From: Phycisphaerae bacterium | GTDB taxonomy: Bacteria; Planctomycetota; Phycisphaerae; UBA1845 | DNA length: 64,000 bases | NCBI GenBank assembly: GCA_029260055.1 | Contig: JAJDDX010000046.1 | Coordinates: forward strand, 24,675-88,674 | Reading direction: 5' to 3' | Shown here: positions 1 to 64,000 of the stretch, piece by piece | Layout: the number at the start of each line of letters is the position of its first letter | Position numbering within the stretch: position 1 is the stretch's first letter | The notes under the pieces: model-generated | Database searches by the model: none | What the model saw: only the letters and a program-made list of their open reading frames with translations | Told to the model about the DNA's origin: nothing | Program-made: the position numbers and the translations under genes

Positions 1-363
1 CAGTACCTGAAAGTCGTCTACGTCAAGGACGGCGAGGCCGCTCACGTGCGGTTGATCGAACCCGGTATCGCGGACAGCCGGCGCGTCCAGGTGTGCAGCG
101 GCTTGGAGATGGACGAGACGGTCATCATCGGCCCGTACCGAAGCCTCGATCAACTCAAGGACGGCAAGAAAGTCGCCCTGGCGGAGGAAGAGAAGAAGGA
201 AGGCGCTCCTGGCGACGAGGCAAAGCCCGAGGAGGGCGCCACGGATGAGCAACTCGCCGAGGACGAGACGGGCGAGGCGGACGGCGACGGATCGTCCAAG
301 GCCGGTGACTCGAACGATGAACCGAACAATGAGCAGACCGTAGCCGCGAGCACTACACCGTGA
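1..363 (+). CDS. Efflux RND/MacA-type periplasmic adaptor subunit, C-terminal end (partial)
   Basis: The reading frame is open from base 1, so the start lies outside the window; about 120 residues are visible. The visible part fits the last beta-rich (membrane-proximal) domain of a HlyD/MacA-family adaptor ([18 protein letters not shown], then [19 protein letters not shown]). It is followed by a long acidic, Glu/Asp/Gly-rich tail (roughly the last 60 residues) that looks disordered. The stop overlaps the GTG start of the ATPase gene (GTGA), so translation is probably coupled. With the following ATPase and permeases it would make a MacAB-like exporter in which the adaptor links the inner membrane permease to an outer membrane channel. 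The family call rests on weak similarity plus strong context; the substrate is unknown. Confidence 0.75.
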
Positions 364-1103
364 CAGCAGACGCACAAACCGTCATTGAACTTGCCGGGGT
401 CGAGAAGATCTACCGCGTCGGCACCGAGATCGTGCGCGCGCTGCGCGGCGTATCGCTGACGATCGATCAAAACGAATTCGTCGCCATCATGGGACCGAGC
501 GGGTCCGGCAAGAGCACGCTGATGAATATCGTCGGGTGCCTCGACGTGCCGACGAACGGTAAATACTACCTCCGAGGCACGGATGTCTCGAAGCTCTCGC
601 AATCCAAGCTCGCGCGCATTCGCGGCCGGCAGATCGGCTTCGTGTTTCAGACGTTCGAGCTGCTCGCGCGCACGACGGCACTCAAGAACGTTGAGTTGCC
701 CTTGATGTATTCTCAGACGAGGCGCAAGCGGCAGCACGCCATGGACGCGCTCAAGCGCGTCGGCCTCGAAGATCGCGCGACGCACAGACCCAATCAACTG
801 TCCGGCGGGCAGAAACAGCGCGTGGCGATCGCTCGTGCGCTCGCGCAGGAACCGGATATCATCCTCGCGGACGAACCGACGGGTAACCTCGACTCGCAGA
901 CCGGCGAGGAGATCATGGAGATCTTCGATACGCTGCACGCCGAGGGACAGACGATTATCGTCGTCACGCACGAAGAGGAGATCGCGGCTCGGTGCAAGCG
1001 GGTCATTCGCTTGCGCGACGGCTTGATCGCTTCCGACGAGCGCACGGAGGCCGTGACGTTCGTACCCATCCAGGAGCCGGCGCGAAGCGTCGGTGTGTCA
1101 TGA
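360..1103 (+). CDS. ABC transporter ATP-binding protein (MacB/LolD type)
   Basis: A 247-residue cytoplasmic ATPase of the MacB/LolD class. It shows the Walker A motif GPSGSGKST (about residues 42-50), the Q-loop region [12 protein letters not shown], the signature [15 protein letters not shown], Walker [13 protein letters not shown] and the switch histidine in VVTHE. The GTG start overlaps the adaptor stop and the stop overlaps the next permease start (ATGA), so adaptor, ATPase and first permease form a tightly coupled operon. In this family the ATPase is either separate, as here, or fused to the permease (E. coli MacB). It would power mechanotransmission-type export of a peptide, antibiotic or lipoprotein; the substrate cannot be read from the sequence. 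Confidence 0.95.
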
Positions 1104-2398
1104 TCCGGTGGATTCCCAGCTTCGCTCGTTGGAGCCTTCGCGTTCCTATGCGTCTGGTGCGTTGGTGCTTCGGCTCGATTGGGCGCCAGGCGCAGAACGT
1201 CAGCACCGCGCTGGTGCAGATCTGGGCCAACAAGGGGCGGTCGATCCTCACGACGCTGGGTATCATCATCGCGGTTACGTCCATTATTACGGTCATCTCG
1301 TTCGTGCAGGGCTTCGGTAATTACATCACGGGTATGGTCAGCGGCTACGGCACCAAGTTCATGGTTGTGCGGCCTGACTACCCGCGCGGGTTTCGCGGCG
1401 CCGGTCTCGGGCGCGTGACGCTCGACATGCCGGACATCGATGCGGTGCGCACGGAATGCTCCAAGATCCACCGGATGACTCCGTTTATCTACACGCATAA
1501 CGGCGAAGTTACCTTCGGACGCGAGAAGGCGGACGACATCCCCGTCCGTGGTGTGACCGAACATTACCAGACGATTCGAAACTTCTTCGTGGATGCGGGG
1601 CGCTTCTTCGGGCCCATCGATGTGGCCAACGGCGCGAATGTCGTCGTGCTCGGCCGAACCGTGCTCGAGCGGCTCCAGTGTGATGACTCGATCGTCGGAG
1701 AACATGTCTACCTCGATAACGAACGCTTCTTGGTGGTAGGACTGCTGGAGAAGAAAGGAAGCCTCTTCGGCGAGGATCAGGACGAGACGGTCATGATCCC
1801 CTATACCACGGCACTGAACCTCTACCCCGAGCGGCGCGATGCGGTCTTCTTCCTGGCTGAAGCAGCCAACGAAGATGAGATCGACGCCGCCGCCGCCCAG
1901 ATCACGCGCGTACTTCGCCGTCGGCACGGACTTCAGCCGGGCCAGCCGAACGATTTTCACATCGATCGGCAGGACCAGGCGGTCCGTGACTTCAAGCAAG
2001 TGCGCGACGTGGCGGGTGGCATTCTCGCAGGGATCGTCAGCATTTCGCTGCTGGTCGGCGGGATCGGCATCATGAACGTCATGCTCGTGTCAGTCACCGA
2101 GCGGACGCGAGAGATCGGTCTGCGCAAGAGCGTGGGCGGGCGCCGCCGCGACATCATGCTCCAGTTCCTGACCGAGGCCGTCGTGCTCTGCACGCTTGGA
2201 GGGATCGTCGGACTCGTGCTGGGCTATGGCATCACCTATGTGGCGTCGTTGCACCCGCAGATGGTGGAGATCACCGTGCCGCTATGGTCGGTGGGGCTGG
2301 CGTTGGGGTTCTCCGCGGGAGCGGGGATCGTCTTCGGCATCATTCCGGCGTTCAAGGCGGCCATTTTGCACCCGATCGATGCACTGAGACATGAGTAG
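1100..2398 (+). CDS. MacB-like ABC transporter permease (first of a tandem pair)
   Basis: A 432-residue permease. I chose the ATG at 1100, which overlaps the ATPase stop (ATGA); the track's upstream start at 992 lies inside the ATPase gene. It has an N-terminal transmembrane helix after about residue 45 ([18 protein letters not shown]), a periplasmic MacB_PCD-type core, then three C-terminal helices of the FtsX domain, beginning with [19 protein letters not shown]. The cytoplasmic turn carries the highly conserved [20 protein letters not shown], typical of MacB coupling helices. The next gene is a clear paralogue of it. With one ATPase for two permeases, the working transporter could be a heterodimer. 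Confidence 0.93.
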
Positions 2399-2424
2399 GC
2401 CCGATCGACAACCCGACCCCACGA

Positions 2425-2452
2425 CCCGAGCCGCGGGCTTCAGCCCGCGCGG
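2425..2452. repeat. Palindromic repeat, CCGCGGGCTTCAGCCCGCGCGG family, copy 1
   Basis: This 28-base unit in the gap between the two permease genes contains a GCGGGCT/AGCCCGC hairpin. The same 28 bases occur at 25835-25862, and a diverged inverted pair sits at 21016-21074. Here it separates the first permease from the second, so the hairpin could also modulate read-through or mRNA stability between them. Confidence 0.85.
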
Positions 2453-2500
2453 CCGAGCGGCGGTCGCGCACCTGCAGATCGACGGCGTGGAGGCTCGGAT

Positions 2501-3826
2501 GTGAACCCGCATGCCGATGACATCAAGATTCGTCGCGGTCGCGCTTTCCGGGCCGCGCGTTGGGTGATCACCGCGCCGTTTCGATTCGGTGAATGGCTCG
2601 CGGGGTCCACCGCCGCGCACGTGCGAAATGTCGTCACCGCCTTCGTGCAAATCTGGGCGAACAAGGCCCGATCCCTGCTGACGACCCTCGGGATCATCAT
2701 CGCGGTTACCTCGACGATTACAGTCATTTCGCTGGTGCAGGGGTTCGGCAACTACGTGACCGACATGCTCCGCGGGATGGGCACGAACATGATCTTCGTG
2801 ATTCCCTATCAGCCGGGCGGCTTCCGCGGCCGCATGCTCGGGCGAGTCGAGATGGACATCGAAGATGTGCGCGCGGTCATCGGCCGATGCGACAAGGTCC
2901 GCCGTATCTCACCGATGATCTTCGCCCAGGTGACGATAGAGTACGGCCACGAGAAGGTCGAGAACCTCCAGATGCGCGGCGCCACCGAGCAATTCCAGAC
3001 GATCCGCAACTTCTTCGTGGACGAGGGCCGCTTCTTCGGGCCGATCGACGTTGATAACTCCGAGCACGTCTGCGTGCTGGGACGCGACGTGCTTCGCGAC
3101 CTCCAGGCGGACGAGCGCATCGTCGGCGACTACGTCTATATCAACAGCATGCGGTTCCGTGTACTGGGCCTGCTGGAGTACAAGGGCAACATGATGGGCG
3201 AGAACCAGGACGCCCTGGTGCTCATGCCCTACACGACAGCCGTCAAGATGACCCCGTTCTTCCGCCGCTTCATGCCCTTTATGGTCGAGGCCACCGGCGA
3301 GGAGGACGCGGAGGAGTGCTCGCTTCAGATCGCCCGCGTGCTGCGCGAGCGGCGACGACTCGAACCGGGTCAGCCGAACACCTTCCGCATCCTGCGGCAG
3401 GACGAGTTCCTGCGCGACTTCGAGCAGGTCAAGATGGTGGCGACCAGCATCCTGTCGGGGCTCGTGGGCATCTCTCTGATCGTTGGCGGCATCGGCATCA
3501 TGAACATCATGCTGGTGTCGGTGACGGAGCGTACGCGCGAGATCGGCCTGCGCAAGAGCGTCGGCGGTAGGCGCAGAGACATCATGGCTCAGTTTCTGAC
3601 CGAAGCGGTCGTGCTCTCGTCGCTGGGCGGCGGCATCGGCATCGTCCTGGGCTTTTCCATCTGCTATGTGGCCTCGCTGCACCCGGACATGGTCGAGGTA
3701 ATCGTCCCGCCGTGGGTGGTCGTTCTGGCGATGGCCTTCTCCGCCAGCGTGGGCGTGGCCTTCGGCATCATCCCCGCCTTCAAAGCCGCCATCGTCCATC
3801 CGATCGACGCACTACGGTACGAGTGA
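2501..3826 (+). CDS. MacB-like ABC transporter permease (second of a tandem pair)
   Basis: A 441-residue permease starting at GTG 2501; no in-frame ATG lies nearby. It has the same layout as the preceding gene: one N-terminal helix ([18 protein letters not shown]), a periplasmic MacB_PCD-like core, and a C-terminal FtsX domain with [20 protein letters not shown] and [11 protein letters not shown]. Similarity to the upstream permease runs along the whole length, including [20 protein letters not shown] versus [20 protein letters not shown], so the pair arose by tandem duplication. The 102-base gap between the two holds a palindromic repeat. It may pair with the first permease on one ATPase, or provide an alternative homodimer. 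Confidence 0.92.
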   Translation: MNPHADDIKIRRGRAFRAARWVITAPFRFGEWLAGSTAAHVRNVVTAFVQIWANKARSLLTTLGIIIAVTSTITVISLVQGFGNYVTDMLRGMGTNMIFVIPYQPGGFRGRMLGRVEMDIEDVRAVIGRCDKVRRISPMIFAQVTIEYGHEKVENLQMRGATEQFQTIRNFFVDEGRFFGPIDVDNSEHVCVLGRDVLRDLQADERIVGDYVYINSMRFRVLGLLEYKGNMMGENQDALVLMPYTTAVKMTPFFRRFMPFMVEATGEEDAEECSLQIARVLRERRRLEPGQPNTFRILRQDEFLRDFEQVKMVATSILSGLVGISLIVGGIGIMNIMLVSVTERTREIGLRKSVGGRRRDIMAQFLTEAVVLSSLGGGIGIVLGFSICYVASLHPDMVEVIVPPWVVVLAMAFSASVGVAFGIIPAFKAAIVHPIDALRYE

Positions 3827-3827
3827 C

Positions 3828-3875
3828 CGTCGAAACGCCCAAATGTCGAAACGTCGAAGCGTCCAAATGTCGAAA
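3828..3875. repeat. Two tandem copies of a 24-bp unit after the permease
   Basis: Immediately after the permease stop the sequence CGTCGAAACGCCCAAATGT plus CGAAA is followed by CGTCGAAGCGTCCAAATGT plus CGAAA, two 24-base copies differing at two positions. A partial third copy (CGGCGAC) follows. I see no gene between 3827 and 4081. Confidence 0.7.
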
Positions 3876-4081
3876 CGGCGACGCTTTGACCGTCCTTCCA
3901 TCTCTCTCACACGGGTCCATCACGCGATCGGCCGGTAGAGACGGTGGCACATCTGATCAGTACCGCGAGCGTGAGCGAGCGGCCCGCGATCGTTCCTGGC
4001 TAAGCCGTTCTGATACGATGTAGGGTGTATACTGTACGCAGAGTTCGATTGTCGCGGTCAAGGTGTTCGTGAGGGTCCCGC

Positions 4082-4744
4082 ATGAGTAATAAGGCCTGCG
4101 CATACTGTGGCGCTGCTGCCGACACGAGCGACCATGTCGTTCCGAAGTGCCTGTATAAAGGTGTGCCCAACATGGCGCAGGTACCGCGTATCACTGTCCC
4201 GTCCTGCCGGGAATGCAATGACGAGTTCTCGGAGGACGAGCCGCAATTCCGTGACATCTTGTCGATCGCGGGAGACCCGAACCCGGCTGTGAACTCACTC
4301 TGGGAAGGCCCGATTCCGCGCAGCTTCAAGGAGAAGGATGGGCGAGCACGCCTTGCTGCCTTGTTCGAACAGATGGTACCAGTGGTTGTGAATGGAGAAG
4401 AACGCCACATGGTCTACCCGGCGAAGGACGAACGGGTCATGCGCATCATCCGAAAGGTCGTTCGAGGGCTGGCATACCACCACGGCGTAGCGTCGGCCGT
4501 GCCGGACCGCTACGTGTGGGCCGATGTGCTCAAATACGAGATCCCGCCTACGGTGCAAGATCATCTGACGGCTGGCAACGCTGGCGAGGGTGTGCTCAAG
4601 TACCAATTCGGCGCCATCGGTACGGACGGAATCAGCTCGGCTTGGCATCTGACGTTCTTCGAGCGGACGCCGTTTATTGGCTTGATCCTCGAGTCCCCGG
4701 ATGCGAGTCGTATAGACGAGGCTTCGGCGGGCGACGTGCCCTGA
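4082..4744 (+). CDS. HNH-endonuclease-like protein
   Basis: A 220-residue protein starting at ATG 4082. The first 60 residues hold an HNH/zinc-finger signature: CAYC, then DHVVPKCL (the DHxxP form of the HNH histidine motif), then CRECN. This spacing of two CxxC pairs around an Asp-His is that of HNH_5-like nucleases. The rest (a predicted mixed alpha/beta part with VYPAKDERVMRIIRKVVRGL and a C-terminal WHLTFFERTPFIGLIL) I do not recognise. It stands alone between the ABC exporter and the arsenic operon, with no methylase or toxin partner nearby, so a homing, defence or simple metal-binding role remains open. The motif is clear but activity is not proven. Confidence 0.7.
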   Translation: MSNKACAYCGAAADTSDHVVPKCLYKGVPNMAQVPRITVPSCRECNDEFSEDEPQFRDILSIAGDPNPAVNSLWEGPIPRSFKEKDGRARLAALFEQMVPVVVNGEERHMVYPAKDERVMRIIRKVVRGLAYHHGVASAVPDRYVWADVLKYEIPPTVQDHLTAGNAGEGVLKYQFGAIGTDGISSAWHLTFFERTPFIGLILESPDASRIDEASAGDVP

Positions 4745-4845
4745 CGCACACGGCGTAGCGTAACGTCGGTAGTTCGGCATGACTGCACGCGAGACGCCGG
4801 GACGGCTGTCCCCAAGACGACGAACTCGCACAGTCTCCTCCCCGT

Positions 4846-4873
4846 TTGACATCGCCCATTCGTGTGCTACAAT
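4846..4873 (+). promoter_or_regulatory. Promoter of arsR-arsM
   Basis: A near-consensus sigma70-type promoter: TTGACA (4846-4851), a 16-base spacer, TACAAT (4868-4873). The expected transcription start is about 6-7 bases downstream, at or next to the ATG at 4880, which would make arsR mRNA leaderless. Confidence 0.7.
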
Positions 4874-4890
4874 TGCATAATGACGCAAAT
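4872..4890 (+). promoter_or_regulatory. Candidate ArsR operator overlapping the arsR start
   Basis: ATTGCATAATGACGCAAAT contains inverted arms (ATTGC and GCAAAT) spanning the end of the -10 box and the start codon. A dimeric winged-helix repressor bound there would block transcription start, as expected for autoregulated arsR. The arms are short, so this is an inference. Confidence 0.4.
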
Positions 4891-5323
4891 AAACAAGAAA
4901 AAGACGGATGATCAGTCCGCGGCCTGTTGTCCAACCTCAGGACGCAGCCTCGGGAAGGACCTTGGAGGGGTCATGGAACCCGGGTTCTTCAAGGCCCTGT
5001 GCGACCCCGGGCGGGTCGCCATGCTGGTTCGGCTGGCTCAGTGCTGCAAGCCGTGCACCGTGACCGAGGTAGCTGACGGCTGTCCGGTGGACGTGTCGGT
5101 CGTCTCGCGGCATCTGGCGATGCTCCGGGACGCCGGCGTGCTCGAAGCCAAGCGGCAAGGAAAAGAGGTCTACTACACCGTGCGATACTCGGCCATCATC
5201 GAGACGCTACGGGCTATTGCGGATTGCATCGAGGCGTGCTGCCCGCCGGGTGGCGAGCCCACGACGACGGGCGATCAGCCCACGACGCCGAGCGGCAAGC
5301 CCACGAAAGGAACCAAACGATGA
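4880..5323 (+). CDS. arsR: ArsR-family metalloregulator (arsenic-responsive repressor)
   Basis: A 147-residue winged-helix repressor. I chose ATG 4880 rather than the track's GTG 4862, which lies between -35 and -10 of the promoter. The HTH core is VTEVADGCPVDVSVVSRHL followed by the wing GVLEAKRQGKEVYYTV. Cysteine clusters are notable: SAACCP near the N-terminus, CCKPC (about residue 56) and CIEACCPP near the C-terminus; such pairs form As(III) sites in several ArsR types, though the site is not the classic CVCDLC of E. coli. A Gly/Thr/Pro-rich tail follows. Its stop overlaps the arsM start (ATGA), so the pair is one operon, probably derepressed by arsenite. Confidence 0.92.
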   Translation: MTQINKKKTDDQSAACCPTSGRSLGKDLGGVMEPGFFKALCDPGRVAMLVRLAQCCKPCTVTEVADGCPVDVSVVSRHLAMLRDAGVLEAKRQGKEVYYTVRYSAIIETLRAIADCIEACCPPGGEPTTTGDQPTTPSGKPTKGTKR

Positions 5324-6174
5324 ACGAACATGACGAACTTCGCGGCCACGTGTCCAAGGCCTACGCCGAGGCCGTGACGAAGCAGGCCGGTAGCTGCTGT
5401 TGTGGTGGCGAGCCTGCGCAAAGCGGTGCGCTGGCCAAGCTGGCGGGCTACAGCAAAGAGGAACTCGACGCCCTGCCCGCAGACGCGGTGACCAACTCGT
5501 TCGGCTGCGGCAACCCGGTCATCTTCAGCGGCGTGAGCGAAGGTGACGTGGTCGTGGACCTCGGGTCGGGCGCGGGGATCGACCTGCTTCTGGCGGCCAA
5601 GCGCGTCGGTCCGACCGGCAGGGTCATCGGCGTCGACATGACGGACGAGATGATCGAGCGGGCGAGCCAAAACATCGCAGCCGCCGGTCTTACCAACGTC
5701 GAGGTCCGCAAGGGGATCATCGAGGACTTGCCGGTCGAAACGGGCACGGTCGACTGGGTCATCTCCAACTGTGTCATCAACTTGTCGCCGGAGAAGCCGA
5801 AGGTCTTCGCGGAGATCGCTCGCGTGCTCAAGCCCGGCGGCCGGATGCTCGTCTCTGACGTGGTCGTGCGGGATTTGCCCTTGGAGATTCGCGAGAACCA
5901 GGCTTTGTACAACTCGTGCGTGGCCGGTGCGATCAGCGAAGGTGACTACGTCGCCGGGCTCGAAAAGGCCGGGCTCGGGGATGTCGAGGTGCGCGACCGC
6001 ATCACCTACGAGGCGTCGCAGCTCACCGCGTTCATGCAGGGCGACCTGGCCGAGATCAACCGCACGCTGGCCGATTCGGGCAAGCCGCTGGTGGAGGCCG
6101 ACGCGTGCGGGCTCGCGGAGTCTCTGGCCGGCAAGGTCTGGAGTGCGATCTTCTTCGCGCGACGCACGGAATAA
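5320..6174 (+). CDS. arsM: Arsenite S-adenosylmethionine methyltransferase
   Basis: A 284-residue enzyme starting at ATG 5320 (overlapping the arsR stop, with GAAAGG ahead). It has the Rossmann SAM-binding motif VVDLGSGAGID, the acidic loop VIGVDMTDEMI and motif IISNCVINLSP. The three cysteines used by ArsM enzymes to bind As(III) are at recognisable places: NSFGCGNP, ISNCVINL and YNSCVAGA. An extra N-terminal SCCCGG cluster may bind metal. It methylates arsenite stepwise to methyl and dimethyl arsenicals in the cytoplasm. Coupling to arsR means the response is methylation; no arsB/acr3 pump or arsC reductase is present in the window. Confidence 0.95.
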   Translation: MNEHDELRGHVSKAYAEAVTKQAGSCCCGGEPAQSGALAKLAGYSKEELDALPADAVTNSFGCGNPVIFSGVSEGDVVVDLGSGAGIDLLLAAKRVGPTGRVIGVDMTDEMIERASQNIAAAGLTNVEVRKGIIEDLPVETGTVDWVISNCVINLSPEKPKVFAEIARVLKPGGRMLVSDVVVRDLPLEIRENQALYNSCVAGAISEGDYVAGLEKAGLGDVEVRDRITYEASQLTAFMQGDLAEINRTLADSGKPLVEADACGLAESLAGKVWSAIFFARRTE

Positions 6175-6480
6175 GTGCCGGCCGCCGTGGCGCTGTATTG
6201 GTTAATCTTACAGTGTTCCGATCACGCCTGCGCGGCAAACCCCTAGGCGGTGCGTCTATGGGCTATTGCACTGGTTCCCTTGCGCCTAATGTCCTGTCAC
6301 GCCTGCGGCACGACGGATGCGCCTGGTATTGACCGTCCGCATTGGGTAGGATGGGCCTAGATGCGGTGGTGGTTGCGACGCCGGGCCCGTCGCACTTACC
6401 TTTCGACCGCCGCCAAGCCGCTTTTTAGTGGTTCACTAGCCACGCCGCGCGAACGCGCGAACGCGCGGAAGGAGGGAAGT
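6175..6480. other. Intergenic region before the beta-helix gene
   Basis: There is no supportable gene here. Just before the next start there is a short direct repeat (GCGCGAAC in nearly three copies, about 6447-6468), then a strong Shine-Dalgarno AAGGAGG (6469-6475) that fixes the start at 6481. Confidence 0.5.
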
Positions 6481-8553
6481 ATGTTCATCCGGGCTACCAT
6501 ACTGCTCGCGACCTTGTGGTTTGCCGTCGGCTCCATTCCCATGGCGGCCGGGCAGACCGTCCACCATGTGGATGATGACGCGCTCGCCGGCGGGAATGGC
6601 GCGACTTGGGCTACCGCTTTTCGCCATCTTCGCGACGCGCTGGCCGAGGCATCCGCCGGGGATGAGATTCGCGTGGCCGGCGGCATCTACAGGCCCGATC
6701 AGGACGAGGCCGGTAGCGCGACGCCCGGCGACCGCACCGAGTCGTTCCAGATTGTCACGGGTGCGACACTTGCCGGCGGATACCGCGGCTGCCCGGGCGG
6801 CAACTGCGCCGGCGGTGATCCGAATGAACGGAATCTAGCTCTGTACGAGACCGTGCTCAGTGGTGATCTGGCGGGCGATGATGTGGCCGACTTGGCCGGT
6901 TTCTTGGCCTGCTACTCCGGAAGCGGCAACGTCCGCGTGCCGGAATGTGCCCCATTCGATACCGATAGTGACCTGGACGTAGACGCGATCGACGGGCGTA
7001 TTGACGACAACAGCTATCATGTGGTCGTGGCGAGCGGGACCACCGCGGCCACCACCCTGGACGGCTTTGTGATCAAGGCTGGGAACGCGGACGGTCCAGC
7101 GGCATCCGGCCAAGACAAAGGCGGCGGGATTTACAACGATGGCGGCGCGCTGACCGTGACCCGCTGCACCATCGTCGTCAACGCGGCTGAGCTTCGCGGC
7201 GCGGGCGCGTATAACCTCGGCGCCGGCGCGGTCATGACGGAGTGTGATTTCAACAACAACAGGGTGCTGGGCAACTCGAAGGAGTCCGGCGGCGGCGGCC
7301 TCTTCAACTCCGGCGGCAACCCGACGGTGTCCGATTGCGGCTTTACCGGCAACATTGCACCGTTTGCCGGCGGCGGACTGATGGTCGATGTCGGCGGTGG
7401 CCAGCAAGTCGTACGTTGCACGTTCACCGCGAATGTGTCCTTTGGCGGCGCCGGACTCTCCTGCGTCAGCGGGCATACCGTCGTGGAGGATTGCACCTTC
7501 ACGGAGAACCACGCGTTGCACGCGGGCGGGGGAATCGACTTGATCGGCGATAGCCTCACGGTACAGCGTTGCCGGTTCGAGCGGAACCTGGCTGACACCT
7601 ACGGCGGCGCGATGTTTACCGACAACAACGTCGGTTCGACGTTTGTCGATTGTACGTTCATCGACAACACGGCCATTGCCGAGGGCGGAGCGCTGTCCCT
7701 GCTGACGGGAACGCCGACCAGGATCATCAACTCCCGTTTCTTCGGGAATGTGGCGGACCGGATTGACGGGATCGGCTCAGCAGGCGGGGCCATCGCGCTG
7801 GCCGCAGTCGACATCGCAGTGACGAACTGTCTGTTCAGCGGTAACCTGTCGGAAAGGGGCGGGGCCGTCGAGTTTGTGTCCTCCACCAACAGCACGCTTA
7901 CCTTTGACGGATGTACCTTCACGGCTAACACCGCACTGGATTCCGGGGGCGGCCTCTTCTCGTTTGGCAGTAGCGGCGTCACCACGCTACGGAATTGCAT
8001 TCTCTGGAAGAACACTGACCCAAACGGCAGCGGCGTGTCAGCTCAAATATCTGCAATGGCCCCGAACGTCTTCTTCAGCGTCATCCAAGACGATGACCCC
8101 AACGATGCTTCGATACCCTTCGGCGGCGCGGCTCAGGGTAACATCGACGATGCGCCGATCTTCGTGGATGCCGACGGGCCTGACGATGTTCCCGGTACCG
8201 AGGACGACGACCTGCGACTCGCGGCGGGCTCGCCCTGCATTGACGCGGGCGACAGCTCAGCCGTCCCGCCTGATCTGGACGACATCGACGGCGACGGCGA
8301 TACGGCCGAGCGAACGCCGCACGATCTTGGGCACGATGCTAGGTTCGTTGACGACCTGAGCGTCGTTGACTCGGGAGTGGCCGATCCGCCGGACTACCCG
8401 CAGGTAGTCGACATGGGTGCGCTCGAGGCGCCAGGCGTCGGCGGTCCTATTCCCGCGGTTTCCGAATGGGGCATGGGTGTGATGCTGCTACTGCTGCTGA
8501 CCGCGGCGACGCTCGCATTGGGGCGGCGCGGTTTCGGCGTTCACAGCGTGTAG
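6481..8553 (+). CDS. Secreted parallel beta-helix protein with EF-hand insert and IPTL-CTERM tail
   Basis: A 690-residue exported protein. I chose ATG 6481 because of the AAGGAGG eight bases upstream and the signal peptide that follows (ATILLATLWFAVGS, cleavage likely near MAAGQ). Residues about 25-120 resemble the N-terminal part of chlamydial PMP-like repeat proteins (WATAFRHLRDAL, IRVAGGIYRPD). A loop near residues 150-170 carries DTDSDLDVDAID, a dockerin/EF-hand-like calcium motif. Then come many right-handed beta-helix turns with GGG(I/L) and CTFxxN units. The C-terminus is PAVSEWG, a hydrophobic helix and GRR, the IPTL-CTERM sorting signal. It is probably exported and processed at the envelope; the ligand is unknown. 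Confidence 0.88.
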   Translation: MFIRATILLATLWFAVGSIPMAAGQTVHHVDDDALAGGNGATWATAFRHLRDALAEASAGDEIRVAGGIYRPDQDEAGSATPGDRTESFQIVTGATLAGGYRGCPGGNCAGGDPNERNLALYETVLSGDLAGDDVADLAGFLACYSGSGNVRVPECAPFDTDSDLDVDAIDGRIDDNSYHVVVASGTTAATTLDGFVIKAGNADGPAASGQDKGGGIYNDGGALTVTRCTIVVNAAELRGAGAYNLGAGAVMTECDFNNNRVLGNSKESGGGGLFNSGGNPTVSDCGFTGNIAPFAGGGLMVDVGGGQQVVRCTFTANVSFGGAGLSCVSGHTVVEDCTFTENHALHAGGGIDLIGDSLTVQRCRFERNLADTYGGAMFTDNNVGSTFVDCTFIDNTAIAEGGALSLLTGTPTRIINSRFFGNVADRIDGIGSAGGAIALAAVDIAVTNCLFSGNLSERGGAVEFVSSTNSTLTFDGCTFTANTALDSGGGLFSFGSSGVTTLRNCILWKNTDPNGSGVSAQISAMAPNVFFSVIQDDDPNDASIPFGGAAQGNIDDAPIFVDADGPDDVPGTEDDDLRLAAGSPCIDAGDSSAVPPDLDDIDGDGDTAERTPHDLGHDARFVDDLSVVDSGVADPPDYPQVVDMGALEAPGVGGPIPAVSEWGMGVMLLLLLTAATLALGRRGFGVHSV

Positions 8554-8986
8554 TCGGCAGGATGGGGCTCAGTGAGTAGGCCGGGCTACAAATAAGTGTA
8601 GCCCGCCGTGCTCACCGGTCAGGCCGACGCTCATCTCCCCACAAGCGTCGTCCCAACTCGTGAACCCGGCGGGCCACCACATCGAAGCTGTGTTCCGCAT
8701 CCGTGTAAGAATAGGAACCCGACTTCATTCATCCCCCTCATGCAATCGCATGTGGTCGGCTCCCCGTGCCATTCCGCCGGTCAGTTTTGCATGTGGCGTG
8801 CCGTAGCGTCCGCGTCGCCGTCCCGCGGCGGCAGCCTTCCTATAAACGTTGATGAGTCAAGGACTTACGGGTTCGATCGGGGTGCGGCTGTGCGACGGCG
8901 GTGTGTCCGATTGTTGGGCTGTGACTACCGGTACGCTGCCGAACTGGGCTTATCTGCACAGGTGGGAGAATAGGTAAGACGTGGTG
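8554..8986. other. Intergenic region with a stem-loop
   Basis: This gap holds a stem-loop at 8583-8604 and otherwise nothing I can support. The 121-codon ORF at 8608-8973 has no recognisable domain, no ribosome-binding site and a composition unlike its neighbours. Confidence 0.45.
8583..8604 (+). terminator. Stem-loop after the beta-helix gene
   Basis: GGGCTACA - AATAAG - TGTAGCCC is a perfect 8-base stem with a six-base loop, 30 bases after the stop at 8553. No T-run follows, so it could be a factor-dependent terminator, an mRNA 3' end stabiliser or a repeat element. Confidence 0.45.
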
Positions 8987-10138
8987 CTACCCGCCTTCGT
9001 TGGCGCTGTCTTCGTCCTGGTCTTCTGAAACCACCAGCAGCGGAATCGCTTCGCCGAGTCGCGTGAGGGTGCCGAGTTCGGCAAATCGTTCGTTTTGCAG
9101 ATGGCTGACCTTCTGCTCACACCATGAACGCTCGGCCTTGGAATCCTCGCCGGTCAACTTGGCCCGCCACGATTCGAGGATCTCGATCTCGACCAACGTG
9201 ACCGCTCGGACGGCGTCGCCACGGGCTTGCTTGCCGGCGAACCACTCGTGGCACAATTCCTCCATCTGCGTAAGAAGTGCCAGGCCCGCGACGTGGCCGC
9301 CTCGGTTCGCCGTGAGCTGGCACCTCAATACGCGCGCGAAGAAAGTGTAGCGCATGGTCTCAGGCCGAAGTGTGGCAAGTGGACGATCGAGGATCGACAA
9401 GGCCGGGCCGGGATCCTCCTCATCCGCGCGCAGCGCGGCCTGCCACAGTGCCGCAGCGGCTGCGACTCGCGGGTCGCGGTCCTCGAGCAGGATTGACAGA
9501 CGCGACGCGGCGCGGCGCGCGGTGCGCTTGCCATCATCCTGTTCGGCACTCAGAAACGCCCGCAGGCCGGCTGCGAAGGCGCCCAGTCTATTGTAACGAT
9601 GATTCAGTTCCGCCCAGCCCTCGTTCTTCATATCGACGCCGTCATCGTCGAGGATCTTCGCAACCCGGGCGAGCGCGGCGTCAGCGCGCTCGCATGCTTG
9701 CATGATCACGGGCGCTTGCTCTGTGACCGTTTCGTCGAGTCCCAGGAGCTTGGCCGAACACGCGGGCTCGAGTTCATACGCCAGGACGAGGTTGGCTGCT
9801 TTCAACAATGCGTCCGCCCGCGCGCCGGTATCGCCCTCGTCCTCGGCTCGCGCGAGAGCATCAGCCACACTCGCCTCGGTCGCCTTGATGAATGCGGCTT
9901 CATCTTCAAAGCCGTCAGGAGTCGCCAGTCGAGCCGGCACGGGTTCCGCTTTCGGACTGGCGGCGGACGTCTCGTCTTCCGGGCCGGGTTGCCCCGCGAG
10001 GGCGGCCAGCGCGGGCATGATGATCGCAGCCAACGAGACACATGTGATTGAAGTGTGAGCTACCATGATGGCTGCGAGTGTACCGACGAGCCGGCCTGAC
10101 GGAAACCGCGCGAGGGCATGGATCTTGTCTCCGGGCAA
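8987..10138 (-). CDS. Hypothetical exported helical protein
   Basis: A 383-residue protein that I do not recognise. A basic N-terminus and a long hydrophobic stretch (LVGTLAAIMVAHTS and onward to about residue 50) suggest a signal peptide or anchor. The rest is Ala/Glu/Asp-rich and almost entirely helical by composition, like tetratricopeptide-type or coiled solenoid proteins, for example ARADALLKAANLVLAYEL and RAASRLSILLEDRDPRVAAA. It ends in an acidic tail. It is transcribed away from the ExbB/ExbD/VWA operon, sharing the 160-base gap between them, and so might be co-regulated with it. The long open frame and the clean signal-like start support a real gene. Confidence 0.65.
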   Translation of the reverse strand: MPGDKIHALARFPSGRLVGTLAAIMVAHTSITCVSLAAIIMPALAALAGQPGPEDETSAASPKAEPVPARLATPDGFEDEAAFIKATEASVADALARAEDEGDTGARADALLKAANLVLAYELEPACSAKLLGLDETVTEQAPVIMQACERADAALARVAKILDDDGVDMKNEGWAELNHRYNRLGAFAAGLRAFLSAEQDDGKRTARRAASRLSILLEDRDPRVAAAAALWQAALRADEEDPGPALSILDRPLATLRPETMRYTFFARVLRCQLTANRGGHVAGLALLTQMEELCHEWFAGKQARGDAVRAVTLVEIEILESWRAKLTGEDSKAERSWCEQKVSHLQNERFAELGTLTRLGEAIPLLVVSEDQDEDSANEGG

Positions 10139-10155
10139 GCTGGACTGTGACTACG

Positions 10156-10184
10156 TTGACGAAGCGGTTTGCCGTGCCTAGACT
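10156..10184 (+). promoter_or_regulatory. Promoter of the VWA-TPR-ExbBD operon
   Basis: TTGACG (10156-10161), a 17-base spacer, TAGACT (10179-10184). Transcription would begin near 10191, giving a leader of about 105 bases before the TTG start proposed at 10298. It rules out the track's start at 10169, which lies inside the promoter. Confidence 0.55.
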
Positions 10185-10297
10185 TCTGTGCATACGCGCC
10201 CGAAGCGGGCCGGGCACGGCGCGGCTCCGCCGCGACCGTCCTGCCTTACTGGTCTGACTTCTCCGGGTGTTGCTATCGGCATCACGGGACCGACCCA

Positions 10298-11245
10298 TTG
10301 ACTCAATCGAACCTTGCACAGTCCGAAGCCGCTGAGAAACCCGTTGAGGGCCATGAGCACTCCGCCTCGACGACGCTCACGGGCCGAGCGGTCTTGTTCG
10401 TGTGGCTCATGTCGGTTCTGTTGCACGTGGGCGGGCTTGCTTCGATGTTCGTGGTCGTCTTCCCCTACGCCTCGCGCGGCCAGGAAGAGCTGCCGTTGGC
10501 TCATGTGGATTTCGTCGGCTCGATCGACCGGGAGCCGTTCATCAGGCCGGAACCAGAGTTGAGCTTGACCGCTACTGGTGAGGATCCTCTCGACACGCGC
10601 GTGGCCCCGAAGCCGGAAGACGGCCTGTCCGACGTCGCGATGACGAAGAAGCCCGAATTGTCGATCATCGGAATCGGTGCCGGCGGCGGCGACTTCTCCA
10701 AATACGGTCTGACGGCCGGGAAGGGCAAGGGTCCCGAGTTCTTCGGCATCGGGGGTTCGGCTCGCGGTGCTCGCCGAATCGTCTACGTGGTCGATCAGAG
10801 TGGATCGATGCTCGACACCTTCGTGCATGTTCGTGAGGAACTCATGCGGTCGATCGGGGCGCTGCGACGCAGTCAGAAGTTCCATGTCATCTTCTTCAAT
10901 GCGGGCGAGCCGCTGGAGAACCCGCCCAGGCGACTGGTCAGCGCCATCAGCGCACAAAAAACGGCTTTCTTCCGCTTTCTCGAGAATGTCTTCCCCGAAG
11001 GCAGTACGCGGCCCGGCCGAGCGCTGCGCCGCGCACTGGCCACCGAGCCGGATCTAGTCTACTTCCTGACTGACGGCGCGTTTGATGAGAGCGTCGTGGA
11101 GAAACTGGATCAATGGAATCGTGATCGTCGCGTGCGCATCTTCACGATCGCGTTCTTTGACCGCGGCGGCGCCGAGCTTCTCGAACGGATCGCAAGGGAG
11201 CACGGCGGCGAATTCAAGTTTGTGTCCGACGATGATCTTCCATAG
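10298..11245 (+). CDS. Membrane-anchored VWA-domain protein of an ExbBD locus
   Basis: A 315-residue protein if it starts at TTG 10298; no ATG lies before the membrane helix, so the start is uncertain. A short cytoplasmic part precedes one transmembrane helix (AVLFVWLMSVLLHVGGLASMF). Next comes a Pro/Glu-rich periplasmic linker (about residues 65-140), then a glycine-rich stretch, then a von Willebrand A domain with an intact MIDAS: VVDQSGSM, the Thr in GSTRPG and FLTDGAF. The layout (one N-terminal helix, extended linker, periplasmic domain) copies that of TonB or TolA. I infer that it is the element driven by the downstream ExbB/ExbD channel. It overlaps the next gene by 14 bases. Confidence 0.8.
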   Translation: MTQSNLAQSEAAEKPVEGHEHSASTTLTGRAVLFVWLMSVLLHVGGLASMFVVVFPYASRGQEELPLAHVDFVGSIDREPFIRPEPELSLTATGEDPLDTRVAPKPEDGLSDVAMTKKPELSIIGIGAGGGDFSKYGLTAGKGKGPEFFGIGGSARGARRIVYVVDQSGSMLDTFVHVREELMRSIGALRRSQKFHVIFFNAGEPLENPPRRLVSAISAQKTAFFRFLENVFPEGSTRPGRALRRALATEPDLVYFLTDGAFDESVVEKLDQWNRDRRVRIFTIAFFDRGGAELLERIAREHGGEFKFVSDDDLP

Positions 11246-12356
11246 AGCTTCAGTTCCATCTTCGGCGCGCGTGCGCCCTTCCCGCCGTGCGGTCTTAGGA
11301 ACGTGCATCGTTCTTCTTGCCGGCGCCGCCGATGCGCCGGCTGACCAAGTCGTGGTCACGGGCACAAGCTACTCGGGCGCGTCGATCCTCGGTTTGGAGG
11401 CGGGACGGCTTCGGTTTCTGACCGCCTCGGGCAAGGTACAGACACCGTGGATCAGCGAAGTAGATTGGATGATCATCGATCGCGGGGTCGCGTTGGCGGA
11501 CTTGAACGAGGCCGAGCAATACGTCAGCCATGACGATCCGGGCAGAGCGATCGAGAGATACCGTCGCGCGCTCCGCACATCCGACCCCTCATGGGCGGAA
11601 CTCATTGAAGTCCGGTTGCTTTCGGCGTGCGACCATGCCGGGCGTCTGGGAGAGTCCGCGCAGGCCTTCATTCGAGTCGTCCGTGGCGCGCAGTCAGGAC
11701 CTGCGGTTGCGGCGCGCTTGATCCCGGATGTGCCGATTCGAAAGAAGAATGCCGCCGCCGGGCGTGCCGTCCAGATCCTCGATACCGCCATCGAGAAGGC
11801 CGAGACCGAAGAGACGAAGGCGATGTACCGCCTGCTGAGATTCGATGTGCTCCGGTTGACCGATGATCAGCGGGCGGCGGCGGACGCACCGAACGTCGTC
11901 GCACTGACCGTGCCTTCCGATGCCCGGAGCCGGCGTGTTTTCGACATCAAGCTCGCCGCGCTGACGATCGTCGCCGCCGGCTCGGTGGATGCCGTGTGGT
12001 GGGACGGGCTTGATCGAGCGATCCGCGTGGCACCGCAGGAGAATCTGGCGGGTTTGCTGATGCTGAAAGGCCGGACGCTGGCCAAACATGCCTCCACGCG
12101 TGAGGATATGATTCGTGCCAGTTGGCCGCTCATGCGCGTGGCCATCCATTTGCGCGACGATCCTGCCGTGGCCGAGGCGCTGTATGAAGCCGCGCTCATC
12201 GTCGAGCGGCTCGGTCGACTGCAAAAGGCCGTGGTGCTCTTGGCCGAGTGCCTGGCCCACAAGAGTTGCGACGAGCCCGTGCGGGGACTCGCTTCCGAGG
12301 CCATGGTGCGCGTGCGCGAAGCTCTGGCGCGCGTGGGGCCGAGCAGTGGTTCATAG
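11232..12356 (+). CDS. Exported TPR-like protein of the ExbBD locus
   Basis: A 374-residue protein starting at ATG 11232, within the end of the VWA gene; the track's 11082 start lies deep inside that gene. The N-terminus is a signal peptide (RRAVLGTCIVLLAGAADA). After a small beta-rich part (VVVTGTSYSGASILGL, then VDWMIIDRG) the protein is an alpha-helical solenoid with TPR-like units, such as AIERYRRALRTSDPSWAELIE and EALYEAALIVERLGRLQKAV. It probably sits in the periplasm as a scaffold for the VWA protein or its partners. The function is inferred from position and architecture only. Confidence 0.75.
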   Translation: MIFHRASVPSSARVRPSRRAVLGTCIVLLAGAADAPADQVVVTGTSYSGASILGLEAGRLRFLTASGKVQTPWISEVDWMIIDRGVALADLNEAEQYVSHDDPGRAIERYRRALRTSDPSWAELIEVRLLSACDHAGRLGESAQAFIRVVRGAQSGPAVAARLIPDVPIRKKNAAAGRAVQILDTAIEKAETEETKAMYRLLRFDVLRLTDDQRAAADAPNVVALTVPSDARSRRVFDIKLAALTIVAAGSVDAVWWDGLDRAIRVAPQENLAGLLMLKGRTLAKHASTREDMIRASWPLMRVAIHLRDDPAVAEALYEAALIVERLGRLQKAVVLLAECLAHKSCDEPVRGLASEAMVRVREALARVGPSSGS

Positions 12357-12364
12357 GGAGCGTG

Positions 12365-12383
12365 CTAACGAGAATCTCGTTAG
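12365..12383. promoter_or_regulatory. Perfect palindrome before exbB
   Basis: CTAACGAGA-A-TCTCGTTAG is a perfect inverted repeat with 9-base arms around a single A. It lies in the only real gap of the operon (61 bases between the TPR stop and the exbB start). A one-base spacer suits a dimeric regulator's operator better than an RNA hairpin. Confidence 0.6.
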
Positions 12384-12417
12384 TGCGACATAGAGTGACA
12401 TTAAGCGGGAGAACGAA

Positions 12418-13230
12418 GTGTTCTTACGAATCGGTATGATGGCGGTTGCGGCCGCGGCGGTCGTGTGTCTTCTTCTCGCACTTCCCGCGGTGGCGCAGAC
12501 CGGGTCGGGCGCCGTCGACGCGAGTGCGTCCGACATCAACTACTTCGACTTCTTCGTCACCAAGGGCGGCTGGATCACCTTCGGATTGATCCTGCTCTCC
12601 ATCGTCACGATCGCACTCACGATCGAACATGCCATGTCGATCCGCCGTGCCACGATCGTGCCGCCGGATGCGCTCGAACGCACGCGCGCCTATATCGACA
12701 AGAAGCAATACCTGGAAGCGATCAAGTTCACCGCCGACGAGCCCAGCATGTTGGGGCACGTGCTCCATGCCGGCCTGACGGAAGCGTCGAACGGCTTCAC
12801 GGCGATGGAGCGGGCGTTGGAGGAATCGCTCGAGGAGCGGTCAGCCAGGCTCTTTCGCAAGACGGAATACATGCACATCATCGGCAACGTCGCGCCGATG
12901 ATCGGGCTGCTCGGCACTGTCACCGGCATGATCCTGCTGTTCGCCGAGATACATGCCGCGGACGCGTTCCCGGGCGCGCGGGACGTGGCCGATCGAATCG
13001 CCATCGCGCTGATCACGACGTTCTGGGGTCTGGCCGTCGCCATTCCCGCATTGAGCATATTCGCGATCTTCCGGAACCGGATCGACGTGTTGACGGCGGA
13101 GTGCGCTCTGGCGGCAGAGAGCGTCCTCGACGTCTTCAAACCGGGCTCGTCGGCAGCGCCGACCGCAACGGCCAAACCACCGGCCGGCGGCGCGGCTGAG
13201 ACGACGCCACCTGGAACCCGCGCGAGCTAG
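12418..13230 (+). CDS. exbB: MotA/TolQ/ExbB proton channel family protein
   Basis: A 270-residue inner membrane protein starting at GTG 12418, with GGGAG about ten bases upstream. It begins with a signal-like hydrophobic segment (AAAAVVCLLLALPAVAQ), a short periplasmic stretch, then helix WITFGLILLSIVTIALT. A large cytoplasmic loop follows, and two long helices carry the family hallmarks GLLGTVTGMILLF and ALITTFWGLAVAIPAL, whose threonines line the proton path in ExbB/TolQ. The tail is Pro/Ala-rich. ExbB forms a pentamer around an ExbD dimer and uses proton motive force to move a partner. Two exbD genes follow directly. Confidence 0.93.
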   Translation: MFLRIGMMAVAAAAVVCLLLALPAVAQTGSGAVDASASDINYFDFFVTKGGWITFGLILLSIVTIALTIEHAMSIRRATIVPPDALERTRAYIDKKQYLEAIKFTADEPSMLGHVLHAGLTEASNGFTAMERALEESLEERSARLFRKTEYMHIIGNVAPMIGLLGTVTGMILLFAEIHAADAFPGARDVADRIAIALITTFWGLAVAIPALSIFAIFRNRIDVLTAECALAAESVLDVFKPGSSAAPTATAKPPAGGAAETTPPGTRAS

Positions 13231-13235
13231 GTAAT

Positions 13236-13691
13236 ATGCGTATAGGACGCGATCGCTATTCCGGCCCCGCCACCTTGGCGTTCAATGCGACGCCGATGGT
13301 CGACATCATATTCATGCTGACCATCTTCTTCATGTTGGTCAGCCGCTTCTCCTCGGCGGAGCAGATCGCCATGCAGTTGCCCAAGCCGGACGAGAGCAAG
13401 GCGCGGGTCGAGAAGATCCGGGAGCGGGTGATCGTCAACTGTCGGCTCGAGAATCCGAACGATCCTACCAACAGCGCGGTCTTGTACAGTATCGGGCCGA
13501 ACCGCCCGGAGCCGCTCGATGTACTCGCCGATCGCTTCGTGGCGATGAAACGCGAAACGCCGGGCATGAAGGTCGTCGTGCGTGCCGATCGTCGTCTGCC
13601 CTACGGCCCGGTTCGTGAAGTAATGCGGGTGATCGCGGGAAGCGGGGTCGAGGTGCTCAACGTGGTAGCGCATGTGGCGGAGGTCGAGTGA
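13236..13691 (+). CDS. exbD: ExbD/TolR-type biopolymer transport protein (first copy)
   Basis: A 151-residue protein with the standard ExbD layout: a short cytoplasmic N-terminus, one transmembrane helix with the proton-carrying aspartate (NATPMVDIIFMLTIFFML, Asp near residue 23), and a periplasmic alpha/beta domain ending in VEVLNVVAHVAEVE. The start is five bases after the exbB stop. It would form the dimeric stalk inside the ExbB ring. The second copy overlaps its end and is only distantly related, so the functional stalk may be a heterodimer. Confidence 0.92.
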   Translation: MRIGRDRYSGPATLAFNATPMVDIIFMLTIFFMLVSRFSSAEQIAMQLPKPDESKARVEKIRERVIVNCRLENPNDPTNSAVLYSIGPNRPEPLDVLADRFVAMKRETPGMKVVVRADRRLPYGPVREVMRVIAGSGVEVLNVVAHVAEVE

Positions 13692-13692
13692 C

Positions 13693-14199
13693 GTGATTCT
13701 GACTCCGGCGGCACGCAGACAGAGGCGACGCACCGGCATCGCGCATAGATTCCGGACGCGCGGGCGCCGCACCGGTCGACGCGGCATCTCGATCGCCGTC
13801 AACCTGGCGCCGATGATCGACGTTACTTTCTTGCTCCTGATCTTCTTCTTGGTGACGACGACTTTCGAGCGAGCGGAAGGTCTGCTCTCCTCCGAAATGC
13901 CCGGGACCATGATGGCCCCGACCGTGGCGCTGCCGCTGAGCCCGATCGTCGTGAGACTGACGCCGGGCGACAATGGCATTGGGTCCGTGACTATACGGAT
14001 CGACCGGATCGACACCCCGCCCGCCGACTTCGAGGAGCTTGTCGCGTACTTGGGCGAGCTGCACGGGAAGCCCGGTTTCGACGAGGACACGCCCGTTGTC
14101 ATCGTCGCGCATTCCGATGTGCAGTGGGATCACGTGGTCGGTGCGTGGAACGCCGTACTGCGCGCGGGCTGTACGCGAGTCGCGTTTGGAGAGCCCTGA
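13693..14199 (+). CDS. exbD: ExbD/TolR-type protein (second copy)
   Basis: A 168-residue protein if it starts at GTG 13693, with GGAGG ten bases upstream; ATG 13672 would add seven residues overlapping the first exbD. It has an unusually long, very basic N-terminus (about 35 residues, many Arg), then the single helix with the conserved aspartate in NLAPMIDVTFLLLIFFLV. A periplasmic domain follows, containing DTPVVIVAHSDVQWDHVVGA. The Arg-rich cytoplasmic segment is not usual for ExbD and could bind nucleic acid, lipid headgroups or an acidic partner. Two different exbD genes per exbB is a recurring arrangement in planctomycetes, to my knowledge. Confidence 0.9.
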   Translation: MILTPAARRQRRRTGIAHRFRTRGRRTGRRGISIAVNLAPMIDVTFLLLIFFLVTTTFERAEGLLSSEMPGTMMAPTVALPLSPIVVRLTPGDNGIGSVTIRIDRIDTPPADFEELVAYLGELHGKPGFDEDTPVVIVAHSDVQWDHVVGAWNAVLRAGCTRVAFGEP

Positions 14200-14201
14200 G
14201 C

Positions 14202-16946
14202 TTGGCGCCATGGTCACTCAAATTCTTCAGTGCGCTAGTGCTGGCGCTGTGCGGCACCAGTTACCTTCGCGCACAATCGGACGCGGAGCGAAAGCCCAAG
14301 TCCGCCGAAGCGGAACGCTTCAACAACACGGCATTCCGCCAAGGCCTGAAGAAGCGAGGGCTGACTGAGTTGCTCGAGCTTCATCTGCGGGATCACCCGC
14401 CGACGGGCAGGACCGAGACACTGAAGCTGCAGCGCGACCTGAAACTGGCCGAGAGCGCCGATCCGAGCAAGTCACCGATCCAGCGTCGCGCGGCCGTCGC
14501 CGAGGCGAATCGCATTCTCGAGGAGATCATCGCAGCAAACGCCGGCTCGATCGAGCGCTTCGAGTGGCGATTCGCCCTGTCGCATTCGCTCATTTACGAC
14601 GAGGCTGAGCCGTTGTTCACGGCGATTCTGTACCGTGGCGGCAACGCCGAGACGCGGCGCCGACTTCGCGAGCTCACGACGCGCGCGCTAAGTGTGCTGG
14701 CAACCCTGAACGAAGACATCGAGTCGGAATACGATCGCATCGACAACCTCGAAATCAGGGAGTTTGAGCGGCTGGAACGCAACGGGCACGTGGAAGCACT
14801 GGATCGCTTGGGCCCTAGAGCCACCTACCTTACGCTCTGGACCCTGCTGTACGATTCCCTTTCGCGCGCTGAAGACGATTCCGTGCGGGCGAGTCGACTC
14901 AATCGTATCCTCGCCATGCTCGATTCGGATGCGTCGGTTATCGAAACGCCGCACGCGGACAGCAAGGTGCAGGTCCAAGCCTTGCTGCTTACCGGTATGG
15001 CCTACCGCCTCTTGAACGACCACCCTATGGCACGCGAGTTTCTGGAGCGAGCACTGGCTGTGGCGTCACGGCTTGACGATCCGACTGAGCGGCTGCGCAT
15101 CGAATGGGCGGTTCGTCTGGCTTCGATCGAACGCATTCGCAACCACCGTGACGACGGCAGATACGAGCAAGCGCTCAAGCGGATTCGGAACTTGCGCCGT
15201 ACGGTGGTCACGGACGAAGGTGACGACTTCGGGTTGCTGCTTGTGGCGGCGTTGCTGGAACGCTCGGTATATACGGCCCGCGCCGACGCAGCCGACGATG
15301 CGACGACGGCACGGCGCATGCGCGACATGGCATGGCAGCCGCTGCTGGCGCTGATCCAGCGCCACGTCAACCGACGCGACGAAGTCTACGCGACGGTGTG
15401 TGAGACGATCGGACTCGATGCGAATCCTGCGCAGCTCGATCCGTTCGAACGTTGCGCACTGGTGGCGGGCTTGCTCTTCGAGGCCGACCGACAGGACCAT
15501 GATGCCGCCGACCGACTCGCCCGGGCAATCGAGGTCGGCGAGCAGTTCGTGGCCGACGCGCCGGCGTCGGCGAAGGCGCTCGTGCCCGAGGCACTGTACA
15601 ACGTGGCTGTGGCTCTCTATCGCAGTGACCGTGTCGCCGAAGCGGCTCAGCAGTTCCTTCGGGTTGCTCGAGACCACTCGGACTACGTCAACGCGGCACA
15701 GGCGGGCGTCTTCGCGGTACAGCTCGCGTCGTTGTTCTATGAGGACCCGAACCTGCGCGGCCGCCCGGACGTACTCTCGCTCTATCGTGACGCACTGGAG
15801 GTTCTCCTTCAGGAGTATGCCGACACGGAGGCCGCTTCGTATTGGCGCTTTTACTACGCTCAACTGCTGGAAGAACTGGAATCGTTCGACGCCGCCGCGA
15901 CGCAGTTTGCGCTCCTAGATCAGACCCATGAGCACTATCTTCGCAGCGTTCTGTCGCGGCTTCGGTGCATGGCGCGCGTGCTCGAGGCGCGCGCTAAGAA
16001 CGAGGAGACTGACGGCACGGACTTGCGCCACCACAGTCACGAGTTCCTGGCGGTGCAGCGCGAGTTCGAGTCGCGACTCCGGCGCGAGCTCGCCCGTACG
16101 AACGATCCGGATCAAACGCTCATGTGGCGGAGCCTTCTCGCCCGGGCGACGCTCCTGCTGGCGGAGGTGCATGTCCTTCCCGGTATCGCGCGGCCCGCGC
16201 AGGCGCTGGACGTGCTCCTGGAGTTTGAGGCCACGCATCCGGCACTTACCCACCTCGCCGGAAGGGTGTGGCGTGTTCGCTTGATCGCCTACGAGAAACT
16301 CGGCCGCCTTCAAGAGGCGGCGCGGGCGATCCCGGCCTACATCGCATCGGATCCGAAACACGCGGGCCCGGCACTACAATCGCTCTACCTCGATCTGATA
16401 GACGATATCGAGCGAGCACGCACCACAGGCAAGTCAGACGCCGCCATGGAAGAGGCGCAACTCGCACTGTTGCTGGCACAACAGGTGTACGCTTGGTCCC
16501 AGCAGCAGCCTTCTGCAGAACCGCAAGAAGATCGCCGCCTTTTGATTCAGCTTGCACAGGCTCATCTTCATGCACACAAGTATCAGCGCGCACGCGAATT
16601 GTTCGAGGATTGCGGCGCGGCTGAATTGTCCGGCACTGCCGGTCACACCCTCGACATCGCGGTGGATTCCGGCTATGCCGAGGCGCTCTATCAGGCTGGA
16701 GATTACGCGGCCGCCTTGCCGTTGTTCAATCGCTTGGCCCTGCAACTCCCTGAGACGGATCGGCTGCGTTGGCGAGCCTTGTTGCGCGATCTTCAGTGCC
16801 GCACTGCCTTGAAACAAAGCCCTGATGATGTGATCAAAGTGATCGAGCAGCAGAAGTACCTATACCCCAATCTTGGCGGTTCAGTGCTGGAGCCGCAATT
16901 CGACAAGCTTCTTCGCGAGAATCAGCGCCGAAAGGCGGGTGAATAG
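14202..16946 (+). CDS. Large exported TPR-repeat protein of the ExbBD locus
   Basis: A 914-residue protein. I propose TTG 14202, two bases after the second exbD stop, because it directly precedes a signal peptide (LKFFSALVLALCGTSYLRAQS); the track's 14124 start lies inside exbD. The mature part is all-helical with many TPR-like pairs, for example EALYNVAVALYRSDRVAEAAQQFLRVA (in part) and GYAEALYQAGDYAAALPLFNRLA. No enzymatic motif is seen. The last residues are basic (RENQRRKAGE). As the final gene of the operon it is likely the periplasmic scaffold or the cargo-binding part of the proton-driven complex. Confidence 0.82.
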   Translation: MAPWSLKFFSALVLALCGTSYLRAQSDAERKPKSAEAERFNNTAFRQGLKKRGLTELLELHLRDHPPTGRTETLKLQRDLKLAESADPSKSPIQRRAAVAEANRILEEIIAANAGSIERFEWRFALSHSLIYDEAEPLFTAILYRGGNAETRRRLRELTTRALSVLATLNEDIESEYDRIDNLEIREFERLERNGHVEALDRLGPRATYLTLWTLLYDSLSRAEDDSVRASRLNRILAMLDSDASVIETPHADSKVQVQALLLTGMAYRLLNDHPMAREFLERALAVASRLDDPTERLRIEWAVRLASIERIRNHRDDGRYEQALKRIRNLRRTVVTDEGDDFGLLLVAALLERSVYTARADAADDATTARRMRDMAWQPLLALIQRHVNRRDEVYATVCETIGLDANPAQLDPFERCALVAGLLFEADRQDHDAADRLARAIEVGEQFVADAPASAKALVPEALYNVAVALYRSDRVAEAAQQFLRVARDHSDYVNAAQAGVFAVQLASLFYEDPNLRGRPDVLSLYRDALEVLLQEYADTEAASYWRFYYAQLLEELESFDAAATQFALLDQTHEHYLRSVLSRLRCMARVLEARAKNEETDGTDLRHHSHEFLAVQREFESRLRRELARTNDPDQTLMWRSLLARATLLLAEVHVLPGIARPAQALDVLLEFEATHPALTHLAGRVWRVRLIAYEKLGRLQEAARAIPAYIASDPKHAGPALQSLYLDLIDDIERARTTGKSDAAMEEAQLALLLAQQVYAWSQQQPSAEPQEDRRLLIQLAQAHLHAHKYQRARELFEDCGAAELSGTAGHTLDIAVDSGYAEALYQAGDYAAALPLFNRLALQLPETDRLRWRALLRDLQCRTALKQSPDDVIKVIEQQKYLYPNLGGSVLEPQFDKLLRENQRRKAGE

Positions 16947-17023
16947 GCTCCTCTGTACGCCGCGCGGACGTGGGCGACCTGTGGTCCCACTCCGCCGCCG
17001 GCATCGATGCGCCGGGTTTGCGC

Positions 17024-17052
17024 TTGCAGCGGGCACGCGTTTTCCCGATAAT
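17024..17052 (+). promoter_or_regulatory. Promoter of the thioredoxin-like gene
   Basis: TTGCAG (17024-17029), a 17-base spacer, GATAAT (17047-17052), placed about 48 bases before the ATG at 17100, which has a good Shine-Dalgarno (AAGGAG). Confidence 0.45.
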
Positions 17053-17099
17053 GGGATATGTCCGTTTGGGCCTGTACTGCGCTGTCTAAGGAGAACACC

Positions 17100-18398
17100 A
17101 TGACGCATTTCCTGTCGCCTTACAGGCTTCTTATTCCTGTCTTGGCTCTGTCCGCGGTCGCTGCCGTCGGCCTGGCAGCGGACAAGCCCGAGAAGAAGGC
17201 TAAGATTGATCCCAAGGCGGACGAGGTGCTGCACCGTTTGAGCGATCACATGCGCGGTCTCGACAGTTTTCGCTGCAAAGCGACGATGGATTGGCATGTC
17301 AAAGTGAAAGAGGGGCGCGGCCACAGGGGCCTGAAGTACAGCGTCGTACTCGACCGCCCGGATCGCATCGCACTCAGTCAAAAGGGTGGAAAGCACGGGA
17401 AGGTGGGCGCTACCGTCGTCGACGACGGGACGAACCTCTTTGCCTACCTGCCGGAACGTCAGGCCTATTCACTCGAGGCTTCCGCCGAGACGTTCGAACC
17501 GGTTACGTTCGCGATCGGATTGGCTGCGCATGTAACCGCCATGCCCGCGATCAACGCGATCAACGCACTCGTTCAGGACGATCCGTACACTGCGCTCATG
17601 GAAGGCGTGACCAAGAGTGAGTACGTGGGCGAACAACGGCTTGATACATTCAACTGCGATCATGTGAAACTGATCGAGGACGACCTCGTACGGCAACTCT
17701 GGATCAGGCAGGGCGACGAACCGATCGTCGTTCGTTTCGAGAGCGATCTTCCTGAGAACGATACACGGATCGGCGACAACCGCTACGCCGTCAAAGCCGG
17801 CGAGAGGCTCTACGTCCGCGCCGCGTTCAAGAAGTGGAAGCTGAACATGAAGGCTCGCGACCGAGACTTCAAGTACAAGGTTCCCAAGAAGAAGGGCGTG
17901 CAGAAGATAGACGCAGTGGAGGCGCTCGCGCAGGTATATCCTCCCCATCCACTGCTCGGCAAGAAGGCTCCGAAGATCAAGACGGACCTGCTCGCCGGCG
18001 GTAAGTTCAATCTCTCCGATCACAAGGGCTCGGACATCGTGGTGCTCGACTTCTGGGCGACCTGGTGCGGGCCGTGCGTGATGGCACTTCCCGTGTTGAT
18101 CGAAGTCACGGACGAGTACAAAGACCGCGGCGTGCGCTTCGTCGCCGTCAACCAGCGCGAGCAGAAAGAGCTGATCAAGGGCTTCCTCGAGGCGCGCAAG
18201 TTCGACTTCACCGTGGCTATGGACAAGAAGGGCGCCATCGGGCAGAAGTACTACGTGTCCGGCATTCCCCAGACGGTCATCATCGGTCCCGACGGCACCA
18301 TCCAGGCGATACACAACGGCTTCTCGTCGGACATGAAAGAACTACTCAAGAAAGAGATCGAGACGCTGCTTTCCGGCAAGAAGCTGGTCAAGTCGTGA
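17100..18398 (+). CDS. Exported DUF2092-like/TlpA thioredoxin fusion protein
   Basis: A 432-residue protein starting at ATG 17100 after AAGGAG. A signal peptide (LLIPVLALSAVAAVGLAADK) is followed by a domain resembling DUF2092/outer-membrane lipoprotein-sorting folds (about residues 40-260: LDSFRCKATMDWHVKVKEG, QAYSLEASAETF). This is joined to a TlpA/ResA thioredoxin domain with the redox motif FWATWCGPC and the cis-proline loop GIPQTVIIG. It probably works in the periplasm as a thiol-disulfide reductase, perhaps on apocytochrome c, since ResB/CcsA genes occur elsewhere in the window. What the N-terminal lipid-binding-like domain adds is unknown. Confidence 0.85.
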   Translation: MTHFLSPYRLLIPVLALSAVAAVGLAADKPEKKAKIDPKADEVLHRLSDHMRGLDSFRCKATMDWHVKVKEGRGHRGLKYSVVLDRPDRIALSQKGGKHGKVGATVVDDGTNLFAYLPERQAYSLEASAETFEPVTFAIGLAAHVTAMPAINAINALVQDDPYTALMEGVTKSEYVGEQRLDTFNCDHVKLIEDDLVRQLWIRQGDEPIVVRFESDLPENDTRIGDNRYAVKAGERLYVRAAFKKWKLNMKARDRDFKYKVPKKKGVQKIDAVEALAQVYPPHPLLGKKAPKIKTDLLAGGKFNLSDHKGSDIVVLDFWATWCGPCVMALPVLIEVTDEYKDRGVRFVAVNQREQKELIKGFLEARKFDFTVAMDKKGAIGQKYYVSGIPQTVIIGPDGTIQAIHNGFSSDMKELLKKEIETLLSGKKLVKS

Positions 18399-18411
18399 CG
18401 CGGCCGACGCG

Positions 18412-18440
18412 TTGACCGGGTGACGCCGGAGCCGTAGACT
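18412..18440 (+). promoter_or_regulatory. Promoter of the isochorismatase-family gene
   Basis: TTGACC (18412-18417), a 17-base spacer, TAGACT (18435-18440). The predicted transcription start is about 22 bases before the ATG at 18469. The same TAGACT -10 occurs before the ExbBD operon. Confidence 0.55.
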
Positions 18441-18468
18441 CCTGCACGTAACTTGGAGCATCGAAACG

Positions 18469-19047
18469 ATGTTACGTGCCGGCAAACTCGATACCGATCG
18501 CGCCTTCGTCCTCGTCATCGACTTGCAGGAAAAACTCCTGCCGCTCATCGATCGTAACGAACGGATCGTTCGCGCTACGCGGAAGCTGCTGGAAGGGGCG
18601 GCTGTCTTCGGCCTGCCGGTGCTCGCCACCGAGCAGTATCCCAAAGGGCTCGGATCAACGCACGCCTCGGTGCGCGAGCTTCTCCAGGCTGACGACCGAC
18701 CCATCATCGAGAAGCCGACCTTCAGTGCCTGCGGAGCGGACCCGGTCCGCGAGGCGATGAATTCGATCGACCGGACGCAGGTCCTCATCGCGGGCGTCGA
18801 ATCCCACATCTGCGTGCTGCAAACCGCACTCGACATGGTCTCGATGGACTACGATGTCTTCGTCTGCGCCGATGCGGTCGGTTCGAGAAGCGATGTTGAC
18901 TACCGCGTGGCCATGGATCGGCTGCGACAGGCCGGTGCTATCGTCACGACCGTGGAAAGCGCCCTGTTCGAGCTGTGTGATCGGTGCGACACAGCCGCCT
19001 TCAAGAAGATGATAGACATCATCAAGGCCGCACCGCCCACGCAGTGA
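18469..19047 (+). CDS. Isochorismatase-family cysteine hydrolase
   Basis: A 192-residue cytoplasmic alpha/beta hydrolase. The catalytic triad of the family is visible: Asp in FVLVIDLQEKL, Lys in IIEKPTFSA, and Cys in VLIAGVESHICVLQ. The pattern TEQYPKGLG is typical of the YcaC/ISOC1-like subgroup of unknown substrate rather than true isochorismatase or nicotinamidase. It has its own promoter and sits between the thioredoxin-like gene and a small zinc-ribbon gene, so context gives no pathway. Likely reaction: hydrolysis of an amide or vinyl-ether-like bond; substrate unassigned. Confidence 0.88.
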   Translation: MLRAGKLDTDRAFVLVIDLQEKLLPLIDRNERIVRATRKLLEGAAVFGLPVLATEQYPKGLGSTHASVRELLQADDRPIIEKPTFSACGADPVREAMNSIDRTQVLIAGVESHICVLQTALDMVSMDYDVFVCADAVGSRSDVDYRVAMDRLRQAGAIVTTVESALFELCDRCDTAAFKKMIDIIKAAPPTQ

Positions 19048-19082
19048 GTGAGCGGCCGCCCCGGACCGCGTTCACGCTTCGG

Positions 19083-19328
19083 ATGACAGCCGTGTACGAA
19101 GACTACGACGAAGAGGAATGGGTTGAGGAGGAGGACGAGTCCGAAGACGAGGACGACGTGCTCGTCTGCCCATCCTGCTCGCAGTCCGTGCACGAAGAGA
19201 CGCAACAGTGTCCCCACTGCGGTGATTGGATCGTGCCGGTCTATCCCGGCGCCGGCCTGCGGCGACTCGGGGCCATCGTAGTCGTGCTGGCGCTGCTGAC
19301 GGCGTTCGTGCTCGTGTACGTCTTCTGA
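19083..19328 (+). CDS. Small acidic zinc-ribbon membrane protein
   Basis: An 81-residue protein starting at ATG 19083, 35 bases after the preceding stop. It has a strongly acidic N-terminus (about 25 residues of mainly Asp/Glu/Tyr), a zinc ribbon CPSC-x12-CPHCGDW, and a single C-terminal transmembrane helix (LGAIVVVLALLTAFVLVYVF) that ends the protein. Such short ribbon-plus-helix proteins are common in planctomycetes and have no assigned function. It probably shares the isochorismatase-gene transcript. Confidence 0.75.
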   Translation: MTAVYEDYDEEEWVEEEDESEDEDDVLVCPSCSQSVHEETQQCPHCGDWIVPVYPGAGLRRLGAIVVVLALLTAFVLVYVF

Positions 19329-19364
19329 CGCGGCGCCAGCGGGCACCCGCGGACGTTCGAGATC

Positions 19365-19404
19365 GGGTGCCACGGACAAGCAGCAGCTTGTCCGTGTCGT
19401 CCCG
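19365..19404. repeat. REP element upstream of the RAYT gene
   Basis: GGGTGC, then a perfect 10-base stem CACGGACAAG / CTTGTCCGTG (19371-19396) around the loop CAGCAG. Its near-identical mirror copy lies just after the RAYT gene at 20105-20136. Related copies lie near 51405, 51662, 51711 and 55946. Confidence 0.9.
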
Positions 19405-19495
19405 GCTGAGTTATGATCTGGGTGGCGTTCCCGGCCCAACACCGGGGCACGTTCATTGACTCTCATCGGCGCGGTCCGTCGCATGGGATCACTCA

Positions 19496-20098
19496 ATGTC
19501 CGGCATTCGAACTCGACACCGAAAGCTGCGTCGTCCATGGAACGAGGCAGGCCATGCCCACGAACTGACCTTCTCCTGTAACGGTCGGCTGCCCTTGCTG
19601 GCCAACGACCGGGTGCGCCAATGGCTGCTCGACGCCATGGACACAGCGAGGAGGCGCTGGGACTTCGAATTGTGGGCCTACGTCATCATGCCCGAGCATG
19701 TCCATATGCTCGTATACCCACGGCGCCCGCATTACGAAGTCGCGGCCTTCCTGAAGTCCGTCAAGCAGTCCGTTGCCAGGAAAGCGATTTCGTGGCTGCG
19801 GCAGAGCAGTTCGGGCCTCCTTGGAAAACTGCGGATCGTTCGAGCCGGCCGCGTTGAGCATAGGTTCTGGCTGGAAGGCGGTGGTTACGATCGGAACATC
19901 TTCGATGAGGCGACGGCCTGGACGTGTGTTGAGTACATTCACCGGAATCCGGTACGCCGCGGTCTCGTCGACGCCCCGTCCGACTGGCTCTGGTCGAGTG
20001 CGAGGTGGTATGAGCAGCTCGATGGTGTGAAGCTCGAAATGGACGACTGCCCGCCGCCGGTACGAAACCCGATCACCGGCTGCCGACCTTCGCGCTAG
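19496..20098 (+). CDS. REP-associated tyrosine transposase (RAYT)
   Basis: A 200-residue single-strand DNA transposase of the Y1/HUH superfamily. The HUH metal-binding motif is intact (MPEHVHMLVYP). The catalytic tyrosine is in the expected place in VEYIHRNPVRRGLV, the motif equivalent to E. coli TnpA-REP. The end WLWSSARWY matches the family's WSS signature. Unlike IS200, RAYTs stay in one or a few copies and are thought to move or maintain REP hairpins. This gene is flanked at about 90 and 7 bases by two REP elements in opposite orientation, the arrangement expected of a REP/RAYT pair. Confidence 0.92.
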   Translation: MSGIRTRHRKLRRPWNEAGHAHELTFSCNGRLPLLANDRVRQWLLDAMDTARRRWDFELWAYVIMPEHVHMLVYPRRPHYEVAAFLKSVKQSVARKAISWLRQSSSGLLGKLRIVRAGRVEHRFWLEGGGYDRNIFDEATAWTCVEYIHRNPVRRGLVDAPSDWLWSSARWYEQLDGVKLEMDDCPPPVRNPITGCRPSR

Positions 20099-20104
20099 CC
20101 CCGG

Positions 20105-20136
20105 CACGGACAAGCTGCTGCTTGTCCGTGGCACCC
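20105..20136. repeat. REP element downstream of the RAYT gene (inverted copy)
   Basis: CACGGACAAG-CTGCTG-CTTGTCCGTG then GCACCC. Read on the minus strand, this and its flank match the upstream REP over about 36 bases with one base of difference in length. The two form an inverted pair around the transposase gene. It lies between the convergent ends of RAYT and lpxI. Confidence 0.9.
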
Positions 20137-20139
20137 AGA

Positions 20140-21003
20140 TCAGACCTGAGTCGATTCCCCCCCCCCCACCACGACGATGCCCGCTGCGTCGGCGGATTGG
20201 ATCATCTTCTCCCGCTCGACGATGACCGACTTGCCGGCCTCGACGATCAGCATCTTCGCCCCGTGCTTGCTCAGCTTCGTGATCGTCTCGGGGCCGACGG
20301 TGGGTACGTCGAAACGCATGTCCTGATCCGGCTTGGCCACCTTAATCAGCGTCCAGCCGCCCTGCGGGCATAGCTCACCCGCGCGGGCGATCATCCGGTC
20401 CGTGCCCTCGATCGCCTCGACCGCGATGACCTCGGTCTCTTTCACGGCGATGGCCTGGCCGATGTCGAGCCGGCCCATCTCCTTGGCGATCCTCCAACCG
20501 AACTCGATGTCCTTGGTCTGGGCGTCGCTGGGTTGACGCCGAGTCAGCACGCCCGCCGGTGCCATGTGCTCTTTGGTGTAGGCCACGCAGTCGTCCATGA
20601 TGATGCCGTGCTTGGCGAACTCGTCAGCGACAGCCGCCAGAACCGTATCGTTACGCTTGTCCGGGATGCCGAAGAACCAGATTCTGATCGCGGTCAGGTC
20701 GGGGAGCAAGCGGAGCAGGCGAAATCGCCCGAACATGTCCGCCTTGCGGACCGAACCGGCCAGGATTACCCGCGTCGCGCCCTGCCGCCGGAGCACGCGA
20801 ATCCATCGCCCCATCCGCACCATCCCGCTCCAGCGAAACACGTCCGCCTTGTCGAACAGGGACGAATCCGCAAAGCCGCGAAGCCCGACGACCGTCACAT
20901 GGCAGCCGGCGGCCTTCGCACCGTCCAGGACCATCTGCGGAAAGAGGCCGTGCCCGGCGATGATGCCGAGTCGCGTGGGTTTGCTTGAAGTCGTGTTCGG
21001 CAT
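20140..21003 (-). CDS. lpxI: UDP-2,3-diacylglucosamine pyrophosphatase LpxI
   Basis: A 287-residue cytoplasmic enzyme of the LpxI (DUF1009) family from the ATG at 21003; a GTG at 21027 is also possible but lies in a repeat. The N-terminus TRLGIIAGHGLFPQM is the family signature. Further matches are VTVVGLRGFAD, PDLTAIRIWFFG and GQAIAVKETEVIAVEAIEGTD. It cleaves UDP-2,3-diacylglucosamine to lipid X in lipid A synthesis; LpxI replaces LpxH in many non-enteric Gram-negatives. It follows lpxD on the same strand. The last codons contain an 11-base G run (plus-strand C run 20157-20167) encoding GGG, liable to slippage. Confidence 0.93.
   Translation of the reverse strand: MPNTTSSKPTRLGIIAGHGLFPQMVLDGAKAAGCHVTVVGLRGFADSSLFDKADVFRWSGMVRMGRWIRVLRRQGATRVILAGSVRKADMFGRFRLLRLLPDLTAIRIWFFGIPDKRNDTVLAAVADEFAKHGIIMDDCVAYTKEHMAPAGVLTRRQPSDAQTKDIEFGWRIAKEMGRLDIGQAIAVKETEVIAVEAIEGTDRMIARAGELCPQGGWTLIKVAKPDQDMRFDVPTVGPETITKLSKHGAKMLIVEAGKSVIVEREKMIQSADAAGIVVVGGGESTQV
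20157..20167. repeat. 11-base homopolymer (C on plus, G on coding strand) in the lpxI 3' end
   Basis: Eleven consecutive C residues (G in the lpxI sense strand) encode the glycines of VVGGGESTQV. A one-base slip would change only the last few residues and the stop position. Confidence 0.9.
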
Positions 21004-21015
21004 CGCGAAGAAGGT

Positions 21016-21074
21016 CCCGAGCCGCACGCTTTAGCCTGCGCGGACAGCCGCGCGGGCTAAAGCCCACGGCTCAG
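21016..21074. repeat. Inverted pair of the CCGCGGGCTTCAGCCCGCGCGG family between lpxD and lpxI
   Basis: Two copies lie head to head with a four-base gap: CCCGAGCCGCACGCTTTAGC and onward (21016-21043), then CCGCGCGGGCTAAAGCCCAC and onward (21048-21074). They resemble the 28-base unit at 2425 and 25835. The pair nearly fills the 99-base space between lpxD and lpxI and could form a long hairpin in the mRNA. Confidence 0.8.
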
Positions 21075-21102
21075 ATGGTCCCGAAACGTGTGAGGCGCGG
21101 TG

Positions 21103-22176
21103 CTACGGTGCGCCTTGCGGTGACGGGGTGTCCACCAGGCCGCGCAGTTCTTCGAGTTCGCGTTCGAGTTCCTTGACCCGCTTGGCCAATTCCGGAAGTC
21201 GCTTCTGAACGACCACCATGCGCTTGAACTCGGCGATCGGGATCGCCGGGTAGCCCAGCACGACACTGTCGGCGGGCACATCGTTCTTCACGCCGGACTT
21301 GGCCGCCACCGTGGCGTTGTCGCCGATGGTCAGATGCCCGGCCACGCCGACATGCCCCGCGAGTGTCACGTGGTTGCCCACCTTGACCGAGCCGGCGATG
21401 CCCACGACGCCGACGAAGATGCAATCACGCCCGACCTTCGTACCGTGGCCGATCACCACCACGTTGCCGAACTTGGATCCCGCTCCGATCTCCGTCGTGC
21501 CCAGCGTGGCGCGGTCGATCGTGCAGTTCGCGCCGATCTCGACATCGTCGTGCAGGATCGCACGTCCCACCTGCGGAATCTTGATCCACTTCTCGCCCAG
21601 CGGCGCGTAACCCAGCCCGTCCTCACCGACGACCGAGCCGGCATGAATCGTCACGCGGCTGCCGATCTCGGAGTGATCGTACACCACGACATTGGGATAG
21701 AAGATGCAGTCGTTCCCGATTCGGACGCCGTCGGCGATGTAGCAGCCGGGGTAGATCGTGCATCGGTCGCCGACGGTCGCGTTAGCTCCGATTGTCACCC
21801 CGGCGGCGATGTTGGCGCGGTTGCCGATCGAAGCGGTCGGGTCGATGGCGGCGCGCTCGGAGACGCCCCACTGGGGATGCTCGCGGTAGCCGTGGATAGC
21901 GATGATCGCCACGGTCAACGCGCTATATGGCTCCTCACATCGAATCGCGGCGAGGCCATCGGGTACCGGCAACCCGGGCCTGAGGATGACAGCCGAAGCG
22001 CCGGTCGTCGCGACAGCGGACAGGTACCTCTCGTTTGAGAGAAAGCTGATTTCGCCGTGCTTAGCGGCCTCGAGCGTGTTGACGGCGTCAATCAGACGAT
22101 CCTCGCCCTCGACCGTCGCGGGGAAGCCGTGGTCGACGAGAATCTGGCAGAGCTGGGATAATCTAAGCTGTTTCAC
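21103..22176 (-). CDS. lpxD: UDP-3-O-acylglucosamine N-acyltransferase LpxD
   Basis: A 357-residue acyltransferase of lipid A synthesis. Residues about 1-100 form the uridine-binding LpxD domain (EISFLSNERYLSAV). Residues about 105-310 are left-handed beta-helix hexapeptide repeats (ASIGNRANIAAGVTIGANAT, then GEDGLGYAPLGEKWIKIPQ, GHVGVAGHLTIGDNATVAAK). The catalytic His is probably that in VVVIGHGTKVG. A C-terminal helix (ELAKRVKELERELEEL) is a short coiled coil. It transfers a hydroxyacyl chain from ACP to UDP-3-O-acyl-glucosamine. With lpxI downstream this shows the organism makes lipid A. It is expressed from a promoter at 22225-22254. Confidence 0.95.
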   Translation of the reverse strand: MKQLRLSQLCQILVDHGFPATVEGEDRLIDAVNTLEAAKHGEISFLSNERYLSAVATTGASAVILRPGLPVPDGLAAIRCEEPYSALTVAIIAIHGYREHPQWGVSERAAIDPTASIGNRANIAAGVTIGANATVGDRCTIYPGCYIADGVRIGNDCIFYPNVVVYDHSEIGSRVTIHAGSVVGEDGLGYAPLGEKWIKIPQVGRAILHDDVEIGANCTIDRATLGTTEIGAGSKFGNVVVIGHGTKVGRDCIFVGVVGIAGSVKVGNHVTLAGHVGVAGHLTIGDNATVAAKSGVKNDVPADSVVLGYPAIPIAEFKRMVVVQKRLPELAKRVKELERELEELRGLVDTPSPQGAP

Positions 22177-22224
22177 TTCGGTATCCGGCCAAGACCGTGA
22201 AAGTCGCGTTTCCGTCGCGGCGGC

Positions 22225-22254
22225 ATTCTACGGGCGTGATTTCAACGGTGTCAA
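22225..22254 (-). promoter_or_regulatory. Promoter of lpxD-lpxI
   Basis: Read on the minus strand: TTGACA (22254-22249), an 18-base spacer, TAGAAT (22230-22225). The predicted start lies about 42 bases before the lpxD ATG. The -35 matches the consensus fully. Confidence 0.6.
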
Positions 22255-22424
22255 ACCCGACAATTCACGACGAAACGAGCTTTCGTGGCTGCACTGAACG
22301 TGCGATATCGGCGAAAACGCGGCCTCTTCGCTGGCGTGATACGATGGTCGAAGTACACTACCCCGTTCGGTGCGGGTAAAGGCCGGCACGAACCTGTCGG
22401 CCGCACGATGATCGATCCGGGCTC

Positions 22425-23339
22425 ATGGCACTCACGACACTCCAACGAAGTATTCTGGCGTCCGTCGGTTGCTTGCTCTGCGCGCACGCCGCCGCTCTCG
22501 ACATTCCGGTCCCGTCCGGCGAGGGGTACGCGCCGGCCTGGGACAAGGTGGCTTTCGACCACGGATTGTGGAGCGCCGTCCTTGCGGATCACGTGGATGG
22601 GGCGGGTTTGGTCGACTATGCAGCCGTCCGCTCCGACAAGCGATTCGAGGAATATCTCTATCGGCTGGCGAATACCGACCCGGGGGCGTTGGCGTCGAGT
22701 GACGCTCGTCTGGCGTTCTGGATCAACGCCTACAACGCCTTTGCGGTGCAAGGCGTACTCGCCACGTTGCCGGTCGAGCGGGCAAAATGGCCTGGCTACA
22801 GCGTGCTCGCTGTCGAAGTTCCCGGAATCACAGCGGCCGGTAAGGGGTTCTTCGAGGGACTGAAGTTCACGGTCGGCGGGCGGAGGTACAGCCTGGACGA
22901 AATCGAGAAGGCGGTCTTACTAGGGCGAGCGGAGCGCAGGGCCCGAAATCAGGACCATTACCGGACCGTGAGTCCGACCGGCGTGGATCCGCGAATCCAC
23001 TTTGCCTTGGTGTGCGCAGCCAAGGGCTGCGTGAAACTCCGCCAGGGTGCCTACGAGGGTGCGAGAATCGACACCCAGTTGGGCGAAGCGGTCCGTGGTT
23101 TTGCGCGAGATTCGCAACGAGCCACGTTTAAAAAGAGGGGGCGGACGATGCGGGTATCGCAGTTGCTGGACTGGTACCGTGCGGACCTGACGAACGCTCG
23201 GTACGATCCGCATGCGAAATCCGTGGCGGCTTTCTTGTCCGCGTATGTCGACGATCCCGAGCTGGCGCGGTCGCTCGAGAGGGATACGTGGAAAACGAGC
23301 TACATCGAGTATGACTGGAAACTGAATCTGAAACCGTAG
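22425..23339 (+). CDS. Exported DUF547 protein
   Basis: A 304-residue protein from ATG 22425. It has a signal peptide (SILASVGCLLCAHAAALD), then the DUF547 domain: LVDYAAVRSD, LAFWINAYNAFAVQGVL, ALVCAAKGCVKLRQGAYEG, and the ending SRQLLDWY-type segment (MRVSQLLDWYRADL). The fold is thought to be related to papain-like or transglutaminase-like proteins, but no activity is established for this family. It is divergent from lpxD and precedes two glycosyltransferases, so an envelope or polysaccharide-linked role is plausible. Confidence is high for the family, low for function. Confidence 0.85.
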   Translation: MALTTLQRSILASVGCLLCAHAAALDIPVPSGEGYAPAWDKVAFDHGLWSAVLADHVDGAGLVDYAAVRSDKRFEEYLYRLANTDPGALASSDARLAFWINAYNAFAVQGVLATLPVERAKWPGYSVLAVEVPGITAAGKGFFEGLKFTVGGRRYSLDEIEKAVLLGRAERRARNQDHYRTVSPTGVDPRIHFALVCAAKGCVKLRQGAYEGARIDTQLGEAVRGFARDSQRATFKKRGRTMRVSQLLDWYRADLTNARYDPHAKSVAAFLSAYVDDPELARSLERDTWKTSYIEYDWKLNLKP

Positions 23340-23428
23340 CGATGTGTGCCACCGGCGGTAAGCCGCTCGTGATTCAAGCGCCCGCGAGACCATGTCTCGG
23401 TTCGCTCGGCTTGTAGTAGGTAGTTGAT

Positions 23429-24973
23429 TTGCAGTCCGTGTTGTTATTGACAGTGTTCGGTGTGTTTGCCGTGGCGACGCTTGCACTGGCGACGTATGGC
23501 ATACACCTGTACGTGTTGCTCTACCTGTTCCGCCGGCGTGCGAGCGGTCGGCGTCGCGAACAGCGCGGCGTCATCGAGGCCTATCAGCGTGATCGCGCGC
23601 CCGACGACTGGCCCGTCGTTACGTCGCAAATCCCCATCTACAACGAGGCCGACGTGGCGGTGCGCGTGATCGAAGCAGTCGCGGCGATCGAGTATGCAGC
23701 GGGCAAGCACGAGATTCAGGTGCTGGACGACAGCACGGACCACACGTGCGAGCTGATCGACCGAGTCGCCGAGAGGCTGAATGGGCAAGGCGCGGATATC
23801 AAGGTCGTGCGGCGACCCTCGCGCGAGGGATACAAGGCCGGTGCGCTGTCGTACGGATTGAGCCAGGCACGCGGCATCTACGTAGCCGTCTTCGATGCGG
23901 ACTTCGTGCCGCCGGCGGACTTTCTGCGGCGGGCTGTGCCGCTGCTCGAGGCCGCACCGGACATGGCGTGCATGCAGGGCCGCTGGGCCCACCTGAACCG
24001 CAACGAGTCGTGGCTTACCTCCGCGCAGGCGCTGGGGATCGACGGCCATTTCGCGATCGAGCAGGGTGCGAGGGCGTGGAATGGCCTGATGATGAACTTC
24101 AACGGCACAGCCGGGGTGTGGCGCAAGGCCGCCATCGACGACCCGGCTGTCGGCGGCTGGAGTGGCGATACGCTCACCGAAGACCTCGACCTCTCCTACC
24201 GCGCTCAGCTCAGCGGATGGCGGCTGGGCTATTGTCTGGATATGCCCTGCCCGGCGGAACTGCCGAACACCATCAAGGCGCTCAAGAGCCAGCAGCGGCG
24301 CTGGGCCACCGGTTCGATACAGGTGGCGGTCAAGTTGCTGCCGCGCATCTGGAAGGCCAAGCTCTCGCTCGGGGAGAAGCTCGAGGCGACCTTGCATCTG
24401 ACGCATTACTCCGTCTCGGTGTGGATGTTGCTCTTGGCGCTGATCGCCCGGCCGATGTTGATGGTCTTCGCCGGAGGCATGCTGTTCCACGACTGGGCGT
24501 GGATCGCCTGGACGGTCATCCTCTTCGCCGCATTTGCACCGTCGTTGGTGTACGCCTACGCCAGATACAGCCTCGACGGCCGCTGGCTCGCTCTGCGGAC
24601 CATTCCGTCGATGTTCGTGCTGGGTTGCGGTTTGTGTGTGAACAACGCGATGGCGGTCGTGCGCGGTTTGTACCTTCGCGGTGGAGAGTTCGTGCGCACG
24701 CCGAAGTCGGGAAGCGTCATCGGACAGACGAAGGGCTCGAGCTACGCCATCGCGCAAGACAAGCTGTGGCTGATCGAGATAGTGCTGGGCATCTATTCGG
24801 CCCTGTCGTTCATGGTCTATTACACCCAGTACCACAAGGCGTTCAGTTTCTTCCTCTTCATGTACGCCATCGGGTTTACCGTGGTCGGCTGGATGTCGCG
24901 TCCCCGGCGGCAACCGCAGCCGACGGACTCACCCGCTCCGGCTCCGGCGCTCGTCGGGGCGGAGGCGACCTAG
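23429..24973 (+). CDS. Membrane-bound GT2 glycosyltransferase (cellulose synthase/CslA-like)
   Basis: A 514-residue processive-type glycosyltransferase, starting at TTG 23429 or GTG 23438. One N-terminal helix (LTVFGVFAVATLALATYGIH) precedes the GT2 domain with VTSQIPIYNEADV, DDSTDHT, DAD (VFDADFVPP), TEDLDLSYR and QQRRWATGS, that is D,D,D,QxxRW complete. Three or four C-terminal transmembrane helices follow. This pattern matches bacterial CslA-like glucomannan/beta-glucan synthases more than cellulose synthase, as there is no PilZ domain. It probably makes an extracellular or lipid-linked polysaccharide from a nucleotide sugar. The next gene is a GT-C-type membrane protein. Confidence 0.9.
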   Translation: MQSVLLLTVFGVFAVATLALATYGIHLYVLLYLFRRRASGRRREQRGVIEAYQRDRAPDDWPVVTSQIPIYNEADVAVRVIEAVAAIEYAAGKHEIQVLDDSTDHTCELIDRVAERLNGQGADIKVVRRPSREGYKAGALSYGLSQARGIYVAVFDADFVPPADFLRRAVPLLEAAPDMACMQGRWAHLNRNESWLTSAQALGIDGHFAIEQGARAWNGLMMNFNGTAGVWRKAAIDDPAVGGWSGDTLTEDLDLSYRAQLSGWRLGYCLDMPCPAELPNTIKALKSQQRRWATGSIQVAVKLLPRIWKAKLSLGEKLEATLHLTHYSVSVWMLLLALIARPMLMVFAGGMLFHDWAWIAWTVILFAAFAPSLVYAYARYSLDGRWLALRTIPSMFVLGCGLCVNNAMAVVRGLYLRGGEFVRTPKSGSVIGQTKGSSYAIAQDKLWLIEIVLGIYSALSFMVYYTQYHKAFSFFLFMYAIGFTVVGWMSRPRRQPQPTDSPAPAPALVGAEAT

Positions 24974-24994
24974 CCCGCCGCCACGCACACGCTG

Positions 24995-26638
24995 ATGTGC
25001 CCACAAGACCAACCCACATCGCCGCGTGACGACAACCCGCCCGCCTCGGACGCACTCCCTTCGAACGCGAATACGGCGGCCGCTGCTTCGACATCGGGTG
25101 GTTCTGCTTCCGTCCCCCCTTACCAAGGGGGGAAAGAGGGGGGTGGGGCGGAGTCCTCGGCGCAACGGCCACCAACGCGGCGTGCACTTGACTGGATGCT
25201 GCCCGCAGCCGGCTGGGTGATGCTCGGTTGGTTTGTGTTCACAGCCGCACGTCTTCACCACGTATCGACTGACGTGCGTTCGTTCCAGGTAGCGTACCTG
25301 ATCGCGTTCGCGGGTTATGGCCTTCTTGTGTGGGCAGTGCTCCGGGCAACGGCAAAGAAGTTCCGGATTCCGCTCACTGGCCGGCGCCATGCCTCTCCCC
25401 TTGCCAAGGGGGGAAAGAGGGGGGTCGAGCGATCCGCGCTTGCGCCCAACGACGTGGCCCGCGCCAGCCGATCGTGGGTGTGGTGGCTGATCGCCTGCGC
25501 GGTCATCCGAATCCCCCTGCTCGGTACGCAACCGTCCGACGACCTGCACCGCTACGTGTGGGAGGGCAAGGTTCAACTCGAGCACGTGAACCCGTTCGAT
25601 ACGCCGCCCGATGACCCGTCCTTGGCCCATATGCGTGATGCCAACTGGGCGCAGATCAACCATCCCGACTATCCGGCGATCTACCCGCCGCTCGCGCAGA
25701 TGGAGTTCGCAGCCATAGCGGCTGTGCACCCGTCGGTGTTCGCGTTCAAACTCGTCCACGTCGTGTGGGACGTACTGACCATCGCCGTGCTGGGCGCATG
25801 CGTGGCGAGGCTCGGGAAGACTGCGGTAAGGCACCCCGAGCCGCGGGCTTCAGCCCGCGCGGACACGCGGACGGCGAACGCTCTCGATCTACGACCACAC
25901 GCGGCGGTTCTTTACGGCCTTTGTCCGCTCGTGCTTACCTCGTTCGGGATCGACGGACACGTAGACAGCCTGATGTTGCTACTGATGGCGCTTATGGTCT
26001 GGGCGATGCTGGCTGGGCGTTGGGCGTGGGCGGGCGTCGCACTCGGTGGAGCCATCGCCACGAAGCTCATGCCGCTGATCCTCTTGCCGTGGCTCATCCT
26101 GCGAAAACCGCGTGCAGCCATCGCGGCGATGGCCGTCGTGGCTCTATGCTACCTGCCCTACATCGACGCGGGCACGATGCTCTTTTCCAGCCTGAGGCGT
26201 TTCGGCACCGGTAGCGAGTTCTTCAGCCTCACCGGTGTGCTCGGTGTCGCCGGCACGCTGCGCGACCTGCACCCTCTTGCCATGCCCGGGCTGCTCGGTG
26301 TCATCATCGTGGCGCTCGCGATACGCTCGGACGATTTCACGAAGTACGCCTCCCGCGCGTGGACGGCCACGTTGATGCTCTTGCCCGTCGTGCATTTCTG
26401 GTATCTGACCTGGGTGATCCTGTTTCTACCGTTGCGCATACGCTTCGCCTGGCTCGCAGCCGGCGCTGCCTTCGTCTGCTATTTCGAGGCGGAACAGCAA
26501 CGAACATTGACAGGCCACTGGAACATGCCAACCTGGGCTCCGGTGGCAGTGTGGACGGTGTTCGTCGTAGGCGCCGTCGGCGATGCAGTCATCCGATGGA
26601 CGCGCGGGCGGCACGGCACACGACTCGATACCGCGTAA
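24995..26638 (+). CDS. Multi-pass GT-C-like mannosyltransferase carrying in-frame repeat insertions
   Basis: A 547-residue membrane protein with roughly ten helices. The acidic loop after a helix (SDDLHRYVWEGKVQLEHVNP) is typical of polyprenyl-phosphate-sugar-dependent GT-C enzymes of the MptA/DUF2029 type. WYLTWVILFLPL near the C-terminus fits as well. Three stretches look inserted: VPPYQGGKEGGG (25114-25143), SPLAKGGKRGV (25391-25425) and HPEPRASARADTRT (25832-25873). Each is encoded by a palindromic repeat, and each falls in a hydrophilic loop. The reading frame is kept through all three. The start at 24995 gives a long hydrophilic N-terminus; ATG 25195 would give a shorter form. Confidence 0.75.
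   Translation: MCPQDQPTSPRDDNPPASDALPSNANTAAAASTSGGSASVPPYQGGKEGGGAESSAQRPPTRRALDWMLPAAGWVMLGWFVFTAARLHHVSTDVRSFQVAYLIAFAGYGLLVWAVLRATAKKFRIPLTGRRHASPLAKGGKRGVERSALAPNDVARASRSWVWWLIACAVIRIPLLGTQPSDDLHRYVWEGKVQLEHVNPFDTPPDDPSLAHMRDANWAQINHPDYPAIYPPLAQMEFAAIAAVHPSVFAFKLVHVVWDVLTIAVLGACVARLGKTAVRHPEPRASARADTRTANALDLRPHAAVLYGLCPLVLTSFGIDGHVDSLMLLLMALMVWAMLAGRWAWAGVALGGAIATKLMPLILLPWLILRKPRAAIAAMAVVALCYLPYIDAGTMLFSSLRRFGTGSEFFSLTGVLGVAGTLRDLHPLAMPGLLGVIIVALAIRSDDFTKYASRAWTATLMLLPVVHFWYLTWVILFLPLRIRFAWLAAGAAFVCYFEAEQQRTLTGHWNMPTWAPVAVWTVFVVGAVGDAVIRWTRGRHGTRLDTA
25114..25143. repeat. CCCCCCTT hairpin repeat inside the GT-C gene, copy 1
   Basis: CCCCCCTT-ACC-AAGGGGGG, an 8-base perfect hairpin, followed by AAAGAGGGGGG. 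A second copy with the same 3' tail is at 25394-25424. Both are read in frame within the membrane protein gene. Confidence 0.85.
25394..25424. repeat. CCCCCCTT hairpin repeat inside the GT-C gene, copy 2
   Basis: CTCCCCTT-GCC-AAGGGGGG then AAAGAGGGGGG. It matches copy 1 from CCCCTT onward except for one loop base. It encodes SPLAKGGKRGV in a loop of the transporter-like protein. Confidence 0.85.
25835..25862. repeat. CCGCGGGCTTCAGCCCGCGCGG family repeat inside the GT-C gene
   Basis: These 28 bases are identical to the intergenic copy at 2425-2452. Here they are translated (PEPRASAR) in a loop between two helices of the glycosyltransferase. Confidence 0.88.
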
Positions 26639-27217
26639 CACGCTCAGCTCAATACGGCGTACCACGTTTCGCAGTATTCTTCCTGAGCCCTGAAAGGGCG
26701 CAAGATAGTAGCCCGGGGTGAAACCCTCGTTGTTCTACACAACTCCGCGCGTCTGCTCCGTCATCGCAAGATGAGCGGAGGTGCTCTCTCTGCAGGCTGA
26801 AGGCCTGCACGATAGTAGCCGGCGGTAGGTCCGCCGAAGGCGGGCCACCGCCGGATCGCGTCTCCACCGAATACCACGACCCTGTAAGGGTCGGCCAGAG
26901 CCGGGCGTTCTTTCCGCCCCCTTCAGGGTCGAGTGGAGTGATATGAAGCACGATAACCGTGAGCGGCGTTCGCCTACGGCGAACTTGCACACGGCTACTG
27001 TCTATCAGCCTTTCAGGCTGGGGCCGGCTTGCACCTGCAAAGCCCGACGGGCACTACCGATCGACGCTCCTGGATATGTGTAGAAGAACGAGAGTGAAAC
27101 CCCGGGTGGACGAGCACCCCCACCTCTCAGAAGTCCTGCAAGGGCGGAACAACACACACCATCTGCGTGTATGCCGTCTTGGCTGGATTCCGCGCCTTTC
27201 CTGCCTATGATTAGGTC
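26639..27217. repeat. Intergenic region of hairpin plus GATAGTAGCC repeats
   Basis: No gene is evident in this 579-base gap. It contains at least three copies of a hairpin followed by an AGTAGCC box: GCCCTGAAAGGGC then CAAGATAGTAGCC (26687-26713); GCAGGCTGAAGGCCTGC then ACGATAGTAGCC (26792-26820); and, inverted, GGCTACTGTCTATCAGCC then TTTCAGGCTG (26993-27020). Further short hairpins (GACCCTGTAAGGGTC, near 26880) lie between. The spacing and alternating orientation suggest an array of mobile or structural repeats rather than decayed coding DNA. Confidence 0.7.
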
Positions 27218-27673
27218 ATGCACTTCAGGATTGCCCTCATCGTGGTGGGCGTCATCGCCCTCACAGTTGCAGTGGCCTCTGTACTGCGCGTGCCCGAACT
27301 GTCGAGGCGGATCGCCTGCCAGCAAAACATGAAGCACATCGCGATGGCCGTCAAGGTCTATGGCATGCCGGACGGACAAGACGCAGCCGCCCTGCTCCGG
27401 TTCGGCGAGTCAGCCGGCATGGCACCTGAAGAGATGATCTGCCCGTCGTCCGGGCTCGACAAGTGCAACTATGTGATCGTGCCGCACTCCCTCGTGACAA
27501 AACAGGGCGTCGACAATCGTCTCGTCGTGATGTACGAGCCGAAGTCCAACCATGGCGACGGCGGCAACATCTTCTTCGCCGACGGCCACGCGACGTTCGC
27601 CCGCGGCGCGCTGTATGACCGCTACGTGCGCAACCCGACGCGCTGGTGGGACGATGAAGGCAAGCAGCCATGA
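27218..27673 (+). CDS. H-X9-DG domain protein (DUF1559-like fragment)
   Basis: A 151-residue protein with one N-terminal helix (IALIVVGVIALTVAVASVL), then a short globular part ending in NHGDGGNIFFADGHATF. This has the His, nine residues, Asp-Gly spacing of the H-X9-DG domain found at the C-terminus of planctomycete and verrucomicrobial pseudopilin-like DUF1559 proteins. The usual prepilin cleavage motif (GFTLIE-like) is absent, so it is unlikely to be a standard pseudopilin. Its stop overlaps the start of a frame-disrupted zinc-ribbon gene (ATGA), so it heads a small operon of short membrane proteins. Confidence 0.72.
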   Translation: MHFRIALIVVGVIALTVAVASVLRVPELSRRIACQQNMKHIAMAVKVYGMPDGQDAAALLRFGESAGMAPEEMICPSSGLDKCNYVIVPHSLVTKQGVDNRLVVMYEPKSNHGDGGNIFFADGHATFARGALYDRYVRNPTRWWDDEGKQP

Positions 27674-27989
27674 TCCGCAGGGTTGTCATCATGCTGATTG
27701 CCGCCATGGCAGCCTGGTTCGTCGTTCCCCAACTCGCGTTTTGGCGCTCGATTTCGTCGGTTGTCCGCCCGGTGATCCGTCGGGCGGTATCTTCAGCTTG
27801 CTCTCTTACCTCTTTCTCTCTGTGTTGGCGCCGGTGGCAGCGGTCGCGGGCGGAGCTATTGCCTTTCGACTCCAGGGCGGGACGATGGCCTTCCGTGGAC
27901 GGTTTCCGCCCGGACGCTGTCAGACATGCGGCTACGACCTCACCGGTAACGCATCCGGCGTCTGCCCGGAGTGCGGCGCGGAGATCTAG
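27670..27989 (+). pseudogene. Frameshifted zinc-ribbon membrane protein (unit A of a tandem array)
   Basis: The start MIRRVVIMLIAAMAAWFVVPQL is in one frame. The continuation (FSLLSYLFLSVLAPVAAVAGG, then the ribbon CQTCGYDLTGNASGVCPECG) is in the -1-related frame. A frameshift must lie near 27740-27770. The end also differs from its paralogues: where they read GAGATCAAG, this has GAGATCTAG, an early stop. The 5' end overlaps the preceding gene's stop (ATGA). A working protein would need recoding or a sequencing error. Confidence 0.7.
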
Positions 27990-27994
27990 AAGGC

Positions 27995-28057
27995 GTGATT
28001 CGCAGAGCGATCTTCGTGGTGCTGACACTGGCGGCTGCAGGAGCAAGACAACTGTGA
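27995..28057 (+). pseudogene. Truncated start of a zinc-ribbon membrane protein (unit B, 5' remnant)
   Basis: GTG 27995 opens a frame MIRRAIFVVLTLAAAGARQL and then stops at 28055-28057. It matches the starts of the paralogues at 27670, 28677 and 29135 (MIRR/MMRK plus VVLTLA) and has the same overlap with the unit before it. The body of this unit is missing; its likely 3' remnant is at 28636-28680, on the far side of the gene at 28181. Confidence 0.6.
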
Positions 28058-28180
28058 CGAACCGACCCCGACGGCGGAGTTGAGCTCTTTTCGTTGAATC
28101 GGACGGGGCGCCCGGGTACGATCGCGCGTCGAATCTGGTGCCCGGGACATGTCGGCTGTAACTCGAAGGGAGTAACGAAG

Positions 28181-28624
28181 ATGGCTCCGAGAAGGCCGGA
28201 TGACGATCATTGGTCCCCGGGTGCGGCGCTTGTCCGAGCGGTGCTTTCCGGGGTGGCAGCCGGCCTCGCAATGGGGCTTGCTTACTTTCTGCTGACCTGG
28301 CTACTGCAAGACTGGATCAGGTCGACGGACTTCCGCCGAACTTACTACGGAAGATACTACACGCCGCTCGTGCTTCTGCCGTTCTTCGTGACCTCGGGTA
28401 TCTTCGCGGTAATCAGCCTCCGACTCGCCGAGCGGACCTTCGGCGGTCACGGCATCTTGCTGATGATCCCGATCGTCGCGACGACGGCCGCCGCCATGGC
28501 CGTTGCGGTGGGGCTCTGCCGGCTGATGATCACGCCGTGGCCGGAACGTCTCTGGTGGGTCCTGCTCGCCCTCGGTGTCGGCATGCTGGGCGGCGCTGTG
28601 ATCAAGATGCTGCGATCCGGTTGA
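28181..28624 (+). CDS. Small four-helix membrane protein
   Basis: A 147-residue protein starting at ATG 28181 with GGGAG about 12 bases upstream; the track's start at 28094 lacks support. It has four predicted helices (AVLSGVAAGLAMGLAYFLL, LVLLPFFVTSGIFAVISL, GILLMIPIVATTAAAMAVAV and WVLLALGVGMLGGAVIKML). I do not recognise the family. It sits between the two halves of a broken zinc-ribbon unit, as though inserted or recruited there. Confidence 0.65.
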   Translation: MAPRRPDDDHWSPGAALVRAVLSGVAAGLAMGLAYFLLTWLLQDWIRSTDFRRTYYGRYYTPLVLLPFFVTSGIFAVISLRLAERTFGGHGILLMIPIVATTAAAMAVAVGLCRLMITPWPERLWWVLLALGVGMLGGAVIKMLRSG

Positions 28625-28635
28625 CCGCGGAGGGC

Positions 28636-28680
28636 TCCGGCGTTGGCTCCGAACGCGCTACGGAGATCAAGCGGGCATGA
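28636..28680 (+). pseudogene. Decayed zinc-ribbon tail (unit B, 3' remnant)
   Basis: The translation SGVGSERATEIKRA-stop lines up residue by residue with SGQCPECGTEIKRA-stop of the next gene, with both ribbon cysteines lost (C to G and C to R). The stop overlaps the following start (ATGATG), as in the intact units. Confidence 0.6.
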
Positions 28681-29138
28681 TGCGCAAGGCCGTTATCGTG
28701 GTACTGACGCTGGCGACACTGGCTACAGCCGTTGCGTGGATAGTGACGGTCAAGTGGAGGTACTGCCACTGCAACCGGCAGTCGCTGATTACGGTCTGTG
28801 GTGGAGGTATCTCGGTGAGCAGATTCAGCCTGCCCGTACAGGCAGTACTGCCGATGATGCCCGTCGAGGGATGGAGTCGCCGCCCTGACTACCCATTGGT
28901 ACCGCCGTCAAATATCGGTTGGCCACGGTACCAAGCCACCCTCGGCACGTACGTCTACGTGCCGTATTGGCTGCTGATTGCGCTGTTCGCCCCCTACCCG
29001 GCGGCCGCCTTTGTCTGTGGTCCGTTGCGGCGGTTCCGCCGGTGCGATCGCGGCCTTTGCAGCACGTGCGGATACAATCTGACCGGCAACGAATCGGGAC
29101 AGTGCCCGGAGTGCGGCACGGAGATCAAGCGCGCATGA
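28677..29138 (+). CDS. Zinc-ribbon membrane protein (unit C)
   Basis: A 153-residue protein. It has an N-terminal helix (MMRKAVIVVLTLATLATAVAW), a middle extracytoplasmic stretch with CHC, a second helix (YWLLIALFAPYPAAAFVCG), and a C-terminal zinc ribbon CSTCGYNLTGNESGQCPECG, a motif I associate with planctomycetes. The stop overlaps the next start (ATGA). It is an intact member of the tandem array; function unknown. The ribbon would face the cytoplasm by the positive-inside rule. Confidence 0.75.
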   Translation: MMRKAVIVVLTLATLATAVAWIVTVKWRYCHCNRQSLITVCGGGISVSRFSLPVQAVLPMMPVEGWSRRPDYPLVPPSNIGWPRYQATLGTYVYVPYWLLIALFAPYPAAAFVCGPLRRFRRCDRGLCSTCGYNLTGNESGQCPECGTEIKRA

Positions 29139-29917
29139 TTCGCAGGGTAGCCATCTTGGCGCTGGTGGCGGCGGCGGCCGGAGCGACGGTGCTGTGGATC
29201 GCCAGCCTCCAGGCGCCGCTCCACTGGGTGTGCTTCACATCGCAGCGCCGGCACATGTGCGTCGAGATCGACAAGGGCAACTGCTTCTTTCATTACGTCT
29301 ACTCGGATCAGCAACGCTTCATCAACAGCGTCGACAACCATGAAGCCGCGTACCCACGACACTTTCTTCCGACCATGGTCAGCTACGGTGAGGGCGAACA
29401 TGGATATTATCCGGGAGAAACGCCCCCGCCGACGCGGACCTATGCCTGGTCTCACCGGTTCGGCTTCCCTCTTATCGTGATGATCGCCCTTCTGGTCTCT
29501 TGGCCGGCCGTCGCGTTCGTCCGCAGGCACTCCCACCGCAGAGTGCTGGGATTCGATCCGAGGATCACGAGCACCACGACGCGCATGCTGGTGGCCACGC
29601 TGATCGGCACGGTCATGATACCGATCGGCTATCTTCCCGGCAGCCACTTCGGCTTGTACTGGCTGCGCGGAGTACAGGGTGTGCCTATGTGGGTCGTGAT
29701 GCCGATCGTCGTTGTTGTCAGCTTTTCGCCCGTTCTCTGGTGCGCTGTGTGGTCGTTTTGGCGGCTGACACCCGGTGACCACGGCGGAATGTTCTGGCGA
29801 CGAAGGCAACGCCTGCTTCGTCAGCGCGGCCTTTGCCTGACGTGTGGTTATGATCTGACCGGCAACGACTCGGGCGCGTGCCCGGAGTGTGGCAGGCCAA
29901 CGGAGTCCACCGTATGA
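29135..29917 (+). CDS. Zinc-ribbon membrane protein (unit D)
   Basis: A 260-residue protein from ATG 29135, overlapping the unit C stop. It is the longest unit: helix at residues 4-20 (VAILALVAAAAGATVLW), a soluble stretch, then helices near FPLIVMIALLVSWPAVAFV, MLVATLIGTVMIPIGYL and WVVMPIVVVVSFSPVLWCAV. The same C-terminal ribbon follows (CLTCGYDLTGNDSGACPECG). Shared termini with units A-C and divergent middles point to duplication followed by rapid change of the central part. Function is unknown. Confidence 0.75.
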   Translation: MIRRVAILALVAAAAGATVLWIASLQAPLHWVCFTSQRRHMCVEIDKGNCFFHYVYSDQQRFINSVDNHEAAYPRHFLPTMVSYGEGEHGYYPGETPPPTRTYAWSHRFGFPLIVMIALLVSWPAVAFVRRHSHRRVLGFDPRITSTTTRMLVATLIGTVMIPIGYLPGSHFGLYWLRGVQGVPMWVVMPIVVVVSFSPVLWCAVWSFWRLTPGDHGGMFWRRRQRLLRQRGLCLTCGYDLTGNDSGACPECGRPTESTV

Positions 29918-30110
29918 AGCGGAGCCACAGGCTTCAAATGGGCCTGCCCGGTGGGACATGCGTGCCATCACATCAGCCATTTGCCGCCGGCGCCGCCTTC
30001 CGCCTATGGCCCGAAGAAAACTCGGAAAGCCGTATCAGGTCTTGGCTTTCGGCGTGTAACCCCTGTGACAACGGTTAACAGGTTCAAACACGAAACGAAA
30101 GGATAAGACG

Positions 30111-30317
30111 ATGAAGACTTCAGGATACAAGAATGTCGTTCGGATGGCGGTCGTCGGGCTGATCGCGGTGGCGGGCCTGATGAGCACGACGGGTTGCACG
30201 CCGACGATGTCGAGCCTGGCAGGTTTGGCGGGTATGGGCGGTGGCACGTCCTACGGGGCACCCGTGCTGCAGCTTCCGCCGCTGCCCCGGTTGCCGATAC
30301 CGTTCTTTCCGTTCTAA
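30111..30317 (+). CDS. Small lipoprotein
   Basis: A 68-residue protein from ATG 30111 with AAAGGA upstream. It has a signal peptide (VAVVGLIAVAGLMSTTGC) ending in a lipobox-like STTGC, so Cys 28 is probably lipidated. The remaining 40 residues are Gly/Ser-, then Pro/Leu-rich (PVLQLPPLPRLPIPFFPF) with no fold I can name. It stands alone and is followed by a strong terminator, so it is a separately transcribed gene, missed by length filters in many annotations. Confidence 0.7.
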   Translation: MKTSGYKNVVRMAVVGLIAVAGLMSTTGCTPTMSSLAGLAGMGGGTSYGAPVLQLPPLPRLPIPFFPF

Positions 30318-30348
30318 AGAGACGTGGCACACCACGTGACCACCCACG

Positions 30349-30388
30349 ACCGCCGGTCGGCTCAGAGTCGAACCGGCGGTTTTGTTTT
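30349..30388 (+). terminator. Rho-independent terminator of the small lipoprotein gene
   Basis: ACCGCCGGT (30349-30357) pairs with ACCGGCGGT (30372-30380), followed by TTTGTTTT. This is the clearest intrinsic terminator in the window. Confidence 0.8.
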
Positions 30389-30471
30389 GCGCGATGGCGA
30401 CAGCCCGGCACCGGGACATTCCGGAGTCGTTCCGGGTTCTTGGATGCACACAAACCCGATCGCGACATCAG

Positions 30472-31839
30472 TCAGGGCCTGTTCTCCTTGATGAAGGAGC
30501 GGGTGCGCGCCCCGGTGTGGGCGTTTGCGTCGTACTCGTAATCGGGCTCGAGTATCAGGCCGGTCCATTCGGGCGTTTCCGGCGAGATCAGCTTGTCGCT
30601 AAGCATCCTGGCTCGTTGCTGTTTCCGCAGGTCCGACATTAGTCTCACGAAGTTGTCCCTGGCGAAGTTCCGGCGCACGACGTTGTCTCGATCAAGTGAA
30701 ATCTCATCCATGAGCGCCTTGAACTTGCCGAGTTCGGTTCCCATGTTCTTCCCGCTGCCCACGACGTCCGACCCGAGCATGAAGCTCTCCGGGTACTTCT
30801 TGATGAGCGCGGCCCAGGACTCGAGGTCATCGAGGACATAGTCCTCGTAGACAACCCACGACAGGTCGACGTACACCTGGCCCTCGAAGCGAGCCAGTAC
30901 CGCATCGACCCAATGGGTCAGATTCTCCACGACAACGCGCCGGCTGATCCCGGAATGACGCCAGATGAACTTGGTCTCGTACTTCGCATTGGGCTTGCGG
31001 CAGTACTCGACGAGTTCTACAAGCTCATCCAGATAGACCGGTTCCTTGACTTCCGTCGGACTTCGAGAGATCGGGGCGATGTTGTGGTGGATACTGACCG
31101 GAAGAAACGCCTCGCCCGCGAAGCGGCTGAGGCGCTTCAGCGCCGGATGATCTCCTCGGGGACGCTCACCCGTGGTGAGGTTGGTCAAGTCGTCATGACG
31201 CGACATCACCTCGCCGACTCCCTTCCACACGCCGGGGAACTCCTTGATCCGCTTGATCACGAGGTCCACGGCGCCCAAATCCGTGCCATCGAAGCCGCAA
31301 ACGAACGGGTAGAGTCTTTCGAGCTTGCGCAACGCCTGCTCGTCGTTGGCGAACTTCCTCTGGTAGTCAATGACCGCCGCCCCGATGAGAAAATCGGTGT
31401 CCCGCGCGCGAACCATCCGAGAGCCGCTGTCAAGGTAGTACTTGGGCCGTGCAAAGGGCTCATTGGCCGACCATTTCTTCAGGAACGGCATCCCGGAGAC
31501 CATCGCGTGGTCCACGCCGGCGGCCTCCATGTCCGTAAGGAACAAGGTCAGCCGCCGCCACTGCTCGCCGTAAGGAAGCGCAAGATAGCGCAGGGGTAAG
31601 ACATCCGTGATCTGGCCTCGATCGCCCACGCCCGGGAACCGACCATCGCTGTTATCGAACGCGCCATTTTGGAGGAAGTCGATGATGTGAACATGCGAGT
31701 CCGAGAGTCGGTCGAGGTGCGAGGCCTGGCCGCGGTCTGGCTGCACGTTCTCGCTCGCGAGGATTGGCTGGCGCTGGGCGCAACCGAGCAGACACAGAAG
31801 CAGCGAGAGGACGATTGGCGTTCCCTTGGTCCGGGACAT
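30472..31839 (-). CDS. Amidohydrolase-family lipoprotein
   Basis: A 455-residue protein from the ATG at 31839 with a strong AAGGAG; the track's longer start overlaps mlaD. The N-terminus is a lipoprotein signal (VLSLLLCLLGCAQ). The rest matches amidohydrolase_2/metal-dependent TIM-barrel hydrolases: SDSHVHIIDFL (first metal His pair), FLPVSIHHN, WRHSGIS and the late aspartate in MLGSDVVGS. It would be an envelope-anchored zinc hydrolase with unknown substrate. It lies 55 bases after mlaD on the same strand, so it could be the last gene of the Mla operon. Confidence 0.82.
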   Translation of the reverse strand: MSRTKGTPIVLSLLLCLLGCAQRQPILASENVQPDRGQASHLDRLSDSHVHIIDFLQNGAFDNSDGRFPGVGDRGQITDVLPLRYLALPYGEQWRRLTLFLTDMEAAGVDHAMVSGMPFLKKWSANEPFARPKYYLDSGSRMVRARDTDFLIGAAVIDYQRKFANDEQALRKLERLYPFVCGFDGTDLGAVDLVIKRIKEFPGVWKGVGEVMSRHDDLTNLTTGERPRGDHPALKRLSRFAGEAFLPVSIHHNIAPISRSPTEVKEPVYLDELVELVEYCRKPNAKYETKFIWRHSGISRRVVVENLTHWVDAVLARFEGQVYVDLSWVVYEDYVLDDLESWAALIKKYPESFMLGSDVVGSGKNMGTELGKFKALMDEISLDRDNVVRRNFARDNFVRLMSDLRKQQRARMLSDKLISPETPEWTGLILEPDYEYDANAHTGARTRSFIKENRP

Positions 31840-31894
31840 TTTCTTGTCTCCTTGGAGAATCAGTCGAGGCCGTGTTCCGGGAACCGAGCCGATA

Positions 31895-33010
31895 CTACGG
31901 CTGATCGGAAGCCTGGGCGCCGACGGGAAAGTCCTCGGTGAACGTGCCGACCGGCGTGATCTGGCCGACCGTGATGTAGCCATCTTCCTCGATCTTACCG
32001 GTGATGCGCTCGATGTTGCCGAGCACCTTATCGAGCCGTTGAATCGCCAGGACCGCCGCCTCATAGAGCCGCTCGTCTTTGGCGATCAGCCCGGCTGTCC
32101 CCTTGCCCTGCTCGATGGCGTGCATGACGGTGGCGAGGCTCCGCGAGGCCTCGTCCACGCTCTTGAGGAACGTGTTGAGGTACGCGAAGGACTCCTCGAG
32201 CTTCTCCTCGGTGCGGTCGATCGCGTTGTTGGTGTTGTCGGCGAGCTTCTGCGACTCCGACCGCCACATCGTGATCATCTCCTTCAGATCGAGCGTGGTG
32301 TCCTTCAGGTCGCGCACCACGCCTTTGACATCATCCTGGACGTTCACGTCGCCGAGGATGGCGTTGAGGTTGGCGACGAAGTTGTCGATTCGCTCGACGA
32401 CCGTCGTGACGTTGGCCTGCTGGTCGCCGCCGTGCTTCTTCAGGTCGGCGACACGGCGTTGTTCGAGCATGGTCTCGAGGTTGGCTGCCACCGGCTCGGC
32501 GGCGGCGGCGAAACTGCCGATATTCTCGACCGTGCGCTGCACGGAGTCGATCATGTCCTTCGTGACCACCTCGCCGAGCATGCTGGCCATTTGGCCATGG
32601 AGCCGCGCGGTGCCGTCCTTGGGCACCGGCGTCGGGTCGCCGCCTTTTTCCACGATGATGTTGACGTGGCCACTGCCGAGCCCGAGCGTAGCGCCGTAGA
32701 TCTTGGCCAACGAGCCGCGTGGAATGGAGTAATCACGATCGATGCGCGCGATGACGACCACGCCTTGTTCGGGCCGTGCGCGGTCGACGAAGTCCAGTCC
32801 GGTCACCCGCCCGATCTCGACGCCGTTGAGGTTCACCGGGGTCCCGTCGCCGATACCCCGAAGGTCCGTGACGCCGCGAATCTCGACGGTCCATTCACTG
32901 GTGCGAAGCCATTCCGGCGTCTCACCGAACCAGACCATCAGGATACCGAGTGCGGCCAACGACGAAATGACGAACGTGCCGACCAGGAAATTCCGAGTTC
33001 CCTCTTTCAT
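31895..33010 (-). CDS. mlaD: MlaD-family (MCE domain) lipid transport protein
   Basis: A 371-residue protein: one N-terminal helix (FLVGTFVISSLAALGILMVWF), then an MCE/MlaD domain (about residues 40-120) with VNLNGVEIGRVTGLDF and IYGATLGLGSGHVNII. A long helical periplasmic tail (about residues 130-330) with coiled-coil character follows, for example DLKDTTLDLKEMITMWRSES. It is longer than E. coli MlaD (about 180 residues), like the tailed MCE proteins of other phyla. The hexameric MCE ring would carry phospholipids between membranes. The start overlaps the ATPase stop (ATGA). Confidence 0.9.
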   Translation of the reverse strand: MKEGTRNFLVGTFVISSLAALGILMVWFGETPEWLRTSEWTVEIRGVTDLRGIGDGTPVNLNGVEIGRVTGLDFVDRARPEQGVVVIARIDRDYSIPRGSLAKIYGATLGLGSGHVNIIVEKGGDPTPVPKDGTARLHGQMASMLGEVVTKDMIDSVQRTVENIGSFAAAAEPVAANLETMLEQRRVADLKKHGGDQQANVTTVVERIDNFVANLNAILGDVNVQDDVKGVVRDLKDTTLDLKEMITMWRSESQKLADNTNNAIDRTEEKLEESFAYLNTFLKSVDEASRSLATVMHAIEQGKGTAGLIAKDERLYEAAVLAIQRLDKVLGNIERITGKIEEDGYITVGQITPVGTFTEDFPVGAQASDQP

Positions 33011-33825
33011 GAATCACCCTGTTTGTAGAGTTCGCGGAGGACCTCCTCCTCACATCGCCCCTCGACGAAGCATTTGACCCGCGGGTCCTGGCACGCCTGT
33101 ATCTCCTCCGGGGTCCCGTCGAAGATGAAGTCGCCGTCGTAGAGCATCACGATGCGGTCTGCGACCTTGCGGGCACTGGCCATGTCGTGCGTGACGACCA
33201 CGCCCGTCACGTGCAGCTCCCGTTTGAGCTTGAGGATTAGCTCGTTGATCTCGTCGGCGCGCGGCGGATCGAGCCCCGTCGTCGGCTCATCGTACAGAAT
33301 CAACTCGGGGTCGACGGCGATGGCTCGTGCCAGCGCCACGCGTTTCTTCTGGCCACCGGACAGTTCGGCCGGCCACTTCGACTGGGTCCCGTCGAGTCCG
33401 ACCATGTCGAGCTTGGTGCTGACGATCTCGTCGATCTCCGCACGACTCTTCTTGGTGTGCTCGCGGATGGGAAACGCGATGTTCTGCCCCACGGTCATCG
33501 AGTCGAACAGCGCACTGAGCTGAAACAGAAACCCGAAGCGGCACCGGAGTTTGACGAGTTCACGTTCAGGCAACGTGTCGATCCGGCGGTCGCGGTAGTG
33601 AACCTCGCCGCTGTCCGGCCGGAGTAATCGCACGATGTGCTTGAGAATGACGCTCTTTCCGGCGCCGGACTCACCGAGAACGACGGTCGTCTCGCCGGCT
33701 CGCAGGTCGAGGTTGACGCCCTTGAGCACGTCGAGCTCGTCGAACGACTTATGTACGTCGATCAAGCGGATGATCGGCACGCCGTTGCTGGGGGCCGGGT
33801 TGTCGGCTGTGTTGGATCCACCCAT
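33007..33825 (-). CDS. mlaF: MlaF-type ABC transporter ATP-binding protein
   Basis: A 272-residue ATPase from the ATG at 33825. Walker A is GESGAGKSV, the signature LSGGQKKRVALARAI, Walker B LILYDEPTTGLD, and the H-loop VVTHDM; the insertion DPPRADEINELI after Walker B is typical of the MlaF/Mkl group. It starts two bases after the permease stop and overlaps mlaD. Together MlaE, MlaF and MlaD form an inner membrane complex for glycerophospholipid traffic to or from the outer membrane. Confidence 0.95.
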   Translation of the reverse strand: MGGSNTADNPAPSNGVPIIRLIDVHKSFDELDVLKGVNLDLRAGETTVVLGESGAGKSVILKHIVRLLRPDSGEVHYRDRRIDTLPERELVKLRCRFGFLFQLSALFDSMTVGQNIAFPIREHTKKSRAEIDEIVSTKLDMVGLDGTQSKWPAELSGGQKKRVALARAIAVDPELILYDEPTTGLDPPRADEINELILKLKRELHVTGVVVTHDMASARKVADRIVMLYDGDFIFDGTPEEIQACQDPRVKCFVEGRCEEEVLRELYKQGDS

Positions 33826-33827
33826 CG

Positions 33828-34682
33828 TCACACCAACGATTTGAAGCCGTAGATTCCGCGATAGAGGCCCGAGAGGAACGTGCCGAGAAAGAAGTCCGTC
33901 ACCAGGATCATGATGAAGCTGGCGACGAAAGACTCCGTGCAGGCCCGCCCCACGCCCTCGGCACCGGTGCGGCAGTGGAACCCCTTGTAGCAGGCGATCA
34001 TCCCGATCCCGCCGCCGAAGACGATGCTCTTGACGAAGCCCACACCGACATCCCAAGTCTGGACGGCATCCGCTACGTGATACCAGTACGGGTTCGAGGG
34101 GATGCCCTTGAGTACCACCGCGATGAACCATCCGGCCATCGAGCCGCACACGTCGCAGAAGAAAGTCAGTAACGGCGTCAGCAGGATGCAGGCGAGGAAA
34201 CGAGGTACGACGAGCTGGCGAATCGGGTCCGACCCCATGACTCTTAGCGCGGAAATCTGCTCAGTCACGCGCATCGTGCCGAGTTCGGCGGTCAGCGCTC
34301 CGCCGACCCGGCCGGCGAGCATCACGCCGGCCAGCACGGGGCCGAGCTCCTGTACGAGCGACAGCGATACCAGCACACCCATGTGCTGCTCGAAGCCCGC
34401 CGCCCGGAGTTGGTCGTAGCTCTGGATCGCCAACACCAGGCCTACGAAGGTCCCGGTGATCATGATCACCGGGAGCGTCCGGTTTCCCACCTCGTAGAAG
34501 ATGGGCATGGTGCGAACCCAGGTTCGCCATTGAAACAGCCCGGGAACGAGCCAACGGATCATTTGCCATGTGAACAGGGCAAACCGACCGAAGGCGGTCA
34601 TGGAGTGGATCGTCTTGCCGCCGATTGCCTTGAAGAGCACCGGATCAATCCGTTGATAAAAGAGCGGGCGGCGGCGTCGCAT
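33828..34682 (-). CDS. mlaE: MlaE-type ABC transporter permease
   Basis: A 284-residue permease of the MlaE/YrbE family. Core motifs are RTLPVIMITGTFVGLVLAIQ, QELGPVLAGVMLAGRVGGAL and ALRVMGSDPIRQLVVPRFLA, followed by GVGRACTESFVASF. About five transmembrane helices are visible. It is the first gene of the mlaE-mlaF-mlaD operon. The predicted role is the membrane part of the retrograde or anterograde phospholipid transporter. No mlaB or mlaC is present here. Confidence 0.95.
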   Translation of the reverse strand: MRRRRPLFYQRIDPVLFKAIGGKTIHSMTAFGRFALFTWQMIRWLVPGLFQWRTWVRTMPIFYEVGNRTLPVIMITGTFVGLVLAIQSYDQLRAAGFEQHMGVLVSLSLVQELGPVLAGVMLAGRVGGALTAELGTMRVTEQISALRVMGSDPIRQLVVPRFLACILLTPLLTFFCDVCGSMAGWFIAVVLKGIPSNPYWYHVADAVQTWDVGVGFVKSIVFGGGIGMIACYKGFHCRTGAEGVGRACTESFVASFIMILVTDFFLGTFLSGLYRGIYGFKSLV

Positions 34683-34872
34683 ACATGCGCCAGCCGCGTA
34701 CCGCTATGTATCTGGCCACCCGGCGCCTGTCAAACGCCGGTTTTCTGCTTCGTCAGCGCCACGCCGCCGCAGACTGACGGTCGCCGGTACCAGGCGCGAC
34801 GCGAACGGGCGACTTTGCCTCGCAACGCAATGAGATATTGTCCCGACGGCGGTGGACGCTATCATTTTCTAC

Positions 34873-35649
34873 ATGTCCACCCCTCCCCCGGCTGCATCCA
34901 TTATCGTGCCGACCTTCCGAGAGGCTCCAAACATCATGCCGCTGGTGGAGCGACTGTTCGCCGCCGTCTCAGATGCCGGAATCGAGGCTGAGCTGATCAT
35001 CGTGGATGACAACTCGCGGGACGGCACGGTTGAGGCCGTGGACGCCCTGTCGGCACATTATCCGGTTCGAGTCGTCGTCCGGGAGGATGAGCGCGGCCTA
35101 TCAGGGGCGGTTCTTGCCGGTTTCGCTGAGGCGAAGTACGACCGGTTTGTGGTGCTGGACGCGGACCTGCAGCACCCGCCCGAGAAGGTACCCGAACTCC
35201 TAGCTCGTCTCGAGCGCGAGGGCTGCGATTTCGTCATCGGTTCGCGCTACGGCGCGGGCGGAGCGATCCGTCAGGACTGGCCGTTGATCCGACGGCTCGG
35301 GAGCAAAGTAGCGACGATGCTGGCCGCCCCGCTCGTGCCGCTGTCCGATCCGATGTCCGGGTTCTTCGGGCTTCGGCGTGAAACCTGGGCCAGCGCCGCC
35401 CGCATCGATCCGATCGGTTACAAGATCGCGCTGGAGCTCTATGTGAAGGGCGGGTGTCGCGCACCTGGAGAAATTCCGATCGAGTTCTCGGCGCGAACGG
35501 CCGGCAAGAGCAAGCTCGGGGCGGGCGTGTTCTTCAAATACCTCCAGCACCTTGCGCGCTTGTACCGGTTCCGGTTTCCCTGGCTGCCGTGGTGCGTAGC
35601 TGTGGCGCTCGTGGCCGCGGTTGTCGTTGTCGTGCTACTTGCACGGTGA
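34873..35649 (+). CDS. GT2 polyprenol-phosphate sugar transferase (DPM1-like)
   Basis: A 258-residue enzyme from ATG 34873. The GT2 fold is clear: ASIIVPTFREAPNI, ELIIVDDNSRDGT, VVLDADLQHPPE (DxD) and SDPMSGFFGLRR, all typical of dolichol/polyprenol-phosphate mannosyl- or glucosyltransferases. The last 25 residues form one transmembrane anchor (WCVAVALVAAVVVVVLLA). It would charge a polyprenyl phosphate with a hexose at the inner face of the cytoplasmic membrane. Such a donor could serve GT-C enzymes such as the one at 24995. It is transcribed divergently from mlaE. Confidence 0.9.
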   Translation: MSTPPPAASIIVPTFREAPNIMPLVERLFAAVSDAGIEAELIIVDDNSRDGTVEAVDALSAHYPVRVVVREDERGLSGAVLAGFAEAKYDRFVVLDADLQHPPEKVPELLARLEREGCDFVIGSRYGAGGAIRQDWPLIRRLGSKVATMLAAPLVPLSDPMSGFFGLRRETWASAARIDPIGYKIALELYVKGGCRAPGEIPIEFSARTAGKSKLGAGVFFKYLQHLARLYRFRFPWLPWCVAVALVAAVVVVVLLAR

Positions 35650-35699
35650 AGGTGTACCGTCGCGTCGTCCGCTTGAATCAGCATGGAGTATCACGAGCT

Positions 35700-36092
35700 A
35701 TGAGTGACAAACTGAAGCCACCGACCGACGAGCCGGCCATCCGCCTCGTCACCATGCCGCGCGACACCAACGCCGACGGTACGATCTTCGGCGGGCTGAT
35801 TCTCTCTTTGATCGACCAGGCGGCCTACGTGGAGGCGATGCGACAAAGTCATGGCCGATACGTGACCGTATCGTTTCAGCAGGTCGAGTTTCACCAACCG
35901 GTCTACGTGGGCGATCTCCTGACACTCTACGCAGAGACGATTCGCGTTGGCCGGACTTCGATCACTATTCGCGTCAAAGTTTGTGCCCGTAGGCGGCGGC
36001 AGCCGGACACGAACGTCAAAGTGACGGAGGGCGAAGTGGTATTCGTCAAAGTCGGCGAAAACGGCAATCCTGCGCCCATCTTTGGCGATTGA
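35700..36092 (+). CDS. Acyl-CoA thioesterase, hotdog fold (YciA-like)
   Basis: A 130-residue protein from ATG 35700. The single hotdog domain starts with RLVTMPRDTNADGTIFGG, in which the Asn and Asp (TNADGTIFGG) are the usual catalytic and binding residues of YciA/BFIT-type thioesterases. FQQVEFHQPVYVGDLLTLYAE follows. It hydrolyses acyl-CoA to free acid and CoA in the cytoplasm, as a hexamer or dimer in known relatives. The spacing to the preceding GT2 gene (50 bases) allows co-transcription. Confidence 0.9.
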   Translation: MSDKLKPPTDEPAIRLVTMPRDTNADGTIFGGLILSLIDQAAYVEAMRQSHGRYVTVSFQQVEFHQPVYVGDLLTLYAETIRVGRTSITIRVKVCARRRRQPDTNVKVTEGEVVFVKVGENGNPAPIFGD

Positions 36093-36439
36093 GCCGCTGC
36101 AGGGCCTATGCGTAACGTCTTCGGGAGCGTTCCCGAGCGTCTCCGGAGTGCCAAGACGGTGACGAGGAATATCGTTGCGTTATGGTGGAGTCGAGGATAC
36201 CCTGGTTTCTACCGAGACGTGAGTGGAACTTACTTTCGTCTGACGGCGGCAAGTACGTAAGCGCGAGGGGCTGGTAGCGCAATTCACCATGAGGGTGACG
36301 CGCGCTGAGCCGGTGGGATGGAGACGGGGAAGGATCCCCTCGCGACGCTGAAGCACATCGTCGGGTCAAGCGTCGCTGATCAACATTCCTGCCGACGCCG
36401 TGACTCCGCGCGTGGCCGGTCGAAGTCGGATTTGCCACA
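36093..36439. other. Intergenic region before the hybrid kinase
   Basis: There is no supportable gene or repeat here. The minus-strand ORF through this area is a shadow of the kinase gene's start. Confidence 0.4.
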
Positions 36440-39400
36440 ATGCGCTCGACGGCACGAATCATAACGCTCGGCGCGTGTCTCACGCTTGGTCTCCAGGCTC
36501 GCGGCGACGATATCGCGCTTTCCACATTTCAGCCGACAGCGGGACCGGCCGGCGTCTGGCGATCGCGCGCGGGCGATGATCTTGCGTGGGCCGATCCGGA
36601 GTTTGATGACTCAACCTGGCAAACCGTGCCGATTCCCGCCACCTGGACCGAGCAGGGATACGACGAACACGACGGGTACATTTGGTATCGATGCGAGTTG
36701 CCCGTGCATCGCATGGACGGGGCGACTTCGGATTCGACGAAGTTGGGCCTGCTCGTGGGGCCGACGCGGCACGGCAGCTATGAGTTGTACGCCGACGGGA
36801 AGTCGATCGGGCGCTACGGCTCCGAGTCTCTGCGCCGACCGGTGCCCGCCGCGCGCGCGTATGAAATCCCACCCGGCGCCGTGAATTCGCAGGGGCGGTT
36901 GGCGCTCGCCCTTCGGGTGTGGCGCGTGGGTTGGGCTTCGGCTCGCGCCGAACGCTTGGGGTACGAAGCCGGACCGGCCGGCACGACGATCGAACTCGGC
37001 GACTACGACCTGCTGCGCGATCGCGCGGCGCTGATGCGGCAGCGAGCTCTCAAGGCCGACGTGCCACGGTTGATGTTCGCAGCCATGTTCGCGCTTGTCG
37101 CCCTCGCGTATCTCCAGCGCTTCCTTCATCTGCGCACGCGCGTGGAACACTTCTGGTTCGGTATCACCGCGCTGCTCTTAGCCGCCAACACCATCCTCGT
37201 GACCGCATGGCCTTTCGAACTCACCGATCGCATCGGACTCGTTCACCGACTCAATAACGTCGTGATCCACTTGGCAGTAGCGGCGTCGATACAGTTCCTT
37301 TGGCCTTTCCTGTCGAAGGAGATCGGCCGGCTCCTGCGCGGTTATCAGTGGGCTCACATAGCTATGGCATGCGCAGTCGCCGCCGTGCTGAGTCCCGAAC
37401 TAGTGGCCGCGACGAAGGGTGTCCGTTGGGCCTTCTTGCTTCCGTTGCTTGTCGCGGCGCCCGTACTGATCATCCAGCGCGTCCGCCGTGGCGATCGCGA
37501 GGCACGGACGATCGGTATGGGTGTCCTGATTCTGGTCGCCACGGAGTTCCACGAGTGGGGTACGCAGGTCCTCCATCTTGCGCCGATCACGTCGATTCCT
37601 CTGCCGTCCTTCGGCTTCGCGGCACTTGTCCTGACTATGGCAATCTCGGTATCGAACCGCCATCGGCGTGACTACCGCGAACTCGCGGAGCTGCGGCGGG
37701 ACTTACAGCGCAAAGTCGAGCATCGAACGGTCGCGCTCTCGGCGGCGAACGATCAACTGATTGCGGAAGTGACCGATCGCACGAGGGCCGAGGCTGCAAT
37801 GCGAGACAGCGATGTCCGCTTTCGGCAGATAGCCGAGAACATCGAGGACGTATTCTGGCTGACCGATTGGGTGCGACACAAGGTCCTTTACGTCAGCCCG
37901 GCCTACGAGCAAGTGTGGGGTTGTCCCCGTGGAGAACTGTACGGCGACATGCGGAGTTGGGCGCAGTACCTGCACCCGGAAGACAAGGAGCGTGTCCTGG
38001 ACATCGCCAATTCCGGTGAGGCGCGAAGTCGGAGTGACTTGGAGTACCGGATCGTCCGCCGTGACGGTGAGATTCGCTGGATCCACGAGAGGGCGTTTAC
38101 CGTGTGCGACGAAGCCGGCGAAATCCGTCGTATCGCCGGAATATCGCGGGACATCACGCAGCAAAAGCGAGCGGAAGAGGCGCGGCGGGCGGCCGAAGAG
38201 AGGCGTTATCAGAGCGAGGTCCTCTTGAAAGGCGCGCAGCGTGTGGCTCGCATGGGGTTTTGGGATTGGAACATTCGAGAGGACGAACTCTATTGGTCCG
38301 ATGAGATCTACCGCATCTTCGGGTTGGACGCCGGTGAGGTCACCGCCACGAACCGTGTCTTCGTGAACTCGGTCCATCCGGACGATCGGGCCCGCGTCCA
38401 GGCGAACGTCGACGCTACCTTGAACGATGATGCCGATTACGCCATTGACTATCGCGTCGTGCTTCCCGGCGGCGACATTCGTTATGTCTATGAACAGGGT
38501 GAAGTGACGCGCGACAGCGACAGCCGTCCGATCCGGATGCTCGGCACCGTCATCGATATCACGGAGCGAAGGCAGGCCGAGGAGACCGCACGCGACCTGT
38601 CGCGTATTCTGGACACCTACTTCGATTCGACGCTCACCTGTCTGGCGCTGCTGGACCGCGACTTCAACTTCATCAGGGTCAACGAAGCCTACGCGCGAGC
38701 GAGTCAGCGGGAGGTGGCGGAGTTCGTGGGGCGCAATCACTTCGAGTTATACCCTTCGGATGCCGAGGCGATCTTCAAGCAGGTCGTCGAGACCAAAGAG
38801 GCCTTTCAAGTTGAAGCCAGACCCTTCGTCTATCCGGATCAGCCCGAACGAGGCGTCACCTATTGGGATTGGACCTTGGTGCCGATTCTCGATGACGGCG
38901 GAGAGGTTGAACTGCTGATCTTCTCACTCGTCGATGTGACCGAGAAGAAGAACCTCGAGGATGGACTGCGTCACGCGCACAAGCTGGAAGCCGTCGGAAC
39001 GCTGGCGTCCGGCGTCGCTCACGATTTCAACAACGTGCTTACCGCCATCGTCGGCTACAACGAAGTAGCCAAGCAGATCATGCATGATGACCCGATGGCC
39101 GCCGAGGCGCTCGAGGGGATTACCATGGCTGCCGACCAGGCCACGGCGGTGACCCGATCTCTGCTCGCCTTCAGCCGCAAGTCGGCGAGCGTCAAAGTGC
39201 CCCTCGATTTCCGGAAAGTTGTTGGTGAGTCGGTCACCATGCTGCGCCGGATGATGCCGGCCGCCGTGGAGATCGTGCAGGACGTCGACTCCGGTCGGCG
39301 GCTCTTTGTCGAAGGTGAGGAGACGCAGATTCAGCAGGTCGTGATCAACCTCGCCATCAACGCACGCGATGCCATGGCCGACGGCGGGCGGCTGACCATC

Positions 39401-40108
39401 TCGCTGGAACACCGTCCCGGCGCACCGTCAGGCGCGTTTGGCACCGTGACGTCGGGCGATCACGGTGCCGCGGTACTGATCGTAGAGGACACCGGCATCG
39501 GCATGTCCAAGGCCGTGGCCGACCGCGTCTTCGAGCCCTTCTTCACCACGAAGTCGAGGGAACGCGGTACCGGGCTGGGCATGGCCGTGGTGCACGGAAT
39601 CATCTCGGATCATTTCGGGCGCGTTGAGGTGGAATCGAAGGAGGGGCACGGAACGCGCGTCACCATCGCGCTACCGTGCTGTGACTCGCCCGCGTCGCAG
39701 GAAGTGCGCGTACCTGCTGAGCATGTGGCCTATACCGGGCGCGGTGAGACGATTCTGGTGGCCGAGGACAACAGACATGTCCGGGGTGTCGTATCGCAGG
39801 CGCTCGCCAAGAGCGGTTTCAGGGTTGCAGCCGCCGCCGACGGCGAAGAGGCTATGGAGTTGTTCCGCGAACGGCTGGCTGAACTCGCCCTCGTGGTGGT
39901 CGACATCGATTTGCCGAAGAAGACCGGTACCGCGTGCCTGGACGAGATGCGAGAGTGCAGACCCGGTCTGCCGGCTGTGATCATCACCGGAAGTGCCGAC
40001 TTTGTGCTCTTAGAAGGCATGACCGATCGCACGATGCTGCTACGGAAGCCCTTCCCGATGTCGAAGTTGGCGGCCGTCGTGCAAGACTTGCTTGCCGTGT
40101 CGCGCTAG
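36440..40108 (+). CDS. Hybrid sensor histidine kinase with beta-sandwich and 7-helix sensor region
   Basis: A 1222-residue membrane kinase. Order: signal peptide (residues 1-22); a beta-sandwich domain like the sugar-binding domain of family 2 glycosidases (about 30-175, DPEFDDSTWQTVPIPATW); about seven transmembrane helices (about 205-405), the layout of 7TMR-DISM receptors; a short coiled coil; three PAS domains (about 455-835); a HisKA domain with phospho-acceptor LASGVAHDFNNVLT (His near 861); HATPase with NLAINARDAM, DTGIGM and GTGLGMAVV; and a C-terminal receiver (VVVDIDLPKKTG, Asp near 1155; LLRKPFP). It probably senses an extracytoplasmic ligand, possibly a carbohydrate, and relays through its own receiver. 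No separate response regulator is adjacent. Confidence 0.93.
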   Translation: MRSTARIITLGACLTLGLQARGDDIALSTFQPTAGPAGVWRSRAGDDLAWADPEFDDSTWQTVPIPATWTEQGYDEHDGYIWYRCELPVHRMDGATSDSTKLGLLVGPTRHGSYELYADGKSIGRYGSESLRRPVPAARAYEIPPGAVNSQGRLALALRVWRVGWASARAERLGYEAGPAGTTIELGDYDLLRDRAALMRQRALKADVPRLMFAAMFALVALAYLQRFLHLRTRVEHFWFGITALLLAANTILVTAWPFELTDRIGLVHRLNNVVIHLAVAASIQFLWPFLSKEIGRLLRGYQWAHIAMACAVAAVLSPELVAATKGVRWAFLLPLLVAAPVLIIQRVRRGDREARTIGMGVLILVATEFHEWGTQVLHLAPITSIPLPSFGFAALVLTMAISVSNRHRRDYRELAELRRDLQRKVEHRTVALSAANDQLIAEVTDRTRAEAAMRDSDVRFRQIAENIEDVFWLTDWVRHKVLYVSPAYEQVWGCPRGELYGDMRSWAQYLHPEDKERVLDIANSGEARSRSDLEYRIVRRDGEIRWIHERAFTVCDEAGEIRRIAGISRDITQQKRAEEARRAAEERRYQSEVLLKGAQRVARMGFWDWNIREDELYWSDEIYRIFGLDAGEVTATNRVFVNSVHPDDRARVQANVDATLNDDADYAIDYRVVLPGGDIRYVYEQGEVTRDSDSRPIRMLGTVIDITERRQAEETARDLSRILDTYFDSTLTCLALLDRDFNFIRVNEAYARASQREVAEFVGRNHFELYPSDAEAIFKQVVETKEAFQVEARPFVYPDQPERGVTYWDWTLVPILDDGGEVELLIFSLVDVTEKKNLEDGLRHAHKLEAVGTLASGVAHDFNNVLTAIVGYNEVAKQIMHDDPMAAEALEGITMAADQATAVTRSLLAFSRKSASVKVPLDFRKVVGESVTMLRRMMPAAVEIVQDVDSGRRLFVEGEETQIQQVVINLAINARDAMADGGRLTISLEHRPGAPSGAFGTVTSGDHGAAVLIVEDTGIGMSKAVADRVFEPFFTTKSRERGTGLGMAVVHGIISDHFGRVEVESKEGHGTRVTIALPCCDSPASQEVRVPAEHVAYTGRGETILVAEDNRHVRGVVSQALAKSGFRVAAAADGEEAMELFRERLAELALVVVDIDLPKKTGTACLDEMRECRPGLPAVIITGSADFVLLEGMTDRTMLLRKPFPMSKLAAVVQDLLAVSR

Positions 40109-40186
40109 GCCCGCCGTCTTGGCGGCGCGCAGCGGGGCTCACCCGAATAACTTCAAACGCGGATCGGCGTCAAGGCGATCCCATCC

Positions 40187-40627
40187 CTACTCTCGAAGCG
40201 GAAGATCGTCTACATCCCGCATCTGGCCGGCGAGGCAGAGAATGCCCTCGATAAAGCCCCAAAGACCGGCGATGCCACCGGTCATAAAGGTCAAGACGAT
40301 CTGCAAGATGCCGATGCCGATGTAGCCGAGATAGAACCGATGGGCGCCGAGGGGGCCCAGCAGGATCCCGAGCACGCCGGCGACGACTCGATGGCGGGAC
40401 GAGACGCCGTACGTTGGTCCGTATGCATAAACCGGTGGCGGCGGTGGCGCCGCAGGCTGCGGCGGAGGCGCGCCGACCACGCGCCACGGTGCCAGGGGCG
40501 TCTGGCAATGAGGGCATGCGACGGTGCTACTAACGTGCTCCGGCGCGACCCGCATGGCCTGGCCGCACTGCGTGCAATAGATAGTGACGACCGCCTGTTC
40601 GACGGACGGTTCTGGTGATTCACTCAC
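40187..40627 (-). CDS. TM2-domain protein with zinc ribbon
   Basis: A 146-residue protein. The N-terminus is a zinc ribbon (YCTQCGQAMRV, then VACPHCQTPL) and is followed by a Pro-rich linker. The C-terminal TM2 domain reads VVAGVLGILLGPLGAHRFYL, with the characteristic DRF/HRF-type turn, and IGIGILQIVLTFMTGGIAGLW. TM2 proteins are widespread small membrane proteins without a settled function. It converges with the histidine kinase gene. Confidence 0.88.
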   Translation of the reverse strand: MSESPEPSVEQAVVTIYCTQCGQAMRVAPEHVSSTVACPHCQTPLAPWRVVGAPPPQPAAPPPPPVYAYGPTYGVSSRHRVVAGVLGILLGPLGAHRFYLGYIGIGILQIVLTFMTGGIAGLWGFIEGILCLAGQMRDVDDLPLRE

Positions 40628-40801
40628 GACACGTCTCCGAGAAACGACGTACGATCTTACCGGAGCGGTGATCCGTTGACTACCGCCGTCGGTGGCGTAG
40701 CCTGCTACGTACCCGTGTGCTCCGCGTCAGTCGTTGCCTGTGAGTATATTGCGTTCGCCGGCCGGTTTATTTGGAGCAGCAGGCGGGTTGGTGCGAGGAA
40801 T

Positions 40802-41629
40802 ATGCCGTTTTTTGACCAACATCTACATTCCCACCACTCTTTTGACTCGAAGACCGAGCCGGCGGCGAACGTCCGGGCCGCCGCTCAGCGCGGCCTCGCG
40901 GGCCTGACCTTCACCGAGCATTACGACACCCACCCGGACGACTGGCCCTCCTGCGTGTACGAACACGACACATACTGCAGCGCCATACGGTCGCTACGGG
41001 CCGAGTTCGGCACCGATCTTTTTATCGGTCAAGGCATCGAGGTGTGCTATCAGCCGGACCGCATGGACGGCATTGTCGACTTCCTCGCAAGCCGCTCTTT
41101 CGATCTGGTCATCCTCAGCGTTCACTACTTCCAAGGCAGGGCGCTATACAAACGAGAGCAATGGGAAGGCGTCGACGTGGCCGAGGGCACCGGACGGTAC
41201 CTCGAGACGGTGCTGGAAGCCGTGCGGTGTTGCGAACGGTTGCACCGCGCCCACGGGCGCGTCTTCGATGTGCTCGGCCACCTCGATCTCGTCAAACGCT
41301 ACACACACCGATTCCGTGGTTCGTTCGACCTATCGCCCCACGCTCAGCTCATCGATGAGATCCTCCAGGTTTGTCTGGAGGCCGATTTGGTGCCCGAGAT
41401 CAACACATCCACGATGCGACAGGGCCTGGACGAAGCCATGCCCGGGTCGGATACCGTCGCCCGGTACGCGGCATTCGGCGGTACCGCGATGAGTCTCGGC
41501 TCCGATGCTCATCGCGCGAAAGACGTCGGCGAGGGCTTGGATGAAGCCGCCCAGGTGTTACGGGACGCGGGTATCACGCGGGCGGCTGTTTTCCGTGACC
41601 GACAACGTCAGGACGTGGCGTTCGATTGA
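40802..41629 (+). CDS. PHP-domain phosphoesterase (histidinol-phosphatase-like)
   Basis: A 275-residue protein from ATG 40802. The PHP metal site is seen in FDQHLHSHHSFD, GLTFTEHYD, IGQGIEV, DLVILSVHYF, DVLGHLDLVKRY and SLGSDAHRAKDVG. This is the set of His/Asp/Glu residues typical of HisK-type histidinol-phosphatases and related trinuclear-metal phosphoesterases. In cells with this type the enzyme removes phosphate from histidinol-phosphate, but no other his gene is in the window, so another phosphorylated substrate is possible. It converges with the M28 peptidase gene. Confidence 0.88.
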   Translation: MPFFDQHLHSHHSFDSKTEPAANVRAAAQRGLAGLTFTEHYDTHPDDWPSCVYEHDTYCSAIRSLRAEFGTDLFIGQGIEVCYQPDRMDGIVDFLASRSFDLVILSVHYFQGRALYKREQWEGVDVAEGTGRYLETVLEAVRCCERLHRAHGRVFDVLGHLDLVKRYTHRFRGSFDLSPHAQLIDEILQVCLEADLVPEINTSTMRQGLDEAMPGSDTVARYAAFGGTAMSLGSDAHRAKDVGEGLDEAAQVLRDAGITRAAVFRDRQRQDVAFD

Positions 41630-41654
41630 CCCGCACAGCGCGAAGGCGGACTCG

Positions 41655-43094
41655 TTACTTCTCGCCGAAGCGTTGTGGCATGTCGGCAAGTATGTAGGCG
41701 ACTGTCGCCATGACCGCGACGTTTTGCGAAAGCTCCTTCCGGTCTACCTTGTCGAGCGTGTCGGCGCGCGTGTGGTGATAGTTGAAGTACGTGGAATTCT
41801 CGACGCCATGTCCCATCAAGATCACGCCGGACGATCGCATGGGGCTAACATCCGCAGCGCTGCCGCCGACCTTCACATCGAGCGAGCCGATCGAACTCAG
41901 CATGCCGAGTATCTCGCGCATCTGCTCCGCGGCGACGGACTGCTTGTTTTCGTCCGTACACTCCAGCCGGTACCCGGTGGGCCGAAAGCCTCCCTCATCC
42001 GATTCGATGGCCGCGATGTGCTTCACAAGCTCGGCTTCATGGGCTTTGGCGTATTCCTTGCCGCCTGATAGACCGAACTCCTCGTTTGCCCAGAGCACGA
42101 CGCGAATCGTCCGCCTGGGCACCAGGCCCAGCTTCTTCAGAAGGTTGACCGCTTCCATGGCCATCACGCAGCCTGTGGCGTCGTCATGCGCGCCTTGCCC
42201 CACATCCCAGGAGTCGATGTGCCCGCCGATGACCACGACCTCATCGGGCTTTTCGGTGCCGCGCAGTTCCGCGACGACATTGGCGGACGGAGCGGTCCCG
42301 CGATTCTCCGCCTCCATTTTGAGGTTCACGATCGGGAAGATACCGCGGGCGTTGAGCCGAGCGAGCATCTCGGCGTCCTCGATCGTGACACATGCCGTCG
42401 GGATCTTCACTTCACTATCGCCGTATCCCATGGCCCCAGTATGCGGCGAACGCAGGCTGACCGCCGTGGCCGATCGAACCAGACACGCGACCGCGCCCTT
42501 CTCGGCCGCCCACCTAGCGCCGCTGTAACGATACCTGACGGCGCTGCCGTAACCGCTGCCTCGCTGCGGGTCGTATGGCGGCATCGGATGATTGAATAGA
42601 ACGATCTTGCCCTTGACGCTATCGCCCAGACGGTCGAGGTGCTCCTTATCCCCCGCGGTCACGACCGGCGCCGTGATCCCATCGGCGCCGGTTCCCACCG
42701 ACCCGCCCAGCCCGAGGATCGGCAGGTCGCCACTCCGCGGCTCGAGCAACGTGAGTGATTCCTGTCCGCGGACCCAATGGGGCACGGTTACGGGTTCGAG
42801 CCGTACGTTCTCCATACCGTCTTTCGCGAGCGTAGCCGCGGCCCACCGAAGAGCTTTGTCCAAGCCGGGCGAGCCCGCCAGGCGATGGCCGATCCCATCG
42901 CAGAGTTCCTCCATCTTCAGATAGGCGTCGTTCTTTGCCATCGCTGCATCGACGATGCGCTTCGCAGCGCCCTCATAGGCGGCCGTGATTGAACCGCCGG
43001 CGGGTGTCGCAACTTGTGGTTCACCCTCCGGGTACGCTCCGACGATCATGCCGGCGCCGAGCCAGAGAAGCCCGATGGTCGTGTGTGCAATCAT
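41655..43094 (-). CDS. Exported M28-family aminopeptidase/carboxypeptidase Q-like
   Basis: A 479-residue protein with a signal peptide (IGLLWLGAGMIVGA). The N-terminal half contains a PA-type insertion (VKGKIVLFNHPMPPY). The peptidase half shows the M28 co-catalytic zinc ligands: GGHIDSWDVGQGAHDDATG (His, Asp), the EE pair in LWANEEFGLSGG, IESDEGG, and the late His in YFNYHHTRADT. The set matches carboxypeptidase Q/PGCP and bacterial M28B enzymes. It probably trims peptides in the periplasm. Confidence 0.92.
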   Translation of the reverse strand: MIAHTTIGLLWLGAGMIVGAYPEGEPQVATPAGGSITAAYEGAAKRIVDAAMAKNDAYLKMEELCDGIGHRLAGSPGLDKALRWAAATLAKDGMENVRLEPVTVPHWVRGQESLTLLEPRSGDLPILGLGGSVGTGADGITAPVVTAGDKEHLDRLGDSVKGKIVLFNHPMPPYDPQRGSGYGSAVRYRYSGARWAAEKGAVACLVRSATAVSLRSPHTGAMGYGDSEVKIPTACVTIEDAEMLARLNARGIFPIVNLKMEAENRGTAPSANVVAELRGTEKPDEVVVIGGHIDSWDVGQGAHDDATGCVMAMEAVNLLKKLGLVPRRTIRVVLWANEEFGLSGGKEYAKAHEAELVKHIAAIESDEGGFRPTGYRLECTDENKQSVAAEQMREILGMLSSIGSLDVKVGGSAADVSPMRSSGVILMGHGVENSTYFNYHHTRADTLDKVDRKELSQNVAVMATVAYILADMPQRFGEK

Positions 43095-43325
43095 GCGCTC
43101 TCCCCACGGTTAAGATGGACTCGCAATGCTGAGGCAAGGATTGGCGGTTAGGCCCTCGCTTGATGCGGAGATTCTACCGCCGTGGGAGCACGATGCCACT
43201 AGCCGGTAAGAGGTGGACAGGTGGGTACAGGCACGGCGCGGCCGCGTGGCGCAGCAAGAAAGCGCGAATACGGGCGCGCCGAGGGCGCGGACCTAAGGGG
43301 CGGCGGGACGTGCATCCAACCGGTG

Positions 43326-44156
43326 CTACTGCGGGTCGATTTCGGCGGGCCCGAGCTCCTTCAGCGTGTCGCGAAGGCGGGCTGCTTCCTCGAAACGTTC
43401 CTCGTCGATTGCCGATCGCAGCGCCTTGCGCGCCACCAGCAGTGAATCCTCGGGCATTTCCCGCTCGATGTCTCTTGCGAGTTCGCGCAGGATTCGCAAC
43501 TCGCCGCTCTGCTCCGCCAGCTCCGCGCCGTTGTGCTCATCCGCGCCCTCAAAGAAAGAGCGAAGGTGCATCATCCCGCGGTTGACGTGCGCCAGCGCAC
43601 TTGCGGGCTCTTCGTCGATGAGTGCCTGATGGGCTCGGGCTCTGGCATCCATCATCAGCACGTACGGGCGATAAGACTCGAGCGCGCGGCGATCGACAGG
43701 CTCCAGCGCGTGGTCGCGGCAGAGGTCGAAGACCCCGATGTTGTGCGAGGTATCACCGGAGACGTCCCCGAACTCTTCGAGCACGAAGAACGACACGAAT
43801 CGCCGGTAGTAGATCGACGCCTCGAAACGCAGCTCCTGGCATTGCTCGGGCGTCAAAACGAACCCGAGCGTCGTACCGTTGCGCTTCTCGTATTCGACCA
43901 GGCGCTGTCGGTGGTGTTCAAGCAGGGAATCGGAACCGAACGGATGCTCGCCGTCCGGGCGCCCGGCAGCCTCCATCTGCAAGATGCCGAGTTCGATGCG
44001 CATCTGCAGCTTGACCGCCCCGTCCACGCCGATGATCTTGCGGACGGAAATCTGCTCGGGATCGTATTCCCACTCTCGGAGCGTTGCTTGGATATCGATA
44101 TAGGACACTGCTTCGTCCCCCCCACGAACGTCGAAACCACGGTGTTGCGAATCCAT
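43326..44156 (-). CDS. UVR-motif protein of unknown function
   Basis: A 276-residue protein from the ATG at 44156. The last 45 residues carry a UvrB/UvrC-interaction (UVR) motif (ALRSAIDEERFEEAARLRD). The N-terminal 150 residues have YIDIQATLREWEYDP and VDGAVKLQMRIELGILQMEA, and a central tract reads QALIDEEPASALAHVNRGM. It has no nuclease or helicase motifs and so is not UvrB or UvrC. The UVR helix hairpin suggests contact with a partner protein, as in McsA or ClpC-type proteins; a Clp_N protein is encoded at the other end of the window. Function unknown. Confidence 0.75.
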   Translation of the reverse strand: MDSQHRGFDVRGGDEAVSYIDIQATLREWEYDPEQISVRKIIGVDGAVKLQMRIELGILQMEAAGRPDGEHPFGSDSLLEHHRQRLVEYEKRNGTTLGFVLTPEQCQELRFEASIYYRRFVSFFVLEEFGDVSGDTSHNIGVFDLCRDHALEPVDRRALESYRPYVLMMDARARAHQALIDEEPASALAHVNRGMMHLRSFFEGADEHNGAELAEQSGELRILRELARDIEREMPEDSLLVARKALRSAIDEERFEEAARLRDTLKELGPAEIDPQ

Positions 44157-44421
44157 ACCGAATCTACAATTCAGCAAGCGGTCGCGAGGTCCGATGCGCA
44201 GGGTCAATCCAATTCGTCGCCCCCGCCCATAAAACCCCCCGCCAAGAGGCGAGGACCGCGCCGGTGCGCACGGTCCGGGTTTCCGCATGCGAGGAAGTAG
44301 GCGGTTGGGCCGGCGGTGATTGTCGTGGCGGCAAGCTACGGGGCGTCGCCGGGTGCTACGGTGGCCTTCGCGCGCGCCTCGCACGACGTTACGTGAGCGA
44401 ACTGGTAGACGAGACGGAGAG

Positions 44422-45099
44422 CTATGCGGCGTCGCCGACGGTCATCAAGACGGGGAACAAGACGCTGTGCTTGCTGCGCCGTATGTTCACGAGGCCGGCT
44501 TTCTCGAAGAGGGTGTGAACCTCGTGCCACGGCACGTGATACACCGATTTCTCGATGCGCGTGATCACGACATCGTAGATGAACCACCCGATCGCGTTGT
44601 CCCGAAAGCCGTCGACAAGAACGACGCTGCCTCCGGGCCTCAGGACGCGCCGCATCTCATTTACGACGGCATCCTGGTGGGGATAGTGGTGAAACGAGTT
44701 CATGCAGATGACCAGATCGAAGCTGCCCGCGGCAAACGGGAGATGCTCGCTGTCACCGGCTAGGTAGACCGGGGATCCCGAGCCGGCTTCCGATCGGCTC
44801 TTCTTGTGCGCCTCGGCGCACATGGCCGGCGAGTAGTCCAACCCGCACACGGAGATGGGCCAACCCGTACCCGCAAGCAGGCCGGCCAGCGCTCCGGTGC
44901 CACAGCCGATATCCAGCAGGTCGAACGGCTCAGTACGGCCCGCGCGCCACTTGGCGATCTCTTCCATCATTGCGAGGTACGAGGGGCGAAACAGAAAGTG
45001 GTGCAGCAGCGATTTGTCGTAGCTGTCAGCCCAGCCGTCGAATTGCCGGCGGGCTTGGCTCTTGAACTTCGCTTGTCGTTGTAGTCCGCTAGCAGGCAC
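44422..45099 (-). CDS. Class I SAM-dependent methyltransferase
   Basis: A 225-residue protein with the Rossmann motifs FDLLDIGCGTGALAGLLA (motif I), CGLDYSPAM (motif II) and SFDLVICMNSFHHYPHQD (motif post-II), followed by VLRPGGSVVLVDGFRD. The sequence resembles the UbiE/MenG-like Methyltransf_11 group, but lacks enough detail to say the substrate is demethylmenaquinone. The N-terminus is basic (QARRQFDGWADSYDKSLL). It sits alone between the UVR-motif gene and a FlgM-like gene. Confidence 0.88.
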   Translation of the reverse strand: MPASGLQRQAKFKSQARRQFDGWADSYDKSLLHHFLFRPSYLAMMEEIAKWRAGRTEPFDLLDIGCGTGALAGLLAGTGWPISVCGLDYSPAMCAEAHKKSRSEAGSGSPVYLAGDSEHLPFAAGSFDLVICMNSFHHYPHQDAVVNEMRRVLRPGGSVVLVDGFRDNAIGWFIYDVVITRIEKSVYHVPWHEVHTLFEKAGLVNIRRSKHSVLFPVLMTVGDAA

Positions 45100-45228
45100 G
45101 AATCGTCCCCCGATTGTGCCGTGACCCTACGCGGCACGTACGGAGCCTAGACGGTTATCCCGCGCGCGACAAGCTTCGCCGGGTTCGCGCGCAGCGCATG
45201 CGCAGCCGGCGATCGAGATCTGTTACGG

Positions 45229-45501
45229 CTAGACAATGATATCGAGGAGGCGTTCAACGGTCCCTGAAAGCCGTTCACGTGTCTCGTAGGTTCCGGCCTC
45301 GATCTCGGCTCGAATGGCGCGCGTCTTGGCGATCCGGAGACTGGACTCCTTGACCGCGCGGGCCAATGCTTCGCCCTGCACCGAAAACTCGACCACGTCG
45401 CGATCGGCGCCGACACGTGAAACCGGTCGCGGGGAAGCCGTCGTGGCCGGATTGACCGGCGTGACGGGAAGGAGCGACCCGATGTTGATGATTGCACTCA
45501 T
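45229..45501 (-). CDS. FlgM-like anti-sigma-28 factor (candidate)
   Basis: A 90-residue protein. The second half (SLRIAKTRAIRAEIEAGTYE followed by a helix) follows the pattern of the FlgM C-terminal sigma-binding helices (RVAxLRxxIxxGxY). The first 40 residues are Pro/Thr-rich, as in disordered FlgM N-termini. It would inhibit FliA until the flagellar hook is complete. No flagellar gene is present in the window, so a stand-alone regulator of another sigma factor is possible. The call rests on length and motif only. Confidence 0.5.
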   Translation of the reverse strand: MSAIINIGSLLPVTPVNPATTASPRPVSRVGADRDVVEFSVQGEALARAVKESSLRIAKTRAIRAEIEAGTYETRERLSGTVERLLDIIV

Positions 45502-46037
45502 ATACCCGCGTCCCTCAGCGGTGGTAACCGACGTCGCAACCGAACGAACGAGACCGACTTCTTATCGGTCCGATCGACGAGTCCGGTTCCTCACCCCCGA
45601 CGCCGGCGCGCACGGACGGAAGGACCCGGCTTCCTCGCTCACTCATTCGTCCGTGAATCGCCAGTGAGGAATCAGGCGTGCCAACGCTGCCGGCCCCCGA
45701 ATCCTTCGGTCGCGTACCCGGCAGCACGCTCTGAATATAGTATCGACAGGCGAGTTTTCAGACCTTGAAGGAAAAACGCCGGCTCCCCTCCGATAACCGC
45801 CGGCAGGCACAACATCTTGCAAAACGGCGAGGTACACTTCACGAAATGTAGGGGGGTGCGTCCGTTACCGGACTGCCCCATCAGCCGCAGTTTGCCGTGT
45901 CTTCACAGTTCGCCCCAGGCCTCGCGAAACTGGGCATCCCGCACAGGTGCGCGAACCCCGTGTCCCAGTACTGCGACAGCTGATTATAGAAGAAAAAACT
46001 TCGCCAATCGCGCCGGATCGGCGCCCGGAAGCCCCCC
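45502..46037. other. Intergenic region between FlgM-like and HtrA genes
   Basis: Both flanking genes are on the minus strand, so this region presumably includes the promoter of the FlgM-like gene and the 3' end of htrA. I find no convincing small gene, hairpin or repeat; ORFs listed here lack start signals and family features. Confidence 0.4.
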
Positions 46038-47210
46038 CTAGTTGATGTAGCGAAGCTCGACAGGCACCGTGTGGGCACGCTCGTCCCGAACGTACGTCAC
46101 CTGTACCACATCCCCGACGGCGTAGCGATCCAACGCGTCCTTCAGCCCGACCAAGCTCCCGACGGGCTCATCGTTGATCTTCACGATCAGGTCGCCGAGC
46201 TGGACCAAATCCTGGCGTTGGTTGAAGAGCGTCCCGCGCAGACCGGCCTGGGCCGCACCGCTGCCTTCCGATACCGAACGTATCAGCACGCCGCTGACGT
46301 GGAGTCGCCGCGTGACGTAGTCGTCCCACGAAATCACCCCGAGACCGGGCCGCCGCCATACGCCGTACCGGATCAAGTCCGGCACGACCTCGTTGACGGT
46401 GTCCACCGGTACCGCAAAACCGATCCCCGCGCTCGCGCCGGACGGGCTCGCGATCTGCGTGTTGACCCCGATCAGCCTGCCCGCACTGTCGAGGAGCGGG
46501 CCGCCCGAATTGCCCGGATTGATCGCGGCGTCGGTCTGAATCACGTCGCGGATGGTCCGCCCGTTAACCGACTCGATCTCGCGGCCCGTCGCGCTGACCA
46601 CGCCTACCGTCAGCGTCTGGTCGAGGCCGAAGGGATTGCCGATCGCAAGGACTTTCTGTCCGACGAGGAGGTTCTTGGAACTGCCCAGCGTGATCGGGCT
46701 GAGGCGCTCGGGCGGCGCGTCGACTTTCAGCACCGCGAGGTCCTTGTCGGCCTCCGCTCCGACGCTACGCGCGGGCCACTCCGACCCGTCCGCCAGGCGC
46801 ACCGTCCAACTCGTCCCCGGTTGCATCACGTGGAAGTTCGTGACCACGTGGCCCTGGTCGTCGTAGATGAAGCCGCTGCCCGTGCCTGTCGGGATCTCGA
46901 ACACGTTCAGGCTGAATAGGTCCCGCCGGCGTTCAGTGCTGGTGATGTGGACCACCGACGGCGAGGCGTCGCGGAACACGTCGATCGTCGTGAGTTCATC
47001 GGCACTGAGGCCGCTCGCCGGTGTGACCGCCCTCGCCTCGAACTCCGGATCGTGCAGCGGAGACGGCCCCCCGGGCCGCACCAGCACCCAGACCAGCGCA
47101 AAGACCGCCACCCAAACGCCAACCATGGCAAACCACGAGGGCCCGCGGCGCCGCGGCGCCGGTGGGCCGCCGCCCACCCCTCCAAGAGGGTATGGATCAC
47201 CGTTCGTCAT
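46038..47210 (-). CDS. HtrA/DegP-like trypsin-like serine protease with PDZ domain
   Basis: A 390-residue protein anchored by one N-terminal helix (FAMVGVWVAVFALVWVLV). The chymotrypsin-like fold has the full triad: His in VVTNFHVM, Asp in DKDLAVLKV and Ser in GNSGGPLLD. The activation loop DAAINPGNSGG is canonical. One C-terminal PDZ domain follows (GVLIRSVSEGSGAAQAGL, GDLIVKINDEPV). It belongs to the DegS/HhoA-like group of periplasmic quality-control proteases. DegS cleaves anti-sigma factors; whether this one does is unknown. Confidence 0.92.
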   Translation of the reverse strand: MTNGDPYPLGGVGGGPPAPRRRGPSWFAMVGVWVAVFALVWVLVRPGGPSPLHDPEFEARAVTPASGLSADELTTIDVFRDASPSVVHITSTERRRDLFSLNVFEIPTGTGSGFIYDDQGHVVTNFHVMQPGTSWTVRLADGSEWPARSVGAEADKDLAVLKVDAPPERLSPITLGSSKNLLVGQKVLAIGNPFGLDQTLTVGVVSATGREIESVNGRTIRDVIQTDAAINPGNSGGPLLDSAGRLIGVNTQIASPSGASAGIGFAVPVDTVNEVVPDLIRYGVWRRPGLGVISWDDYVTRRLHVSGVLIRSVSEGSGAAQAGLRGTLFNQRQDLVQLGDLIVKINDEPVGSLVGLKDALDRYAVGDVVQVTYVRDERAHTVPVELRYIN

Positions 47211-47334
47211 GCCGATTCTCCGTTACGCTCGTTACGGTATTCTACCACGTCGGACGTGGCTGGACGCGCCCGCCTCGACTCGATACCAACTTTTTACAGT
47301 CGGAAAGGGGCGACCCGCTCGCGCGTTCGGAATG

Positions 47335-48300
47335 TCAGGCGTGGATTAGTCGGTGAGCGCGGCGGAAGGCCAAAGTGGCGGCTGCCAGTAGGGCGAGGGC
47401 CAGCGCCGTAAGGCCCCACTCGGAGACGGCTGGAACCGCCCCGGGCAGCGGGGCGAAAGCGATACTGCGTGGAATCAGAAGCCCGCCGTCCGTGATGGTC
47501 TGTACGTACGCTTCAGCCGCGTCGAACTCGACGAGCTGATCCTGGAAGAACGACGACGAGAACATGTGACCGCGATCGTCGAACGCGACGCCCTGCGGGC
47601 CCGTGAGGTCGGGATGGGTGACCTGGCCGAGGAAGTTACCGTCGGTGTCGAACTTGACGATGTTGTTGGACCCGCCGCCCGCCACGTACAGCACGTTGTT
47701 CGTGTCGCGCGCGACGCCCATCGGGCTCGACAGTCCGCCGCCCGTAAACGCGAAGAGGAAGTTTTCTCCGGCGTCGAACTTGAGCACGTTGGCGGTCAGC
47801 GCGCTACTCACGAAGAAGCTGCCGTCCGGCGTGAAGGCTGCACAATTCGGCCCGTTCATCCCGCCGCCTGAGAAGGTCCGCTGAAAGTTGCCGTCAAGAT
47901 CGAAGACGACCACTTGGCTATTGTTGAAACTACACACGTAAAGCAAGCCGGCATCGCTGATTGCCATGCCCGTCGGGCCGGCGAGCTGCGCGTGGCTGAA
48001 CTTCGTGACGAACTGTTCCGCTCGGTCGAAGACGAAGATCTCGCTACTGAGTTGACTTGCGACGTAGATGCGGTCGTTCGGCGCGAACACGACGCCGCGC
48101 GCGCCGTCCAGCCCCGTCGCGCTGAAGCTCCGAAGATACGCCCCGGCCGGGTCGTATACCGCCACGCTGTCGCCGTTGAAGTTGCTGACGTAGAAGTCGC
48201 CGGAACGCTCGACCGGCAGCAGTGCGTGAGCTTGTGCCGCACCGAGGCACGACACGAGAGCACATAGCCACAGGACATGCGTAGACGAAAGGCGTCGCAT
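47335..48300 (-). CDS. Secreted beta-propeller protein with IPTL-CTERM tail
   Basis: A 321-residue protein with a signal peptide (VLWLCALVSCLGAAQAHA). It has about six NHL/SMP-30-like blades (for example GPTGMAISDAGLLYVCSFNN, SPMGVARDTNNVLYVAGG, GPQGVAFDDRGHMFSSSF), each with the phrase for a strand plus a GPxG turn. The C-terminus is PAVSEWG, a hydrophobic helix and FRR, an IPTL-CTERM sorting signal like that of the protein at 6481. It is probably exported and processed at the envelope; ligand unknown. Confidence 0.88.
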   Translation of the reverse strand: MRRLSSTHVLWLCALVSCLGAAQAHALLPVERSGDFYVSNFNGDSVAVYDPAGAYLRSFSATGLDGARGVVFAPNDRIYVASQLSSEIFVFDRAEQFVTKFSHAQLAGPTGMAISDAGLLYVCSFNNSQVVVFDLDGNFQRTFSGGGMNGPNCAAFTPDGSFFVSSALTANVLKFDAGENFLFAFTGGGLSSPMGVARDTNNVLYVAGGGSNNIVKFDTDGNFLGQVTHPDLTGPQGVAFDDRGHMFSSSFFQDQLVEFDAAEAYVQTITDGGLLIPRSIAFAPLPGAVPAVSEWGLTALALALLAAATLAFRRAHRLIHA

Positions 48301-48538
48301 AACGATCTCCCCGCGAGTTCAGCAGCCACAGGTTGTGTCAAAAGCCCGATCGGTGTGCGTGACCCCGTCACCGACCCGGGCGGCCCGAACCCATATCATA
48401 GCAGATCGAACGCACGGGTTGAGCCCCAAAACACGGAATCCCATGGCCGCAAGCCGCTTCTAGAGGCCGTGAATGCGGTTCGAATCAGACGGCGGTTCTG
48501 TAATCGCGGGTCGACGCGCCGGCGTGTACGATCTGAGC

Positions 48539-48700
48539 ATGATGCTCGCCCAATCGATGATGCCGGCCGTGGTCTACTGGAAAGCCGGTGTCGGCATCGC
48601 CATCATCCTGGCGGTGTTCGGCCTCTTCGGCTGGCTGCTCGCCCGATCCAAGCGCACGCACAACCGGCGCTTCGGCGGCAAATCCCATTGGGACCTCTAG
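48539..48700 (+). CDS. Small single-helix membrane protein
   Basis: A 53-residue protein from ATG 48539 (a second ATG follows at once). One transmembrane helix (AGVGIAIILAVFGLFGWLLA) is followed by a short basic tail ending KSHWDL. The upstream extension in the track is unlikely because no ribosome-binding site supports it. I do not recognise a family; the helix and positive tail suggest a real small membrane protein. Confidence 0.45.
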   Translation: MMLAQSMMPAVVYWKAGVGIAIILAVFGLFGWLLARSKRTHNRRFGGKSHWDL

Positions 48701-49318
48701 CGCAGCCGAAGCCCACGCCTGCCACGGCGCCGGCGCAAGCCGTAATGCCGACCCGGCTGCCGGATCGTCCGGGTGCCCCACCTCCTCCGGAGGTGGGGGA
48801 GGCGATGATCACCGTCCGTTGGCCAATCGCGGGGCTCCGGCACGCTTGGCATCGTCTCCCCCACGTCCCAAGGACATGGGCCACCCGCCGAACCGTTTCG
48901 GATGCCATCACGACCACGGATATGCCTTGAAAACCGCGTGTTGCGGCCCTCAGGCACGCGATTTGCCAGCGTTCTCCTGTCCGTGGCGGGGACGGTCTGC
49001 GCGTGCGGTGGCTGCTCCTTCGCCTCAGAAGTGCCGAGATGGGCCGCGGCTTCGACTCGGCGCTTCATTTCGTGTATATCTGCGGGTCCCGGTGCATGGC
49101 CGCCCTGTCGGCGGTCTAGAGTTTGGCGCGAGCCGCCGGGGACCCGTTTTCGTTCTTCTCGCGCAATACGTGACTAGAACCTCGGCAGAGCCGCCGAGGG
49201 CGACGAGCCACGCTTGGGCCGTCGTCTTGGGCCCGATGGTCCGCCCATCGAAGGCTACGCCGGGTTTGGCTGACATCACTGGCATTAGCGTACGCAAGCG
49301 ACAGAAAGGTGGAGACCC
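48701..49318. other. Intergenic region before the thiolase-like gene
   Basis: This gap holds the composite repeat at 48771-48890; the remaining 430 bases up to the thiolase-like gene show no gene. The Shine-Dalgarno for that gene is AAGGTGGAG at 49306-49314. Confidence 0.55.
48771..48890. repeat. Composite double-palindrome element (MITE-like), copy 1
   Basis: The left palindrome CCCACCTCCTCCGGAGGTGGG is joined to GGCGATGATCACCG, then an unrelated middle, ATCGTCTCCCCCA, and the right palindrome-like GTCCCAAGGACATGGG with GCCACCCGCC. A second copy with the same outer parts but a different middle is at 51464-51590. The left and right parts share an inverted segment (GGCGATGAT and ATCGTC), so the element may fold as one long hairpin. 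Confidence 0.85.
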
Positions 49319-50689
49319 ATGATTCGATTTGGACCTGGGAACCTTCGGATTCCGAAGTTTGAAAGGCCGGTCTACGTTGTAGCCGGCGGCATGACGGACT
49401 TCAGAAAGAAGTACCCGGAAAAGAACACCTGCGAACTCGTCACCGAGGCGACCAGGATGGCCTTCGAGGAAAACGACCTCAAGGTCTCGGCTGAGGAACT
49501 TCGGCGAGAGGTCAACTGGTGCGTCTACTCGCAGTTCGCCGACCACTTCGGCGATCAGCTCCTGGCGGCCTCCAAGGTGCATGACTACCTCGGCTTCGAC
49601 CCGCTGGGCAATATCGAGGTCAAGACCGGTGGTGCGACGGGCGGTTCGTCCGTGCTGGCTGCGGCCCAGGCGGTGGCGTCGGGCTACGCGAGCTGCGTAC
49701 CGGTCGTTGGCTGGGAGCGCATGGACGAGGTGCCCACCAAGGTCGGTAACTCCTACATCGCCAGTGCAGCCTGCAAGGATTTCGAGAGCGAACTCGGCTG
49801 GATGTACGCGGCCTACTACGCCCTGATGGCCCAGCGCTATCAGTACGAGAACGAAGTGCCCCGCGAGACGCTCGCCAAGATCGCGATCAAGAACCACGGC
49901 TACGCCCGCTTCTCGCCCTACTCGCAGAACCCCGGCGAATACACCGTCGAGGACGTACTCAACAACGACATCGTCTCCGACCCGCTGTCGGTCCTCGAGT
50001 GCTGCGTGATGAGCGTCGGAGCGGCCACGCTCGTGCTCGCCGACGAGGAGACCGCCTACCGCCTCTCGGACAACCCGATGAAGCTCTCCGCCATTTGTGG
50101 CGGTACGCACACGCTGCGGACCGCCGACCGGCGTAACATGCCGATCCTCCTGCTGCCCAACGAAACGGAGGAGACCTACAAGGAATACTTCAACGGTCGT
50201 CGCCACGAATGGCCGGGCTTCAGCTCGTTCCTCGCCTCGCGCATGGCGGCCTACCTCGCCTACAACATGGCGGGCATCCACGATCCGGTCGAGGACTTCG
50301 ACATCCTCGAGACCCACGATGCCTTCACCATCAGCGATATTCAGACGTACGAAGACATCGGCCTTCGTCCTTACGGTCGCGGCCGCGAGTTCATCGAGTC
50401 CGGCGAGGCCTACCACGGCGCCAAGCTCCCGACCAACATGTCGGGCGGCCTGATCGGCTCGATGCACGCCGTCGGCGCGACGGGCATCTTCCAGATCATC
50501 GAACTGCTGTGGCAGCTTCAGGGCAAGTGGGACAAGTACCACGCCGACCCCGAGATATGGACGAAGTACGGAAAGAAGAAGCCGGACGATTTCAAGAGCC
50601 TCCAGGTCGACGGCTGCAAGAAGGGCTGTGCGATCTCGCACGCCGGCACGGGTAGCCACGTGACCTGCGCGGTCCTCGAGAAGCCGTAG
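49319..50689 (+). CDS. Thiolase-like protein of the DUF35-associated type, lacking the usual nucleophilic Cys
   Basis: A 456-residue thiolase-superfamily protein after a good Shine-Dalgarno. At the position of the nucleophilic cysteine motif (CxSG in known thiolases) it has VKTGGATGGSSVLAAAQAV, with Gly where Cys is expected. Other landmarks remain: ETHDAFT (about residue 335), NMSGGLIGS, HAVGATG, and a C-terminal CAISHAGTGSHVTC. The next gene encodes a DUF35 zinc-ribbon/OB-fold protein, the usual partner of archaeal-type thiolases in 3-ketoacyl-CoA or HMG-CoA chemistry. Without the Cys, ordinary thiolysis is doubtful; it may use another residue, act as a decarboxylase-like or acyl-transfer enzyme, or serve as scaffold. 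Confidence 0.82.
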   Translation: MIRFGPGNLRIPKFERPVYVVAGGMTDFRKKYPEKNTCELVTEATRMAFEENDLKVSAEELRREVNWCVYSQFADHFGDQLLAASKVHDYLGFDPLGNIEVKTGGATGGSSVLAAAQAVASGYASCVPVVGWERMDEVPTKVGNSYIASAACKDFESELGWMYAAYYALMAQRYQYENEVPRETLAKIAIKNHGYARFSPYSQNPGEYTVEDVLNNDIVSDPLSVLECCVMSVGAATLVLADEETAYRLSDNPMKLSAICGGTHTLRTADRRNMPILLLPNETEETYKEYFNGRRHEWPGFSSFLASRMAAYLAYNMAGIHDPVEDFDILETHDAFTISDIQTYEDIGLRPYGRGREFIESGEAYHGAKLPTNMSGGLIGSMHAVGATGIFQIIELLWQLQGKWDKYHADPEIWTKYGKKKPDDFKSLQVDGCKKGCAISHAGTGSHVTCAVLEKP

Positions 50690-50817
50690 AGTTTGGATTT
50701 TGGAATTCGGAATGTCAGGCAGCGAGTACATCGCCAAGAGCGAACAGCCGGCCTTAGCCGAGGCTCGCTCGTCGCTGCCGGGGCTTTCTCATACGCTATT
50801 GAAAAAGAGGTAGAACA

Positions 50818-51291
50818 ATGGCTAATCCATGGCCTACGGCACAAGCCGAGGTAATCAGCGAGTCACCGCTCGCCATCAAGAATCCCAAGACCTGGTCGCA
50901 CTACCACACGTACGGCGGCTGGGGCAAGTTCTTCCAGGGCTTGCAGCAGAAGAAGCTCCTCGCGACGCGCTGCACGAACGCCGCCTGCGGGGAGAAGAGC
51001 CTATGGCTTCCGCCGCGATGCGAGTGTGTCGACTGCTGGCACCCGACCGAGTGGATCGAGGCGCCGCAGAGCGGTGAGATCGTCACCTGGAGCCTCGTGA
51101 AGTACCCTGGCGAGCTCTTTCGTCTGCCGGCTGACACGACGCTGATCAGCGTCGAGCTGGAAGGCGTCTGCACCAAGCTGATGAGCTGGCTCAAGGACGG
51201 CAAGGCGGAGATCGGCATGAAGGTCAAGGCGGTGTTCAACACGGACGCCCCGACGAACACGATCCTCGACCTAGCCTGGGTGCCGGCGTAA
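50818..51291 (+). CDS. DUF35 zinc-ribbon/OB-fold protein, partner of the thiolase-like protein
   Basis: A 157-residue protein from ATG 50818 with AAGAGGTAG upstream. The N-terminal rubredoxin-like ribbon has CTNAAC and, after WLPPR, CECVDC (about residues 50-76). The OB fold follows (GEIVTWSLVKYPGELF, VSVELEG-type strands). DUF35 proteins hold acyl-CoA for their thiolase partner in archaeal thiolase/HMG-CoA synthase complexes and in benzylsuccinate-type pathways. The 128-base gap after the thiolase-like gene still allows one transcript. Confidence 0.88.
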   Translation: MANPWPTAQAEVISESPLAIKNPKTWSHYHTYGGWGKFFQGLQQKKLLATRCTNAACGEKSLWLPPRCECVDCWHPTEWIEAPQSGEIVTWSLVKYPGELFRLPADTTLISVELEGVCTKLMSWLKDGKAEIGMKVKAVFNTDAPTNTILDLAWVPA

Positions 51292-51763
51292 GCATGCACT
51301 GACGGGAAAGCGTAGCGTCGCCCTTCATGGGCGGCGCCGGCGCAAGCGAACGACAGTCAAGGGCGGGCTCCGACGCGCGGAGTCCGCCCCTGTTCGTTCG
51401 GTCCGGGTGGCATGGGCAAGCAGCAGCTTGCGCGTGTGGCTCGGCGATGCCGCATCCACTCAGGGCGGGTGGCCCACCTCCTCCGGAGGTGGGGAAGGCG
51501 ATGATCACCACCGCTGGCGTCGCCAAATGGTGGAGCTGTTGAACGGTCGTTATCGTCTCCCCCATGTCCAAAGGACATGGGCCACCCGCCAATCGTGACC
51601 ACAGCCGCCAACCGACCGCCAATCAGCGAACGCCCGACGGGCTGGAATTGTCGGACGCTCTCAAGCAGCAGCTTGTCCGTGCGACTCCGCAGGGAAGGTC
51701 GCCCGCAAAAGGTGGCATGGGCAAGCAGCAGCTTACCCGTGTGGCACGGCAATGCCCGTTCCG
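51292..51763. repeat. Repeat-filled convergent intergenic region (REP and MITE-like elements)
   Basis: Between the convergent ends of the DUF35 gene and mqnE lie at least four elements: REP at 51405-51443 (GGCAAGCAGCAGCTTGCGC core), the composite element at 51464-51590, a partial REP at 51662-51685, and a REP at 51711-51750 (GGCAAGCAGCAGCTTACCC core). No gene is visible. Dense repeats at the 3' ends of two facing genes fit insertion into a neutral site or use as terminators. Confidence 0.8.
51464..51590. repeat. Composite double-palindrome element (MITE-like), copy 2
   Basis: The ends are inverted repeats: GGCGGGTGGCCCACCTCC at the left; the right end on the other strand reads GGCGGGTGGCCCATGTCC (16 of 18 match). 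Inner parts (GGAGGTGGGG, GGCGATGATCACC, ATCGTCTCCCCCA) match copy 1 at 48771; the 45-base middle differs. The length is 127 bases. Confidence 0.88.
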
Positions 51764-53008
51764 TCAGGGCACGACCGGCAGGCTCACGTCGTCCGCAGGG
51801 TCGGTAGGCGCCCCATGCGTCGGATCGAATGCAACCGACCATGGCTCGCGCTCGACGCGCCACGTCTTCTCATCACGAACAACGCGGCGATAGAGTGTAT
51901 CCCGCTCGATCGGCTCGCACCCCGCCTCGACGATCATGCGCTTCAGCTTGTCGACCGTAAGCTCCTGATGCGTGCCACCGTCACCCTCCCGCTTGGTGAT
52001 GTCGTAGTAGACGACCGTGCCGTCGATATCATCGACGCCCCAATCGAGCGACACCTGGGCCAGCTTCGGCGTCTGCATGATCCAAAAAGCCTTGATGTGC
52101 GGGATGTTGTGACACATCAGCCGCGATAGCGCCAGCGTCCGCAGGTCGTCCAGCCCGGTCGGCCCGGGCAGATCGGACAGCGCACTGCCGTCCGGAATAA
52201 ACGACAGCGGTATGACGCAGTTGAAGTGCGCCCTACGCGACCGCAGGCTTTCCTCCTGATGCTCGCGGAGCTTGATCAGGTGTCCGATGCGCTCAGCCGG
52301 GGTCTCGACATGCCCGTAGAGCATCGTCGCGTTCGTGAAGATGCCCAGTTCGTGGGCTACACGGTGTACCTCGAACCACTCCGCCTCGCCGACTTTGTTC
52401 TTGAAGGTCTCGTCGTGGACCCGGTCGTCGAAGATCTCCGCTCCGCCGCCGGGCATCGAGCCTAGCCCCGCCTCGCGCAGCCGCGTAAGCACCTCGGCAA
52501 TCGACAGTCGCGGCGAAGCGATCCGCGTCAAGTGAATGATCTCGATGGCCGTAAACGCCTTGATGTGCATGTGCGGACAGGCGTCGCGAATCGCACTGCA
52601 CATATCGGTGTAATAGGAAAACGGCAGCTTCGGGTGCAGCCCACCGACGATGTGTACTTCCGTGGCGCCTTGGCTGTAGGCGCTCTTCGCGCGAGCGACG
52701 ATCTCGTCGATCGACAGTTCATATCCATCAGCCGGCGCGCCGCTCTTGGCGTACGGCCGATAGAACGAGCAGAACTTGCACCTAAGCACGCAGAAGTTCG
52801 TGTAGTTGACGTGCAGGTTGATGTTGTAGTACGCGCGTCGACCGTGCAGACGCTCACGCACGATTGCCGCCAGTTCGCCGAGCGTATGGATGTCGCGCGA
52901 CTGACAGAGGCGCAGGCCATCCTCCAGGGACAACGGCTCACCCGCCTCGACGCGCGGTCGCAAGTCGGCAATGGTGTCGGTCGGCGTAGAACTCGGTGTA
53001 GAATTCAT
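51764..53008 (-). CDS. mqnE: Aminofutalosine synthase MqnE (radical SAM)
   Basis: A 414-residue radical SAM enzyme of the futalosine menaquinone pathway. The 4Fe-4S/SAM motif is CVLRCKFC, within HVNYTNFCVLRC (the start of the radical SAM barrel). GLGSMPGGGAEI is diagnostic for the MqnE/MqnC group, with VHIVGGLHPKLPF upstream and a C-terminal half containing WGVDDIDGTVVYYDI. MqnE joins 3-[(1-carboxyvinyl)oxy]benzoate to SAM to give aminofutalosine. The start lies 12 bases from a repeat at 53021. No other mqn genes lie in the window. Confidence 0.92.
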   Translation of the reverse strand: MNSTPSSTPTDTIADLRPRVEAGEPLSLEDGLRLCQSRDIHTLGELAAIVRERLHGRRAYYNINLHVNYTNFCVLRCKFCSFYRPYAKSGAPADGYELSIDEIVARAKSAYSQGATEVHIVGGLHPKLPFSYYTDMCSAIRDACPHMHIKAFTAIEIIHLTRIASPRLSIAEVLTRLREAGLGSMPGGGAEIFDDRVHDETFKNKVGEAEWFEVHRVAHELGIFTNATMLYGHVETPAERIGHLIKLREHQEESLRSRRAHFNCVIPLSFIPDGSALSDLPGPTGLDDLRTLALSRLMCHNIPHIKAFWIMQTPKLAQVSLDWGVDDIDGTVVYYDITKREGDGGTHQELTVDKLKRMIVEAGCEPIERDTLYRRVVRDEKTWRVEREPWSVAFDPTHGAPTDPADDVSLPVVP

Positions 53009-53389
53009 GGTACAAGCATCCGCGGCAGGTCTCGTTCCTCGACGCTGCCCTACAGACTCCGTACGTCAGGGCGGGATTATAGCGGCGATCCACCGATCGG
53101 CACCGCGCGAGCTTTCAAAAGTTGTGGCAGGATCACGAGCCCTGCGCCTCGTCGCCTATTGGCTGCCCATCCGAACCGCGCCCGTAAGGAAGCGGCTCTA
53201 ACCAAACATGGCGCGGCTAAATCCCGGTAGGGCACGGTCGAGGAACGAAACCTGCCGTGACGACCCGGCCCGTGGATACCGGTAGAGCGGCTGTCTTTGA
53301 GCTGCCTGTGTGTTGCGAAGACGGAACGAAGGTAGAATCCGGCCTGATGCGTGGAATGCTCTGGCGCTGATAAGAACGAGGCTCGGACT
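53009..53389. repeat. Inverted pair of GCAGGTCTCGTTCCTCGAC repeats between mqnE and the next gene
   Basis: Copy 1 (53021-53053, CGCGGCAGGTCTCGTTCC and onward, ending CCCTAC) and an inverted copy (53227-53259, GTAGGGCACGGTCGAGGAAC and onward) face each other across 173 bases. A third, direct copy lies at 54163-54195, just before the M3 peptidase gene's 3' end. The first copy would be in the mqnE 5' leader. Confidence 0.8.
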
Positions 53390-54103
53390 GTGACTGCTGA
53401 TCTGCCGGATATTCCGGTTTGCCTTGGCTGTGGCTACAGCCTGCGCGGAGTTCCTGAGCTACGATGCCCCGAATGCGGCCGAACGTTCGACCCCGGCGAT
53501 CCCGTCACATACCGGACAAATGACTCGCCGCTCTGGTTGTGGCGCGCCAGAGCGCCATCCGCTTGGGTCGTCGCGATCGTCATGGTCATGGCCGGGTTGG
53601 CTCTCGGGTATGTCAGCAATCCATCCATGGCGGGTGAGTGCGCGATGGTCTACGGTCTGCTACCGGCGTTTTGCCTGTGCGTTGACTACGTTGGGCGCGC
53701 GGTATGCTGCCGGCGCCTTCGGGGCCGGCTACCACCGTACGAAACAAATGCGTCGAGACGACGCCGGTGGCGATGGGGTGTTCTGCCGTTGGCCGCGATG
53801 CTTGTCGTTACGGGAATGGTGACGAACTGGCCGATGCAGATCCGGTTCCACTTCAGCCTGCCCGCGTTCGAACAGGTTGCTCAGGGCATTCGGAGCGGAG
53901 CGACCGTCAACACCGGTCCGCAGTGGATCGGACTCTACTATGTCGAGCGGATCGTGCCGGGGCGCGATGAGGCCATCGGTTTTGCCACGGGAACGGATGT
54001 CTACGACACGGTGTTCTACTATGAACTGCCGCCCAGCTATCTCATCGGTCCGGATCGACCCCTAACACGGGACTGGTGCGCTGCCGACAGGCGGCCAAGA
54101 TGA
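53390..54103 (+). CDS. Zinc-ribbon membrane protein (CGYSLRG type)
   Basis: A 237-residue protein if it starts at GTG 53390. It has an N-terminal zinc ribbon (CLGCGYSLRGV, then RCPECGRTFDP), another planctomycete-style ribbon distinct from the CGYDLTGN type. Helices follow (AWVVAIVMVMAGLALGYV, CAMVYGLLPAFCLCVDYV and GVLPLAAMLVVTGMVTNW), then a C-terminal extracytoplasmic part. I have no function for it. It stands alone between two repeat copies. Confidence 0.65.
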   Translation: MTADLPDIPVCLGCGYSLRGVPELRCPECGRTFDPGDPVTYRTNDSPLWLWRARAPSAWVVAIVMVMAGLALGYVSNPSMAGECAMVYGLLPAFCLCVDYVGRAVCCRRLRGRLPPYETNASRRRRWRWGVLPLAAMLVVTGMVTNWPMQIRFHFSLPAFEQVAQGIRSGATVNTGPQWIGLYYVERIVPGRDEAIGFATGTDVYDTVFYYELPPSYLIGPDRPLTRDWCAADRRPR

Positions 54104-54162
54104 AGCGCCTGTCCAGTGCGGGCAAAAGAACACGAAGCGATTTCGACACGCGCATCCACATG

Positions 54163-54195
54163 CGCGGCAGGTCTCGTTCCTCGACGTTGACCTAC
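54163..54195. repeat. GCAGGTCTCGTTCCTCGAC repeat, copy 3
   Basis: CGCGGCAGGTCTCGTTCCTC and onward, the same orientation as copy 1 at 53021 with two differences. It lies between the convergent zinc-ribbon gene and the M3 peptidase gene. Confidence 0.85.
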
Positions 54196-54200
54196 ATGGC

Positions 54201-55907
54201 TTAGTCCGGCAGCTTCTCCAACTCCCGCTGAATCAGTTCCATCACCGGTGCGATCGTGTCGTAGGAGAAGTCGAACCTCGCCCCGGCGGCCTCGAACAAC
54301 TCCGGCAGGGGCCGGCTCCCGCCCAGTGATAGCGCGGAACGATAGGACCGAATCGCCCCGCCGCGGTCGGCCTTGGCGTTCCGCCAGATCTGAAGCGCGC
54401 CGAGCTTCGCGATGCCGTATTCGATGTAGTAGAACGGCACCTCAAACAGGTGCAGTTGCCGGTGCCACGCACAGGCAAGGGTCTCCTCGTAGCCGGTGAA
54501 GTCGGCGATCCCACCGAACCGATCGTGCAACGCCAGCCACTGCTCGCGGCGCTGCTGCCGCGTGTGATCCGGATGCGTATAGAGAAAATGCTGAAACGCG
54601 TCGATCGTCGCGATCCACGGGAACAGGGCGATGATGGTCTCCAACTGGCTCCGTTTGGCTCGGCCGAGGTCTTCGCCCTGGTAGAATTCGCCGAGATGTT
54701 CGAGCGAGAGCAGCTCCATGCCGAACGATGCCACCTCCGCGAACTCGATGGGGCTGCTGCGGTAAGTGATCAAAGGGTCGTGCCGAGCGGCGAAACAATG
54801 GAAGGCGTGCCCGCCCTCGTGAATCAAGGTGCGCACATCCCGCTGGGTACCGACGGCGTTCATGAAGATGAAGGGATGGCGGGCCTCATCGTACGTCGCC
54901 TGATAGCCACCCGGCGCCTTGCCTTTGCGGCTGTCGAGGTCGAGGTGGCCATCCGCTCGCATTTCGTCGAATTGGGCACCGAGCTCGGGATCGACGCTAT
55001 GGAAGACGGTGGCTGCCCCATCGCACAAACGCTCGACGGTATCGAATGGCTTGAGCGGCGGGCGACCCTTCACGTCGACCGCCATGTCCCACGGTCGAAG
55101 AGGATCGACCTCGAGCAAGCCGGCCCGGCGGCGCTGTAGGTCGCGGACGAGCGGCACGACCGCCCGCTCGATGGCATCGTGAAACGCCAGGCAATCCTCG
55201 GGCGTATAGTCGAACCGTTCCTTGGCCTTGAAACAATACTCGCGGAAGTCGGCGCAGTCGGCGTTCAGCGCCATCCGATGGCGCAGTTTGACCATGTCGT
55301 CGAAGATGCCTTCGAGCGTCTCGGCATCCTGAAGGCGGCGCTTCGTCTCCGTTTCCCACGCGCTTTGTCGGAGTGATCGATCCGTTCGTTCGGCGTAGAG
55401 CGCCATCTGCTGAAGCGTTTGCTCCTTGCCCTCGAACTCGACCATCTGGGCGCCGCTGATCTCCTGGTACTTCTGCTCGAACTTAGCCTCTTCGGTCTGA
55501 AGAGGCACGTTTTTGTCACGGTAGATGTCGACCTGAGCGCGGACGCTCCGATCGAGCACGTGGTATCGCTCCCGATCCAACTCGCGGCCGGCCGGGCTTT
55601 GGGTGTACTTGATATTCAACTCGTGGCAGCGCGGCTTGCACTTCGGCTCGATGTTGTCGAGAAAGTCGAAGAACGCGGCCTTGCACGCCTCATCATCGGT
55701 GTGGCAGGTCATCTTGATGCGTCGATCCGTGCCGACCTCATCGATGAACGCGATCAACTCGCTGTAATCCTCGAGCCAGCGTGTCAGCGTCTCGGCGGTG
55801 CTGATGTCGGCATCGCGCAGCCGATCGAAATAAGGCTCGACCGTCTCCCACGAATCGAGCACGGCATCGGCGGCGACAAATCGGCGCGGAAACTTTTCAC
55901 TCGGCAT
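54201..55907 (-). CDS. M3-family oligoendopeptidase
   Basis: A 568-residue peptidase. The zinc motif HEGGHAFH with the downstream glutamate region (SIEFAEVASFGMELLSLEH) and the C-terminal FYYIEYGIAKLGALQIW are typical of M3 oligoendopeptidases of the PepF type. The first 200 residues are helical (the clam-shell arm). No signal peptide is seen, so it is probably cytoplasmic and trims short peptides. The stop is within 10 bases of a repeat. Confidence 0.93.
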   Translation of the reverse strand: MPSEKFPRRFVAADAVLDSWETVEPYFDRLRDADISTAETLTRWLEDYSELIAFIDEVGTDRRIKMTCHTDDEACKAAFFDFLDNIEPKCKPRCHELNIKYTQSPAGRELDRERYHVLDRSVRAQVDIYRDKNVPLQTEEAKFEQKYQEISGAQMVEFEGKEQTLQQMALYAERTDRSLRQSAWETETKRRLQDAETLEGIFDDMVKLRHRMALNADCADFREYCFKAKERFDYTPEDCLAFHDAIERAVVPLVRDLQRRRAGLLEVDPLRPWDMAVDVKGRPPLKPFDTVERLCDGAATVFHSVDPELGAQFDEMRADGHLDLDSRKGKAPGGYQATYDEARHPFIFMNAVGTQRDVRTLIHEGGHAFHCFAARHDPLITYRSSPIEFAEVASFGMELLSLEHLGEFYQGEDLGRAKRSQLETIIALFPWIATIDAFQHFLYTHPDHTRQQRREQWLALHDRFGGIADFTGYEETLACAWHRQLHLFEVPFYYIEYGIAKLGALQIWRNAKADRGGAIRSYRSALSLGGSRPLPELFEAAGARFDFSYDTIAPVMELIQRELEKLPD

Positions 55908-55945
55908 GGCTATCCGGGGTCCTTTGTGATTGTCACCGGCAGGTC

Positions 55946-55980
55946 GGGTGGCATGGGCAAACTTGTTTGCCCGTGCGATC
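55946..55980. repeat. REP element between ccsA and the M3 peptidase gene
   Basis: GGGTGGCAT, then GGGCAAAC-TT-GTTTGCCC (55955-55972), a perfect 8-base stem, then GTGCGATC. It resembles the RAYT-associated REPs in its outer parts but has a different loop. Confidence 0.75.
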
Positions 55981-56038
55981 GGTCGAGCACGGGGAAGCTC
56001 CGCTCGTGCCTCGATCCGCGTGTCCGCGCCGCCCTCCC

Positions 56039-58018
56039 TCAGGCGTAGCTGTGAAGACCGGTGATGACGAAATTCACGGCTATCCAGTTAAACAACATGA
56101 CCTGGAAGCCGACCACCGCAAGGATAGCCGTGTGGAACGCCTTGTCACGCACCTTGAGCCGCACGTGCAGCAGAATCAGGAAGATGATGAACGTGTTGAG
56201 GGCGAAGACCTCCTTCGGGTCCCAGCCCCACGGGCGGCCCCACGAGTGATCCGCCCAGATCGCACCCATGACCGTCCCCGCCCAGAGCATGATGAACGCC
56301 ACCTCGACCAGGACCATCGTCGCTCCGTCGAAGACCTGACCCGTCGTGGGACGCTCCGGCTGTAGGAACCGCGAACTCGTCGGCGCACTCGACATCAAGG
56401 CGGATGCCCCGCCCGACGCGGAGCGTTCGGGACGCACACCCGCCCGCGTCCGAGCGGCCGCCGCGAAGCCCTCCAAGGAGACGAAAATCAGCGAAGCCCA
56501 CAGAGCGGATACGTTCGCGTAGAGGGCATAGCCCTGCAGCCCATACTTCTCTCTTGCGATGAAGTGCATGAGTATGGCGTAGGCCGTGTAGTTGAGCGCG
56601 ACGATGGCGATCGGGAGAATGAGCAGCCGCCATTTCGGAATCGAACCGTTGTCCCAAGACAGGCACCATCGCTGGCGAAGTAGCAGCAGCGCCGGCACGC
56701 AGGCCAGCCCGATCACCGCGTAGCTCCAGATGATCACGTTGGTGTGGATGTAGAGCCATATATCGTTCAGCGCCGCCATCTTGTTGCTGATGGACGAGTC
56801 CAGATAGACCGGGAGGTAATAGGCCGCCATCAGGGCGATCATCGACATGACGGCTGAGCCTAAGGCGAAGACGTTGCGGAACGGCGTCTTGCGGGCAAAC
56901 CACTCGATCAGGAGCGCTCCGACGCCGCCGAACCAGGCGGCTGTCGTGACCGCCTCGAACATGTTCGCATTGGGCCAACGTCCCGAGATGTACCAGCGAA
57001 TCCCCACGCTGGCGCTCTGAAGCAGGAAGGCAAAGACGAACAAACCGATGCCGAGCCGGCGGGCACCTTTCCATTTGTAGATGACCGCCATCAGCAACGG
57101 TAGAGCGCTGGCGAGATAGACGAGCCACACCCATGTCATGCCCTTGTAGCGGAAGTACCAGCTCTCCATCGACAGGCGGCTCTGCGACGGGTAGAGCTCG
57201 GCGGCGGAGGAGCGTACGAGCTGTGCGACCGTCGTGGCGTGCGTATTGACGGTGGCTGCGTCCTGACTTCGCCACGCGTTGCGAAGACCGGACCAGGCCT
57301 TCGCGAGGTTGCCCTGCAGTTCGGTGCTGACACCCGGTATGGAACCGCCGCTCATTCCGGCGTGCGCCGCGTCTTGCGGCGCGCCGCCCATGCTCTCGAT
57401 GTGCATGACGGATACCCATTGCGTCTCGGGCGTCGCATCATCCGGCGCCACCAGCTTCAGGTTCTCGCCGAGAAACTGAGGCTGCGAAACGAACAGTGCG
57501 CTGTTGATCATGTCGACGGGTTTGCTGGTTCTAATCAGGTCGCGCCCGAGCACGTTCAAGAGCGCCTTGACCTCCGGCTCGTTGAGCAAGGACGGAGCGA
57601 TCAGGCGGCTCTTCCTGATGGCGGCTAGGCGGCCTGCGTCCAGCCGAGGGTCTTCCTCCAGCACGTTGAGTATCCGGCCCAGCACGAGCTTGTTCTTGAC
57701 AAAGATGATGTCCGTGTCGGTGTAGGCTTCAGGCCTGAATAGCAAGTCCAGATAGGAATAGCCGTGGGATTGTCCGTTGACGACGCGCGGGCCGGCGATG
57801 TAACCCATGTACGTCTTGGCATGGCTCTCGAACGAGCGCAGACGTCCGTCCGCCTGCACAGCCGTCGCGTACAGCGGAGTCAAATCCACCTCGCTCATGA
57901 ACGCCGACGACGGGCTTTCCGTGCTCGGCGGGCGCATCACCATGCCGTACCCCACGCCGCCCGCAATTGCGAGCAACACCATCACGTCGATGAGACGAAT
58001 CCGAATCTTGCCGTTCAT
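56039..58018 (-). CDS. ccsA: Cytochrome c biogenesis protein CcsA/ResC (extended N-terminus)
   Basis: A 659-residue membrane protein. After one N-terminal helix (VMVLLAIAGGVGYGMVM) comes a long periplasmic domain (about residues 30-290). The C-terminal CcsA core has the tryptophan-rich heme-handling WWD-type motif (ADHSWGRPWGWDPKEVFAL) and conserved histidines (IHTNVIIWSYAVIG; FIAREKYG after LMHF). CcsA and ResB make the System II heme lyase, attaching heme to apocytochrome c outside the cytoplasm. ResB is encoded 88 bases upstream. The large N-terminal domain is longer than in typical ResC (about 390 residues). Confidence 0.88.
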   Translation of the reverse strand: MNGKIRIRLIDVMVLLAIAGGVGYGMVMRPPSTESPSSAFMSEVDLTPLYATAVQADGRLRSFESHAKTYMGYIAGPRVVNGQSHGYSYLDLLFRPEAYTDTDIIFVKNKLVLGRILNVLEEDPRLDAGRLAAIRKSRLIAPSLLNEPEVKALLNVLGRDLIRTSKPVDMINSALFVSQPQFLGENLKLVAPDDATPETQWVSVMHIESMGGAPQDAAHAGMSGGSIPGVSTELQGNLAKAWSGLRNAWRSQDAATVNTHATTVAQLVRSSAAELYPSQSRLSMESWYFRYKGMTWVWLVYLASALPLLMAVIYKWKGARRLGIGLFVFAFLLQSASVGIRWYISGRWPNANMFEAVTTAAWFGGVGALLIEWFARKTPFRNVFALGSAVMSMIALMAAYYLPVYLDSSISNKMAALNDIWLYIHTNVIIWSYAVIGLACVPALLLLRQRWCLSWDNGSIPKWRLLILPIAIVALNYTAYAILMHFIAREKYGLQGYALYANVSALWASLIFVSLEGFAAAARTRAGVRPERSASGGASALMSSAPTSSRFLQPERPTTGQVFDGATMVLVEVAFIMLWAGTVMGAIWADHSWGRPWGWDPKEVFALNTFIIFLILLHVRLKVRDKAFHTAILAVVGFQVMLFNWIAVNFVITGLHSYA

Positions 58019-58106
58019 GTGGTCAATTCCCAGGCGGTCTTGGTCACCGCTGTTGCGGACGGCGTTTCGGTTCCAAACGAACAGTCCATCGTTGTATCGC
58101 GATCAC

Positions 58107-60482
58107 TCATACACTCACCGGCTCTGTGGCGGTGCCCGCCATCGCATCATCCGATTCCGCTTCGCCGCCGGCACCTATCTTCGCGCATTGCCGTTCCTGG
58201 CGCCGCCGCTTGATGACCGGTTTGACGTAGAAGGCGAAGATCATGCCGGCGACCGAGAGGCAGCAGCCGAAGAGCTGCACGTAGACACCGTTTCGGTTGC
58301 CGATTCCCAGGCCCGTGAAGTTCATCCCGGTACCCGCCGCCCCCGACCGCGGCGGGTCCCAGGTCGATTGAAAATACCAATAGCCCCCGAAGCCGGTCGG
58401 CGCATTCACCGAGATCTCGTTCGGTTCGGTCCACTTTCCGTCGTCGAGGAATCGAAGCCGGCTGACGTAGTTGCGGATGCCCGACACGCTGCCCATGTAG
58501 CCGCCGTGGTGCGTGTCCAGCTCGAAGTCTTCCAGGGCGATCGGGTTGGGCAGTTCGCGACGCTCTCGCGAGAATAGCACTTCCGCCACGGTCCCGTCGG
58601 GAAGCGGGAAGTGCTCCCGTTGATAGGTGAACCGCCCGGGGTAGGCGAAGCGCGCGTCCGGCATGGCGTACTGGTTGAACTGAAGCCACTTCGCCACCGG
58701 CCCGCTCGGCGAGTCCGCCTCGAGGCGGATCATGGAGAACGCCACGCGGGCATCGGGCCGGCGCTGCGCATCGGGCACGATCGACGGTTTATGCTCGACC
58801 AGCGCGCGGGTCAAAAGGGAATCGACGCGGAGACTGAGCCCCGGCATGACCTGCACCGTCTGTCCGACCACCATGTCGAACGTGGCGGGCTCGGCGCCTT
58901 CGCTCTTGAAAAGGAGCCGCAGGCCGGCGGGATGCGCCACAAACACCAGCGGCGATGACCCCGGCGTGTACGTCATCGTCACCCGCGGGTCGGCTGCCCC
59001 GGCGGTTCGATCGCTCGGCGCGTGCGGATCACCGCTATCGCCCTTCATGTCACGTGTCATTTCCGGTTTGTCGGCGACCATGCGCGTGAACGAACCGTCG
59101 GGCGTCTTGATCTCGACCATCGCCACCGACACCACGCCGCTGGACGACGGTATGACCAGGTTGTCCTGCACCAGCAGAATGCGATAGGAGAAGTCGGTGC
59201 CTTCGATCGGCGTGAAGTCCCCCGTTCGTCCCACCACCGTCTTACCGTCCACAGGAACGTCGAACGAAGCCTTCGTCGCCGGCACCTCCACGTGCAGCAT
59301 CGCCGTCGGGCTGATCGGCATGGCTTCGATGGCTGCCAGGCTGTCCGCCCAGCGGAACTCGACCTCGCCGCCTTCGAGTCGGTTGTGCTCGCGATCGAGC
59401 GCGATCAACTCGTACTGACGTGACGTCCCGTTACCCGACTGAGCGCTGAATTGGATCACCGGATTCAGTTGTGAACCGCCATCTCGCCAGCGCCGCTCCA
59501 TGTGCGCATAACGCAGGTAGCTCGTGACACGCAACGGCGTATCGCCGAACGCGTCCGGTGTGGGCCCCGGAGGCACCGTCAAATCGATGGAGCGAAGCGG
59601 CAGCGGCTCGTCTCGGTTATAGGACACCAGGTCGCGCGAGCCGATCCGGTCGTTGTAACGAGGCAATCCCGCGATGGGCCTCTCGACCCACTCGGTCTCA
59701 CCAACGCGCCGGATGAACAATGCCCACGACTTCATCACGTGAAACGTCGTCGTCGGGGCGTACCCCAGCGAGAGTTTCAGGTCCTCGTTGACGAGCTTGC
59801 GGCCAAGCGACTTGATCGCTCGGCCCTTGCCGGGAAGGATGTCCTCGATGAACTGTGGGTAGCCGTCCAGTAACTGCCGGATGAAGGGCTCACCGACCGG
59901 CGGCGTCACGGCTACGTTGACCGAGTAGGCGGTTTCGCCCTCGTGCCCGGCTGACAGGATCGGCCAGTCCGTGTTCGTGCTCTGAATCGCGAAACGCCAC
60001 TCGTCCGGCCCGACCACAACGCTCGTCTCGCTGCCGGGCAGCACGACAAGCGAGCCGGGCTCAGCCATACCGGGCATTTCGATGGTGACCTGTCGCCGAA
60101 AGACCGGCGCGTCCCCCTCCACCTTCGTGCCGAAGTAGAGGTAGCTGCCCAGTGTGAGGGTGACGATCCCGGTGTGGATCGTCCACACGCCGGCGTTCAC
60201 CCACCGCAGCGGTATGCGCCGAAGGGTCACGACCACGATGTTGACGCAGAACAAGGCGACCAGCACGTCGAACGGCCACCAGTGGAACCATTCGAATTCG
60301 GTCATCTCCAACGCCGGGAGCTGGCGCACCATCGGCACCGCACTGCCGATCGAGCAGAACAAGAACAACAGCGATGCCAGGATGATCCCGAGCCAGACGC
60401 TGTTGAACAGCTCGATCAGCCGGTGCAAGGGGCCGTGCGAAGCCGTAGGGGGCACTGCGCGCGCGCCGTTACCGTCTTGCAT
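58107..60482 (-). CDS. resB: Cytochrome c biogenesis protein ResB
   Basis: A 791-residue membrane protein. N-terminal helices (VWLGIILASLLFLFCSIGS, FDVLVALFCVNIVVVTL, WTIHTGIVTLTLGSYLYF) match ResB/Ccs1, followed by a very large periplasmic domain (about residues 130-730) and a last helix (YVQLFGCCLSVAGMIFAFYV) with a short basic tail. A conserved His lies in WTIHTGIVTL. With CcsA it makes the System II cytochrome c synthase. The start codon lies about 80 bases after a TATAAT box at 60566-60571 on the minus strand. It is larger than common ResB proteins, as is usual in this phylum. Confidence 0.88.
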   Translation of the reverse strand: MQDGNGARAVPPTASHGPLHRLIELFNSVWLGIILASLLFLFCSIGSAVPMVRQLPALEMTEFEWFHWWPFDVLVALFCVNIVVVTLRRIPLRWVNAGVWTIHTGIVTLTLGSYLYFGTKVEGDAPVFRRQVTIEMPGMAEPGSLVVLPGSETSVVVGPDEWRFAIQSTNTDWPILSAGHEGETAYSVNVAVTPPVGEPFIRQLLDGYPQFIEDILPGKGRAIKSLGRKLVNEDLKLSLGYAPTTTFHVMKSWALFIRRVGETEWVERPIAGLPRYNDRIGSRDLVSYNRDEPLPLRSIDLTVPPGPTPDAFGDTPLRVTSYLRYAHMERRWRDGGSQLNPVIQFSAQSGNGTSRQYELIALDREHNRLEGGEVEFRWADSLAAIEAMPISPTAMLHVEVPATKASFDVPVDGKTVVGRTGDFTPIEGTDFSYRILLVQDNLVIPSSSGVVSVAMVEIKTPDGSFTRMVADKPEMTRDMKGDSGDPHAPSDRTAGAADPRVTMTYTPGSSPLVFVAHPAGLRLLFKSEGAEPATFDMVVGQTVQVMPGLSLRVDSLLTRALVEHKPSIVPDAQRRPDARVAFSMIRLEADSPSGPVAKWLQFNQYAMPDARFAYPGRFTYQREHFPLPDGTVAEVLFSRERRELPNPIALEDFELDTHHGGYMGSVSGIRNYVSRLRFLDDGKWTEPNEISVNAPTGFGGYWYFQSTWDPPRSGAAGTGMNFTGLGIGNRNGVYVQLFGCCLSVAGMIFAFYVKPVIKRRRQERQCAKIGAGGEAESDDAMAGTATEPVSV

Positions 60483-60565
60483 GGATACATTCTCTTTTTA
60501 CTGATGGCCCGATTCACACGAGGCCGACATCGCCATAAGAGCGAGTCGGCCTCGGTACGTCGGGT

Positions 60566-60571
60566 ATTATA
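60566..60571 (-). promoter_or_regulatory. -10 box of the resB-ccsA operon
   Basis: On the minus strand TATAAT is a perfect -10 hexamer, about 78 bases before the resB start codon. The -35 region (GTCGAA at 17 bases) is weak, so the call is tentative. Confidence 0.4.
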
Positions 60572-60714
60572 GTGCCGAGCGGGCCGACTTCGACCCCACG
60601 GCACGTTATTCTCTGGCTTGAATTCGTGCGCGAGCCGAACCAGATGCCGCTTTCCCCACCTTCGAAAAGGCATGCGACGCGCGGTTCACGTGGCTTTTGC
60701 GACGGAATCCAGGC

Positions 60715-61575
60715 CTACTTCGTGGACGCCAGCCCGGTGTCCACGCCGGGGCTCGCGATCGAAGCGGAGACGATCGCCCCTGTGGGCACCAGATAGATAT
60801 CCACGCGGCGGTTCTGGCTCTTGCCTTCCGCGGTCGCATTGTCGGCGACGGGCCTGTATTCGCCACAGCCCATGACGCCGATCCGCTGGGGCGCGTAGCC
60901 GTTCTTCTGCAGTTCGTTCGATACCGCAATGGAACGATGGGCCGACAGGTGCCAGTTCGTCGGGTGCTTCGCCTTCGTGGCTGATTTACTGATCGGCGTC
61001 GTGTCCGTGTGCCCGGCGATGATGACTTCGAAGTCCACCGCAGCCGACGAGTTGATCACTTCGGCGAAGTGCTTCAGTGTGCCCATGGACGACTCGCGCA
61101 CGATATCGCTGCCCAGGGCGAACAGAAGGTCCGACTTCCATTTTACCGTGCCGTGCATGGCGTCGTAGATGACGGCATCGGGATGGGCGTCGGCGAAGCG
61201 TTTCAGGGCGCTGTCGAGCTGCTCCGGCAATTTCGGGGTCGCCATGACGATATCGCCGAACTGCCCGTCGAGCTTCTCGAGCGCTGCCTGGGCGGTCTTG
61301 CGCATGTCGTCCAGCAGCCCGTTCTCGGCCCGCAAATTGGCGATCAGCTCGTCCTTCGCGATCAACTCGCGATTGAACGAATCAGTCCGCGCTCGAAGCG
61401 CATCCGATGCGCTGCGGCAATCGAACAACTCCTGGCTCAAGCCCGTCTTCTCCGCTTGGAGATTCCGGTTGAGTGCCTGCAAGCGGCGATGTTCATCGAG
61501 CGATGCACAGCCGCTCAGCGCCACGGAAACGAAACAACCCGTACCCATCAACACGATCCATCGGTCGCGCCTCAT
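60715..61575 (-). CDS. OmpA-family peptidoglycan-binding lipoprotein
   Basis: A 286-residue protein from the ATG at 61575 with AGGAGG upstream. A lipoprotein signal ends in LSGCAS. A coiled coil follows (about residues 30-110: LQALNRNLQAEKTGLSQELF, then LIANLRAENGLLDDM). The OmpA/MotB domain has IAGHTDTTPI, NWHLSAHRSIAVSNEL and GECYRP-type GCGEYRPVADN, then NRRVDIYLVP. It anchors an envelope component to the cell wall. The coiled coil and lone lipid anchor resemble Pal- or motility-associated proteins; context does not decide. Confidence 0.92.
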   Translation of the reverse strand: MRRDRWIVLMGTGCFVSVALSGCASLDEHRRLQALNRNLQAEKTGLSQELFDCRSASDALRARTDSFNRELIAKDELIANLRAENGLLDDMRKTAQAALEKLDGQFGDIVMATPKLPEQLDSALKRFADAHPDAVIYDAMHGTVKWKSDLLFALGSDIVRESSMGTLKHFAEVINSSAAVDFEVIIAGHTDTTPISKSATKAKHPTNWHLSAHRSIAVSNELQKNGYAPQRIGVMGCGEYRPVADNATAEGKSQNRRVDIYLVPTGAIVSASIASPGVDTGLASTK

Positions 61576-61777
61576 CACATGCCTCCTATGCCTGCTGCCA
61601 AACATCGCCGTCCTGGACTTCTACGAGAACCGCCCGCGCCGCCCCCGGACCAATCTACTGAAATGCGCAACCCCATTCACTGGGGATACCTGTCGTACGA
61701 CGGATGCAATCGCGACCAAGCCGCAAATGCCTTGCCCGCGGGTGTCGCTACGGTGTGACGAATGCGCGTCGCGGACC

Positions 61778-62716
61778 CTATTCCGACCGCTTGGCGAGGA
61801 AAAAGGCCGCGCCTCCCGCCGCAGCGCAGATCCCGACCGATGCGCCGGCGAACACCAGCAAGTTGTTATACAGCGTCTGGACGATGCCGGGTGCGATACC
61901 GCGTACCATTGCCGCGGCCGCCAGCCCCGCAATCCACATCACGATGACGGCCACGAACATGGCGGCCGTCAGGCCCGCCGATACCGCGTCAGGTGCGTAT
62001 TCAACAATCCGGACGACTTCGGTTCGGGCGGCCGCCACCGGCACGTCACCACTGGGAGGGGCCTCGGGCTGGAACACGTCTTCCTCGGCCGCTTCGACCT
62101 CTTCCCCTTCCGGGATCGCCTCTTCGAGTCCGGCGCGCGTGGCTTCGCCCATCTCGACATCGCCGCCGGCGGCTTCGTCCGGACTGTAGATCTCGTCCAG
62201 CAACTCCGCTCCGAGCGACGTATCGTCGCTCTCGCGCGAGAGGTTCATGATTCCGGAACCGCTTCCGGCTCCATCGATTCCCAGCCCGGCCACGTCGGTG
62301 ACCGCGGTCTGTGCCAGCGGATCCACCACCTCGTCCAACTCATCGTCGTCGAAGACGTTGACGCCCACCGACGGAACGACGCTGCCCTCTTTCGCTTTCG
62401 TGCCGGATGCAGCGGTACCGGTTGCGGTGTCGTCAGACGGGTCGACCTCCTCGAGGCTCAGCACATCGCTGCCGCCGCCTTGGGAGAGTTGGATGCCGGA
62501 GTCGTCAGCCGGTTCCAGGATGATCTCGCCGCCGGTCGAACCGCTGGACGGCCCGCCGGAGCCCGCGAGTTCCTCCACGTCGTCGACTTTGTAGTTGACC
62601 TTACCTGCGTCGCGGAACTCTCGTAGCGTCCCCTCACGCACCATGGTCTTGAGGTCATCCTCGGTCTTACCCAGGCGCTTGGCCGCCTCTTCCGCTGAAT
62701 AGAACATCTTCGCCAT
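61778..62716 (-). CDS. HTH (MerR/excisionase-like) protein with acidic linker and two C-terminal helices
   Basis: A 312-residue protein from the ATG at 62716. The N-terminal 50 residues form an HTH_17/excisionase-type winged helix (YSAEEAAKRLGKTEDDLKT, then MVREGTLREFRDAGK). A long acidic Ser/Gly/Asp/Glu-rich linker (about residues 55-230) follows. The end has two transmembrane helices (AAMFVAVIVMWIAGLAAAAM and LLVFAGASVGICAAAGGAAF) and a short basic tail. A DNA-binding-like domain tethered to the membrane suggests a membrane-bound regulator or chromosome/division-related anchor. The 62766 gene lies 49 bases upstream on the same strand, so they may be co-transcribed. Confidence 0.72.
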   Translation of the reverse strand: MAKMFYSAEEAAKRLGKTEDDLKTMVREGTLREFRDAGKVNYKVDDVEELAGSGGPSSGSTGGEIILEPADDSGIQLSQGGGSDVLSLEEVDPSDDTATGTAASGTKAKEGSVVPSVGVNVFDDDELDEVVDPLAQTAVTDVAGLGIDGAGSGSGIMNLSRESDDTSLGAELLDEIYSPDEAAGGDVEMGEATRAGLEEAIPEGEEVEAAEEDVFQPEAPPSGDVPVAAARTEVVRIVEYAPDAVSAGLTAAMFVAVIVMWIAGLAAAAMVRGIAPGIVQTLYNNLLVFAGASVGICAAAGGAAFFLAKRSE

Positions 62717-62765
62717 GAACGTAAGCCTTCTGATCACCACCGGCCGGGACGGTCGCCGTCACCCG

Positions 62766-63248
62766 CTACGGCATTTCACTTTCTGATTCATGCAGGCGGT
62801 ACTGCCGCTGCTGCTCTATCATCTGCTCGACCGCCTCGGGAGGCAGGTCGCATACGTTGTGATTTTCCAGATACCGATCATACCGCCAGGTCCGAGCGCC
62901 CGCCAGACGCAGGCAGCTCTTGCCGGGTAGGTACTCGTAGGTCCAAATCGTCATCGCGTCCACGTCGATCATGTAGACGCCGTAGGTGTTGGACGAGAGC
63001 TGCCCGGAGAAGGCGAAAATCCCCCGTGCGCCGCCGCTGTTGACCGCTTGGCCGAACGCCGGGCTGGCCATATCCACCCCGCCGGGCCTGGTCACCAATG
63101 TCGTGGCGATGACCACCAGCGCCGCGGCGATCACCCACAGGACCGGGTGCGGGGCTTGCCGCATCCGCGATGACCCGACACCCCCTGCTCGCGGGGTATC
63201 CGGCTCAAAGCCATCCCGAGGCGAGGTGGGAGGGGTCATAGGGTTCAC
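62766..63248 (-). CDS. Small membrane protein of unknown function
   Basis: A 160-residue protein. A Pro-rich cytoplasmic N-terminus precedes one helix (VLWVIAAALVVIATTLV), then a soluble part. The soluble part contains GIFAFSGQLSSNTYGVYMID and AMTIWTYEYLPGKSCLRLAG, which look conserved and form a short beta-rich domain, with a helical C-terminus (EAVEQMIEQQRQYRLHE). I do not know the family. It is between the HTH-TM gene and the Clp_N gene, in the same direction. Confidence 0.6.
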   Translation of the reverse strand: MNPMTPPTSPRDGFEPDTPRAGGVGSSRMRQAPHPVLWVIAAALVVIATTLVTRPGGVDMASPAFGQAVNSGGARGIFAFSGQLSSNTYGVYMIDVDAMTIWTYEYLPGKSCLRLAGARTWRYDRYLENHNVCDLPPEAVEQMIEQQRQYRLHESESEMP

Positions 63249-63429
63249 GGCCAGGGCTCCATTAGCGGACCGTCCGGCGCACGACCACGCCCGTCGCGAC
63301 AGCCGGCGATTCCGTTACCTATTATACCGCTGCTTCGGTGCCGGACCAGGGCTCGGTGCCGCAAGAGGCCTCATCTCGACTCCGGCGGCGGGCTGAGGCC
63401 GGGCGCCCGGACTCCGGCGGTGGCCGATC

Positions 63430-64000
63430 TCAGGAACCGTTGGATACAGCCAGTCGCTCGCGAAGCCAGTCGACCGTAACGCCTTTCTCCGCAAGAAGTT
63501 CCGTGACGCCGCTTTCCGAGTCACGCAGGAGGGCGAGCAGCAGGTGCTGGGGCTCGACCTCGCTGGCGCCGAGGCGATTCGCGGAATCAACCGCGAGGAT
63601 CATGGTGTGCCAGAACATCGGTGACCGGAACGCCTTGGCAAGCTCCTGCTGATGCACCCACTCGAAATCCCCGTGTCGTGAGTGGGCCAGGTCGTGGTTT
63701 TGCTCGGGTGCGGCCCGGAGCAGCCCGAGGGCCTTGTCCCGTAGCGTATCGAGGTTGATTCCGTGCTCGCGGAGCACCTTCGACGGAATTCCGTCGGAAT
63801 AGGCGAGCAGGGCGAGCACCATGTGCTCGGTGCCGACGTACCGGTGCTCGAACTTGCGGGCCTCCTGGATGGCGAGGTTGATGACCTCCTTGAGCTCCTT
63901 GGTCTGAGCCCGTCGGCCGAGGGTCTCTTCGCCGGTGCCCTCGTCCATCCGAGATCGAACCTCGTTGCGTATGGTCTCGAGGTCGACATCGAGCAGGCGC
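63430..64000 (-). CDS. Clp N-domain (Clp_N) repeat protein, partial
   Basis: The start is beyond the window end; about 190 residues are visible. At least two Clp_N-type repeats are seen: the first around LKEVINLAIQEARKFEHRYV, GTEHMVLALL and SKVLREHGINLD, the second around FWHTMILAVDSANRLGA, QHLLLALLRDSESG and LLAEKGVTVDWL. The reading frame ends soon after the second repeat, with no AAA+ ATPase domain. It therefore looks like a ClpS/ClpC-N-like adaptor protein rather than a full ClpC unless the rest lies upstream; ATPase modules normally follow the N-domain, which would be toward lower coordinates, so none exists here. Confidence 0.82.
   Translation of the reverse strand, partial: RLLDVDLETIRNEVRSRMDEGTGEETLGRRAQTKELKEVINLAIQEARKFEHRYVGTEHMVLALLAYSDGIPSKVLREHGINLDTLRDKALGLLRAAPEQNHDLAHSRHGDFEWVHQQELAKAFRSPMFWHTMILAVDSANRLGASEVEPQHLLLALLRDSESGVTELLAEKGVTVDWLRERLAVSNGS

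Follow-up and report, generated by a model that had tools for sequence, protein, structure and literature searches.

A dispersed double-palindrome element from an uncultured Planctomycetota order, very probably a REPIN with its own RAYT

Two copies of a composite repeat and their genomic family

The window analyzed here, a 64,000-nucleotide stretch of a Phycisphaerae genome, carries two copies of a composite palindromic element, 2.7 kb apart and in the same orientation, flanking a two-gene unit. Copy 1 occupies positions 48771-48886 and copy 2 positions 51467-51587. The left REP unit of copy 1 (48771..48807, + strand) consists of GTGC, where most copies have GTGG, a 9-bp stem CCCACCTCC/GGAGGTGGG and the tail GGAGGCGATG. 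It is followed by a core, or spacer (48808..48849, +), of a subfamily with a 6-bp deletion, and by a right REP unit in the opposite orientation (48850..48886, - strand), which consists of CATCGTCTCC, the stem CCCACGTCC/GGACATGGG and CCACCC. Copy 2 comprises a left unit (51467..51503, +), a core of a different subfamily with a 1-nt deletion and a small hairpin CCACC..TGGC/GCCA..GGTGG (51504..51550, +), and an opposed right unit (51551..51587, -).

The first-pass annotation had described two elements with shared ends and differing middles. The shared ends were confirmed at both sites: the left unit, GGCGATGATCACC, the ATCGTCTCCCCCA motif and the right palindrome are common to the two copies, with 35/37 identical columns in the left unit and 34/37 in the right unit. 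The differing middle stood in part. We observed identity in only 28/48 aligned core columns, and the two cores belong to distinct subfamilies; however, they are not unrelated sequence, as one homologous core is present in all copies. The subfamily of copy 1 has three members (copy 1, one on C16 and one at C183:17713), which have the 6-bp deletion in common and are 93-95% identical in the core. Because copy 2 belongs to another subfamily, the pair noticed at first pass represents two distant core subfamilies, and its members would therefore have arrived independently.

A blastn search of the same genome (7.63 Mb in 500 contigs, the sole genome of its genus in our comparison) returned 44 near-full copies, spread over dozens of contigs, and 2 partial ones, so the earlier proviso that only two copies might exist does not apply. 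The pattern of a single unit, allowing ≤1 mismatch, had 90 matches in the genome and none when read backwards; about 17 of the 90 units lay outside any full doublet. Inverted REP units with a short spacer are thus over-represented as doublets, as in REPINs.

A repeat measures 115-123 bp: its 42-48 bp core lies between two hairpin units of 37 nt that are inverted relative to each other. Each unit follows the plan GTGG, 9-bp stem, GGAGnCGATG, and the tag lies 0 nt from the stem, which closes a 2-3 nt loop, as in GT[AG]G REPs. Left units read GGGTGG-CCCACCTCC-TCY-GGAGGTGGG-GGAGGCGATG and right units, in the opposite orientation, CATCGTCTCC-CCCATGTCC-AAA-GGACATGGG-CCACCC; they are ~80% alike once one is reversed, and their stems differ slightly in sequence. 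The doublet is therefore head-to-head inverted with its tags outside, and its terminal inverted repeats span ~37-46 nt with 76-80% complementarity. In 9/42 copies, the base pair that involves the left tag's last G was lost. Folded as single-stranded DNA, the element forms either a long hairpin or a cloverleaf made up of the two unit hairpins plus an inner stem (z -4.2 to -4.7), and the clover is the minimum free energy structure of copy 2.

When copies were aligned within the genome, mean pairwise identity was 69% in the core, 90% in the left unit and 95% in the right unit, a spacer less conserved than its REPs as is typical of REPINs. Past the GGnC/GnCC adjoining the ends, the flanks were random. 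By these alignments, the core within this genome is a moderately diverged homologous spacer, not a free cassette. We also found no match to the core alone elsewhere in the genome by blastn, and so saw no sign that cores are gene-derived or independently mobile, as had been suggested; a gene origin was rejected on the same ground. Between genera the picture is different. Elsewhere in the family, other genera have end units that are 90-100% identical but a core that differs, and the description of conserved ends around a variable middle therefore holds there, in contrast to the homologous cores within the genome. Cores of two relatives (G340 and G065) appeared partly alike by eye, one with an insert, which suggests that cores may be inherited for some time and later replaced.

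The copies favor intergenic positions. We scored 40/43 as extragenic, compared with 18% of random stretches, which is the usual location of REPINs; 3/43 overlapped a coding-like ORF, compared with 82% of random stretches. Neighboring genes were unidirectional for 21 copies, convergent for 10 and divergent for 3.

Several local arrangements were also seen. At C30:7675-7950, a whole element and its left flank are duplicated in tandem with a period of 153 bp. Half units (GGGTGGCCCAnnTCC), repeated head to tail every ~21-23 bp, adjoin full units at C183:177-256, C263:1911-1999 and C204:6757-6862. Elsewhere in the window, a 38-nt repeat (53017-53054 and 54159-54196) flanks the ORF at 53351-54103, and other dispersed repeats include the palindrome CCGCGGGCTTCAGCCCGCGCGG and TCCCCCCTTACCAAGGGGGGAAAGAGGGGGG, at positions 2425-2460, 21016-21051 and 25835-25870, and 25113-25150 and 25394-25431.

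RAYT genes and their flanking units

By searching the genome with the RAYT protein of a relative (G239), we uncovered a gene for a REP-associated tyrosine transposase (RAYT) at C183:531-1109 that encodes 193 aa from an ATG with zero stops and is 78% identical to the query. The Pfam Y1_Tnp profile missed this gene (18.6 bits vs a cut-off of 23), and none of the four genes that the profile did find in this genome was flanked by the GTGG unit. The NCBIfam profile NF047646 (REP_Tyr_transpos) matched the protein at 93.5 bits (cut-off 80) and also matched 26/26 relatives (relatives at E 0.001), in which the active-site residues H61/H63 of the HUH motif, Y148 and N152 are invariant. The gene thus combines the HUH motif, catalytic tyrosine, asparagine following it and family-profile score above cut-off that define RAYT/TnpA-REP proteins. 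An AlphaFold model (pLDDT 91.5) had as its closest structure, and the protein as its best PDB match, TnpA-REP bound to a REP hairpin (4ER8; sequence E 4.1e-7, fold E 6.9e-10, 22% identity in the fold alignment).

As in REPIN systems, the same REP units lie on either side of the gene. Upstream are two half units (from C183 position 177), followed by a unit at 219-256 (+), a unit at 385-427 (-) and a degenerate unit at 476-515 (+); directly downstream is another unit, near 1131-1175 (-). The cognate transposase that the first-pass annotation proposed to look for was therefore found between the element's own units, and its comparison with BIMEs was borne out both by this arrangement and by the inverted pairing of REP units. 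The half-unit array at C183:177-256 lies upstream of this gene.

The linkage of RAYT and unit recurs in six genomes, this one and five relatives (G188, G022, whose gene has a stop codon, G239, G208 and G319). The RAYTs of the five relatives form one group in the tree with 100/99 support, apart from the other RAYTs of the genome under study. Across the order, most RAYTs of the clade are flanked on both sides by GGGTG[GC]CCCA-stem-TGGGG, with stems that differ by lineage. We compared 14 units of the order and observed that all nine pairs hold in each, though positions 5-9 vary; upper-stem cells paired in 70/70 cases, vs 46 on average and at most 57 after shuffling. Read from these aligned units, the stems change across the order via compensatory pairs.

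Among 397 sampled genomes of the class, units were present in 18/27 genomes with a RAYT, compared with 20/370 others. At the family level, co-occurrence of RAYT and element gave counts of 16/13/3/14 (p = 0.016), a figure weakened by kinship among the genomes and by the scoring of only 2 DNA candidates per genome; 13 family genomes had units, with no RAYT of the C183 clade detected. Exact-pattern matches in named genomes fell in 13 MAG records of Planctomycetota, one of them labelled Phycisphaerae, and in a single record labelled Gemmatimonadota. The latter record (L257, CP070666.1) contains an exact right-type unit, by transfer or through a wrong label.

Other RAYTs were encountered along the way. 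A second, different RAYT gene lies in the window at 19496-20098 (200 aa; NF047646 92 bits over the part scanned) and sits inside a 97% inverted REP pair, GGGTGCCACGGACAAGCAGCAGCTTGTCCGTG, at 19365-19399 and 20102-20136; palindromes related to GGGTGCCACGGACAAGCAGCAGCTTGTCCGTG surround copy 2 at 51405-51451, 51662-51687 and 51710-51756. An HUH/Y1_Tnp (RAYT-like) domain is in frame within a 1360-aa valyl-tRNA synthetase frame of the same genome (G000:C344 39320-43403, L239:321-4403; Pfam 30.8 bits), and the domain also occurs in purH frames of G331, G230 and G340 (L302, L303 and L304), apparently at the same place. Some of these RAYT-like in-frame domains have REP-derived GTGFQPV / RLKTGAT stretches at their borders. 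It would be unusual for housekeeping proteins to carry a transposase domain. In G319 (L300, on C149), a 1583-aa frame has a PNHVH HUH domain amid repeated GTAFQAV...HGQDARAT stretches, which look like translated palindromic repeats.

Alternative explanations and a proposed mechanism

We considered whether the repeats could be a structured RNA or terminator family, spread by recombination and kept for a role in transcripts such as bidirectional termination or mRNA stability. The RNA fold is strong (z -5.3 to -7.2), and most copies lie downstream of genes, in unidirectional or convergent settings, both of which speak for such a family. However, an Rfam scan of the window gave no family at gathering score, and compensatory stem change within the genome did not rise above shuffles, the stems varying too little there. 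Nor does this explanation account for a RAYT gene that sits between the same units, and we regard it as very unlikely; a secondary transcript role alongside mobility is possible.

A shade less likely again is a MITE of a classical DDE transposon, with inverted ends, a target-site duplication and an interior made variable via deletion derivatives. The terminal inverted repeats are as expected of a MITE, as is a dispersed, non-coding element. However, target-site duplications, for which the first-pass annotation had recommended a check, were not above shuffled flanks (2-5 bp, offsets 0-2). Together with the hairpin within each end and the HUH/tyrosine type of the linked enzyme, this leaves the earlier likeness to a MITE unsupported in the usual DDE sense, and no core resembling a transposon interior was found.

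It is barely credible that the core is a small protein-coding cassette. An ATG after the GGAGG-rich left unit does open a frame of ~29 residues (MLTNRWRRKMAGLRNTRHRLPHVQRTWAT) in many copies, and the frame, preceded by a Shine-Dalgarno-like GGAGG, stays open in most of them. Nevertheless, codon position 1 was the most variable (0.24) and position 3 was not raised (0.18), there are 1-nt indels and stop codons, some copies lack the ATG, the frame continues into unrelated flanking sequence, and the core is replaced in other genera; we rejected coding on the substitution pattern, indels and stops. Finally, a single palindrome near 50 kb of the window might have been duplicated locally or by chance, and the proximity, shared orientation and flanking position of the two copies would suit this reading. 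It is refuted by the 44 copies on dozens of contigs, the 90 vs 0 unit-pattern matches and the different subfamilies of the two copies.

We therefore conclude, with high though not complete confidence, that the element is a REPIN (a BIME-like REP dimer), non-autonomous and copied in trans by the RAYT at C183:531-1109. Movement of this REPIN, RAYT binding, cutting and single-strand transposition are proposed here by analogy with related families. When a site becomes single-stranded, each unit would fold into a hairpin and the whole element into a cloverleaf or a long hairpin. The HUH/tyrosine RAYT would bind the unit hairpins and cut beside the tags, and the single-stranded element would be joined into another intergenic place without target duplication. 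We propose that the RAYT recognizes only the end units, and that the core would therefore be free to drift and to be replaced from one lineage to the next, whereas the ends hardly change.

Comparison with known REP systems

REPIN/RAYT systems have mostly been described from Proteobacteria. The system reported here is of this known kind, and the family is new, in the under-studied phylum Planctomycetota; we found no description of this REP family in this lineage in the literature searched, the coverage of which was partial. A REPIN is thus placed, together with its enzyme, in an order of uncultured Planctomycetota. Across genera of the order, the RAYT lineage changes in step with the REP stem while cores are swapped, and this series of genera is natural material for testing REP recognition by RAYTs. 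The variable-core composite element of the window becomes ordinary mobile repeat biology.

The traits of the element match those of published REPs and REPINs (PMC3116915, PMC3733652, PMC8266576), and every feature of REPINs and GTGG REPs that can be read from sequence is present. In the published anatomy (PMC3116915), a REPIN pairs two inverted REPs around a spacer that is less well conserved, can fold either as a hairpin or as a clover, and comes with a RAYT that carries the same REPs. Similar to the ~70-120 bp doublets of Pseudomonas fluorescens SBW25 (Bertels and Rainey 2011, PMC3116915), the element described here is an extragenic inverted pair with a less conserved spacer; it too has alternative long-hairpin and clover folds, and it shares its REPs with a RAYT encoded nearby. 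Unlike them, it has an unrelated stem sequence, belongs to another phylum, numbers only ~45 doublets and is a heterodimer, its two units differing in stem.

GT[AG]G REPs are defined by tags 0-2 nt from the stem (PMC6006769); the superfamily has stems of 7-20 bp, loops of 2-5 nt and a GTAG or GTGG tag, and head-to-head dimers tend toward conserved spacers (PMC3733652). Our units resemble these REPs and dimers (Di Nocera 2013, PMC3733652; PMC6006769) in having a 9-bp stem with GTGG immediately on its 5' side and a loop of 3 nt, tags outside, a conserved head-to-head spacer and mainly unidirectional or convergent gene settings. They differ in using GTGG, where GTAG is the commoner tag, and in an additional conserved inner tail, GGAGnCGATG.

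There is also overlap with TIRtrons and TIRYT genes (Di Nocera 2013, PMC3733652), in which a RAYT is bracketed by inverted repeats that also form genomic dimers and clusters, because our units lie as inverted repeats on either side of the RAYT and the TIRtron motif GGGGWSAS occurs in the right-type unit (GGGGAGAC). The motif fits some relatives as well; the left-type unit, however, departs from it at one place. Unlike TIRtron repeats, our units are full hairpins with a GTGG tag, and REP and TIR features therefore coincide in them.

TnpA-REP uses its tyrosine to cut single-stranded REP DNA (PMC8266576). The E. coli BIME/REPtron system (4ER8, PMC8266576) shares with ours paired inverted REPs, a single-copy HUH enzyme and an equivalently placed tyrosine and asparagine; unlike the REPs of that system, our stem is perfect and lacks the bulge required by the E. 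coli enzyme.

Lastly, REPs of the CGTC superfamily have a CGTC tag, a stem that starts with AT, a 4-5 nt loop and no linked transposase (PMC3733652). Our right unit, read from inside, similarly begins with CATCGTC and ends with CCA. However, the motif across our units is CGNC, the stem starts with CCC, the loop has 2-3 nt and a RAYT is associated, and we rejected membership on the stem start, the loop and the linked RAYT. With GTGG outside and CGnC inside, there is a small chance that this RAYT clade links GT[AG]G REPs and the transposase-less CGTC REPs through an enzyme that reads the inner motif too; if so, CGTC-like repeats would gain a dedicated transposase.
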